A DNA stretch of 35,034 bases from positions 1-35,034 of IMG/VR virus record IMGVR_UViG_3300032893_000200. One strand, given 5' to 3'. The position numbers were made by a program, and so were the translations under genes. The number at the start of each line of letters is the position of its first letter. The stretch's first letter is position 1. Shown piece after piece: positions 1 to 35,034 of this stretch. The stretch comes from a virus. A model generated the notes under the pieces. The model saw only the letters and a program-made list of their open reading frames with translations. It was not told the DNA's origin and did not search any database.

Positions 1-9
1 ACTCACATT

Positions 10-37
10 TTGCCGCCCGTTGAAACGGGTATAAAAT
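10..37 (+). promoter_or_regulatory. Candidate rightward promoter at the left end
   Basis: A -35-like TTGCCG (10-15) lies 16 bp before a -10-like TAAAAT (32-37), which overlaps TATAAA (30-35). This AT-rich box stands out in a high-GC genome. The predicted start of transcription is near 44, about 11 nt before the first gene of the rightward virion operon. The spacer is occupied by a small hairpin. The call rests on box similarity and position only. Confidence 0.45.
16..29. repeat. Short inverted repeat inside the left-end promoter
   Basis: CCCGTT and AACGGG form a 6-bp inverted repeat with only GA between them (as a hairpin, CCCGT/ACGGG closing TGAA). It sits exactly between the -35-like and -10-like boxes at 10-37. 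That position is typical of an operator. It could instead be the stem of a weak leftward terminator or leader. Which one cannot be decided from sequence. Confidence 0.4.
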
Positions 38-54
38 GGGTGTAGGGTACGGAT

Positions 55-705
55 ATGTTCCTCAGCCTATGTTTCATGTCCGCGGTTTTGCTTATGGTTG
101 TTGCTTTGCAGGCCGACCAGCTACGAAAAATCAGGCGACATCTACGGGAAAACGACCAACGTACGGCGAAGGCAATCCAGACGGCCGAGGGGGCGATACG
201 AAATGCGGAGCAGAAAGCGAAAGCAGTCCGAGAGGAGGCTGCGAGAAGTCTTAGCGCAATACGACAATCCTACGACGAACAGCAGAAGCATCTCGTGGAT
301 AGACTTATCGAACTCGCTAACCGGCCGGCGACTATCCTCCCCGCACCAGACCTCGCACCTATCGTAAAACAAATAGGCGAAGCCGTCGCACAAGTTGCGT
401 ACGGACCAGAACGTCCTCTACTTACGGCTGAACAAGCGACGGCCATGACGTACGACCTCACACGGAACCTGGATACGGAAACGCTCGGCGAACCCAGCGG
501 TACGTGGATGCCTGACGTGGAGATGGACGAATGGATGGAGGAGCATGGCGTCCCGAACCGGCCGGGATGGATCGCCGGCGCCGCCCCGCCCACAATGCCC
601 GCCACGCCTGACACGTACCTGGCGGAAGCTCCACGTCCGCCAGGTGATACGATCCGTTTCGCATCCGGTCAGTCCGGGCCTGCGCCCATCGGAGGGATAG
701 AATAG
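55..705 (+). CDS. Membrane-anchored coiled-coil protein, first gene of the virion operon
   Basis: 216 residues, function unknown. The first 20 or so residues are hydrophobic (MFLSLCFMSAVLLMVVALQ), giving a signal-anchor. A long Lys/Arg/Glu-rich helix follows (about 22-90) with the look of a coiled coil. The C-terminal third is Pro/Gly-rich and probably disordered. The start at 55 keeps the anchor intact and has a GGGTACGGA stretch before it; an ATG at 79 is possible but would cut the anchor. A single span plus coiled coil resembles inner-membrane spanins, but nothing else supports that. It lies just downstream of the candidate promoter at 10-37 and ends directly before the next start. Confidence 0.75.
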   Translation: MFLSLCFMSAVLLMVVALQADQLRKIRRHLRENDQRTAKAIQTAEGAIRNAEQKAKAVREEAARSLSAIRQSYDEQQKHLVDRLIELANRPATILPAPDLAPIVKQIGEAVAQVAYGPERPLLTAEQATAMTYDLTRNLDTETLGEPSGTWMPDVEMDEWMEEHGVPNRPGWIAGAAPPTMPATPDTYLAEAPRPPGDTIRFASGQSGPAPIGGIE

Positions 706-984
706 ATGCCGCGCACATCACACGAATCTGAGACGGAAGCACGGAACGCGCAACTAGCCGCACTCAACCAGCAGCGAGACCTCGCCTGGTACAAAGAGTT
801 CGCGGACGCGTCAGCCCTAGGCTACATCGAGACAAAATCAGTCCGCATGAATGTGTATGGCGACTGGCAGTTTACGTTCGTCGTACCGAAAGAACGGTAC
901 GAAGACCTGCTGTCAATGTCGAAAGTGATCGGGATGCCGATACAGTTCTACATTACGAAAGGGACGGGCAATGATGACGACTGA
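706..984 (+). CDS. Hypothetical protein, 92 aa
   Basis: I do not recognise this family. It starts immediately after the stop codon of the preceding gene, with GGAGGG about 10 nt upstream. The N-terminal half is charged and helical. The second half (about 45-85) looks like a small alpha/beta segment, with alternating residues around WQFTFVVPKERYEDLL. It ends in an acidic NDDD tail. Its position just upstream of the terminase genes makes a packaging-related or small accessory role possible, but the sequence alone does not show one. Confidence 0.65.
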   Translation: MPRTSHESETEARNAQLAALNQQRDLAWYKEFADASALGYIETKSVRMNVYGDWQFTFVVPKERYEDLLSMSKVIGMPIQFYITKGTGNDDD

Positions 985-1351
985 CCCTCCCCTGCCGCCA
1001 TCCGCATCTCCCACGACAACGCCCGTCGTCGTCATTCCGTCCGACGCACAAATCTCCATCAACCAAGAAGTCATTAACCAGGAAATAGAAGAGATATTCC
1101 TTCTCGGTCTGCGGGTCGCGAAGAAACACCTCCGCAGCGGCATCGCGTCATTGGAAGCACCAATGGCACGGGCGATCCTCACAGCTTCAATCAAAATGAT
1201 CGGCCAAGGCGGCGACTCCCAAACGGCCGAGCTACGACGTTCACTCGACGCAATATGGGAAGAGATGCGAGATGGCGCTACGCCTGACCCCGCTCCTACA
1301 ACAGTTGACAATCCAAACGAAATCCCTGGAGTTGAAACGCCTCGACCTTAG
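971..1351 (+). CDS. Hypothetical protein before large terminase (small-terminase candidate)
   Basis: 126 residues with a Pro/Thr-rich leader (about 1-25), a helical core (about 30-105, containing EIEEIFLLGLRVAKKHLRSG) and a Pro-rich tail. It overlaps the previous gene by 14 bp and the large terminase gene by 80 bp, so the three genes are probably translationally coupled. The small terminase subunit is usually encoded directly before the large one, and a helical core fits loosely. However, I see no clear helix-turn-helix, so the assignment is positional only. A second ATG at 974 is an equally good start. Confidence 0.6.
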   Translation: MMTTDPPLPPSASPTTTPVVVIPSDAQISINQEVINQEIEEIFLLGLRVAKKHLRSGIASLEAPMARAILTASIKMIGQGGDSQTAELRRSLDAIWEEMRDGATPDPAPTTVDNPNEIPGVETPRP

Positions 1352-2900
1352 CGGCGACAGCGAGTTCGTCTGGGCGCAACGTCAACTGTGCGAAGAGATA
1401 GAACGACAGTATAACGCGCGGAAACCTGTGCGGATTATTGTCCTTAAGGCGCGCCAGCTAGGCATCAGCACGGCGACAGAAGGCGTCATCTTCAACTGGT
1501 CGTTCATTCAGCCAGGCACGAACTCACTCATCATCGCCCACGAAACAGGCTCATCTCGTGGCTTGTTTGAGATGACGAAACGATACTGGGAGACGTGGCC
1601 GTTCCGCGATGTGTATACGCAGAAGTACTCGACACGTTCAGAACTTTCGTGGGTGGAGACGCGGAGCCATATCAAGGTGGCGACAGCCAAGAACCTTGCT
1701 TCTGGACGAGGGTCCACTCTACATGCCGTCCATGCCAGCGAGTGTGCATTCTACGCGGATGCCGAAACTCTGATGACGGGTCTGAACCAAACGATCCCTG
1801 ACCTGCACGGCACGATCGTCGTCCTAGAATCAACGGCCAACGGCGTCGGCAACTGGTTCCACAAAGAATGGCTCAAGGCCACCGAAGGCGAATCAGACTA
1901 CGTACCGCTGTTCTTCCCGTGGTGGAAACATAAAGAGTACTCGTTCGCCACAACCCTCAGCGTGAAATCTGAACTGGACGCGGACGAACGACGACTTCTC
2001 ATCATGGGTGCGACATACGAACATATCGCGTGGCGACGATGGGCGATCATCAATAAGGCGAACGGCGACCTCGATAACTTCATGCAGGAATATCCTGCGA
2101 CACCAGACGAAGCGTTCATCACCTCGGGTCGTCCCATCTTCTCGCACACACGCCTACGAGAATGTTACGCATATGAACCAGGACATCGTGGATACTTCAC
2201 GGACTTGCAGGATGGTACGGTACGCTTCAACCACGATCGTTCCGGTAACATGCGGATATTCCGCCGACCAGACCCACGCGACAAACGGCAGGATAGATAT
2301 TTCGTTGCGGGCGACCCCAGTAAAGTCATTTCGGGTGACCCGGCTTGCATCCAGGTAATCAACCGCGCGACCTTTGAGCAGGTAGCGGTTTGGCACGGCC
2401 GCGTCGATCCTATCACCCTCGGTAACGAGATGGTGCGTATCGGCAAGTATTTCAACTGGGCGACCTTATGTCCTGAGGTTGAAGGCGGCGGTCAAGCGAC
2501 CATCGCGACAATCCTCACGCAAAACTACCCTAACGTCTGGATGCACCGTTCCGCCGACCGAGTAACGAAAGGCTTCTCGCTGTTCGGCTGGTCAACGAAC
2601 TACCAACGGAAAAACTGGTGTATTGGTACGTTACAACGTATGGTGATCGACCATTCCATTACGATCCACGACGTCATCACGTATAACCAAATGGTCAACT
2701 ATTCCGAGTTGGACAACGGCGATTGGGGTAACTCTGACCCTGACGTCCATGACGATGCGGTCATGGCATATGCGATCGGGGTAACGGCCAGTCGTACGGA
2801 GCCCTTCACGGCTGACCTCGCGCCTTACCCGTCGCTCGCGCATGAACTTATCGAGCAGGAGTACAGCTTCGAGTTTGACGATGGCTCAGGCGTCAGGTAA
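1272..2900 (+). CDS. terL: Terminase large subunit (packaging ATPase and nuclease)
   Basis: 542 residues, a normal length for the DNA-packaging motor that translocates DNA into the prohead and cuts concatemers. The ATPase domain has a deviant Walker A (residues 57-67, VLKARQLGIST), a Walker B region ending in acidic E157 (HAVHASECAF) and the coupling motif VLESTANG (184-191). The nuclease domain has three acidic clusters expected of the RNase H-like fold: AGDPS (D348), PEVEGGG (E402/E404) and VHDDAVMA (D494/D495). The start overlaps the upstream gene by 80 bp. The gene heads the usual terminase-portal-scaffold-capsid order. Confidence 0.95.
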   Translation: MALRLTPLLQQLTIQTKSLELKRLDLSGDSEFVWAQRQLCEEIERQYNARKPVRIIVLKARQLGISTATEGVIFNWSFIQPGTNSLIIAHETGSSRGLFEMTKRYWETWPFRDVYTQKYSTRSELSWVETRSHIKVATAKNLASGRGSTLHAVHASECAFYADAETLMTGLNQTIPDLHGTIVVLESTANGVGNWFHKEWLKATEGESDYVPLFFPWWKHKEYSFATTLSVKSELDADERRLLIMGATYEHIAWRRWAIINKANGDLDNFMQEYPATPDEAFITSGRPIFSHTRLRECYAYEPGHRGYFTDLQDGTVRFNHDRSGNMRIFRRPDPRDKRQDRYFVAGDPSKVISGDPACIQVINRATFEQVAVWHGRVDPITLGNEMVRIGKYFNWATLCPEVEGGGQATIATILTQNYPNVWMHRSADRVTKGFSLFGWSTNYQRKNWCIGTLQRMVIDHSITIHDVITYNQMVNYSELDNGDWGNSDPDVHDDAVMAYAIGVTASRTEPFTADLAPYPSLAHELIEQEYSFEFDDGSGVR

Positions 2901-2910
2901 GGTCCGTCGT

Positions 2911-3363
2911 ATGCCGTTCTACGAGTATGTCTGCCCCCAGGAATGCGGCTACACGTACGAGACGCAGAGGTTCGCGAAGATCGGCGAGACTCTGACTATG
3001 CCAGTAGGGCGCGGAGATACGCTTACGGCTAAGTGTCCGCAGTGTCGCGTTCCTATTGTACGATGCGTTTCCTTGCCGCAAGTACGACCAACAGCCGAAC
3101 CGTACTTCAACCATAACGTCGGTACGTGGATCAAAGACGACGCGGACCTACGACGTCAACTTAAGCGCAAGGCGGCAAAGAACTCGGAACTCACGGGCAC
3201 AGACCATAACTATCAGCCTGTCTACCCTGGCGACCTGACGGACCCCGGCACGATGAAGAAGCTCGGCATTGGGCGCGGTGCAGACCGCGGCGAATCAATC
3301 GAACATGCCAGACGTACGAACCCACGCTCACGTCCCAAGACCAAGACGAAAGTCATCACATGA
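2911..3363 (+). CDS. FmdB-type zinc-ribbon protein
   Basis: 150 residues. The N-terminus MPFYEYVCPQECG followed by AKCPQC matches the start of the FmdB regulatory-type zinc ribbon (typically MPxYEYxCxxCG...CPxC), with four Cys in two pairs binding one zinc. That similarity decides the start at 2911 over upstream in-frame ATGs at 2842 and 2881; GGTAAGG lies just before it. The rest is basic and polar, ending in a Lys/Arg/Thr-rich tail. FmdB-like mini-proteins occur between terminase and portal in many phages and their role there is unknown. It overlaps the next gene by ATGA. Confidence 0.8.
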   Translation: MPFYEYVCPQECGYTYETQRFAKIGETLTMPVGRGDTLTAKCPQCRVPIVRCVSLPQVRPTAEPYFNHNVGTWIKDDADLRRQLKRKAAKNSELTGTDHNYQPVYPGDLTDPGTMKKLGIGRGADRGESIEHARRTNPRSRPKTKTKVIT

Positions 3364-3704
3364 GCAGCCAAGTTACCCTCGCGTCCGTCAGCAGCATCCC
3401 GGTCAGTAGCGGATCAGTCAACCTCAACATCGCATGGACGATCAACGCGCCGCTCGACGTACGGCAGCAGATTACGGTCGGCACCAGCTTCACGGCCGTA
3501 ACGGTTCCGTCAGGCGCGTCCCTCTGCGTCATCATCCCCCCGACGACAAACACGAACGCGCTCACTCTCAAGGGCGTGACGGGAGACACGGGCATCCCCA
3601 TCTCGCCGTCGCAGCCGACAGTCATCCCATGCGTCGGCAGCACAGCGTTCGGCCTGCTCGCGACAGGTGCGACGATCCCGCTCACCGAAATCGTCTTCCT
3701 CTGA
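3360..3704 (+). CDS. Hypothetical beta-rich protein, 114 aa
   Basis: The protein is almost entirely Ser/Thr/Val/Ile-rich with alternating hydrophobic residues, and has few charges and no membrane span. It probably folds as a small beta-sandwich. Its place between terminase and portal, coupled by ATGA to the gene before and TGATG to the one after, fits a minor virion or decoration protein. No family is recognised. Cys residues near 55 and 92 are not in a metal-binding pattern. Confidence 0.65.
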   Translation: MSSQVTLASVSSIPVSSGSVNLNIAWTINAPLDVRQQITVGTSFTAVTVPSGASLCVIIPPTTNTNALTLKGVTGDTGIPISPSQPTVIPCVGSTAFGLLATGATIPLTEIVFL

Positions 3705-3850
3705 TGCCGTTCCAGTCCGAAGCGCAACGACGTTTCCTCTGGGCGAAACACCCAGACATCGCACAACGATGGGCTGACGAATCCAAACGTACGACGAAAC
3801 GGAAGGCGTCACGTGGCAGCGGTAAACGCCATCACCAGACACGACGCTGA
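3704..3850 (+). CDS. Small basic phage protein (SEAQRRFLWAKHP type)
   Basis: 48 residues beginning MPFQSEAQRRFLWAKHP and ending in a Lys/Arg/His-rich tail. Short proteins with a very similar opening (SxAQRRxxxAKHPxIAxRW) are common in tailed phages near packaging and head genes, though their function is unknown to me. The start at 3704 overlaps the preceding stop as TGATG, and its 3' end overlaps the portal gene by 38 bp. The net charge is strongly positive, which suggests nucleic-acid contact. Confidence 0.7.
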   Translation: MPFQSEAQRRFLWAKHPDIAQRWADESKRTTKRKASRGSGKRHHQTRR

Positions 3851-5645
3851 CGAAGAACTCGTCAACCGGCTACGTAACCTGTTCACACGGGCACGTGACC
3901 ACAGACGGGCCCGCCACGACACGTGGATACGAAACTACCGGCTGATCCATAATAAGATCGGCACAAGCGGCCTGTCCGCCTGGATGCCGTCCCCACGCGA
4001 CAGCGAAATCTTCCCCACGTTAAGCAGCGTCGTCGCCTGGATGATGGATAACAACGTCACCATCGACGCCATCCCCGCGACGGACCCAAACTCACCGATC
4101 TACAACTTCACGTCCCAGCTTGCGAACAACCTCGCGGACCTCCTCTACACGAACTGGATCGTCGAGGCGTACTCGCATTCCGTGAAACTTGCCCTCTGGG
4201 ATACCCTCACGTACGGCGTCGGCATCCTCAAGACGGTATGGGACGGCGACCGCGACGACGGTTACGGTAATGCGATGATGTACCGGGTCGATCCGTGGAA
4301 GTTCTACGTCGACCCACATGCGACATCTCTCCACGACATGGAATACTGTGTCGAGGCGCGGCGCATGTCCGAGGACGAAATCGCACGGCGATACCCCGAC
4401 GTACGCTTCCATTCCTCGGGTGGCGGTGCGTCCGACATGCAACTGGACGAGAAGCCTGAACTCTTCTCTTCGCAGTCAGGACAGCCGTATGCTAACGCTG
4501 GTCAAATCCCTGGGTCTGGTAGTTTTGCCGTTCCTTCAACTAACACTCCTTCTGGGCCTGGAAGTTCTGTGTTTGGACGATACGGACGACCTAAGCAGTC
4601 CAAGTCCAAGCACGCCGATCGCGGCGTAGTAGTCTACGAGTTCTGGCTCAGAGAGAATGAAGAGTGGACGGAAGATTTCTCCGACCTACCTGCCGCAACG
4701 CGCCCCGATCCTATTCACCATGTCGTCAGCCGGTGGCGCTGCATTGTCCTTGCACAAGGGCAAATCCTCATGGATGAATATGCGGAAGACCTCTGGTCCC
4801 ACGCCCAGCACCCGTACGAACGAGTCGTCTTCGATGACGTCGGAGAGTTCTACGGCGTAGCGCTCGTTGATCATCTCGCGTACCCGCAAATCTACATCAA
4901 CCGCCTCCTGACCATGATGGAGCAGAATGCGGAACTGATCGGCAACCCGATCTTCGTCGAGCCGGCGAACTCCGGTACGACCCGCGTCCCCATCATCAAC
5001 CGGCCAGGGCAACGTTTGACCATCCAAGGCGCGGCCGCAATGCAGAACCGGCCCGACTGGCTGAAACCGCCAGAAATGCCGACGATGATAATGGACTTGG
5101 TAAACTTCTGGATCGCCCGCATCGAGAACACGTCTGGTCTTAGCGCCATCACGAAAGGTGCGACCCCCAATCAGCGGAACGCAGAAGGGGTCATTAACAC
5201 GGTCCAGGAAGCCGCGTTCGTCCGTATCCGCGCAGCACTCCACAACCTTGAGGTCGCGCTTGAAGCCTGCAACGTAAAACTTGCGGACCTCATCATTGAC
5301 AACTATACGGAGAAGCGCGTCAAAGCGATCCTCGGTCCTGACGGCGAGAAGACGGCGATGGTCATTTTCTCGCGCCACTTCTACGCCCCATCAGACGACG
5401 GCGATGTCCCGCTCAAGTTCATCGTCCAAGTACGAGCCGGTGCGGCAGCCCCCACGTCCCGCCAAGCGCGTATCGGGGAAGCGGACAAACTGTTCGCACT
5501 CGGCGTCATCGACGACCTCGCCGTCCTGAACGCCCACCAGTACCCGCACGCGCAGGAAATCCTCGCGCGCCTCTACGACAAGCGGCAGAAGGGCCTTATG
5601 GGCGGCGGACCCGGCGCACGAAAGACGGCCGGTCGCACTTCCTGA
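3813..5645 (+). CDS. Portal protein
   Basis: 610 residues, within the range of podovirus-type portals. It forms the dodecameric ring at the capsid vertex through which DNA enters and leaves. It shows the usual portal pattern: an N-terminal helical region with the PSPRDSEIFPTLSSVVAWMM stretch (about 59-78), TYGVGILKTVWDG (133-145), a core motif RVDPWKFYVDPHA (158-170), and a long helical C-terminal half with ENTSGLSAITKGATPNQRNA. The start is GTG at 3813 with GGAAGG upstream. Gene order directly after terminase supports the call. The stretch around residues 215-265 is Gly/Ser/Pro-rich and likely a flexible insertion. Confidence 0.9.
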   Translation: MAAVNAITRHDADEELVNRLRNLFTRARDHRRARHDTWIRNYRLIHNKIGTSGLSAWMPSPRDSEIFPTLSSVVAWMMDNNVTIDAIPATDPNSPIYNFTSQLANNLADLLYTNWIVEAYSHSVKLALWDTLTYGVGILKTVWDGDRDDGYGNAMMYRVDPWKFYVDPHATSLHDMEYCVEARRMSEDEIARRYPDVRFHSSGGGASDMQLDEKPELFSSQSGQPYANAGQIPGSGSFAVPSTNTPSGPGSSVFGRYGRPKQSKSKHADRGVVVYEFWLRENEEWTEDFSDLPAATRPDPIHHVVSRWRCIVLAQGQILMDEYAEDLWSHAQHPYERVVFDDVGEFYGVALVDHLAYPQIYINRLLTMMEQNAELIGNPIFVEPANSGTTRVPIINRPGQRLTIQGAAAMQNRPDWLKPPEMPTMIMDLVNFWIARIENTSGLSAITKGATPNQRNAEGVINTVQEAAFVRIRAALHNLEVALEACNVKLADLIIDNYTEKRVKAILGPDGEKTAMVIFSRHFYAPSDDGDVPLKFIVQVRAGAAAPTSRQARIGEADKLFALGVIDDLAVLNAHQYPHAQEILARLYDKRQKGLMGGGPGARKTAGRTS

Positions 5646-5690
5646 TTACACGGGTTGTCGTGCTACGATCGCAGCGGTACGGTCCCGGCC

Positions 5691-5891
5691 ATGCCTTCAT
5701 ACCCGAAACCAGACGGCTGGCAAGGCGGACCTGACGGCGGGCACTTCCTCCGCACGGGTGCCGCGGGCCACATCGGCGCAAACCCGAACATCGAAGCCTT
5801 CCAGGACCTTGAGACGCGGAAAAACGCGTCTCCCATCGGGGACTTCTGCATTTCCGCTCCCGGCATCGAAGCCGACTGGGACGACGACTGA
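5691..5891 (+). CDS. Hypothetical protein, 66 aa
   Basis: The small reading frame after the portal opens MPSYPKPDGWQGG and ends in acidic DWDDD. It is Gly/Pro-rich with little secondary structure apparent. Neither ATG 5691 nor the upstream TTG at 5655 has a good ribosome-binding site, so the start is uncertain; the TTG would add 12 residues. No family is recognised. Its acidic end contrasts with the basic mini-proteins that follow. Confidence 0.5.
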   Translation: MPSYPKPDGWQGGPDGGHFLRTGAAGHIGANPNIEAFQDLETRKNASPIGDFCISAPGIEADWDDD

Positions 5892-6015
5892 TGCGGCTGT
5901 CCGCCGCGACGACGACCGAGGCTGTGGCGTAGAGTGAATATCCTCCGCGCAGCCCGTCGCACCCTCCACCTTCCTAACCGTCCTCGGACATTCAGAACGA
6001 GGGGGGGTGTGAACT

Positions 6016-6054
6016 ATGGCACGTCACCGGCGTCGCGGACACAAGCGTAAGTAA
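6016..6054 (+). CDS. Possible 12-residue basic micropeptide
   Basis: MARHRRRGHKRK, eight of twelve residues Arg or Lys, follows a G-rich ribosome-binding stretch (GAGGGGGGG, 8 nt before the ATG). Two more basic mini-proteins follow with similar RGH/RRH content, which argues that this is not chance. It is too short for confident calling, and it could be a leader peptide or a remnant. Confidence 0.35.
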   Translation: MARHRRRGHKRK

Positions 6055-6062
6055 CTGTTGAT

Positions 6063-6104
6063 GGCGGGGGGTCGTGCTTGGCCCCCCACGCCCCGCCCCC
6101 CGCC
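6063..6104. repeat. GC-rich inverted repeat between basic mini-genes
   Basis: GGCGGGGGG (6063-6071) pairs perfectly with CCCCCCGCC (6096-6104). A competing, nearer partner CCCCCC lies at 6082-6087, so two alternative stems are possible. No T-tract follows, so it is not a standard terminator. It sits between the 12-residue and 37-residue frames, just before a strong GGAGG ribosome-binding site, and could set mRNA stability or limit read-through between portal and head genes. Confidence 0.6.
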
Positions 6105-6124
6105 ACAACCTTCGGAGGATCAAT

Positions 6125-6238
6125 ATGGCAGTAGGACCCGCGGCTAAAGGTTCACTTCCCAACAAGGGAGCGGACATCCCGCCCAACCTACGACGCGGTG
6201 GACGTCGCGGCCGACGCCATCACGGGAAGAGGAAGTAG
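6125..6238 (+). CDS. Basic mini-protein, 37 aa
   Basis: Preceded by a strong GGAGG site (spacing about 7). The first half is neutral and flexible (AVGPAAKGSLPNKGADIPP). The second half is almost entirely Arg/Lys/His/Gly (RRGGRRGRRHHGKRK), like a protamine tail. Such a tail would bind DNA or RNA non-specifically. Its position between portal and scaffold suggests a packaged or head-associated peptide, but no family is recognised. Confidence 0.6.
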   Translation: MAVGPAAKGSLPNKGADIPPNLRRGGRRGRRHHGKRK

Positions 6239-6240
6239 CC

Positions 6241-6321
6241 ATGCGCCATAGAGGATCACACGGAGTCCGCGTCGGGCGTACCATGAAAGCCCGCGCCTAT
6301 AGCAGAGGACGGAGACACTAA
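6241..6321 (+). CDS. Basic mini-protein, 26 aa
   Basis: MRHRGSHGVRVGRTMKARAY continues with SRGRRH, ten basic residues (Arg or Lys) in 26. It starts 2 nt after the previous stop with AGAGGAAG upstream and overlaps the next start as TAATG, so it is embedded in a translated series. The composition resembles tiny DNA-binding virion proteins (for example protein J of microviruses) only in a general way. I infer nucleic-acid contact and nothing more specific. Confidence 0.55.
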   Translation: MRHRGSHGVRVGRTMKARAYSRGRRH

Positions 6322-6461
6322 TGCCCGCAGAAGGTAACGTCAAGAAGGGCACGAACCAGTTCATGCGTCAAGGTCACACGACGGCCAACGCCTTCGGTGC
6401 GAACGTCACGATCGACGCGAAAGGCACGGCTGGCGAAGCCCCGAAGGAAATCAAGCCGTAG
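6321..6461 (+). CDS. Hypothetical mini-protein, 46 aa
   Basis: Reads MPAEGNVKKGTNQFMRQGHT at its N-terminus and is otherwise rich in Gly, Ala, Thr and Lys, with no membrane span. The start overlaps the previous stop (TAATG), and the stop lies directly before the next ATG. It is moderately basic and continues the run of short basic proteins after the portal. No family is recognised. Confidence 0.55.
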   Translation: MPAEGNVKKGTNQFMRQGHTTANAFGANVTIDAKGTAGEAPKEIKP

Positions 6462-6842
6462 ATGGCGAAAGACGGTGGCGGCCAGCCAACCTCGATGCTT
6501 CAAGGACTACAGTCGATCCTTGGCGCGCTCGGCGGAATGATGGCAGCACCTGACGCGGATGTCCCGTTTCTCACGGGTCTGCAACACGTCATCGTCGATC
6601 AGATCAAGAAGAAGACGACGCAGGCCGTCGCCGGCCAGCAGCAGGCCAATCAGGTGGCCCCCGGCGGCGGTGCAGGTATGTCGGGGTTCGGGGCCGGTGC
6701 TGGTGCCCCCGGAGGTCCTATGACCCCTCCCGGCAGCCAGCCGCCGCCTCCCGGTATGGGAGCCCCCGGACCCGGCGGCATCGGCGCACCCAACCCGAAC
6801 GAACTCGGCCGCGTTCTCGGCGGCGTAGGACAGGCGTCTTAA
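6462..6842 (+). CDS. Gly/Pro-rich hypothetical protein, 126 aa
   Basis: The first half (about 10-60) is helical with SMLQGLQSILGALGGMMA. The second half (about 65-118) is a low-complexity Gly/Pro/Ala/Met segment such as PPGSQPPPPGMGAPGPGG. It begins directly after the previous stop and ends 1 nt before the scaffold gene. Low-complexity proteins in this slot may assist head assembly, but that is a guess from position. No domain is recognised. Confidence 0.6.
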   Translation: MAKDGGGQPTSMLQGLQSILGALGGMMAAPDADVPFLTGLQHVIVDQIKKKTTQAVAGQQQANQVAPGGGAGMSGFGAGAGAPGGPMTPPGSQPPPPGMGAPGPGGIGAPNPNELGRVLGGVGQAS

Positions 6843-6843
6843 C

Positions 6844-7908
6844 ATGACTCAGCTTGAACCAGAAGACACGTCCAGCGTATCAATGGAACAACTGGAAGAG
6901 TTTCTCGCGCGCAACACGCGCGACATTCTCGCACCAGTTGTCCCTGGTCAGAACAAGATCACGGGCAGGTTCCAGTCAGGCACGACGGGCACCCCTCCGC
7001 CCGCCGCACACGTAGAGGATGCGTCAGCGCCGACCCCGACGAATCCTCCCCTGGACGCGGATGACGACTCTGACGAATCCGATACGGATGAGCGGGAGGA
7101 GGTGGACGCGGAAGACGAAGGCGAGGGTGACGGGGAAGACACCCCGCCTTCGTCCGACGCGCCGCCAGTCGTAGCCGATACGTCCACGTCCACACCCGCA
7201 TCCACGCCGCCGGAACTCATCGAGGTACGGCCCGGCGAATACATGACGCGGGAAGCGATCAGCGCGGCGCTGGCATCACGCGCGGGAGGGACGGGCGAGG
7301 CTGAGTCAACCGTCCCTCCCGTCGCGTCACCTGCCCCCGCCGACGTCCCACTCCCGACGATTCCGCAAGAGTTGTTGGACGACCCTGAGCTTGGCCCGTT
7401 CGCGCGTGTCCTCCAGCAGCAGCAATCAGCCTTGGACGAGCAGCGCAAGCAGCTAGCATTTGTCAGCGATATCGCGGTAGCACGCGCTCAGGAAGAACTC
7501 CAATCGCGTGTCACGGCAGGTATTCATCAGTTTCGCGACGACAAGACTCTCAGCGACGACGAACTTGCCGAGGTCAACCGGGTCGCGGCCAACCTGAACG
7601 TCATGCCGTCTCTTGCCAGCGGCATCGACCCCATCACGGGTGAGACTGTTCCGCGCGACCCGCAGCGTGCGGCGTACCGTGCTTTGGAAATCGCCTACTG
7701 GCAGATGCCGAAGTATCGCGAGCAGGAAGTCCAGCGCGCGACGGCAGCCAGGGCAAAGGACTCCCGACGTAAGCAGAAGCTCGCAGGAGTGTCAGGTGGT
7801 AGCGGCTCAGTCCCACGAACCACATCAGTCCCCACCGATAGGCGGGGACGCGAACTCGCGGCAGTATCAGAACTCCGCGAAATGATGTCCCCCGGATCAG
7901 AGGAGTAA
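6844..7908 (+). CDS. Putative capsid scaffolding protein
   Basis: 354 residues. A short helical start (about 13-35) precedes a very acidic, disordered tract rich in Asp/Glu/Ser/Pro (about 55-130). It continues with a Pro/Ala linker and a helical C-terminal half containing ARVLQQQQSALDEQRKQLAF and a final basic segment (about 310-345). An acidic, extended protein with a basic helical C-terminus encoded directly before the major capsid gene is the usual signature of a scaffold, whose C-terminal helices bind coat protein. No catalytic protease motif is seen. The call rests on composition and position. Confidence 0.7.
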   Translation: MTQLEPEDTSSVSMEQLEEFLARNTRDILAPVVPGQNKITGRFQSGTTGTPPPAAHVEDASAPTPTNPPLDADDDSDESDTDEREEVDAEDEGEGDGEDTPPSSDAPPVVADTSTSTPASTPPELIEVRPGEYMTREAISAALASRAGGTGEAESTVPPVASPAPADVPLPTIPQELLDDPELGPFARVLQQQQSALDEQRKQLAFVSDIAVARAQEELQSRVTAGIHQFRDDKTLSDDELAEVNRVAANLNVMPSLASGIDPITGETVPRDPQRAAYRALEIAYWQMPKYREQEVQRATAARAKDSRRKQKLAGVSGGSGSVPRTTSVPTDRRGRELAAVSELREMMSPGSEE

Positions 7909-7911
7909 GTA

Positions 7912-8868
7912 GTGGCTACGCCTATCGGCACCAACGAGGTCAACTCGATCTCGCGGCGATACATCTACCCGACGTTGGTTGACAACGTCTACCGATCAAA
8001 CTTGATGTTCTTCCGGCTGAACGCGCGGAACAAGAAGATTCTCCAAGGCGGATACCAGATCGAAGTCCCCTTGGTGTACGCAAAGTTTGCGGCCGGCGGC
8101 TGGTACCAGGGTTTCGACGTCCTCGACGTATCCCCCTCGGACACGGTGAAGAACGCGGCGTTCGACTGGAAGCAGGCGTACACGCCAGTCAGCGTGGACG
8201 GCCTCACGCTTATCCGTACGGACAGCCCCGAGGCGATCGTCAACTTCCTCGGCTTCCAGTTTGAGCAGGCGCAGACCAACCTCGCGGACATCATCGGCAG
8301 CGGGGTCTGGTCCGACGTCATCTCCAACAACAAGTCCGTAGACGGCTTGAAGGGTGCGATCGACGACGGCACCGTCGCCACCACCTATGGTGGACTGTTG
8401 CGGAGTAGCAATACGTTCTGGAAGTCGCAGGTTGACTCTTCCACGACGGCGACAGGTCTTGCGGCGATGCAGGCGCTGTTCGGCAACTGCACAGAAGGTG
8501 CGCGTCATCCGACGATCATTGTCACGACCCAGGCGATCTACAACTTCTACTGGGCGCTGAACACGTCCGGTCAGTCGTTCCCGACGATGCCTGGCGGGAC
8601 GGACGAACTCCTCGCACAGTCTGGTTTCACGAACCTCCTCTTCAACGGAGTGCCGGTCGTCGTAGACTCGTGGGTCCCGACGTCCCATATGTTCATGGTC
8701 AACGAGGACTACGTCTACCTGTTTGTCAACCCGCGTGCAGACTTCAACATGAAGGACTTCCGCGAGCCGATCAACCAGGACGCGATGACGTCCCTCATCT
8801 TGTTCGCTGGTAACGTAGTCCTCAGCAACTGTCAGCGTCACGGCAAGTTTACCGCCCTCACGTCATAG
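7912..8868 (+). CDS. Major capsid protein
   Basis: 318 residues, GTG start with AGAGGAG six bases upstream. It follows the scaffold gene and precedes a small structural gene, the standard slot for the HK97-fold coat protein. Internal features fit: an N-terminal arm (about 1-35), PLVYAKFAAGGWYQGFDVL, an ATIIVTTQ-like central strand (TIIVTTQAIYNFYW, about 201-215), and a C-terminal strand region NGVPVVVDSWVPTSHMFMVN. There is no N-terminal delta-domain or protease cleavage motif that I can see, consistent with a separate scaffold. Family membership is inferred, not searched. Confidence 0.85.
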   Translation: MATPIGTNEVNSISRRYIYPTLVDNVYRSNLMFFRLNARNKKILQGGYQIEVPLVYAKFAAGGWYQGFDVLDVSPSDTVKNAAFDWKQAYTPVSVDGLTLIRTDSPEAIVNFLGFQFEQAQTNLADIIGSGVWSDVISNNKSVDGLKGAIDDGTVATTYGGLLRSSNTFWKSQVDSSTTATGLAAMQALFGNCTEGARHPTIIVTTQAIYNFYWALNTSGQSFPTMPGGTDELLAQSGFTNLLFNGVPVVVDSWVPTSHMFMVNEDYVYLFVNPRADFNMKDFREPINQDAMTSLILFAGNVVLSNCQRHGKFTALTS

Positions 8869-8877
8869 GAGTAACAA

Positions 8878-9708
8878 GTGCCTACTGCTGGAATCTCTAA
8901 CCCTCAGGGCGCGTACGGCCAGCCGTTGTTCGCACAGGACGGGTTGAACGAACAGCTTCTCGTTGAGGTTGTCAACAACACGGGTGGCCCGCTTGTCCAG
9001 GGCATGGTCATGTGTTGGGACATCCTCACGGCTGCATCTGCCGTCGCGTCCATCCTCTTCGCGTCAGCCGCCACCGGCACGGTCGCGACACAGACGCTCA
9101 CCGTCGCATCCTCCACGGCGTCCTTCGCCCAGAAGATTGCGACGATCACGAACGTCAAGTATGCGACAACGGGTATCGGCGTGCTGAACGGTTACGTCGG
9201 CCCGATGGCGATGGTGCACGACAGCGTCAGCGGTTCGACGTTCACCAACGCCTACCTCCCGTATGCGACGGCGACGAACGGCCTGCAAACGACCTCGGCT
9301 GTGTATGAGTCGCCTCAGGCGGCTGTCCAGCAGGGTGTTGGGTTGCCGGCGATTGCGACAGCTTCCGACGCGGGCCGGTACGTCACCTTCTCGTCTCTCA
9401 CGTCCACGACCCTTCTGGCGAAGGACCCGCTGGTGTGCGGTGTCGTCAGCCCGACGGGCGATGCGGGGACGAACGCGACGATCATTCAGCCCGGCGCTCC
9501 GTTCCTCATGTGTGTCGGCGGCATCGCGCGAGTCAATGTCAGCGGTGCGACGGTAGCGGCGAATGCGGCGATCTGTACGGCGGCTGGTGTTGTCGGTGCG
9601 GCAGACGACGCCACGCCTACCCTCGGCAATCAGCTTGGTACGTCCCTGGAAGCCAACACGGCCAAGGACACGAACAACACGATCCGCGCCATCATCAAGC
9701 TCGCGTAA
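8878..9708 (+). CDS. Probable head decoration or minor capsid protein
   Basis: 276 residues, GTG start with AGGAG six bases upstream, the same initiation signal as the capsid gene, so high expression is likely. The sequence is Ala/Thr/Val/Gly-rich, low in charge, and has repeated short beta strands, as in abundant capsid-surface or cement proteins. QGMVMCWD (about 41-48) and LMCVGGIARV (about 210-219) mark hydrophobic core segments. No membrane span or enzyme motif is present. The role is inferred from position and expression signals. Confidence 0.65.
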   Translation: MPTAGISNPQGAYGQPLFAQDGLNEQLLVEVVNNTGGPLVQGMVMCWDILTAASAVASILFASAATGTVATQTLTVASSTASFAQKIATITNVKYATTGIGVLNGYVGPMAMVHDSVSGSTFTNAYLPYATATNGLQTTSAVYESPQAAVQQGVGLPAIATASDAGRYVTFSSLTSTTLLAKDPLVCGVVSPTGDAGTNATIIQPGAPFLMCVGGIARVNVSGATVAANAAICTAAGVVGAADDATPTLGNQLGTSLEANTAKDTNNTIRAIIKLA

Positions 9709-9718
9709 AGGACTCAGC

Positions 9719-10468
9719 ATGGCTTTGGAATCCGGTGAGATTATCCGTGCAATCAATAAGGGCGATATGCCGTTGACCCTAACGTACGGGTCACGCGACT
9801 ATGTCCTGCATCCCGATCGTGAAGCGGCGATTCCGTTCGACTGCATGGTGTCGTACTTCGGCGACCCTCGTGCGATGTCGACGATTCGCTCAGTCCGCGA
9901 CACGTTCGGGATCGTCACCTGGATTCCCGACCGGGACACGGAAGTACGACGGCTCCGAGTCAAATGGGGGATTTACGCGGGGGACGCGCGCCTCATACAA
10001 CTGAACATTCCCGTGGAGTTCTACGACTTCGACGGTCAACGTATCGAGACAGTCGTAGATGACCCGCTCGGGGAACGGATCAACATTCAGCCGCAGACGG
10101 TCAGCGAAGTCTCCCTGCTGCATTCGCAGGTCGTCGCGCTCCAAGCACGACTGGATCAGGTTGAAGCAGCCAACCGTCCCGGTGCTTCCCCTGTAGATGC
10201 GGAAATCGAAGACTCTGCGTTCGACGGCAACGAAACTCTGCCGACGTCGTCCTTGGAGGATCAGGCCGTTGCACACTTCGCCCATCCCGCCGGTACGTCG
10301 CCAGTTTCCCCAACCCGCGACGCCTCCGACATTCCCGTCGATTCGTCCCAGTCCGACTACCAAGGTGGAGTCGCGGCGCAGTCCCATTCCGTAACGGACG
10401 AAACCGGTAACACGGTAAAGCTCCAATACACGGCCGAAGACTTGGCCCGTATGCGTGACGAGGCGTAA
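9719..10468 (+). CDS. Conserved-looking head-region protein, 249 aa
   Basis: The N-terminal domain (about 1-115) contains YGSRDYVLHPDREAAIPFD and MVSYFGDPRAM, a compact beta-rich module. A helical heptad-like segment follows (about 128-152, VSLLHSQVVALQARLDQVEA), then a Ser/Thr/Asp-rich variable tail and a short basic end. The ATG at 9719 has AAAGGA upstream and suits this better than the longer open frame that runs into the preceding gene. Position after the decoration protein suggests a head or connector role, but no family can be named. Confidence 0.7.
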   Translation: MALESGEIIRAINKGDMPLTLTYGSRDYVLHPDREAAIPFDCMVSYFGDPRAMSTIRSVRDTFGIVTWIPDRDTEVRRLRVKWGIYAGDARLIQLNIPVEFYDFDGQRIETVVDDPLGERINIQPQTVSEVSLLHSQVVALQARLDQVEAANRPGASPVDAEIEDSAFDGNETLPTSSLEDQAVAHFAHPAGTSPVSPTRDASDIPVDSSQSDYQGGVAAQSHSVTDETGNTVKLQYTAEDLARMRDEA

Positions 10469-10830
10469 TGGGACATCTCTTTCCGCGCGAACAACTTGAG
10501 CGGAAGTCTCTTGAAGAAATCCTGTTCATCATCGTAGAACTTGGAGAAATGCAAATGTCCGCCATTGATAACCTGAACGCGGCAGTCTCGCAGCTTCAAT
10601 CGGAAGTTGCGGCCCTTATCGACAAGGTGACGTCGACGGATCAGTCGCCGGCGATCCAGTCCGCAGCCGACGCCATCACGGCCGTAGACAACCAGATCGC
10701 GAACGTCCTCAACCCTCCGTTTGTCACCAAGCTCACGGGCGAGACGTACGATGCGTACGTCGCTCGGGCGACGGCGGCAGGCCAGACGATCCTCGACGAA
10801 GCGTCATGGGACGCACTTCCCGTAAGCTGA
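10468..10830 (+). CDS. Hypothetical coiled-coil protein with possible second start
   Basis: 120 residues from the TAATG-overlapping ATG at 10468. An internal ATG at 10555 (giving 91 residues) has GGAG eight bases upstream, so two products are possible. The helical segment AIDNLNAAVSQLQSEVAALI (about 31-50) is a clear heptad-like coil. The C-terminal part resembles a small compact helix pair (TYDAYVARATAAGQTILDEA). No family is recognised. It is coupled by TGATG to the next gene. Confidence 0.65.
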   Translation: MGHLFPREQLERKSLEEILFIIVELGEMQMSAIDNLNAAVSQLQSEVAALIDKVTSTDQSPAIQSAADAITAVDNQIANVLNPPFVTKLTGETYDAYVARATAAGQTILDEASWDALPVS

Positions 10831-11009
10831 TGTTCCCGCCGTCCCTCGCCAAGTTCCTCATCGCGGCCATCACGGCCGGTGCGATCACGGCTAACGCGGT
10901 CGCACGGGCGCACGGCTGGGGGAACGTCGATTGGACGCCGATCGGGACAGCATGGGCCGGTGCGTTCGCCGTCTACGCGTACCCGAACACGACGAAGCCG
11001 GCGGCATGA
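10830..11009 (+). CDS. Small membrane protein, holin candidate
   Basis: 59 residues, start overlapping the previous stop as TGATG. It has a hydrophobic segment at about 7-24 (KFLIAAITAGAITANAVA), a turn with Trp and Asp (GWGNVDW), a second weaker segment at about 38-51 (TAWAGAFAVYAYP), and a Pro/Lys/Thr tail. Two spans and this length fit a class II holin, which would open the membrane for the endolysin encoded on the other strand at 27600-28295. There are other small membrane proteins in this genome, so the role is unproven. Confidence 0.6.
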   Translation: MFPPSLAKFLIAAITAGAITANAVARAHGWGNVDWTPIGTAWAGAFAVYAYPNTTKPAA

Positions 11010-11010
11010 T

Positions 11011-11307
11011 GTGGAGCTACACACTCTAATCGGCGCGCCCCACTCAAAGCTCCTCGACGAACTCTCACGAACCGTCGAGGAGCTTTGTGCCGTCATAGAC
11101 GAACTGGCCTTTACGAAGTCTGAGGAGCTACGGACGGCGGCGCTAGCCTGGACCGGCGAACCCGGCGACTCCGTCCAGAAAAAGGACCGCGCCGCCAAAT
11201 ATCGCTCAGCCACGACGACGATGGAACTTTACCATCTGGAAGGCAAGCGGGACGCGCTCATTGAGCGGAAGTTCTTCATCATACGGTTATTGGATCAGGA
11301 GAGTTAA
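11011..11307 (+). CDS. Hypothetical helical protein, 98 aa
   Basis: Starts with GTG at 11011 right after the preceding gene (GGCGG upstream). An alternative longer frame would overlap the membrane protein and has no sensible sequence. It is almost all alpha-helix with charged faces (LLDELSRTVEELCAVIDELA; YHLEGKRDALIERKFFIIRL). The 5' part of the gene contains a perfect 15-bp inverted repeat. No family is recognised. Confidence 0.6.
   Translation: MELHTLIGAPHSKLLDELSRTVEELCAVIDELAFTKSEELRTAALAWTGEPGDSVQKKDRAAKYRSATTTMELYHLEGKRDALIERKFFIIRLLDQES
11045..11087. repeat. Perfect 15-bp inverted repeat inside a gene
   Basis: CAAAGCTCCTCGACG (11045-11059) and CGTCGAGGAGCTTTG (11073-11087) are perfect reverse complements, separated by 13 bases. 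In RNA this is a very stable stem near codons 12-26 of the 98-residue gene. The 3' arm ends in CTTTG rather than a T-tract, so it is at best a weak terminator. It lies between the holin-like gene and the large fibre gene and may tune expression at that boundary. Confidence 0.75.
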
Positions 11308-14127
11308 ATGCCTACCGGCGAAGGCGAAGTAGGATTCATTCCGTCAGGCGCCGCATACGGTTACCCGGCGACGAACGATCCGCAAGCTGACCAGACGACT
11401 CATAAGCTGATCGGGTCGTCCATCTTCCCGATGTCATGGACGGACGGCACGTACACGTACAGCATTACATCAGCGTCCGGTACGCTCACCTTTGAGGTTG
11501 TTGACAACGCGACAGGTCTTAAGTCGGCTTCACTGTACCTTACGATTAGCGGATCACAGACTGCCGTCAACTCGTCCGCGACAACTTCTGGATCAATCTC
11601 CCAGGGCACTCCGATATCAAACGCCGGTGGCGGAAACGACTACTACGAAATCGACGGCAACAATCAGCACTTCTCAATCCAGCTAGGTACGGGCTCACCC
11701 AACGGTGTCGTCACGTCCATCTACAAGGGTGGACTGTTCATTGACACGGCCGCACCTGCCGTATGGCAGGCGACGGGCGCTGCCGCAACGACATGGGTGA
11801 ATGTCGCCGGCTCAGGGTCATCTCCCCTAACGACCAAGGGTGACTTGTACGGTTTCGACACGGCAAATAACCGTATTCCCGTAGGCGCGAACGGCCAGGT
11901 TCTCACAGCCGATAGCACGCAGGCGCTCGGCGTGAAATGGGCGGCGTCCGGGTCAACGCCCGCGCTCACCAACGCCCACATCTTCGTCGGCAACGGTTCC
12001 AATGTTGCGACGGATGTAGCGATGTCCGGTGATGCGACAATCGCCAACACGGGCGCGTTGACCATCGCCAACCTTGCCGTCACGAACGCGAAGATAGCCA
12101 ACTCGACGATCGACCTGACGGCGAAGGTAACTGGTAGCCTTCCCGTATCGAATGGCGGGACGGGCCTCGGAACCCTTACAGCCCATGCTCTTATGCTCGG
12201 CGAAGGCACGTCCAACGTAGCGTTCGCCGGCCCCGGTACGTCCGCACAAATCCTTATCGCACAAGGCGTCTCCGCTGACCCGACGTTTAACACGGTCAGT
12301 GGAGATGTAACGATCAGCGCGTCAGGCGTTACGGCTATTGGGTCAGGTAAAGTAACGAATGCAATGCTAGCGGGCAGCATCGACCTAACAGCGAAAGTGA
12401 CCGGCACGCTCCCGGTAGGTAACGGCGGCATCGGTGTCGCGAACCCGACAGCCCATGCGGTACTGGTTGGCGAAGGGTCATCTGCGGTTACGCCTATCAC
12501 CGTCGGGACGAACGGTCAGCTTCTCATCGGCCAGACCTCCGCAGACCCCGCGTTCACGACGGTCAGCGGCGACATCACCATCAACAATACGGGTGTCACG
12601 GCGATTGGCAGCGGCAAGGTTACGAACGCCATGCTGGCGGGCTCGATAGACCTGACGACCAAGGTTACGGGCACACTTCCCGTAGGCAATGGCGGGACGG
12701 GTATAGCGAATCCTACGGCGCACAAGCTGATCGTCGGTAACGGTTCGTCTGCAATGACGCAGCTTGCGGTTGGGACGACAGACCAAGTGTTGCTTGGTGC
12801 GTCTGCCGCCGATCCCGTCTTCACGACTCTTACGGGCGACGTGACGATATCCGGTGGGGCGACCGCCATCGGATCAGGTAAAGTGACGAACGCGATGCTC
12901 GCCGGGAGTATTGACCTGACGACGAAAGTCACGGGTATTCTTCCTGTCGCAAACGGCGGCACGGGTGCGAACACGCTCACAGCACACGGTGTCGTCATCG
13001 GTAATACGACATCGGCGGTGAACGTCACATCCGCCGGTACGGCAGGCCAAGTCCTCACATCTAACGGTGCCAGCGCAGACCCCACATTCCAAGCGAATGC
13101 GTCCGCTATCTTCCTTACGCCGACGGCGACAAAGACGACGACGTACTCAGCGGCAGCCGGCGAGCTTGTCGTCTGCGACACGACGTCTGGCGGGTTCACG
13201 GTCACACTCCCTACGACTCCGGCGGACGGCACACGGGTCGGGATGCGACGTCTCAACACGGGTGGAACGGCCAACACGATTAACGTAGCGACAGGCGGCA
13301 GCGACACGTTCGACCTAGGCGGGACGGTTCTCGCATTTCTCCTTCCGCTCCAGGAAATCGTCTTCCAATACAAGACGTCCACGGCAGCCTGGTACACGAT
13401 CGCAGGGTACGTTTCCGTCGGTCAGATGGACCTCCGCTACATGCTCACCCGTACGACGAGTAAAACGAGTGCGTATAACGCGGTAGCTGGTGACCTTGTT
13501 GTCGTCGATACGACATCAGGTGGTGTGACCATCACGCTACCAACAGCACCGTCGCTGAACACAACGATCGGAGTGAAACTCATCGTTAAGGGTGGGACGA
13601 ATGTCTGTACGGTCGCGACGGGCGGTTCAGACGTATTCGAGAACACGTCTGGTGCAACGACATACCTCATCACGGCTGTCAACCAAGTCGTTACGTTCCG
13701 CTACAACACGACAGGTGCCATCTGGACCGTTGTTGCGGACGCTGCCGTTCCTATACCTCGTCATGTTCAGATCGTCATAACGGACCCCAACACGGTAGTT
13801 GCGACGGGCACGAACGTCGCGTATTTTCGCGTGCCGTCTGACATGGCGGGTTACAAGATTACGGCTGTAGCGTCATCCGTTTCAACGGTGTCGTCGTCGG
13901 GTCTTCCTACTGTTACCTTGACAAATGCGACGGGATCATTAGCGATTCTTTCTACGGCACTTACTATCGACGCATCCGAGACGGACTCTTCGACGGCCGC
14001 GACCCCCGCCGTCATCAACACATCGAACAATCAAGTTGCGGCTGCGGATCAAATCCAGGTAAATGTTACGGTTGCAGGGACGGGGACGAAGGGGCTCCTC
14101 GTCGACCTCTACTTCACGCCCGCGTAA
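11308..14127 (+). CDS. Large repetitive virion fibre protein
   Basis: 939 residues starting directly after the previous stop with AGGAGA upstream. The N-terminal part (about 1-170) is beta-rich. The centre (about 250-600) carries four copies of a module of about 88-91 residues marked by VTNAMLAGSIDLT.KVTG.LPV.NGGTG. The C-terminal part has two copies (about 611 and 719) of a module containing AGELVV.DTTSGG.T.TLPT and INVATGGSD. Gly/Thr/Ser-rich repeats with few charges and few Cys are typical of trimeric phage fibres. There is no enzymatic motif and no recognised chaperone domain. Likely role: tail or head fibre contacting the host. Confidence 0.8.
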   Translation: MPTGEGEVGFIPSGAAYGYPATNDPQADQTTHKLIGSSIFPMSWTDGTYTYSITSASGTLTFEVVDNATGLKSASLYLTISGSQTAVNSSATTSGSISQGTPISNAGGGNDYYEIDGNNQHFSIQLGTGSPNGVVTSIYKGGLFIDTAAPAVWQATGAAATTWVNVAGSGSSPLTTKGDLYGFDTANNRIPVGANGQVLTADSTQALGVKWAASGSTPALTNAHIFVGNGSNVATDVAMSGDATIANTGALTIANLAVTNAKIANSTIDLTAKVTGSLPVSNGGTGLGTLTAHALMLGEGTSNVAFAGPGTSAQILIAQGVSADPTFNTVSGDVTISASGVTAIGSGKVTNAMLAGSIDLTAKVTGTLPVGNGGIGVANPTAHAVLVGEGSSAVTPITVGTNGQLLIGQTSADPAFTTVSGDITINNTGVTAIGSGKVTNAMLAGSIDLTTKVTGTLPVGNGGTGIANPTAHKLIVGNGSSAMTQLAVGTTDQVLLGASAADPVFTTLTGDVTISGGATAIGSGKVTNAMLAGSIDLTTKVTGILPVANGGTGANTLTAHGVVIGNTTSAVNVTSAGTAGQVLTSNGASADPTFQANASAIFLTPTATKTTTYSAAAGELVVCDTTSGGFTVTLPTTPADGTRVGMRRLNTGGTANTINVATGGSDTFDLGGTVLAFLLPLQEIVFQYKTSTAAWYTIAGYVSVGQMDLRYMLTRTTSKTSAYNAVAGDLVVVDTTSGGVTITLPTAPSLNTTIGVKLIVKGGTNVCTVATGGSDVFENTSGATTYLITAVNQVVTFRYNTTGAIWTVVADAAVPIPRHVQIVITDPNTVVATGTNVAYFRVPSDMAGYKITAVASSVSTVSSSGLPTVTLTNATGSLAILSTALTIDASETDSSTAATPAVINTSNNQVAAADQIQVNVTVAGTGTKGLLVDLYFTPA
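12064..13000 (+). repeat. Tandem coding repeats of about 264-273 bp in the fibre gene
   Basis: The IGSGK-VTNAMLAGSIDLT module begins at 12337, 12604 and 12868, with a diverged first copy near 12064. Spacing is about 270, 267 and 264 bp. The protein sequences of copies 2-4 are nearly identical in the core while many third codon positions differ (for example AAAGTAACGAATGC against AAGGTTACGAACGC). The repeats are therefore old enough to have drifted but kept by selection, and are not an assembly artefact. Confidence 0.8.
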
Positions 14128-14129
14128 TC

Positions 14130-15230
14130 ATGGCATTCTCGTATTATCGCTCTATCACGATTGACCACACGAAATGCGGTAGTGGGGACTCGTCCGGGTT
14201 CCCCGTCCTTATTTCAGGAACGTACTCGTATCTTGCTACCGTAGGTAACGGTGGTAAGGTGCAGAATGCTAACGGTTACGACGTAGGATTCTACTCGGAT
14301 AGTGCCCTCACGACTAAGCTTCCGTGGGAAGTAGAGCTTTATACGGCGTCTACCGGACTTGTTATTTATTGGGTTCAGGTTCCCACTCTTTCCGTTTCCG
14401 TAGATACAGTTATCTACATGGCGTACGGTGATCCGTCTATTAGCACAGATCAATCAAATAAGACGGGGACGTGGGATTCTGGATTCGCGGCCGTTTATCA
14501 CATGAACGACAATGCTGCGAACTCTAATGTCCTGGACTCAACGAGTAACGCGAACACGGGAACCGCAACGAACGGTTCTCCGATCAACACCAACACTTCC
14601 GGGTTCGGCGGCCAGACCGGGAAGATTGGAAGTTGCATTGCTTTTGACGGAAGTTCGCAGTACATCACTATCCCCAACAGTACGAGTCTTAATAGTTGGC
14701 TTGCGCTGACCGTCTCCGCGTGGATAAAGGCCAGCACGGGGATGGCGCAGTACGCGCGTCTCATGGAGAAGGGTTCGAACAACGAGTGGACGCTCGCGTG
14801 GAACGTTACCGCAGGATCGAACAAGCTTTCTCTTCAACTGATCGGACAGTCCGGCGTATCGGTGACGTCCTCTTCGGCGCTTGCGGACGGATCTACGTGG
14901 CACAAGGTCGACGCGGTCATCACGCATCCGAGTAACTATGCGGAGTCGCTGGGGGTTGATAACTCGTTCACCTCAGGAATAACGTCGAACTCGACACCGA
15001 CGAAAACGCACGATCTGCGCATTGCCAACTATGGTGGAGGCGGACTTCTTTATAAAGGGTCAATAGATGAGATTCGTATCTCGACTGTTAACCGCAACAC
15101 GGATTGGTTAACCTCAGAGTATAACGGTCAATCTGCACCCGACAAGGGTACGTTTGGCTCGTCCGGGTTTTATACGGTCGGTAGTGAGATAGCAACTACA
15201 AGTTTTCATCCGCAAGTTAGGGTCTTTTAA
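14130..15230 (+). CDS. Adhesin with DUF2341-like and LamG/concanavalin A-like domains
   Basis: 366 residues. The N-terminal domain (about 1-110) has YRSITIDHTKCGSG, FPVLISGTY, LPWEVELY and YMAYGDPS, which match the DUF2341 pattern. The second domain (about 120-340) has the LamG/ConA-like pattern: VYHMND, a DSTSNANTGT segment, IAFDGSSQYITIPNS, LTVSAWIKAS, and the closing GSIDEIRIS with WLTSEYNGQ. Such modules bind cell-surface sugars. It follows the fibre gene and precedes the nozzle, so it is probably a receptor-binding protein. GC content looks visibly lower than in its neighbours, suggesting recent acquisition. No upstream ribosome-binding site is evident; coupling to the gene before is likely. 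Confidence 0.8.
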   Translation: MAFSYYRSITIDHTKCGSGDSSGFPVLISGTYSYLATVGNGGKVQNANGYDVGFYSDSALTTKLPWEVELYTASTGLVIYWVQVPTLSVSVDTVIYMAYGDPSISTDQSNKTGTWDSGFAAVYHMNDNAANSNVLDSTSNANTGTATNGSPINTNTSGFGGQTGKIGSCIAFDGSSQYITIPNSTSLNSWLALTVSAWIKASTGMAQYARLMEKGSNNEWTLAWNVTAGSNKLSLQLIGQSGVSVTSSSALADGSTWHKVDAVITHPSNYAESLGVDNSFTSGITSNSTPTKTHDLRIANYGGGGLLYKGSIDEIRISTVNRNTDWLTSEYNGQSAPDKGTFGSSGFYTVGSEIATTSFHPQVRVF

Positions 15231-17014
15231 TGCCTGACACGCCACCAATCCTCTCGTCCACGTACCCGGATTTTTCTCCTGGTATCGTCAGCAATATCCG
15301 GCAAGTATCGTCGTCATCACCGTCCACGCCTGGGTATTTCTTCGCGCCAATGGGGACGGCCGCAGAAGGGACGTTCCGCTGTGTCGCGAACGACTACGGC
15401 GACCTTGTGCCCGCCCCAACGTACGACACCTCGCGGTCATTCACCCGTACTCTGTCAGGGTTGAACGGCGTCAACGACCTGTACCGTTACGTTGGACTAA
15501 ACACGATGGGGCCTATCGTCCCGTCCGCCGCATCGTATGCGAACGTCAACCTCTCCGACGCCGTGTACGTTGCCATTGAGTATAACGTCCAGACGGCAGG
15601 TCCCACGTTCACGCGCACCATGTCGTCATTCGTCCACAAGCCGTACACGTCCCCGGCAACGAACTACGACCTGCCCGCGCGTACGGGTGCAGGTGCGGGG
15701 ACAGCTATCGGCTTGACATCCTGCCACGTGATGACGTTCGCCAATACGCGCGCGGGTGTCACACCGTACACGCAACCAGGCCATCCGGTGACGTTCGCGG
15801 AATGGGCAGAGTCCATTTTCTTTGAGAAGGCAAGCGGACCGAACAACTACATCTGGACGATGCCCGACCCCGCGTCCCCTGGTACGGACTCCGTTGCCGC
15901 ACTCACCATTCCGTCTGCTGGTCCCGCACAGATCGTCGCGCATCAAGGACGAGTGCTGTTCTTGCAGTCGCCGGCGACAGAAGGTGTTGCAGATAACTTC
16001 GCCGGCGGTGTCAACCTTACGAACGAATACATCGCATACACGGACCCGCCGAACAGTATCGTGATGACGACGCCGATCGTACTAGACCCGCAGTTTCCAG
16101 GCGGATACGGCGCGTGGGGCAGTATTACGTTCGGCGAACTGCTGCTCGTGAAACGATCGCACGGTGCGCTGCTGATCGACGGCGACATCTACGCCCCGAC
16201 CGTGACGCGCCTCCCAGGCGTCCAATCCACGGGCGGCATACGAGGTGCGGCGACACCGTGCATCGCGGGCTTGATGTACGTTGCGGAGGACGGTGCGTAC
16301 CTGTGGGAAGGCGGCAGTACCAGTCGCAAAGTTTCCAAGATCAACGACCGCTTCTTTGCCAGGTTCGACACGTCAGGTAACGCGATCACGGGCTCAGACG
16401 GCGTCACAGTCCAGCATTGTTCGTGGGGTCAGTACGTCGTCTTCCCGAATAACTGGATGTACGACTGCATCAACGACTCCTGGTGGCAGCTAGAAGATCC
16501 GTCCGTGTTCAACATCGCGTTGCCAGCCGCCAGCATGTCCAACACGGCGCTGTTCTATGCGGTGCAGGATGCGGTCACCGGCAGCAGCGGGAATGTCACG
16601 GTAGCCGTGAAATGCTTCACACGTTTCCAGTATGCGTCGTCGTACAAGTGGGTCGGGCAGCCGTTCCCTCCGTCCGTCAACCGTCGTATCGACATCCGCG
16701 AAGTGACCATCACGCTCGCCAACATCCCCGCAACAGGTGCGGTGGTGACGGTCAACTTCGTCGGTGATAATGCGACGACACCAGCTACCGGCCAGACGAT
16801 CCAGTTTGCGATCCCGCCCGGCTCCCCGTACCCTGTGACCCTTCATCAGAAGTGTGCGTTCCAAGGCGACTACATCAGCCCGATTATCACCGTCGCGGCT
16901 GGCACGGTAGGCTCCCCCGATCTGACATCTCCCGCGCCAACGATCCCGAAAGGCGGGCTGACGATCGGCTGGTCTGAGGCTGAACCGTTCGCGGCTGAGG
17001 TTTCCCCAGAGTAA
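15230..17014 (+). CDS. Tail nozzle (tail tubular B-like or stabilisation protein)
   Basis: 594 residues, start overlapping the previous stop (TAATG). Successive beta strands with motifs such as AQIVAHQGRVLFLQSP, WGSITFGELLLVKRSHGALL, GLMYVAEDGAYLWEGG and YDCINDSWWQLEDPS are typical of the beta-propeller nozzle proteins of podoviruses (P22 gp10 or T7 gp12 type), which plug and extend the short tail. The neighbouring adaptor-like gene at 17658 and the absence of tape-measure or tube genes support this. Family assignment is by fold pattern and order, not by search. Confidence 0.7.
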   Translation: MPDTPPILSSTYPDFSPGIVSNIRQVSSSSPSTPGYFFAPMGTAAEGTFRCVANDYGDLVPAPTYDTSRSFTRTLSGLNGVNDLYRYVGLNTMGPIVPSAASYANVNLSDAVYVAIEYNVQTAGPTFTRTMSSFVHKPYTSPATNYDLPARTGAGAGTAIGLTSCHVMTFANTRAGVTPYTQPGHPVTFAEWAESIFFEKASGPNNYIWTMPDPASPGTDSVAALTIPSAGPAQIVAHQGRVLFLQSPATEGVADNFAGGVNLTNEYIAYTDPPNSIVMTTPIVLDPQFPGGYGAWGSITFGELLLVKRSHGALLIDGDIYAPTVTRLPGVQSTGGIRGAATPCIAGLMYVAEDGAYLWEGGSTSRKVSKINDRFFARFDTSGNAITGSDGVTVQHCSWGQYVVFPNNWMYDCINDSWWQLEDPSVFNIALPAASMSNTALFYAVQDAVTGSSGNVTVAVKCFTRFQYASSYKWVGQPFPPSVNRRIDIREVTITLANIPATGAVVTVNFVGDNATTPATGQTIQFAIPPGSPYPVTLHQKCAFQGDYISPIITVAAGTVGSPDLTSPAPTIPKGGLTIGWSEAEPFAAEVSPE

Positions 17015-17658
17015 TGTCTCTCCGCAACTTCCGCGCCCCATTACGACTCCCCGTCCGTGGGAAGAACGACAAGTACGAGCGGAACTGGTTTCAGCTTGAG
17101 CGTACGATCAACGCTCAGACGCCTATCTGTTACGGCGGGACGGCGACGTTAAACGCGGGTGCGGGTCTTACGGGCGGGACGATCTACTACCCTCGTTGGT
17201 CTGTCGTCCCTAGCCCCGTGCAGGACCGTTGGCAGATCATTAACCCTACGTTGCTCGGCGGGGTCAGCCTTGATACGGACCCGCCTGTCGTACGCGTCCC
17301 ATGGGATGGCCTGTGGGACTTACGGATTACCTGGGTCTGCATCCCGACGTCCCTGGTACACGTACGGTTCAGCTTGGACGTCGGCAACTACGACGACGAA
17401 GGCATCTCGTACACGTTCAGCGCACTCGCGGGTGACTCTACGACGTTCGGCGACTCGGCGTACAACGTCATTTACAACAGCATCTTCTTAGGTGTACCCT
17501 TGAAGACGAACACTCTCCTCCGCTTCGGCTTTCAACCGTCCGCGAACGTAACGGGCGGGAATGCGACGATAGCAGATCAGATGTTCAGGTGGATGGCCCC
17601 ATACCCGAATGGCGAAGTGATGGCAGTAGGACAGATACCGACTGGAGGCGGCGACTGA
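17014..17658 (+). CDS. Beta-rich structural protein, 214 aa
   Basis: Start overlaps the previous stop as TAATG. The N-terminus is basic (RNFRAPLRLPVRGKNDKYERN) and a short helix follows. Residues about 45-205 form a jelly-roll-like beta pattern (VPWDGLWDLRITWVC, VHVRFSLDVGN, NTLLRFGFQPSANVTGG), like the C1q/TNF-type knobs found on phage fibres and spikes. It lies between nozzle and adaptor and could be a tail knob or head-fibre tip. No family is named with certainty. Confidence 0.65.
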   Translation: MSLRNFRAPLRLPVRGKNDKYERNWFQLERTINAQTPICYGGTATLNAGAGLTGGTIYYPRWSVVPSPVQDRWQIINPTLLGGVSLDTDPPVVRVPWDGLWDLRITWVCIPTSLVHVRFSLDVGNYDDEGISYTFSALAGDSTTFGDSAYNVIYNSIFLGVPLKTNTLLRFGFQPSANVTGGNATIADQMFRWMAPYPNGEVMAVGQIPTGGGD

Positions 17659-18359
17659 TGGGCACGATGGCACAGGCGATCACCAACTGCCGTGAAGCGT
17701 TAAACGACACCAGCCTGACCCGTCCGTACTGGTCAACACCAGCGATCCGCAACTTCATCAACGACGGAGTGCGAGCCATCGCACGAACGGCCGAGGTGCT
17801 GCTGATTCAGCGCAGTGACCTCGTGTCCGTGCCGAACATCGCACGGTACGCCCTGCCTGGTGACGTCATCCGTATGCACAGGATCGAGTACGTGCCGGCG
17901 ACCTCAAACCAGACGTACCTTGTCGAGTTGCGGACGTACGACGAGCTAGACCAAGTGTGGGGTATCCAGCAGACGAACACGTCCAGTTATCCGTCGTACG
18001 CGGCGATCTGGGGGACGCCAGGTTCGATGACCGTGCAGTTCTACCCTGTGCCGTCGCAGGCGGGGACATTCAACCTGTTCTATTACGGTATGCCGGTAGA
18101 CCTTGCGACAGACGGCACGAACGACAACATGAACCTTCATATCCCGTTCGGCTGGGACGACCTCATCGTTATGTACGTGGAGTACCGGGCGAGACGGAAA
18201 GCGAAAGACCCCAACTGGCAAGAGGCGATGGACCTGTTCAACACGGAGATGCAGCACCTCGTTGACGTCACCCGTGAAGCGCACGACAACGGCAGGTTCG
18301 TCCAGGTAGGGACGTCAAGTGGAATCCCAGGATGGTTGACCGCAGGAGACGAATGGTAA
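17658..18359 (+). CDS. Head-to-tail adaptor protein (P22 gp4 / T7 gp11-like)
   Basis: 233 residues from the TGATG-overlapping ATG. A helical N-terminal region has YWSTPAIRNFINDGVRAIAR. It is followed by a beta domain (LRTYDELDQVWGIQQTN, TVQFYPVPSQAGTFNLFYYG) and a C-terminal helix (DDLIVMYVEYRARRKAKDPN, then MDLFNTEMQHLVDVTREA). This helix-sheet-helix order, with a long C-terminal helix after a small beta insert, is the usual pattern of podovirus adaptor rings that join portal to nozzle. The call is structural reasoning plus gene order. Confidence 0.7.
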   Translation: MGTMAQAITNCREALNDTSLTRPYWSTPAIRNFINDGVRAIARTAEVLLIQRSDLVSVPNIARYALPGDVIRMHRIEYVPATSNQTYLVELRTYDELDQVWGIQQTNTSSYPSYAAIWGTPGSMTVQFYPVPSQAGTFNLFYYGMPVDLATDGTNDNMNLHIPFGWDDLIVMYVEYRARRKAKDPNWQEAMDLFNTEMQHLVDVTREAHDNGRFVQVGTSSGIPGWLTAGDEW

Positions 18360-18369
18360 TGGAAGGTGC

Positions 18370-19353
18370 ATGATGCCTGCCGCCGCGCTCACCCCAACGT
18401 ACCCGTCTGGTTACGGCCCGAAGCCTAACAGCGTCCCGCAACAGCAGGCGAACGCGGCGTCACCCGCCGCCGGCCAGTCGTACCAGAACTTGCAGTCGTG
18501 GTTTAACGCGAACCTGCCTGCCTTCTTGCCACAGATTCAGCAGCAGCAGAACGCGTACCAGAATGCGGCCAATCAGCTACCTGCTATCAACGCCAACTAT
18601 CAGCAGCAGGAAGCGACAACGCAGCAAGAAGCGGGCTACCAGCAGCAGGCGATCGGCCTCCAACAGCAACAGCAAGCGATCCAACAGGGCGCGCTACTCC
18701 GCCAGGAGCAGCTACAACCTGAACTGTACGGTATCCAGCAGCAGCAGTACGGAATCCAGCAAGGCGCACTTGAACGCCAGAAGGCGTTGGACCCGCGCCA
18801 GCAAGCAATCACGGAGGCAGGGTTCGGACAGTCCGCCAAAGACATCGCCGCTCAGTACGGCCAGACGCAACGCGCAACGGAGAGTGCTGGCGTAACAGGC
18901 GGCGGGCTGTTCACACACGGCCAGGCGGACATTCAGAAGTTCCAAGCTGAACAGCACGCGTCGCAAGTTGGTAGCCTCGCACGGGCGAAGCAGTCCGAGG
19001 AGCTAGGATATCGCGAGCAGATCGCCAGCTTGCAAGACCAGTTCAAGAGTCTCAACTTGCAACGTCAAGGCAGCGGGCTGAACTTCGCGGAGCAGATGGC
19101 GTCGTTGCAAGACCAGCAGAAGAACCTTGGCATCCTGTCGCAACAGCTTGGCTTGTCGTCGCAGGAGATTACGACACGAACGCAGAACGCGTTGCAGCAG
19201 CTTGGCCTTGGGAACATGGTTAGCGATCAGCAAGTCTACCAGGCTATGATTGACGCGTCGAACGGTACGGCGAACCCGCTCACGTCCATTATCGGCCAGG
19301 TGTATCAACTGGGCGGCATCCGTCCTGTCAGCGCGCCCACGGGAGGTAAGTGA
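18370..19353 (+). CDS. Gln-rich internal or ejection protein
   Basis: 327 residues (ATGATG start; the second ATG at 18373 is better spaced from AAGG). Residues about 55-140 are strikingly Gln-rich (QQQQNAYQNAANQL; IGLQQQQQAIQQGALL). A helical heptad-like section follows (about 190-260) with repeated IASLQDQFKSLNLQRQG and MASLQDQQKNLGILSQQ units. No membrane span is seen. Proteins of this type between the adaptor and the giant internal protein are usually virion proteins ejected with the DNA. Role inferred from position. Confidence 0.65.
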   Translation: MMPAAALTPTYPSGYGPKPNSVPQQQANAASPAAGQSYQNLQSWFNANLPAFLPQIQQQQNAYQNAANQLPAINANYQQQEATTQQEAGYQQQAIGLQQQQQAIQQGALLRQEQLQPELYGIQQQQYGIQQGALERQKALDPRQQAITEAGFGQSAKDIAAQYGQTQRATESAGVTGGGLFTHGQADIQKFQAEQHASQVGSLARAKQSEELGYREQIASLQDQFKSLNLQRQGSGLNFAEQMASLQDQQKNLGILSQQLGLSSQEITTRTQNALQQLGLGNMVSDQQVYQAMIDASNGTANPLTSIIGQVYQLGGIRPVSAPTGGK

Positions 19354-20027
19354 TGGTAGACCTCAATCCTATCGACCTGCTACGAGGCCATAACCCGTTC
19401 GACACGACGAAAACTCTCCCCGCTGTTGGACCAGCGAAAGCGCCGAAGTCGTCCGTTACGCCTGATGCTCCGCAGACGGCAGCGGATGCGGCGGCCAGCG
19501 CGGCATCCGCAACAGCGCCTATCCCGGCATCGCAGCAAGGCATCGCGCAACAGCTACAGATGATTAACCCGCTGGCGATGCAACTGTTCACGCAGCATAT
19601 ATTGATGCCGTGGATGCAACAGCTACAAGCTCAGACGGCTAACGCGAACAAAACGTATCAGGCGAATGAGCAGCAGATCGCCAGTCAGCCGTTCATGCAG
19701 GGGAACAAACAGGCGCAGGCGTTGCTAGCCGCGACACCCCAAGAACAGCTAGGCAACACGAACCTGACGAACGCGTACCTGGGTGCCGCCGTCGCTGCCC
19801 CCGAACAGGCGCTGCAAGCTCAAGCGATGCAGCAGATACAGACCCTCTTGCAGCAGGACATCGCGCAACAGCAGAAACTCGCCGCATACCAAGACCCCAG
19901 TTACCAGATTCTCGCTGCACAAGCGCAGACGGGTGGGGCACTCGGTTCCGTCCCAGGCTTAGGCTTAGGGACGACGGGTACGACGACAACTCCGCAACTT
20001 CCGACGCCTACAGCAACCGGCGGATAG
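19353..20027 (+). CDS. Ala/Gln-rich internal or ejection protein
   Basis: 224 residues from ATG 19353, overlapping the previous stop as TGATG, with GGGAGG six bases upstream. The N-terminus has NPIDLLRGHNPFD. The centre is Ala/Gln-rich and amphipathic-helical (IAQQLQMINPLAMQLFTQHI; LQAQAMQQIQTLLQQDIAQQ), and the C-terminus is Gly/Thr/Pro-rich. Composition matches the previous gene and suggests both act together with the 1332-residue protein as the set ejected into the cell. No family is recognised. Confidence 0.65.
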   Translation: MVDLNPIDLLRGHNPFDTTKTLPAVGPAKAPKSSVTPDAPQTAADAAASAASATAPIPASQQGIAQQLQMINPLAMQLFTQHILMPWMQQLQAQTANANKTYQANEQQIASQPFMQGNKQAQALLAATPQEQLGNTNLTNAYLGAAVAAPEQALQAQAMQQIQTLLQQDIAQQQKLAAYQDPSYQILAAQAQTGGALGSVPGLGLGTTGTTTTPQLPTPTATGG

Positions 20028-20035
20028 GTTGATCC

Positions 20036-23000
20036 GTGGCCGCACCTAACGAACTCTGGCAACAGTACGCGGATTGGAACGCCCGGATTAACGCGGTGAA
20101 GGCGAAAGGTCTGCCGACCGCACCGGCTATTGAAGTCGGGACGCAGGACCTTAAACGCATCTACGCGGGTGGTGCGCCCCGCCCCGTCCAAGACATCAGC
20201 GACGAGCTAGCCGCCGCGTACTCGGGCCAGGCGCAGGTTGCGGCGAAGCAGACCGGCAGCGGACTGTTAGACATTCCCAGCAACGTCGCGAAAGACTTCG
20301 GCAATCTGATAACGGGTATCGTTCCCGCCGCGGTACATGAGGTGCAGCAGATCGCGTCTCCGTCCGCATGGGGGAAGCTGGCACACGGCCTTAACCCCAA
20401 CGTCCAAGAGCAGGCGTTTCATGCGGCAGGCATCGCACATCCTGGTATCGCGGACTGGGCACGGTACGACCAGCAACTCCCCATCATCGGCGGCCTGATC
20501 CCTGGCTTGTGGACACTCGGCACGTCCCGCAAGACGAAAGCCCAGCACCCCCTCATCTCGTTCCTCGACATGTTGCCGTTTGCCGGCGAAGGTGCGAAGC
20601 TGGCTGGTGCGGCCGCAGAAGGTGCTGACACGGCCGCCGTGGGGTCGTGGCAAGAATCGCTGACGAAAGGGAAGTTCGCGCAGGCGGGACTTCGCGCATC
20701 GGGTGTGGCGGACAAGGTGGAAGCGTACCTGACGGAACATCCTACGTTCTGGTCCGAGTACCTCCCGAAGTACGAACGGGTCTGGCGGCAATGGTCGCAG
20801 ATCGGCCGTGCGAAGACACGGGCAGCGAATGCGGAACTGGCGCAGCTTGCACGGGAAGATGGTGTGCTGGACGCCTCTATGTCTATGGAGGACACCGCGC
20901 GTATCGGGACGTTAGCGGCGACGTACAACCCTCGGTATGAGCAGCCTGCCACCGTCCTCACGCCTAGCACGCTGTCTGACCTTGTGAGCCGCTGGGATGA
21001 CGGCCCCGGCGCACTCCCCCAGGGGGATATCCAAGCCTTCTCCGCCTCACCTGTCGGGGTTGTTGCCAGCGGTCCGGTGACATTAACCCGCGACCTCGCC
21101 GGCCCCGACGCCGTCCCCGTACGAATCCGCCGCGAAGACGTCATCTTCACTGACCATCCTGGCGTCGTCACCGCCCGCAACATTATCCCCGACATCACGT
21201 ACAAGGCATCAGACATCCCGTTAATCACCCGTTACCGTGACTGGGCGGAGGAGCAGGCGGCGAATGGCCTCAGACACAACGCAGACCGCACGTACACACG
21301 ACCTGACGGTACGCGAGTTGAGGACACTCCTCCGCTCGTACGAGTACCTACTGGTGACGGACGACCCGACGCTATTTTCAGTAGCGACACTGGTTTGGGG
21401 GACATCTACAACCGCTGGCAACGACATGAGCAGCGCGCCCAAGTAGCAATGCAGGATACGGTAGATGCCGTCGATAGGGTACGTGCGGCAAAGGAGAAGC
21501 TGGATGGACGAGCAGGGAAAATCTACCGCTTCGGCGAATCCAACGAAGACTTCGCCAAACGTGCATCTGGCCCCGTTGACATCCTCACGATACGCGACGC
21601 CATTCAACCTGTATCAGAATACTTCATACACCATCAAGCCGACCAGTTCGCCCGAGGCCCCATCCGCGATCTGGTTGGCGAAGACGGGCTATTCGCTAAG
21701 CTGAACGACCAGTTGACGAACGGCGACTCACGGGGCGCACGTTCCACCCTTTCCGCCATTAGTCGTAAGATGCGAACGTCCGCATTCGTCAAAGCGTTCG
21801 GCGGCGAATCCTCCTTGCACGATTACGTCAACTATATCCGTGATGAGATGACGAACATTCTCCATAAGGGGAACGCTCATTCGTCAGCGGCTCGCATGTA
21901 CGACCAGGCGGTCCGTACGGCGAAGGCATCAATGGAGAAGTTTACCTTGGCACGCGACAAGGCGGACGGCAGCGCGGCGGAATACTGGTCGTCCTTAGAC
22001 CGCACGCCCGAGGCCCGGTTCCGTAAGCTGGCAGACTCGTATGTACGCGATAAGACGGCAGGGCTTATCAAAGACCGATCGAACAACGCGATGACGTTGG
22101 CGCGCACCCTGTACGAAGGCGAGAACCTCACCGCCGCACTTGACGCCATCCGTACGACGACGACGGAGATGCTTGACCGCGTGGAGGCGGCGACACGTAT
22201 CCCGCAACTCAAGGAGCTAGTCGGCAGTCAGACGTTTGCGACAATGATGGACGAGACGGTCCATGATTGGCGGTCGTTGATCGACGCAGGCTACGACCCC
22301 GTCTGGCTGCATTCGCCTGACAGTGACGTACAAGCGCGGGCGATCGCCGGACGAATCACACCCTTCACGCAGTCGTTCATCAAGCCGTCGTTTGAGAAGT
22401 CCGTCGCATTCAACTTGGCGAACGGTAAACTCGACCTGGCTGTCGGCGTGACGGATGCGGTCATGTCGAAATGGCGGGCGGCAGCATCAACGGACTTCAT
22501 CAACTGGATCATTGACGAGTCCGGTACGGCCCACTCTTACCAGGCGATGGAAGCGGAGTTACGGCAGACGATGCGTCCGCTGCACCCTGACGACCCGCAG
22601 GCGCTCAACGCAGCCGTCCAGGCGGAGATAAACCGTACGACGGAACCGTTCCAACCTGAGTCGTACATGCCGTCGTACAAGACACGCCTCACGCAAGGCG
22701 ACCATTACGTCATTGATAAGACGGTCGCTAAGGGCTTCCGTCGTCTGATGAACAAGGACGGTCTGCCTGTTGACGGCGTCTACAACCGAGGGATGAACGT
22801 CTGGAGAGTTGCGGTGTTGACAGGTCCACGTCACATCGTCCACGTGGCGATCGGCGGCCTCGTCTTTATGATCGGCCAGCATCCCGAGGCGCTCATGGAA
22901 GCGCGCAACGCCTTCGACGCCTTACGATCCGGCGAGCTGCCCGAGGCGGTCACGCAAGGCATCCTTGAAGAGAACCCTGACGTTCTCTGGCAGGCGGCGA

Positions 23001-24034
23001 CAGGCAAATGGCTCGGCAGTCGCACCTTGCAGTCGTTGGGCAAACGGCTCGGCAGCATGGAACATGCCCTGACGACCTTTGAGACGTTCACGGCGGACTG
23101 GCAACGGGCGATGGTTTACTTGTCGCAAGTTGACCACGGCGTCACGTCCGAGGAAGCGTTGGCGGCTGTCTACAAGACGTTCGTCAACATGGACAGCCTG
23201 ACGCCGTTTGAGCGGTCCACGATACGACAGGCATTCCCGTTCTGGACGTTCACACGGCACGCGCTGAAATACGTGTTGACATATCCCGCGGACCATCCTC
23301 TCCGCGCAGGCATCCTTAGCGCGCTCAACAACCAACTGAACATTGACCAGAAGTCGGGCGAGCCTGGCAAGCTGAACTCGTTGTTCTTCCTCGGCCATCC
23401 CGACGCGCTCGGCAACATCCAGACGGTTGACTTCAAGAACCTGAACCCGTTCCGTTCGATCGGCGGCATCGCGACCCTCGCAGGCTTCCTGCAAGGTGCG
23501 AACCCCGCGATCCAACTCCTCGCGCGCGGCCTCGGGTACGATCCTGTCGGCGGCGTCCCGATGATCTACCAACCCTTAACGTACGACGCCTACACGGGTG
23601 CGGAGAAAGCCACACGTCCAGGCATGGGTGTCGGGAACATCGCGGAGACAATCGTCCCCGAAGTCAGCATCCTCGACCATTTCATCGGCTTTACGGGACA
23701 AATGCGGGCACTCAAGAAATACTCGTCCGCGGGCTATCAGGCGGCATTGTACAACTCGCTCAACCTGCCGTTCGCCTACACGAAGCAGAACATCTACGAC
23801 ATCCGCGCCAAGTCAGAACATGCCCGATATGCGAATGCGGAGCAGGCGGTGGCGGCTGCGGAGAAAGGCGACCTCAGCGCCCTGGACGGCTATTCGTACG
23901 TCCCGTTCCAAGGTTACCTGACGCCTGCCGCAACGGTCCGCGCATACCTCGCCCAATACGCGACGACCCCCAACGTCGCCCCTAAGGTAATCATGCCTAC
24001 GCCGCGCCGGCGGAAAGGAAAGCGTATCCTATGA
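20036..24034 (+). CDS. Giant internal virion or ejection protein
   Basis: 1332 residues from a GTG start (weak ribosome-binding site). It is the largest gene in the window. The N-terminal third has hydrophobic, possibly membrane-active stretches (NLITGIVPAAVHEVQQI; LPIIGGLIPGLWTLG; FLDMLPFAGEGAKLAGAAAE). A long charged helical middle follows (about 420-900), and a C-terminal region contains GPRHIVHVAIGGLVFMIG and AFPFWTFTRHALKYVLTYP (about 1065-1083). I see no lysozyme or transglycosylase motif. In podoviruses such giants leave the head first and form a channel across the envelope. That role is inferred from size, position and segments. Confidence 0.7.
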   Translation: MAAPNELWQQYADWNARINAVKAKGLPTAPAIEVGTQDLKRIYAGGAPRPVQDISDELAAAYSGQAQVAAKQTGSGLLDIPSNVAKDFGNLITGIVPAAVHEVQQIASPSAWGKLAHGLNPNVQEQAFHAAGIAHPGIADWARYDQQLPIIGGLIPGLWTLGTSRKTKAQHPLISFLDMLPFAGEGAKLAGAAAEGADTAAVGSWQESLTKGKFAQAGLRASGVADKVEAYLTEHPTFWSEYLPKYERVWRQWSQIGRAKTRAANAELAQLAREDGVLDASMSMEDTARIGTLAATYNPRYEQPATVLTPSTLSDLVSRWDDGPGALPQGDIQAFSASPVGVVASGPVTLTRDLAGPDAVPVRIRREDVIFTDHPGVVTARNIIPDITYKASDIPLITRYRDWAEEQAANGLRHNADRTYTRPDGTRVEDTPPLVRVPTGDGRPDAIFSSDTGLGDIYNRWQRHEQRAQVAMQDTVDAVDRVRAAKEKLDGRAGKIYRFGESNEDFAKRASGPVDILTIRDAIQPVSEYFIHHQADQFARGPIRDLVGEDGLFAKLNDQLTNGDSRGARSTLSAISRKMRTSAFVKAFGGESSLHDYVNYIRDEMTNILHKGNAHSSAARMYDQAVRTAKASMEKFTLARDKADGSAAEYWSSLDRTPEARFRKLADSYVRDKTAGLIKDRSNNAMTLARTLYEGENLTAALDAIRTTTTEMLDRVEAATRIPQLKELVGSQTFATMMDETVHDWRSLIDAGYDPVWLHSPDSDVQARAIAGRITPFTQSFIKPSFEKSVAFNLANGKLDLAVGVTDAVMSKWRAAASTDFINWIIDESGTAHSYQAMEAELRQTMRPLHPDDPQALNAAVQAEINRTTEPFQPESYMPSYKTRLTQGDHYVIDKTVAKGFRRLMNKDGLPVDGVYNRGMNVWRVAVLTGPRHIVHVAIGGLVFMIGQHPEALMEARNAFDALRSGELPEAVTQGILEENPDVLWQAATGKWLGSRTLQSLGKRLGSMEHALTTFETFTADWQRAMVYLSQVDHGVTSEEALAAVYKTFVNMDSLTPFERSTIRQAFPFWTFTRHALKYVLTYPADHPLRAGILSALNNQLNIDQKSGEPGKLNSLFFLGHPDALGNIQTVDFKNLNPFRSIGGIATLAGFLQGANPAIQLLARGLGYDPVGGVPMIYQPLTYDAYTGAEKATRPGMGVGNIAETIVPEVSILDHFIGFTGQMRALKKYSSAGYQAALYNSLNLPFAYTKQNIYDIRAKSEHARYANAEQAVAAAEKGDLSALDGYSYVPFQGYLTPAATVRAYLAQYATTPNVAPKVIMPTPRRRKGKRIL

Positions 24035-24288
24035 AATCGGACACGCGTATCAACATCGGCAAACGAGGCTTGTACGGCCTGCTCATGCTGCCGCAGAACC
24101 GTCCTGCATACCTGATGGCAAAACGACTTGGCGTCTGGCCCGAGCGACTCAGCGAATACTCCTGCGGACGACGTAACATTCCCGATCGCGTACTCGTCCG
24201 TATGTGCGACATCATGCACGTCACGCCCGAGGAAATATTATGCGACTACGAACCTATCCTTCTGTACGACGACCCCATCGCAATGTGA
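24031..24288 (+). CDS. Cro/C1-type helix-turn-helix protein
   Basis: 85 residues overlapping the preceding stop as ATGA. Residues about 27-70 read AYLMAKRLGVWPERLSEYSC, then GRRNIPDRVLVRMCDIMHVTPEEIL, the five-helix XRE pattern with the recognition helix around WPERLSEYSCG. It would bind DNA, probably as a dimer. It is unusual as nearly the last gene of the structural block, and may switch late transcription off or regulate the convergent leftward operon. The acidic C-terminal tail (ILLYDDPIAM) is outside the domain. Confidence 0.75.
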   Translation: MKSDTRINIGKRGLYGLLMLPQNRPAYLMAKRLGVWPERLSEYSCGRRNIPDRVLVRMCDIMHVTPEEILCDYEPILLYDDPIAM

Positions 24289-24506
24289 TGTATATCCCTA
24301 TTGGACTGTTGTATGCGATCATTCCCGTCCTCTTGACGGGCTTCTTCGCGTTCGTCACATGGTTCGTCCGAAGCATCAACAAGCACGCGCAACTGTTGGC
24401 GTCCGTGGCGACGGAGCTAGGGTCGCATGAGGACCGGCTGAAACGGCTGGAAGGATGGTACGATGGGGTACAATACGGACGGGCCACAGCGCACATGCAG
24501 CCATAG
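24288..24506 (+). CDS. Small single-span membrane protein, holin or spanin-like candidate
   Basis: 72 residues, TGATG overlap with the HTH gene. The first 28 residues hold one membrane span (PIGLLYAIIPVLLTGFFAFV) followed by a basic turn (RSINKH), a short amphipathic or coiled-coil segment (LLASVATELGSHEDRLKRLE) and a tail. One span plus coil at the end of a late operon suits a small holin or lysis accessory. It is the last rightward gene, ending 15 bp from the stop of the convergent methylase gene. Confidence 0.6.
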   Translation: MYIPIGLLYAIIPVLLTGFFAFVTWFVRSINKHAQLLASVATELGSHEDRLKRLEGWYDGVQYGRATAHMQP

Positions 24507-24521
24507 CCGTCGTATGACCTG

Positions 24522-25481
24522 CTAGAAGGGCTCGTAGTCCCGCAGGTCTTGGGTATCGACCGCACCCTCGGGGTCGGCTGGCAGGTCAGACAGAGGGAGC
24601 ATCCCGGCTCCCGCGTCCTCCACATCCACGTTACCCCACAGCGCATCAAACGGAATCCGCAAACTAGCCTCTACCGCGCGACGATTCCGCCAGACGACCT
24701 CACGGCGCTCCTCACGACGTCCGCCCTTCTGATGGACGGTCATTTTGGCGTCACTAGCGTAAGAGTCGGCACGCCACCCCGAGGACAAGAGTGGGTCGTA
24801 GAGAGGATGGTTATATCCGCTGAGGACCACAGCGCCCCGCACGTCTCGCAACGTACGTACGAGTTCTCGGTGATACTCGTCGTCTGTTTCGTGAGCGTAG
24901 TATTTCTTCTTTGAGCGAGTTTCGAGAACGTAAGGTGGATCGCAATAGAATACGGTATCTGGTCCGTCCCATTCCTTAAGGATGTCGAGCGCGTCACGAC
25001 ATTCAATCTGTACATGCCTAAGCCTATCGTGAATCCGTCCGAGTTTCTCCTGCCGTAACACCCAGCGATCCGCAACGTTATCCCCTTTTGCCCGCGACCA
25101 GTCCGCTTTATGTGCGAGTCGTTTCCCACTAATGCTCTGGTTCAGCACCGTGTAAAACTTCACAGCCTTTAAGACCGCATCTGTTTCCTGCTCATGGTCC
25201 AACGCCTGTTGAAACGTCTCACGTGCATACGGTGTCCAGCCCAATATACCAGCGAAACGATCAAACAGCCGGTCATCGCGGACAACGCTAAATAGATTGA
25301 CAAGCGAACTATCAAGGTCATTGTAGACCTCCACGGGCATCGCGTGCCGGTTCAGGAGGACGCTGGCTCCGCCGCCGAACGGCTCCACGTAAACGTGCGA
25401 GTCTGGGATAATGGGGAGGAGGTCCTTTAGCTGTTTGCCTTTGCCGCCAGCCCAGCGGATAAGATTTAACGTCGCACTCAC
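24522..25481 (-). CDS. DNA adenine methylase (D12 class, Dam-like)
   Basis: 319 residues, GTG start overlapping the upstream stop (TAGTG). It transfers a methyl group from S-adenosylmethionine to adenine N6. Motif X RWAGGKGKQL (9-18), the cofactor motif YVEPFGGGASVLL (31-43), VYNDLDSSLVNLF (52-64) and catalytic DPPY (181-184) are all present, and the length fits Dam-type enzymes. Target specificity is not readable from sequence. The last 50 residues are acidic and probably disordered. No restriction partner is nearby, so self-protection of phage DNA is the likely role. It is the last gene of the leftward operon. Confidence 0.93.
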   Translation of the reverse strand: MSATLNLIRWAGGKGKQLKDLLPIIPDSHVYVEPFGGGASVLLNRHAMPVEVYNDLDSSLVNLFSVVRDDRLFDRFAGILGWTPYARETFQQALDHEQETDAVLKAVKFYTVLNQSISGKRLAHKADWSRAKGDNVADRWVLRQEKLGRIHDRLRHVQIECRDALDILKEWDGPDTVFYCDPPYVLETRSKKKYYAHETDDEYHRELVRTLRDVRGAVVLSGYNHPLYDPLLSSGWRADSYASDAKMTVHQKGGRREERREVVWRNRRAVEASLRIPFDALWGNVDVEDAGAGMLPLSDLPADPEGAVDTQDLRDYEPF

Positions 25482-25909
25482 TAGCTATCCCCGATATCGC
25501 CAGAAGTCGGGTGTTCGATCGCAGCGAGAACCGACCTGGCCTGCGCGATCGCCAACTCCTGCGCCTCATCTGCCGTAATCGCGACGTTGTCGCGGATGCA
25601 CGATCGAGCGTCCAGAATCGAGCGGAGAGCGTCGGCGAGGTCAGACGCGCGGGCCGTTTCGCGCGCCAGATCCTCGATCTTCATCGTGTAGGTGTTGATC
25701 AGGTCGTCAACGTGGAACGACCAGAACGGCACGGTACAGAGCGTGTGACCGCAAGCGCAGCCCGAGTAGACGAGCGGTTCGCCAGCGCGCGGTCGAGAGA
25801 AGGTCGGCGCGTGTCCTTCTCGGAGTCGGTGGATGTACGCAACAACGCCACCCGTCGGACTGGCTTCCATCGCCGCGCGCTGGCTGCTGGTGAGGTGGGT
25901 GTTGCTCAT
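25481..25909 (-). CDS. Hypothetical Cys-containing protein, 142 aa
   Basis: Overlaps the glycosylase gene upstream by ATGA and the methylase gene downstream by 1 bp. The segment SGCACGHTLCTVPFWSFHVD (about 49-68) has CxCGHxxC and could bind zinc, but a second Cys pair is missing. The C-terminal half is helical (LARETARASDLADALRSILD). No family is recognised. Co-transcription with a DNA repair enzyme and a methylase suggests a DNA-related accessory role, unproven. Confidence 0.65.
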   Translation of the reverse strand: MSNTHLTSSQRAAMEASPTGGVVAYIHRLREGHAPTFSRPRAGEPLVYSGCACGHTLCTVPFWSFHVDDLINTYTMKIEDLARETARASDLADALRSILDARSCIRDNVAITADEAQELAIAQARSVLAAIEHPTSGDIGDS

Positions 25910-26589
25910 GTTGGACTATCCCCTTGTTGGCCAAATAACGGGGCTACGGGTACCTTAAGCATCACCGCGCATCCTTTACAGAACCCCATCGTCTTCCCCC
26001 AGACGACCTCTACGTCATTCTTCTTACAACGCCCACACCACGAGTTCTCTAACCCTGGCATCTCTTCCCTAGCGATGACAGCAAACGTCTCCACGTCAAC
26101 GACGGCATCCGCCATCAAGTCAACGTTCCTCAACGTAGCGCTAGGATGGTACGTCGCCGTAGCCCATGCGGATTTCCCAGGCGCGATCTCCTGGTCCCAC
26201 CAGAGCCCATGCAAGTCGCTGATCCTCGACGAGAAAGGCAGCATGGCGTTCAGAGCTACCCCGCCCAGGACGAGAATGTACGACGGGTCGGCTGCTCGCA
26301 TCTGAGCGAGCAAGTTCGGTCTGCACAGTTCCACCTCCTGGCTGGTCGGCGTGCGGCCTGGATAGCACGATACCACATTAACGTACGACGTGTCGATAGG
26401 ATTTAAGCCCGCGCGCCAAAGCCAGGCTGACAGTTCCGCACCACTCCTGCCGACGAACGGCCTACCTTCCTGATCCTCCGTCTTGCCTGGTGCCTCACCG
26501 ACGACCAACACGTCAGACTTCAAGCTGAACACGCCCGGTACGGGGCCGTTCCCCACATGACACAGATCGCAGCTTGTGCATCCTTTCAC
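25906..26589 (-). CDS. Uracil-DNA glycosylase, family 4-like (Fe-S), with C-terminal zinc-ribbon-like tail
   Basis: 227 residues from GTG 26589, which has AGGGGA just upstream and overlaps the previous stop (GTGA). A longer frame exists but would run 106 bp into the nuclease gene. The enzyme removes uracil from DNA. Motifs: CTSC (C4/C7) and C...C around VSCYPGRTPTSQEVELC for the iron-sulphur cluster, GEAPG..ED..GRPFVGRSG (31-50) for the active site, and HPSATLRN near the C-terminal end of the core. An extra C-terminal piece (WCGRC and FCKGC) looks like a zinc ribbon not usual in this family. It either removes cytosine-deamination damage from phage DNA or attacks deaminated host DNA. Confidence 0.88.
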   Translation of the reverse strand: MKGCTSCDLCHVGNGPVPGVFSLKSDVLVVGEAPGKTEDQEGRPFVGRSGAELSAWLWRAGLNPIDTSYVNVVSCYPGRTPTSQEVELCRPNLLAQMRAADPSYILVLGGVALNAMLPFSSRISDLHGLWWDQEIAPGKSAWATATYHPSATLRNVDLMADAVVDVETFAVIAREEMPGLENSWCGRCKKNDVEVVWGKTMGFCKGCAVMLKVPVAPLFGQQGDSPT

Positions 26590-27248
26590 TTTTCCCCTGG
26601 CCGCAACCTGCTCCCTAACGCGCGATACAACGTCTCCGCTCGTCCCTTCCCCACTCCTTTGACGTTCTGCAACTCCCCTTGGCTCACCATCCATCCTAAC
26701 GGCACCCCCTCAAAGTAATCATAAATCCTGCCTGCCGTTTCCGCGCCGATCCCTTGAAACGATTGCAGCAGATGGATGCCCCAGTCACGACTTCCAACGG
26801 TCCCCCAGTCACCATTCGGATTGGGGCGGCCGGCGAGCGATCCGTGCCTGTTCTTCTGCAACCATTTCTCGACAAGCGGCAGCACGATCCTCGACTCGTC
26901 CACGCCATCCGTCGATATCACCCACAATCCTGAGCTTTGGACGGAGAACATCACGCCGTACCATTGCGCTCGGGTGAACGGCCGTCGTATCGCCATCAGA
27001 TTCCCGCTGCTTGACCATCGTACCTCCCCTTCCACCAACAATATCGCCTGCGCCAGACTCTTCATCTGGCCTAACTCTTTAGCCAACCGGCCGTCATGCA
27101 GACTGGCGACGAGATCACGTATCTCCTTACGCTGCACACCCACGAGTCCGTCCTTGCCTGGGAACAGGAAATCTGCGCCGTACTGTTCCGGCAGCGAGCT
27201 AACCGTCCCCAGTTCCTTCAACTTCTGCTCCGTGGGACTAACGAGCAA
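26586..27248 (-). CDS. ERCC4-type nuclease with HhH domain (XPF/Mus81-like)
   Basis: 220 residues from TTG 27248, supported by GGAG six bases upstream. The nuclease core has FLFPGKDGLVGVQRKEIRDL (about 27-46) and DGRLAKELGQM (52-62). The family signature is ERKxxxD; here the first residue is Gln (QRKEIRD). The C-terminus has two helix-hairpin-helix units (about 164-212): QGIGAETAGRIYDYF and VKGVGKGRAETLYRAL, which bind DNA. Such enzymes cut branched or flap DNA. It is coupled to the uracil glycosylase gene, pointing to a repair or recombination pair. Confidence 0.87.
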   Translation of the reverse strand: MLVSPTEQKLKELGTVSSLPEQYGADFLFPGKDGLVGVQRKEIRDLVASLHDGRLAKELGQMKSLAQAILLVEGEVRWSSSGNLMAIRRPFTRAQWYGVMFSVQSSGLWVISTDGVDESRIVLPLVEKWLQKNRHGSLAGRPNPNGDWGTVGSRDWGIHLLQSFQGIGAETAGRIYDYFEGVPLGWMVSQGELQNVKGVGKGRAETLYRALGSRLRPGEK

Positions 27249-27600
27249 CGATCTCTCCGCTTGGTACGCCAGCCTCAGGCGGCTCTCCGTACAGTCGAAT
27301 CATTGCCTCAACCATGCCCGTGTATGCGGCCAGTCCCTTACACAACGCCTGGCGTCCGAGAGGGTTATCTAAGCCTAACGTGCTTGCGCGGCGGACGTAC
27401 TGTAGGACCTGATTCTCCCACCAGCTACCGTCGCCGACGCCCTCTTCTGCCATAATAGGATCGTGGTCGGATTCCCGTACGGTATCGAACTTGTTGTCCG
27501 CGTAAATATACTCAGCCTGTAGCCATCGCATCCATGCGATCCGACTCCTACGCTGCACCTTAAACGCGTAGACCATCTTCCCCTTCATTTTATCTTCCAT
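27238..27600 (-). CDS. Hypothetical protein, 120 aa
   Basis: The start overlaps the endolysin stop as TGATG. The end overlaps the nuclease start by 11 bp. The N-terminus is basic (MEDKMKGKMVYAFKVQRRSR). The middle contains many Trp and Tyr (WMRWLQAEYIY; SWWENQVLQYV), and a helical part follows (RQALCKGLAAYTGMVEAMI). No enzymatic motif or membrane span is seen. No family is recognised. Confidence 0.6.
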   Translation of the reverse strand: MEDKMKGKMVYAFKVQRRSRIAWMRWLQAEYIYADNKFDTVRESDHDPIMAEEGVGDGSWWENQVLQYVRRASTLGLDNPLGRQALCKGLAAYTGMVEAMIRLYGEPPEAGVPSGEIVAR

Positions 27601-28295
27601 CAGTTAACTCCCAACAGTGCGTCCGCGGCTTCCCCGCCGAACACCATCCCGTTCACATTCCCGACGTTCTTAACCTTCTTCAAGTGGACGACGCCGTCCC
27701 GTGTCATCTTGCCGTATGCGTCCCCACTCTTCTTCACTAATCCCTTGCGTAACAGCAGGTCGTTCAACGTCTGCACGTCCACGCCCCTATCCCCAAACCT
27801 CAACGGATGGGCGGTCACTCGCATCCGCCATGCTGCTAGCTCCGCAATCTTCGTCCAGTCAACGGGCGGTGCGAGATGATAGTTAACATCAGGAATGATG
27901 AAACCGTCCTGATAGAAACTGACGTCAACGGTAGACGTATGAATCCCACTCCTAAACCCGTGTGCGGCCATCTCCGTACCGTCACCTAACGAGTACGACA
28001 CATGACCGAGCGGGCCGTAACCGTACCATTTTCCTTTGATGAGTGCGGCACCGCGTGTCTTCACGGCCGTATCAACGGACACGAGCCCGCCCACCCTCTT
28101 CGCCCAGTTGTAAATGTCTACGGTGTTACTGACCCCTGGCGGGACGACAACCCCCGCGTGCAGCAGTCCCGCGACGTACAACGCGCTACAGTCGTAGCAT
28201 GGGGCGTTTTCCACAATAGGACGGTGCAGACAGTACGGCTTACCTGTCTGAGCGAGTGCGAAATCAACGGCGACATAAATATCAGGCTGGGTCAT
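27600..28295 (-). CDS. NlpC/P60 endolysin with peptidoglycan-binding domain
   Basis: 231 residues. The N-terminal catalytic domain (about 1-140) has the NlpC/P60 motif YDCSAL with catalytic Cys36, GHVSYSLGDG with His98, and a third polar residue His112 in AAHG. The C-terminal domain (about 163-215) has LRFGDRGVDVQTLNDLLL and TRDGVVHLKKVKN, the peptidoglycan-binding repeat pattern. It would cleave stem-peptide bonds in the cell wall for lysis. There is no signal peptide, so a holin is needed; candidates lie at 10830, 24288 and 34856. It sits in the leftward replication operon rather than beside a holin, which is unusual. Confidence 0.88.
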   Translation of the reverse strand: MTQPDIYVAVDFALAQTGKPYCLHRPIVENAPCYDCSALYVAGLLHAGVVVPPGVSNTVDIYNWAKRVGGLVSVDTAVKTRGAALIKGKWYGYGPLGHVSYSLGDGTEMAAHGFRSGIHTSTVDVSFYQDGFIIPDVNYHLAPPVDWTKIAELAAWRMRVTAHPLRFGDRGVDVQTLNDLLLRKGLVKKSGDAYGKMTRDGVVHLKKVKNVGNVNGMVFGGEAADALLGVN

Positions 28296-28516
28296 GGCAT
28301 ACGTCCGTTGAGTAGACGTACAGCGCCGTCAATAGCTTGCGACGCTTCTGCCAGCGATTCCATGATAGCTTCCTTCTCATCTGGCGTTACGAGTCTATGC
28401 TTCACCAGATCAACGACATCTCGTGCGACCGCTTCCTTAATATCCGACACGTGATCGTACGGCGCAAACAGGTCAACGATATCGTCGAACAGTTCAGTCT
28501 CCGCATTCCGTCCCAT
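28292..28516 (-). CDS. Hypothetical helical protein, 74 aa
   Basis: The start at 28516 (TAATG overlap, GGAG six bases upstream) is preferred over an ATG 12 bp earlier. The sequence is acidic and all-helical (ELFDDIVDLFAPYDHVSDIK; EAIMESLAEASQAIDGAVRL). The stop overlaps the endolysin ATG as ATGA. No domain is recognised. It could be an accessory to the ATPase upstream. Confidence 0.65.
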   Translation of the reverse strand: MGRNAETELFDDIVDLFAPYDHVSDIKEAVARDVVDLVKHRLVTPDEKEAIMESLAEASQAIDGAVRLLNGRMP

Positions 28517-29316
28517 TAGACGCTCCATCCTGCGACAGTCAACAGATAATCAACGACGAAGTTTGTCAACGGTGCGTTCTCCACGACCTGTCGACTCCGC
28601 GCTCTGACAGTATTCATCACCCACGCCCCGGTCCCTTTCTTCCTCAACCGTACGATGTCGTGCATCAGGAAACCTGTGTGTTTCTCGCCGCCTGGGCGCA
28701 TTGCAGCGGTGCCATAGAAGTCACGAACATCCGCAGGGTCACCGCCCTTATTATTCACCGACGACGGCTGGACGACAGGCTTCTCATTCGCGCACAACAG
28801 CAGATGTCCAGGGTAACGGATCAGGTTGCCGACAAACTTTTCCTGATATCTCCGTTTAATAATCCCCCACGACACTCCATGCGCGTCAATGAACGGGTTG
28901 TCCTCCCCTTTCGACAGCCGTTCAACGGCCCAGTCGTCCAAGTCCTTCCCGCTCACGTCCAAAGAGAACGCAGATTGTACCGCATCCCATGCGGTGTCAC
29001 TACGGTCAACAACGAGTAAATCCTCAGGTCCGTCCGTTTCACGCGCCACCTTAACAGCACTAACATAGTCGTCGAACCGTTCCACATGACACACACTGAC
29101 ATTCTCTTCCCACCCTACGTACTGCTCCGTCGACGCCTCCGCACCCATGTCCGTGCAGATGACCCGTACTTTGGCCGTGCTGCCGGTGTCACGGAGCATC
29201 TTCGCCCAGTCAACCCACACTTGACTTTTCCCGCTGCCGTAGTCGCCGAAGACGATAATCCTCTCCCGACGACCGTTACTCTGGAGCACTTGGCGTATCC
29301 GTTTCCTCAGCAACAT
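28516..29316 (-). CDS. P-loop ATPase, RecA/Sak4-like recombinase candidate
   Basis: 266 residues from ATG 29316 (GAGG close upstream). GTG starts at 29334 and 29289 are alternatives, the latter with GGATACG upstream. Walker A is GDYGSGKS (24-31) and Walker B is DLLVVDRSD (99-107), followed by a helical and beta region with LIRYPGHLLLCANEKPVV and MHDIVRLRKKGTG. Length and motif spacing fit Sak4-type phage annealing or recombination ATPases. The gene directly upstream but one is a RecB/Cas4-like exonuclease, the usual partner. A replicative helicase loader is the main alternative. Confidence 0.75.
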   Translation of the reverse strand: MLLRKRIRQVLQSNGRRERIIVFGDYGSGKSQVWVDWAKMLRDTGSTAKVRVICTDMGAEASTEQYVGWEENVSVCHVERFDDYVSAVKVARETDGPEDLLVVDRSDTAWDAVQSAFSLDVSGKDLDDWAVERLSKGEDNPFIDAHGVSWGIIKRRYQEKFVGNLIRYPGHLLLCANEKPVVQPSSVNNKGGDPADVRDFYGTAAMRPGGEKHTGFLMHDIVRLRKKGTGAWVMNTVRARSRQVVENAPLTNFVVDYLLTVAGWSV

Positions 29317-29593
29317 TCGCCTCAGGCTGGTCACGGAAGCTTGCCAAATCCGTCACCCCGCCGCCGTTCGCCCCTGGGATAATCAGCCCCGATTTCGCCT
29401 GCGTCGCGGCCTTCTGTGCGTTCAGGCACATTGCGGTGATAGCTTCCGGCGGCCAGAACGTCACGTTCATCGTATCCGGCGTACGGATAGTCATAATGAC
29501 GATCGGCATACCGTTCGCGGACGCTGGTGCGAACTCGAAACTGGCGGGGATAGGGGCGAACTGAATAGCTTGATCGTTCGTAGGTGTGTCCAT
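29276..29593 (-). CDS. Hypothetical protein, 105 aa
   Basis: The ATG at 29593 has AGAGGAG five or six bases upstream and is preferred over a longer frame that enters the exonuclease gene. The N-terminal half has a beta pattern (FEFAPASANGMPIVIMTIRT, then PDTMNVTFWPP). The C-terminal half is a helix with a Gly/Asp tail. It sits between the exonuclease and the ATPase, so a role as a small recombination accessory is possible. The sequence shows no known domain. Confidence 0.65.
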   Translation of the reverse strand: MDTPTNDQAIQFAPIPASFEFAPASANGMPIVIMTIRTPDTMNVTFWPPEAITAMCLNAQKAATQAKSGLIIPGANGGGVTDLASFRDQPEANVAEETDTPSAPE

Positions 29594-29594
29594 C

Positions 29595-30536
29595 TTACTC
29601 CTCTGTTTTCTCGGTCTGGCCGTCCGCTTGTTGGACAATATCGTCACCCTCCTCGTACAATGTCACCCGCACCTGCGTAGACTTCGTCTCGTCCTTCCTC
29701 AAGTCGTCAGGGTTAATGCCCGCATCCCGCATCTTCTGCTCATCGAACGTGCGAGGGTTACGCTTATCGAAGTATGTCACAGCTACACGTTCAGACCTGT
29801 ACGACTTACGACCTGTAGCTTCATCTAGCAGCTTACGTAGCTTCGCCTTCGCATCCTTGCCTACCTTCTCAGCCGTCAGCGCAGCCTTGTACGACGTAGC
29901 TATGCCTTCAACCTCAAAGTTATCCGCGTCGTACGACACCTCTTCCAAGTACGAGAATGGACACGGCCATATGCGGACGTCACAGTCAACGGGCAGTTCC
30001 CCCAGACGAACAAACCTGTCAATCTCCAAGACGCGTGCTTTCAACTCGCCTAACGTAACGAACGGTTCGGTAACTTCTGTGATGTCCAGGTCGCCAGTCA
30101 GCCGGTTATATGCGACCAGCACGGCGGGCAGTTCCAACGCGTTCATGTACGACGACAGTTGCCACTTGTACTTCTGGATCAGACCGGGCGTATCCCAACC
30201 CATATGAATCCAGTCGTTGTACGCGGCGTCAGACATGCTCTTAGCTTCAACGATCCGCGCAGACTGGGCCTGTTCGCAGCCAATCCAATCAATGTGACCT
30301 TGTAGCAGGACGCGTGGAGTAACGGAAATGTTTACTTCTAACTGGGCGTTCGTCAACGTCCAGTCATTCTCCTCTAATGCGACGCCGATCTTAACTTCCG
30401 CGTCCGTTCCTTCCTGGAAAACGTCTAGCATCTTCTGCGGTGTCGCGAGCCGCTGATACTCCAACTTGCCGGCGACTTGCGACTTCACGCACCCGCCCAG
30501 TTCCGACGCGCGATAGACCCTGACGTCGTCGGTCAT
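29595..30536 (-). CDS. PD-(D/E)XK exonuclease (RecB/Cas4-like)
   Basis: 313 residues from ATG 30536 (GAGG six bases upstream; ATGA overlap with the previous stop). Motifs follow the order of the RecB-type family: SELGGC (11-16), GHIDWI with catalytic Asp83, VEAKS with Glu98 and Lys100, and KWQLSSYMNA (124-133) with Gln126. A single Cys (C16) lies in the first motif. I do not see the three C-terminal Cys of iron-sulphur Cas4. It probably resects DNA ends to give single strands for the nearby Sak4-like ATPase. Together they form a phage recombination module. Confidence 0.88.
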   Translation of the reverse strand: MTDDVRVYRASELGGCVKSQVAGKLEYQRLATPQKMLDVFQEGTDAEVKIGVALEENDWTLTNAQLEVNISVTPRVLLQGHIDWIGCEQAQSARIVEAKSMSDAAYNDWIHMGWDTPGLIQKYKWQLSSYMNALELPAVLVAYNRLTGDLDITEVTEPFVTLGELKARVLEIDRFVRLGELPVDCDVRIWPCPFSYLEEVSYDADNFEVEGIATSYKAALTAEKVGKDAKAKLRKLLDEATGRKSYRSERVAVTYFDKRNPRTFDEQKMRDAGINPDDLRKDETKSTQVRVTLYEEGDDIVQQADGQTEKTEE

Positions 30537-30715
30537 TCTATTCCTCTCGCGTCCATCCATACGGGCAGGTGACGAATCTCGGGCCCGCTACACGATGGCG
30601 GACCGTCATACGCGTCCAGTAGTTCAACCTGTCCGCATTCAGGACAGAGGTAAATGACCATCAATGATGGTGCTTCCTTCTTCTGCGAGAGGCGCTTACC
30701 TGACGTCTCACTCAT
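30533..30715 (-). CDS. Small zinc-binding protein, 60 aa
   Basis: Start has a strong GGAGGAG site. MVIYLCPECGQVELLDAYDG (about 19-38) has CPECG, and a further Cys lies in PPSCSGP. This is a half zinc ribbon; only three Cys are present, so His46 or another residue would have to complete the site. The stop overlaps the exonuclease start. It probably adapts protein or DNA contacts in the recombination module. Confidence 0.6.
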   Translation of the reverse strand: MSETSGKRLSQKKEAPSLMVIYLCPECGQVELLDAYDGPPSCSGPEIRHLPVWMDARGIE

Positions 30716-30753
30716 TGTAACTCCTCCATTTCAGAGGTCCCATTACGGGGAGT

Positions 30754-30793
30754 GGGGCCGTCGCCTCGGAAAACCCACGACGACGACGGCCCC
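30754..30793. repeat. 10-bp inverted repeat in the leftward operon
   Basis: GGGGCCGTCG (30754-30763) and CGACGGCCCC (30784-30793) are perfect reverse complements with a 20-base loop. It lies in the only sizeable gap (115 bp) of the leftward operon, with a second hairpin 4 bp away. Neither strand has a T-tract, so it is not a clear terminator. Confidence 0.65.
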
Positions 30794-30797
30794 AATG

Positions 30798-30825
30798 CTG
30801 CCTGGTCGTTCGGCGGACCAGGCAG
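30798..30825. repeat. 10-bp inverted repeat, second hairpin of a tandem pair
   Basis: CTGCCTGGTC (30798-30807) and GACCAGGCAG (30816-30825) are perfect reverse complements with an 8-base loop (GTTCGGCG). It begins 5 bp past the stop of the gene at 30831-31325. A processed or stalled leftward transcript would carry two stems here, just before the strong ribosome-binding site of the next gene. It may shape the relative expression of the two operon halves. Confidence 0.65.
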
Positions 30826-30830
30826 TTACC

Positions 30831-31325
30831 TTACGACGCCGGCGTTGTCACCTGCTGTCCGTGCGCCTGACCTTCCGCCTGAGCCTTCGCTTTCTCTTCC
30901 GCAGCCCGAGCCTTATCACGTTCCCGCTGCTTACGCTGAATGGTCGCTACACGTTCCTTCTCGGCGGCGACATGCGCATCATATGCGCCATCAACAATCT
31001 TCGACGGCGAGTAAATGACGAACAGGTGCCAGACGTCATCAATGTTACGGACGGCAAACTCATGCCCTGTTGCCGCCATCGTACGACCGTTCCGCTGCCT
31101 CAGCACATTAGCGGCAGCCTTCGCAGCCGTCTCATTGACGTACCGGCGGATGCTTACTGGCTTGTCCCATGCGTCGCGATTCGCGTGCAAATCAGCGAGC
31201 AACGTGTCGAACTCGCTGCCGCCTCCGCCGGACTTCCGTTCCGGTGCGGGAGGAAGCTCATCAAATACGATCGGGCCGGAATCGACGCTCCGAGTCCGCT
31301 TCGGCTTCTCTTCGGTCTGAGTCAT
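30831..31325 (-). CDS. Hypothetical phage protein, 164 aa
   Basis: Residues about 1-40 are charged and disordered. A folded core (about 40-115) has VSIRRYVNETAAKAAANVLR and FAVRNIDDVWHLFVIYSP. The last 45 residues form a Lys/Arg/Glu/Ala helix (KERVATIQRKQRERDKARAA) with the look of a coiled coil. No family is recognised. It lies between the 240-residue protein and the recombination genes in a tight operon. Confidence 0.65.
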   Translation of the reverse strand: MTQTEEKPKRTRSVDSGPIVFDELPPAPERKSGGGGSEFDTLLADLHANRDAWDKPVSIRRYVNETAAKAAANVLRQRNGRTMAATGHEFAVRNIDDVWHLFVIYSPSKIVDGAYDAHVAAEKERVATIQRKQRERDKARAAEEKAKAQAEGQAHGQQVTTPAS

Positions 31326-31330
31326 GTTAC

Positions 31331-32053
31331 CTACGCCTCATTTCTCAGGGTCGCATACAACCCTGTCTCGTCAGCCAACTGTGACACCAACTCCGCATTC
31401 TGCAACAGCCTGCCACCATCGTACCCCATGACGTCCTCGACCCACTGGCCGTGTTCCATCTGCTTCGCCTTCATCTTCAAGACGATACGGTCAGCGGGTG
31501 CGATAACATCTGACGACTGGTCGGCTGCTGCTGGTTGGGACGTTACCGCGGTCAATCCTGGCTGTCCATCACTGACGCCGAGAAACTTCGTCGGGAAGTT
31601 TTTGGTACTCACCCCTTCCCGTTCCTCACCCGTCTCCCGGTCCTTAAACTTGTACGGCCGGGCTGTCTCCTCAAAGAAGAACCTGAGCCCGACCCACACG
31701 CCCGCCTCAGTCATCTTGCCACGCTCACGCAACACGTCAATCGCCTCCGGGCAGTTGGCGATAATCTTCGTCACCAGTTGCCCGACCTGCGAGTTCATGT
31801 TGAACGTCTTCGTCGCATCCTCTGACTTGTGTTGGACTGTCTTACCGCCGTCCCATGTCTCCCAGTCGGGCGGGAGGTTGTACCGTTCCTCATGCTCAGG
31901 CTTCTCAGGCGCGTCCGTATCCATTTTCAGGATCAAAAACTTCGTCTGGCCTTGGTTATATGCGGGGTCGCTGCCAAAGTACGCCTCTCGTACCGTACCT
32001 TCATAGTTCGTCAGGTTACCCGACTCTGGCTGCCACGGGTCCTTCTCAGTCAC
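31331..32053 (-). CDS. Hypothetical phage protein, 240 aa (ssDNA-binding candidate)
   Basis: GTG start overlapping the previous stop (GTGA), with GGAGG five bases upstream. The first 140 residues show an OB-like beta pattern (NYEGTVREAYFG, TKFLILKMDTD, YNLPPDWETWDGGKTVQHKS, GLRFFFEETARPYKF). A Ser/Ala/Pro linker and a helical C-terminal part follow. Proteins with a similar opening occur beside phage recombination genes. A single-strand-binding partner for the exonuclease and ATPase would fill a gap, since no other SSB candidate is visible. That function is inferred, not shown. Confidence 0.65.
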   Translation of the reverse strand: MTEKDPWQPESGNLTNYEGTVREAYFGSDPAYNQGQTKFLILKMDTDAPEKPEHEERYNLPPDWETWDGGKTVQHKSEDATKTFNMNSQVGQLVTKIIANCPEAIDVLRERGKMTEAGVWVGLRFFFEETARPYKFKDRETGEEREGVSTKNFPTKFLGVSDGQPGLTAVTSQPAAADQSSDVIAPADRIVLKMKAKQMEHGQWVEDVMGYDGGRLLQNAELVSQLADETGLYATLRNEA

Positions 32054-32181
32054 TCGTCCTCCTCATCGTCAACTTCAACTTGTCCTGTGCCCTCGCACTC
32101 TACACAGTCAATCTCCGTCCCGCAATGCGGGCAGTCGTCGAGACCTGTGCCGTCACAATACGGGCACTCCTTCGTCGCCAT
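32050..32181 (-). CDS. CXXCXGXG zinc mini-protein, 43 aa
   Basis: AGGAG sits just upstream of the ATG, within the helicase stop. The protein has CPYCDGTG, CPHCG and CVECEGTG, six Cys in three pairs. CxxCxGxG is the repeat of the DnaJ central zinc finger, here miniaturised, and the tail is acidic (VEVDDEEDE). It is too short for automatic gene callers in many settings. Its place between helicase and the SSB-like candidate suggests a zinc-dependent adaptor. The function is unknown. Confidence 0.75.
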   Translation of the reverse strand: MATKECPYCDGTGLDDCPHCGTEIDCVECEGTGQVEVDDEEDE

Positions 32182-33804
32182 CTATCTCCTCCATTGCAGC
32201 GCATCCGTCCACCACGTAGGGAACAATCCTCTTGCGCTATTCCAAAGCCTGTCAAACTGCGAGTCCAACACGTACGTGACGGCTTTGTCCTGTTTATGCC
32301 GAACGCCTCTGCCGGTCATTTGCACTATCGACCGGACAGCCTGAACATTATACCATGTTTGCCCCCCCGTCGAGTGCATCCTAGCTGAAACCTGCCGGTC
32401 ACCTAAGTTGGGAAAAGGTACCTTTGCCACGATAATCACGGAGCACAAATCGTCAGGCAAGTCCACGCCACGATCCAAACTTGGCGCAATCAATATCCCG
32501 CCCATTTCCTTAAACTCTTCCACGACGGCGAGCTTCTCACCTGACGACGAATATGTCCACACGGGACGACTCTTCGGCACCAACTCCGCGATCTCGTTCT
32601 CCAACCAGCCTGCCAACTTATACGACACGGTGTGGATAAGGATGTTCTCGTACTCGTGCTGAAAGATCATCTTCATCAACGTGTCCAGCAGCTTCCCGCG
32701 CTCATCCTCTTGCGTCTTGCGGCTCATGTTGGCGACGGGTCGTACGACAATCGGCCGGTTCTCAACGGGGAACGTACTTTGCATGGTAACGGTACGAAAC
32801 TCCTTCTCCCAACCTAAGTCATCAACGACCATTTGACGTGCGGATATGGGCGTCGCGGACATTAGTAGCCATTTATCCCCTAACGGCCATAGCTGTCCGC
32901 GTGCCACCCGATCGACCTTCACGGGCTTAAACGAGATGGTCCCCCACTCTTCCTTCCTGGCGTCGCCGGTGAACACCCACCCACTTGAGTCCTGCTGTAT
33001 GACCCGTAGAGCCGCCGCCAAGCTCCCCAAAGCCTTCCGCTCCCGGCGCTCCTTCACGCTGGCCTGATCGAATCTCGGCAGACGTTCAACCTGAGCCTCA
33101 ACCTTCCCAATCGCATCAACGAACCAGTCACCCCACGACTCTTGGACGGTCACTTTCGCCGGCGCACGCAGCCCCAACATCCTCGCACGACGTACGGAAA
33201 TATCCACACTTACGTACCCCATCAACTCGGACTCAAGCGTGTCGCACTCATCCGCAATGACCAGCCTTCTCCCCGCCAACCTCCCCGGCCCGTTCCCTTC
33301 CGTTAACAAATACCGCGTATTCAGCACAGCCAACGGCGAACGTACAGCGTCATTCTTCGCAATCTCGTACGGACACGTCTGCTTGCTGCCGCACCATTCG
33401 CATTCTGGCTTATCCTTCGTCGCCGTACAGTCCGCGCACGTTACGTCCCAGACTTGCTTCAATGTCTGATAGTTACTGCGCCCTTTTAACACGGACGAGT
33501 ACGGGAAATCTTTGACGAACTGGTCCTGCAAGGCGATAGTCGAACACGCATATACGGCACTTGGCACGTCCATCAGGCGACGTACCAGTTCAGCGATAAG
33601 TGTCTTCCCTGAGCCCGTCGGAGCGTCCAAGACGACGACATCAACGTCCCCGAACGCGTCAACGATTTCCCTTACGACGGCCGCCTGCGCCTTCACGCGT
33701 CCCCAATCAACCCATTCCGGCAACCCTGCCATTAACGGATTCTCGGGTATCAGCAGCGAACGGCGCGCGGCGTTAATCTTTTCCAACGCTGAGTCTGATA
33801 GCAT
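32182..33804 (-). CDS. Superfamily 2 helicase, XPD/DinG-like
   Basis: 540 residues. Walker A DAPTGSGKT (60-68), the DExx motif as DECD (185-188), SATP (motif III) and QMTGRGVRHK near the C-terminus (motif VI) are present. Between Walker A and DECD lies a Cys cluster (C123, C126, C135, C138, C144), where XPD and DinG helicases bind an iron-sulphur cluster. These enzymes unwind DNA 5'-3' in family members studied. In the absence of a replicative polymerase gene, it is the main unwinding enzyme of the phage. AAGGGG precedes the start. Confidence 0.88.
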   Translation of the reverse strand: MLSDSALEKINAARRSLLIPENPLMAGLPEWVDWGRVKAQAAVVREIVDAFGDVDVVVLDAPTGSGKTLIAELVRRLMDVPSAVYACSTIALQDQFVKDFPYSSVLKGRSNYQTLKQVWDVTCADCTATKDKPECEWCGSKQTCPYEIAKNDAVRSPLAVLNTRYLLTEGNGPGRLAGRRLVIADECDTLESELMGYVSVDISVRRARMLGLRAPAKVTVQESWGDWFVDAIGKVEAQVERLPRFDQASVKERRERKALGSLAAALRVIQQDSSGWVFTGDARKEEWGTISFKPVKVDRVARGQLWPLGDKWLLMSATPISARQMVVDDLGWEKEFRTVTMQSTFPVENRPIVVRPVANMSRKTQEDERGKLLDTLMKMIFQHEYENILIHTVSYKLAGWLENEIAELVPKSRPVWTYSSSGEKLAVVEEFKEMGGILIAPSLDRGVDLPDDLCSVIIVAKVPFPNLGDRQVSARMHSTGGQTWYNVQAVRSIVQMTGRGVRHKQDKAVTYVLDSQFDRLWNSARGLFPTWWTDALQWRR

Positions 33805-33812
33805 CGTACCCC

Positions 33813-34295
33813 TTAGAAGTGGCTGAGTCGCGTCTCTATCTTAGAGCGGTATTCGGGGTCATCTAGATCAGCGAGGACCTGCACGGCGACGGCACGCGCA
33901 TTGATCCGTTCTCTGACGGTATGCGCGCGGTCTAGCAGCGTACAGACACCGTCGACAGTCTGTTTCTCAACAGCTTGATACGTCAACGCGTCCTCGGTCA
34001 CTTGCCAACGACGGTAAACCTTAGCGGCACGTTCCAACGCCTCACACCCGTCCATCTGCGACATTTCATCAAGCAGAAGACCTAACGCAACCCGCATGAA
34101 ATCCTTCGGCGTGCGGAAATATGGGTGCGTTCGCGAGGCTATAAACTCGCTGATGGCTTCCATGACGCCCGGAGCGACATCGACACGAATAGTGGTCGAA
34201 TGCCCCTTCTTGTCCGATGAGTGGACGAATCGGGCGTATCGGGCGGCCGGGTCCATTTTCTTCGCTTCCGTCGAGAAGTATGCCGATGCAATCAT
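33813..34295 (-). CDS. Ribbon-helix-helix DNA-binding protein, likely operon regulator
   Basis: 160 residues from ATG 34295 (AGGGTG upstream); ATG 34256 (147 residues) is an alternative. STTIRVDV (33-40) is the beta strand and PGVMEAISEFIASR (42-55) and TPKDFMRVALGLLLDEM (62-78) the two helices of an RHH (Arc/MetJ/CopG) fold, in which paired strands enter the major groove. The C-terminal 80 residues are helical and may oligomerise. It is the first gene of the leftward operon and is preceded by tandem 8-bp repeats (34302-34364) of the kind RHH proteins bind. Autoregulation is a strong inference. Confidence 0.75.
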   Translation of the reverse strand: MIASAYFSTEAKKMDPAARYARFVHSSDKKGHSTTIRVDVAPGVMEAISEFIASRTHPYFRTPKDFMRVALGLLLDEMSQMDGCEALERAAKVYRRWQVTEDALTYQAVEKQTVDGVCTLLDRAHTVRERINARAVAVQVLADLDDPEYRSKIETRLSHF

Positions 34296-34299
34296 ATCA
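34291..34299 (-). promoter_or_regulatory. Possible extended -10 element for the leftward operon
   Basis: On the minus strand TGATATGAT (34299-34291) matches an extended -10 box (TGnTATGAT). Transcription would begin near 34284, which would use the internal ATG at 34256 with GGAAG upstream. No -35 box lies at the right distance; extended -10 promoters can do without. A degenerate copy of the 8-bp operator lies directly beside it. Weak support only. Confidence 0.35.
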
Positions 34300-34301
34300 C
34301 A

Positions 34302-34364
34302 CCCTGTCAAGCTCCCCGGCACCCCGTCACCCCGTCACCCAAAACGAGTGACGGGGTGACGGGG
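34302..34364. promoter_or_regulatory. Tandem 8-bp operator array in an 18-bp perfect inverted repeat
   Basis: CCCCGTCA occurs at 34322-34329 and 34330-34337, and its complement TGACGGGG at 34349-34356 and 34357-34364. Together they make an 18-bp perfect inverted repeat (34321-34338 and 34348-34365; 9-bp spacer CCAAAACGA). A variant CCCCGGCA (34314-34321) continues the 8-bp period, and CCCTGTCA (34302-34309) sits by the start of the RHH gene. No T-tract follows either arm, which argues against a terminator. Tandem direct and inverted short repeats are classic targets for RHH regulators. Confidence 0.75.
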
Positions 34365-34388
34365 TAAAGTGAACACCTTGTAAACCGC

Positions 34389-34419
34389 TTGACATGACCC
34401 CCCCGAAAAATGCTATATT
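34389..34419 (+). promoter_or_regulatory. Strong rightward sigma70-like promoter
   Basis: Consensus -35 TTGACA (34389-34394) and near-consensus extended -10 TGC-TATATT (34411-34419) are separated by 19 bp (or 17-18 bp if the -10 is shifted by one or two bases). The spacer has C-runs then A-runs. The expected start is near 34421-34426. It lies 24 bp from the operator array, so the RHH protein could regulate it. The transcript would run away from the leftward operon. Confidence 0.65.
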
Positions 34420-34420
34420 T

Positions 34421-34505
34421 CCTATCGGAGAGGCCGTCGAACCTCCCGCTCGATAGGTATGTCGAGAGCGACCCCCCGGCAAACGCCAGGGGGTCGTTTC
34501 TCGTC
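34421..34505 (+). ncRNA. Predicted small structured RNA of about 75-85 nt
   Basis: A promoter immediately upstream and an intrinsic terminator at 34469-34507 delimit a short transcript with no credible gene. Its 5' part folds: CCTATCG (34421-34427) pairs with CGATAGG (34451-34457), and inside GAGG (34430-34433) pairs with CCTC (34442-34445) around loop CCGTCGAA. The 3' part is the terminator stem. It could be a trans-acting RNA (it contains an AACCTCCCG stretch complementary to Shine-Dalgarno sequences), an early-terminated leader, or an antisense regulator. No known RNA family is recognised. Confidence 0.55.
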
Positions 34506-34507
34506 TT
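34469..34507 (+). terminator. Intrinsic terminator
   Basis: CGACCCCC (34469-34476) pairs with GGGGGTCG (34489-34496). After a single C/A mismatch the stem continues as GGC/GCC around an AAAC tetraloop. TTTCTCGTCTT follows on the plus strand. Stem, loop and T-rich tail are all there, so rightward termination is likely. On the minus strand the tail is absent. Confidence 0.8.
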
Positions 34508-34514
34508 CACCTAT

Positions 34515-34706
34515 CTACTCCGCGCCATCATTCCATGCGTGCGGGTGCTGTTCCTTATGTCGGGGCATGACGACCCGTTCCCCTTGCAAACGGCACCACT
34601 TCCCGCACACGCTACACTTGCCTGCGCGCGGCGGGGTCGTCTTTAACTCCACGGCGACAGTCCCTGAACCGTCACACGCATCCCATATCCTCGTCCCGCC
34701 TTTCAA
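34515..34706 (-). CDS. Zinc-binding mini-protein, 63 aa
   Basis: TTG start 34706, chosen because GGAGG lies six bases upstream inside the preceding gene (35-bp overlap). CDGSGT (about 11-16) and CSVCGKWC (31-38) place four Cys in zinc-finger spacing. The C-terminal part has basic and His residues (MPRHKEQHPHAW). A shorter form from an internal GTG is possible but loses the first Cys. No family is recognised. Confidence 0.55.
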   Translation of the reverse strand: MKGGTRIWDACDGSGTVAVELKTTPPRAGKCSVCGKWCRLQGERVVMPRHKEQHPHAWNDGAE

Positions 34707-34863
34707 CCTTCACCTCCATTTCCGTATCACATTGCGGACAGACGGCATACTCAACGTCGCCGTACTCTTCGTCAAGGAACACGGCGTCGTCTGTATGCCA
34801 TGCGACATCCCCCATCCACGCGCACGATGGACAGACGAACCAACCGTCGTACGGCTCAGTCAT
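34672..34863 (-). CDS. Zinc-ribbon mini-protein, 63 aa
   Basis: ATG 34863 has GGAGG five bases upstream (an ATG 3 bp earlier also exists). CPSC (about 11-14) and CPQC (about 42-45) are separated by an acidic beta pattern (DAVFLDEEYGDVEYAV), a minimal zinc ribbon. It overlaps the membrane peptide gene before it by 8 bp and the next gene by 35 bp. No specific function can be read. Confidence 0.65.
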   Translation of the reverse strand: MTEPYDGWFVCPSCAWMGDVAWHTDDAVFLDEEYGDVEYAVCPQCDTEMEVKVERRDEDMGCV

Positions 34864-34951
34864 CATCGCCTCCGCGCATATGCTTTAACCGCTTCCCTGT
34901 TACGATCGCCAACGCTAGAATCACCGTCCATACGACAAGCAGCCAGATCAT
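34856..34951 (-). CDS. Single-span membrane peptide, 31 aa
   Basis: MIWLLVVWTVILALAIVTGK spans the membrane once, followed by a basic stretch (RLKHMR) and an acidic GGDDD end. Start overlaps the previous stop as ATGA and the stop lies past the zinc-ribbon start (8 bp overlap), so it is embedded in a coupled series. Size and topology fit a small lysis or toxin-like peptide, but also many other small membrane proteins. Confidence 0.5.
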   Translation of the reverse strand: MIWLLVVWTVILALAIVTGKRLKHMRGGDDD

Positions 34952-35034
34952 ACGGTACCGTTCAGATATTCCGTAAGACGAGCGTACTGCCAGGAACGTT
35001 CGTTGACGGCGGCGGCGGCGTTGACGGCGGCGTT
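34948..35034 (-). CDS. Partial small protein cut by the right window edge
   Basis: The last 28 codons of a leftward gene are visible, ending RSWQYARLTEYLNGTV. The visible N-terminal part is Ala/Asn/Val repetitive (NAAVNAAAAVNE), encoded by a repeated GTTGACGGCGGCG on the plus strand. If base 35034 joins base 1, the frame continues back by two codons to a GTG start, giving about 30 residues. No family is recognised. Confidence 0.45.
   Translation of the reverse strand, partial: NAAVNAAAAVNERSWQYARLTEYLNGTV

Follow-up and report, generated by a model that had tools for sequence, protein, structure and literature searches.

The window, by which we mean the whole 35,034-nucleotide stretch analysed here (a 35 kb virus record), carries a head module of the Mx8-like type, the features of which are described below and all lie on the + strand. 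The portal protein (3813–5645; phrog_156, E = 6e-34) is followed at its 3′ side by a 66-residue acidic protein (5691–5891), similar to small proteins found in relatives. The major capsid protein (MCP; 7912–8868; phrog_9953, E = 1e-57) lies immediately 3′ of a scaffold-like protein (6844–7908), assigned from its acidity and position and without a match in the family libraries searched. The MCP is approximately 30% identical to the capsid proteins of Bradyrhizobium phage ppBjS10J-1, Stenotrophomonas phage BUCT555 and Myxococcus phages Mx8 and Mx9. The head region had no DNA-level relative among 50,697 phage records, and no close isolated relatives were found for TerL and the helicase. A 173-residue protein between the terminase and the portal (2842–3363) has a zinc-ribbon match that is weak and falls below the Pfam cut-off (E = 0.0044).

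Four small frames of 12, 37, 26 and 46 residues lie between the portal and the scaffold, as the preliminary description reported. The first, ORF1 (6016–6054; MARHRRRGHKRK), is a conserved mini-gene, recognized by its conservation, its substitution pattern and its Shine–Dalgarno sequence (SD; GAGGGGGGGTG, 5999–6009). The duplex of this SD with the anti-SD has an energy of −18.1 kcal/mol, and of the roughly 1000 ATGs in the window, both strands counted, the next best reaches −14.3 kcal/mol. The good ribosome-binding sites ascribed to the series are thus exceptional for ORF1, which ranks first of those ATGs, and ordinary for ORF2, ORF3 and the 46-residue frame. Likewise, the stop–start overlaps reported for the series reduce to a single one of 1 nt, between ORF3 and the 46-residue frame; ORF1 and ORF2 are separated by 70 nt that contain a stem-loop, ORF2 and ORF3 by 2 nt, and the 46-residue frame abuts the next gene.

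ORF2 (6125–6238), taken from the frame list and with analogous mini-genes in relatives, encodes 37 residues ending in the basic tail RRGGRRGRRHHGKRK, and ORF3 (6241–6321) encodes a 26-residue basic protein with a motif, R-V-x-V-G-R-x-x-x-R-G, common to close relatives. Both are additional basic mini-genes, less conserved than ORF1; many relatives carry ORF2-like basic frames of different sequence, in which no single family was discerned by eye. Neither ORF2 nor ORF3 matched a family in Pfam, NCBIfam or PHROG, and searches of the PDB with ORF2 and with mini-proteins from two relatives gave no match, or only matches with E ≥ 0.5. These family and structure tools apply to sequences of at least 20 residues, a length above that of ORF1. 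The 46-residue ‘GHT’ protein (6321–6461) had been counted with the basic cluster, from which it has to be removed: its net charge is only +2, and it belongs to a separate conserved family, which makes it a neighbour of the mini-polycations and not one of them. Members of this family (43–56 residues, encoded before the scaffold, as also in locus L034 at 4556–4690) are kept in loci without mini-genes as well, and the 46-residue protein had no match in Pfam, PHROG, NCBIfam or the PDB. The further basic protein of 48 residues said to precede the portal is present at 3704–3850 (MPFQSEAQRRFLW...), where it overlaps the portal start; it has a weak match to phrog_1375 (E = 0.038), and a strict regular expression found its like in L003, L006 and L007, or 4 of 65 loci with the window.

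Relatives were gathered by capsid- and portal-protein scans and capsid alignment, yielding 83 viral loci (L001–L019 and L025–L088, two of which share one contig) and an additional locus, L089, on a contig of an Acidimicrobiales metagenome-assembled genome (MAG). Loci L090–L184 were retrieved through the mini-ORF pattern itself and carry that selection bias; prevalence was therefore taken only from the 73 loci, window included and some of them near-copies, that have both portal and capsid in view. With a mini-ORF defined as 10–16 residues, of which 55% or more are R/K/H, preceded by an SD of 4 nt or longer, the ORF1-type gene is present in the portal–capsid interval of 35 of these 73 capsid-related loci. 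The 192 kb of interval sequence contain 39 such ORFs on the forward strand and none on the reverse, the other 665 kb of the 73 loci contain none on the forward strand and two on the reverse, and dinucleotide shuffles give a mean of 0.15 (20 rounds). Peptides in relatives include MARRGRKHHRK, MARRKGRHGKRG, MARHKRGGRKHGRK and MARKGRKSHRK. The strength of the start signal is shared: the SD ranks first among the ATGs of the locus in 33 of the 34 loci tested (some being near-copies), its median duplex energy is −19.5 kcal/mol over 44 lineages compared with −8.2 kcal/mol for the capsid gene, and it is stronger than that of the capsid gene in all 43 loci in which both were measured.

The same association was obtained without reference to the capsid. 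Two scans of a viral collection, in which a strong SD had to precede ATG-GCN-CGN and codons of basic type, returned 62 short ORFs (17 residues or fewer) and 36 long ones. Sixty of the 62 short matches sit in contigs that also encode a homologue of this phage group’s portal or capsid protein. The strand agrees in every one of these 60, and they lie 3′ of the portal and 5′ of the capsid gene where these are in view. The two out-of-context short matches overlap the end of a long ORF (L099) or lie inside another long ORF (L136). Only 2 of the 36 long matches fall in such contigs, and both are a 40-residue extended form of the mini-protein; this all-basic form, MARKKGKKGKKGGHLEHFKAMKKGGHKKGRKASRRGKRKG, occupies the same place behind a strong SD in L148 (588–707, − strand) and also occurs in L156. 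Far-diverged carriers, judged by portal (E ~1e-5) and capsid, include L097, L114, L128 and L135. Two HNH-type homing endonuclease-like ORFs, recognized by eye, were seen within head modules, one adjoining the mini-gene (L128, 5987–6385) and the other adjoining the capsid gene (L012, 5582–5998).

Mapped on a 98-row capsid tree, the presence of the mini-gene requires 5 changes, compared with 32.6 when labels are shuffled (0 of 500 shuffles as low); the tree takes in loci retrieved by the mini-ORF pattern, the carriers L005, L185 and L186 were added by hand, and three rows with a short upstream region were omitted. All 23 rows of the window’s clade have the gene, L005 as a 23-residue form and L032 with a TTG start, which rules out the true loss implied by the latter’s scoring as absent on the tree. 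The capsid gene of L005 is split over two frames at approximately 6066–6071, probably through a sequencing or assembly error. A large clade, which we take from the sample identifiers to be mostly aquatic, lacks the gene except for a single carrier row, L054. Hidden carriers in clade L034–L051 and others were ruled out by a search made irrespective of the SD (ORFs of 9–25 residues, at least 50% R/K/H), which returned no family members.

Tandem mini-genes occur in L114, L031, L185 and L186. The last two are the complete GenBank genomes MW202753 (4437–4598) and MW202825 (4457–4617), in which pairs of 13-residue basic mini-genes are unannotated and have reverse-strand CDSs drawn over them. The deep-branching carrier L089 (DAIDHF010000027.1, 36 kb; MARKGRKSHRK) was binned in the Acidimicrobiales MAG and may hint at an actinobacterial host; co-binning is also possible, because none of 297 other Acidimicrobiales genomes searched has the capsid gene.

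The substitution pattern is that of a coding frame. A first analysis of locus pairs required at least 75% peptide identity, which biases towards synonymous changes, and was repeated with capsid identity of 60–97% as the sole criterion. In the repeat, 41 of the 169 compared pairs had ORFs of equal length, and substitution rates at codon positions 1, 2 and 3 were 0.156, 0.135 and 0.398, third positions thus changing approximately 2.7-fold faster than the other two, with flanks that are near random (~0.7 mismatched). Fourteen locus pairs encode identical peptides; all nucleotide differences are silent in 13 of them and one has no difference, compared with 10–15 mismatches in the next 20 nt. No conserved upstream frame that would point to programmed frameshifting from the preceding gene was noticed on reading the loci of the relatives.

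The encoded peptide begins M-A-R and continues with R, K, H and G only, for a charge of approximately +7 to +10. Across 59 distinct copies, which represent 48 different peptides and include L099 and L136, the residues past M-A are 43% R, 21% G, 21% K and 14% H, or 99% in all, and D, E, N and Q, which the search pattern permitted, never occur. The peptides have the make-up by which a viral protamine would be recognized, dominated by Arg and Lys and free of acidic residues, and their lack of hydrophobic residues makes a membrane-active function unlikely. Length varies between 10 and 16 residues while the charge is maintained, as would be expected of a polycation.

ORF1 is therefore well supported as a real gene, and the same can be said of the wider statement that a family of soil phages has a conserved 10–16-codon gene, encoding a peptide almost exclusively of R, K, H and G, in its head-building cluster. 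Synonymous drift, fixed position, inheritance along the capsid tree and the unannotated pairs in the two GenBank genomes lend strong support to the proposal that gene callers overlook real genes here; conservation in related phages, which had been suggested as a check, is borne out by the 73-locus count, and the random decay in close relatives that would have spoken against the frames is absent from the window’s clade. The accompanying suggestion, that the products may neutralize packaged DNA or bind the portal, is compatible with their composition and position and with the strength of the SD. The preliminary description under-described the find, in that a conserved gene of 10–16 codons is present; its function as a DNA-binding polycation is inferred, at about even odds.

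That function, to which we give a probability of roughly one half, would be that of an abundant polycation offsetting the charge of the packaged DNA, similar in its working to the J protein of phiX174 and not homologous to it. Conservation, coding selection, a fixed position in the head module, an exceptional SD and an RKHG-only composition are the observations on which the proposal is based. Such a composition marks a disordered polycation that lacks any hydrophobic face, and the partner to be expected is nucleic acid or some other polyanion; the position, the exceptional SD, the tolerance of length and the tandem copies all fit a bulk product made at head assembly. The simplest account of these features is that the peptide would compensate DNA charge in the head. 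ORF1 would be translated into a disordered polycation of 10–16 residues, presumably late in infection and to very high levels, and the peptide would bind the phage’s own DNA, and perhaps also the inside of the capsid wall, while the head is assembled and the genome packaged, providing counter-charge as J does for single-stranded DNA. ORF2, ORF3 and the tandem copies of relatives may add to the same cationic load.

A T=7 capsid has approximately 415 subunits, and one peptide of approximately +8 per subunit would match only some 5% of the phosphates in a 35–38 kb genome, so that the proposal needs far more copies. An SD that is the strongest of its locus in 33 of 34 cases and stronger than that of the capsid gene in every comparison is in keeping with a need for thousands of copies per genome. 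Further support comes from the GHT protein, which is more basic where mini-genes are absent (median charge +6, n = 29) than where they are present (+2, n = 40), a difference that rests on very few evolutionary transitions. In this comparison, carriers were loci with a mini-gene SD energy of −9 or better, a threshold that is not binding for the copies in L001–L089 (−12.9 and down), and L005, L032, L185 and L186 were entered as carriers by hand. The pattern is as if the GHT protein had taken over the cationic charge. Against the polycation proposal, the mini-gene is absent from 38 of the 73 related loci and from all Mx8-like references examined; with approximately half of the related loci lacking it, it is not required for this type of capsid. 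A wider form of the proposal is more tentative and falls somewhat short of an even chance: tailed double-stranded DNA (dsDNA) phages might have protamines of their own, encoded by genes of 10–16 codons whose ribosome-binding site outranks all others in the stretch examined, their RKHG peptides packaged with the DNA in thousands of copies, ancestral to a large phage clade and largely lost in one mostly aquatic branch. On that reading, the mini-genes would have been missed because annotation stops near 30 codons.

Directly 3′ of ORF1, a GC-rich stem-loop without a T-run (6057–6109), recognized from folding energy, controls and paired changes, has an energy of −35.0 kcal/mol and a z score of −2.4 in the window (copy labelled L020). 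A short ORF with a strong SD, followed by a stem-loop, is also the anatomy of an attenuator, and the main rival explanation is accordingly that ORF1 acts as a leader: translation from the strong SD and a basic nascent chain, maybe slowing ribosomes, would control or stabilize the head-gene mRNA through the stem-loop, and the peptide would be discarded. In favour of a leader are the very short ORF with the strongest SD and the place-specificity of the stem-loop, z < −2 being reached directly 3′ of the mini-gene in 35 of 56 copies compared with 2 of 48 past the portal gene, 7 of 40 past the 46-residue gene and 2 of 45 past the MCP gene in mini-bearing loci; the control position just 5′ of ORF1 gave 12 of 57. 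The stem-loop sequences are unrelated across clades. Among five sets of close relatives, one (L083) has a clear consensus stem, with two-sided changes in 5 of 19 pairs and 9 of 76 cells broken, another (L058) has a weak one (6 of 18 pairs with two-sided changes, 12 of 54 cells broken), two have little or no consensus stem and the last has too few distinct rows.

Other properties of the copies make a leader rather unlikely. Approximately 40% of them keep the peptide without a significant stem-loop, the distance from stop codon to stem varies from 0 to 41 nt, and a T-run is present in 1 of 34 stems; codons drift while the residue class stays, leaving no single sensed amino acid, and tandem copies as well as N-terminally extended or longer forms (19–40 residues) remain basic. 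The variable spacing and the rarity of T-runs also mean that the structure is not a textbook terminator; an intrinsic terminator after ORF1 is ruled out by the stems being mostly without a T-run. An intrinsic-terminator scan of the + strand of the window returned none, and no known RNA family was matched.

It is also unlikely that the peptide serves as an assembly factor acting on a head protein (the portal, the acidic scaffold or the capsid) and not on DNA. The gene always lies between those for the portal and MCP, and the scaffolds of the family are acidic, as such a role would suggest; against this, an RKHG-only make-up that tolerates changes of length offers little for a specific protein interface, and scaffold acidity is unlinked to the presence of the mini-gene. 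Where mini-genes are present the scaffold is no more acidic (median charge −25 with, −34 without; scaffolds were picked automatically, and in some loci a fragment was taken), a comparison that also leaves the acidic scaffold unsupported as a loader of the peptide.

Short Arg-rich peptides bind RNA, and the very strong SD would suit a polycation directed at the host, binding its RNA, ribosomes or nucleoid and turning the cell to phage production. This reading is distinctly improbable, given that the gene belongs to the late head module and not with early genes and that the longer mini-proteins have no ribosomal or other protein match in NCBIfam or the PDB (ORF1 being too short to search), which also disposes of mimicry of small ribosomal proteins. 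That ORF1 is not a gene at all, whether a chance ORF (ruled out by the interval and shuffle counts and the capsid-blind context) or a conserved non-coding DNA or RNA element, has only its small size in its favour and is scarcely credible against the interval counts, the silent changes between identical peptides, the inheritance along the capsid tree, the position of the blind-scan matches and the substitution pattern.

Whatever the function, a gene of 11 codons that keeps its position, is under coding selection and has the top-ranked ribosome-binding site shows that the gene-length cut-offs now in use hide real genes of the head module. Tailed phages are usually thought to pack their DNA against metal ions and polyamines, without a dedicated peptide. 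A conserved, gene-encoded polycation, if confirmed, would revise this picture for a large group of uncultured phages and offer a simple system in which to study DNA pressure in capsids, and under the protamine reading few known conserved structural genes would be shorter than the mini-genes. Were ORF1 a leader, it would be a regulatory device of a new kind, situated in a head operon.

Several known systems bear comparison. The head modules of Mx8, Mx9, ppBjS10J-1 and BUCT555 share a related capsid and the gene order, and the portal–MCP intervals of Mx9, ppBjS10J-1 and BUCT555 contain no such mini-genes. No ORF1-like peptide in tailed phages was found described in the literature consulted, including passages of PMC11323111, PMC13386984 and PMC3608072. 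Attenuator leader peptides such as the his leader resemble ORF1 in having an SD-led ORF of 10–20 codons followed by a stem-loop, an arrangement present in 35 of 56 copies; they differ in that the mini-gene has mixed R/K/H/G codons with no repeated sensed residue or codon, no fixed spacing and mostly no T-run. The internal head proteins of tailed phages, such as those of T4, are co-assembled with the head and are much larger than the mini-proteins, and those mini-proteins long enough to search had no PHROG match. Adenovirus mu, which is cut from a precursor, and baculovirus P6.9 are short, Arg-rich and bind packaged dsDNA; they belong to other viruses and hosts, and the mini-protein resembles them in composition.

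The J protein of phiX174 is basic, has 24–38 residues and contacts the capsid through its C-terminal part. The hydrophobic and aromatic residues of that capsid-binding C terminus are absent from the mini-protein, which is RKHG nearly throughout in the 59 copies; the mini-protein is also shorter, at 10–16 residues, is restricted to R, K, H and G and belongs to tailed dsDNA phages. In PMC13386984 and PMC3608072, J appears as a packaging protein that binds DNA and guides the genome within the virion, and the terminator TJ is marked on the gene map. Like J, the mini-protein is very small and strongly basic, and its gene lies among those for the capsid. Family membership is unsupported by the tests made, and it is in its presumed manner of working that J would be the nearest published parallel to the ORF1 peptide.

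Follow-up and report, generated by a model that had tools for sequence, protein, structure and literature searches.

Most small RNAs of phages have come to light through sequencing of phages in culture, and those that diverge quickly escape sequence comparison. In the gene order of lambda, the OOP unit lies next to the replication genes. In P22, the ribbon-helix-helix repressors Mnt and Arc are found near sar. The lambda pR'-tR' leader ("6S RNA") couples a strong promoter to a short terminated transcript. OOP RNA has a length of 77 nt and its own promoter (pO-tO), while sar RNA (68/69 nt) comes from a phage regulatory region (PMC12197685). The mechanism of Q antitermination has been described (PMC6606751). 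Cluster A mycobacteriophages make an abundant, early and stable non-coding RNA from a non-coding region at the right genome end (PMC5712189).

Here, we analyze a single phage contig of 35,034 bases, which is the complete IMG/VR virus record IMGVR_UViG_3300032893_000200 (the window). A preliminary description had proposed a small RNA with its own promoter and terminator at positions 34389-34507. We consider a dedicated short non-coding transcription unit, that is, a predicted small RNA gene, to be the best reading of this sequence (probability about 0.6), because the arrangement is positionally conserved in related phages. The layout of promoter, RNA and terminator is very probably that of a real small-RNA unit. 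This part of the earlier proposal stands and is strengthened by the relatives; the fold and the anti-Shine-Dalgarno action attributed to the RNA do not stand. A literature search returned analogues and no match to this module.

Position of the unit in the phage genome

No end repeats were found in the 35,034-base window. Structural genes (terminase, portal, major head protein) are encoded rightward from position 76 to ~24.5 kb. The leftward genes from 24.5 to 34.3 kb form a replication/repair block, coding for a D12 methyltransferase, a uracil-DNA-glycosylase-like protein, an ERCC4-type nuclease, a Cas4-like PDDEXK protein, an XPD/DinG-type helicase and, as the first gene, a protein of 160 aa. 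The candidate unit points rightward and occupies the non-coding gap that separates two early blocks of leftward genes. The relevant features are the following.

32182-33804, minus strand: XPD/DinG-type DNA helicase, the landmark for finding relatives
33813-34295, minus strand: gene for a 160-aa protein, first in the divergent replication operon; its counterparts in relatives also lie upstream of the helicase gene
34321-34365, no strand assigned: perfect 18-bp dyad composed of ACCCCGTC direct repeats; no hairpin in the contig is more stable
34389-34394, plus strand: -35 element TTGACA (6/6)
34411-34419, plus strand: extended -10, TG-C-TATATT (5/6), with a 19-nt spacer from the -35 element
34426-34500, plus strand: predicted short RNA (~75-80 nt) with three abutting hairpins, its start placed 7 nt after the -10
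34426-34448, plus strand: predicted hairpin 1, CGG.GAGG / CCUCCCG, with a 3' arm that includes AACCTCCCG
34449-34466, plus strand: predicted hairpin 2, CUCGAUA-GGUA-UGUCGAG
34467-34499, plus strand: intrinsic terminator hairpin (from sequence and fold), CGACCCCC(C)GGC-GCC(A)GGGGGUCG, then UUUCUC
34515-34706, minus strand: small convergent gene (63 aa, CxxC pairs), with a homologue in relative G006
34672-34866, minus strand: small leftward gene, also with a homologue in G006

The stop codon of the 63-aa convergent gene lies ~16 nt past the terminator. A simple codon-usage gene finder called no gene between 34295 and 34672, and no ORF in the interval is conserved or has codon support. The preliminary description, which saw no convincing gene here and named a conserved protein as one finding that would speak against its proposal, was right on this point. 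In the 160-aa protein encoded by the first gene of the replication operon, the N-terminal half shows a ribbon-helix-helix-like pattern at the sequence level. The assignment draws on this pattern and on one sub-threshold Pfam match, the latter in a relative; the fold was not confirmed for the 160-aa protein by a structure model or by profile and PDB searches.

Two side observations concern the wider contig. Positions 24522-33804 combine an XPD-type helicase, an ERCC4/XPF-type nuclease, a Cas4-like nuclease and a uracil-DNA-glycosylase-like protein in one replication block, and the ERCC4 nuclease had no match among 50,697 annotated phages. Several contigs of the family start shortly upstream of one and the same small gene, the first of the late genes (window 1-76; L089, 5225-5952; start of L092), which suggests a fixed genome end there.

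Promoter, terminator and predicted RNA

Both promoter elements of the preliminary description are present: the -35 element matches the consensus at all six positions, and the extended -10 (TGC-TATATT) is found as claimed, to which we add the 19-nt spacer. At spacings of 16-19, the 35-kb contig holds no second sigma-70-type site with one mismatch or none. By chance, 0.055 such sites are expected per contig (dinucleotide shuffles), and a version with an extended -10 was seen in 2 of 200 shuffles. The stem of the terminator (34467-34498) is GC-rich and, among the 46-nt windows of both strands, falls within the top 0.04% for stability; in the contig, it is equaled or surpassed only by the dyad at 34321-34365 and by a comparable site near 6061. 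The best promoter of the contig is thus flanked by two of its strongest hairpins, the dyad on one side and the terminator stem on the other. Promoter and terminator elements are supported at the level of sequence and statistics. The stem is followed by UUUCUCGUCUU, and its U-tract is short (just UUU). The hairpin had been called a "near-perfect intrinsic terminator"; the strong GC-rich stem is confirmed, and the U-tract needs correction. The hairpin is oriented for the RNA, because the U run is present on the plus strand only, with none on the other strand. A consensus scanner with a strict U-run requirement lists neither promoter nor terminator of the unit. The promoter is missed because its spacer of 19 nt is longer than the usual 17 nt, and the terminator because its U-tract is only UUU.

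Judged from its sequence, the dyad between the unit and the replication operon is operator- or origin-like. On the window's minus strand, a further type of site is located at 34310, where TTGAC(A/G) is followed by a -10-like TAnnnT after only 7-9 nt, which is one helical turn shorter than in a normal promoter. Such sites also occur at L029:8006 (-), L030:13307 and 13439 (+), L037:1571 (-) and L058:4776 (+). There are 14 of them in 274 kb, about half inside the gap, where few are expected.

When folded from position 34426, the predicted transcript forms hairpin 1, hairpin 2 and the terminator (-43.2 kcal/mol; z -4.35 against shuffles). A different fold had been proposed, with a 7-bp outer stem (34421-34427/34451-34457). 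We dropped this stem as an RNA fold: the transcript predicted to start at ~34426 lacks most of the 5' arm, and the isolated stem barely beats shuffles (z -1.14).

The proposal that AACCTCCCG is an anti-Shine-Dalgarno element fared no better. In hairpin 1, its bases are paired and make up the 3' arm. The contig contains the complement of AACCTCCCG 14 times versus 9.5 expected, which is no enrichment; the RNA pairs with translation starts no better than with random segments, and CCTCC-type motifs are not enriched among the related RNAs. The anti-Shine-Dalgarno regulator was therefore rejected, with CCUCC paired, not enriched and showing no preference for start regions. A search for complementary targets of the RNA in the phage returned none beyond chance. 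The RNA overlaps no called gene, and an antisense role would require leftward transcription across the locus.

Equivalent units in related phages

A direct DNA search of annotated phages gave no match to the window, and single-protein searches with the helicase and with the first-gene protein found nothing. Seventeen related IMG/VR contigs were obtained via the major head protein, and more via profiles of the helicase and the ERCC4 nuclease. In the syntenic contigs, counterparts of the first gene are located upstream of the helicase, and the helicases are 35-50% identical. A search of genomes for a host returned distant helicases only and no host. When the unit itself was used in a DNA search of the relatives, there was no meaningful match, and Rfam scans found no family in the window and none at gathering score at the units of nine relatives.

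Nevertheless, the gap upstream of the first gene repeatedly contains the same succession of elements in the relatives: first a long dyad, then TTGAC(A/G/T) and a -10, followed by structured RNA of 35-100 nt and a GC-rich terminator. These units read away from the helicase operon, as in the window. Clear units are found in the following loci.

L029/L035: TTGACA-18-TATAGT, with a 17-bp perfect terminator stem
L031/L040: TTGACA-19-TATGAT
L044: clear unit
L077 (G018): TTGACA-16-TATACT
L038: TTGACT-17-TATAAT with TG extension, further upstream

In L037, L041, L045, L058 and L036, the -10 or the spacing is weaker. For a strict count, at most two promoter mismatches were allowed, and a hairpin of -22 kcal/mol or better had to follow within 30-170 nt. 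Across 27 non-redundant loci, five strict units fall into the 42.6 kb of divergent upstream zone versus one in the other 763 kb, so that ~0.06 units would be expected in the zone at the outside rate; as the zone, the thresholds and the hairpin cut-off were chosen after the units had been seen by eye, these numbers express the strength of the pattern and are not a blind test. The single outside unit is that of L038, which has the same orientation and lies outside the zone owing to a longer operon. Of the 27 helicase-bearing loci, about half have no unit that is recognizable under these criteria.

The predicted RNAs of the relatives have lengths of 80-140 nt and cannot be aligned. What is conserved is their position, their length and their layout. 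The pre-terminator parts all have energies at or below those of shuffles (mean z -1.24 for 11 RNAs versus -0.40 for random windows from the same contigs), which is a modest excess of structure. Long dyads are found at the corresponding place, and their sequences, too, are unrelated, as would be expected if they were operators and the repressor co-evolved with them. Several relatives have a promoter-like site that points leftward between dyad and operon, which results in a divergent promoter pair around the operator-like dyad.

In most relatives, the terminator is within ~75 nt of the stop codon of a convergent gene and could also serve that gene. G018 is different in this respect. Its 635-bp gap contains two complete tandem units (L077; also L098, which is G018:32000-38451, at 2140-2775), and ~480 nt separate the first terminator from the closest stop codon of a convergent gene. 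This terminator therefore serves the short RNA and not a neighboring gene. The same gap (L098) also holds a perfect dyad of 23 bp around a T8 loop. As a separate observation, the small-gene region of L044 (2049-2111, plus strand) has a match to the type II hammerhead ribozyme, with 39 bits (gathering threshold 37).

Proposed function of the unit and comparison with known systems

We propose that transcription would start at ~34426 from the housekeeping-type promoter (34389-34419), pass through two hairpins and stop at the intrinsic terminator, yielding an RNA of ~80 nt. The unit would fire rightward, divergent from the replication operon (first gene and helicase) and between two leftward early operons. 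A phage regulator probably controls it at the operator-like dyad between unit and replication operon, and the ribbon-helix-helix-like protein encoded by the first gene of that operon is the candidate for this role. The product is most likely a structured regulatory RNA of the early or replication phase, like lambda OOP and P22 sar, with targets that may change from phage to phage.

The RNA itself might be dispensable if it is the act of transcription or termination that matters, either by opening a replication origin at the dyad or by keeping leftward transcription of the small-gene operon from running on into the replication operon. Position and layout are kept while the RNA sequence is not, the unit adjoins both the replication operon and the large dyad, and the terminators are close to a convergent stop codon in most relatives, all of which would fit. 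In lambda, the pO promoter matters for replication even though OOP RNA is not the primer (PMC12197685). However, the RNA bodies are somewhat more structured than random windows, and the first terminator of the tandem unit in G018 is far from any convergent gene. We regard this explanation as rather unlikely.

A late-promoter leader of the pR'-tR' type, extended into downstream genes by a Q-like antiterminator, is improbable. The locus resembles this system in having a strong promoter and a short terminated transcript (promoter, ~80-190 nt, terminator), and the late genes run in the same direction as the unit. L075 has a co-directional gene after a similar promoter and hairpin (an endolysin identity considered for this gene is unsupported by PHROGs or Pfam). 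This reading is disfavored because the genes past the terminator face the opposite way in most relatives, as seen in the window, G006, G007 and G016. In addition, the late genes of G007 begin ~5 kb further on, after a separate gap of 0.7 kb, contigs tend to break before the first late gene, so that a genome end may lie between, and no Q homologue was identified.

Slightly less probable still is that the arrangement is due to chance or that the promoter is inactive, with the hairpin serving only to terminate the convergent small gene. The long spacer, the weak U-tract and the failure of the consensus scan would agree with this, as would the bidirectional-looking terminators of several relatives, but the units are positionally enriched in the relatives, the promoter is unique in the contig, and the U run of the window's hairpin has the orientation suited to the RNA. 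That the transcript is an RNA anti-CRISPR (Racr) mimicking a host CRISPR repeat is very hard to believe: phages encode Racrs, which are small RNAs, in the form of solitary repeat units (PMC10651486), and host-specific repeats would account for the sequence turnover, but Rfam scans found no CRISPR-DR family in the window, nor in the relatives at the gathering threshold, and no repeat-like hairpin is common to the units.

Returning to a stand-alone short RNA gene, it is tempting to speculate further. At a fixed place beside the replication operon, the phage family may keep a module for a short RNA, with dyad, promoter, structured RNA and terminator, in some cases two in tandem. Its architecture would be conserved despite a complete turnover of the sequence, such that every phage would control its early switch or its host by a fast-evolving RNA of its own. 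We put this forward tentatively. The analysis provides coordinates for candidate small RNA genes in uncultivated phages, identified from position and layout alone. This suggests a route to such genes elsewhere, by scanning conserved gaps for promoter-terminator pairs.

Among the described RNAs, that of Cluster A mycobacteriophages is similar in being a non-coding RNA from a non-coding region of a phage. Its region of ~500 nt is, however, without an evident stem-loop terminator and is located at the head of an early operon, not divergent from one. P22 sar is likewise a short RNA in a phage regulatory region; while sar pairs with the ant mRNA, no antisense partner was found for the RNA of the window. 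OOP differs in being antisense to cII, whereas the RNA of the window overlaps no gene and lies upstream of the operon, across the dyad. In other respects, OOP has the same traits as the unit in the window: a short RNA with its own promoter, located by replication genes.
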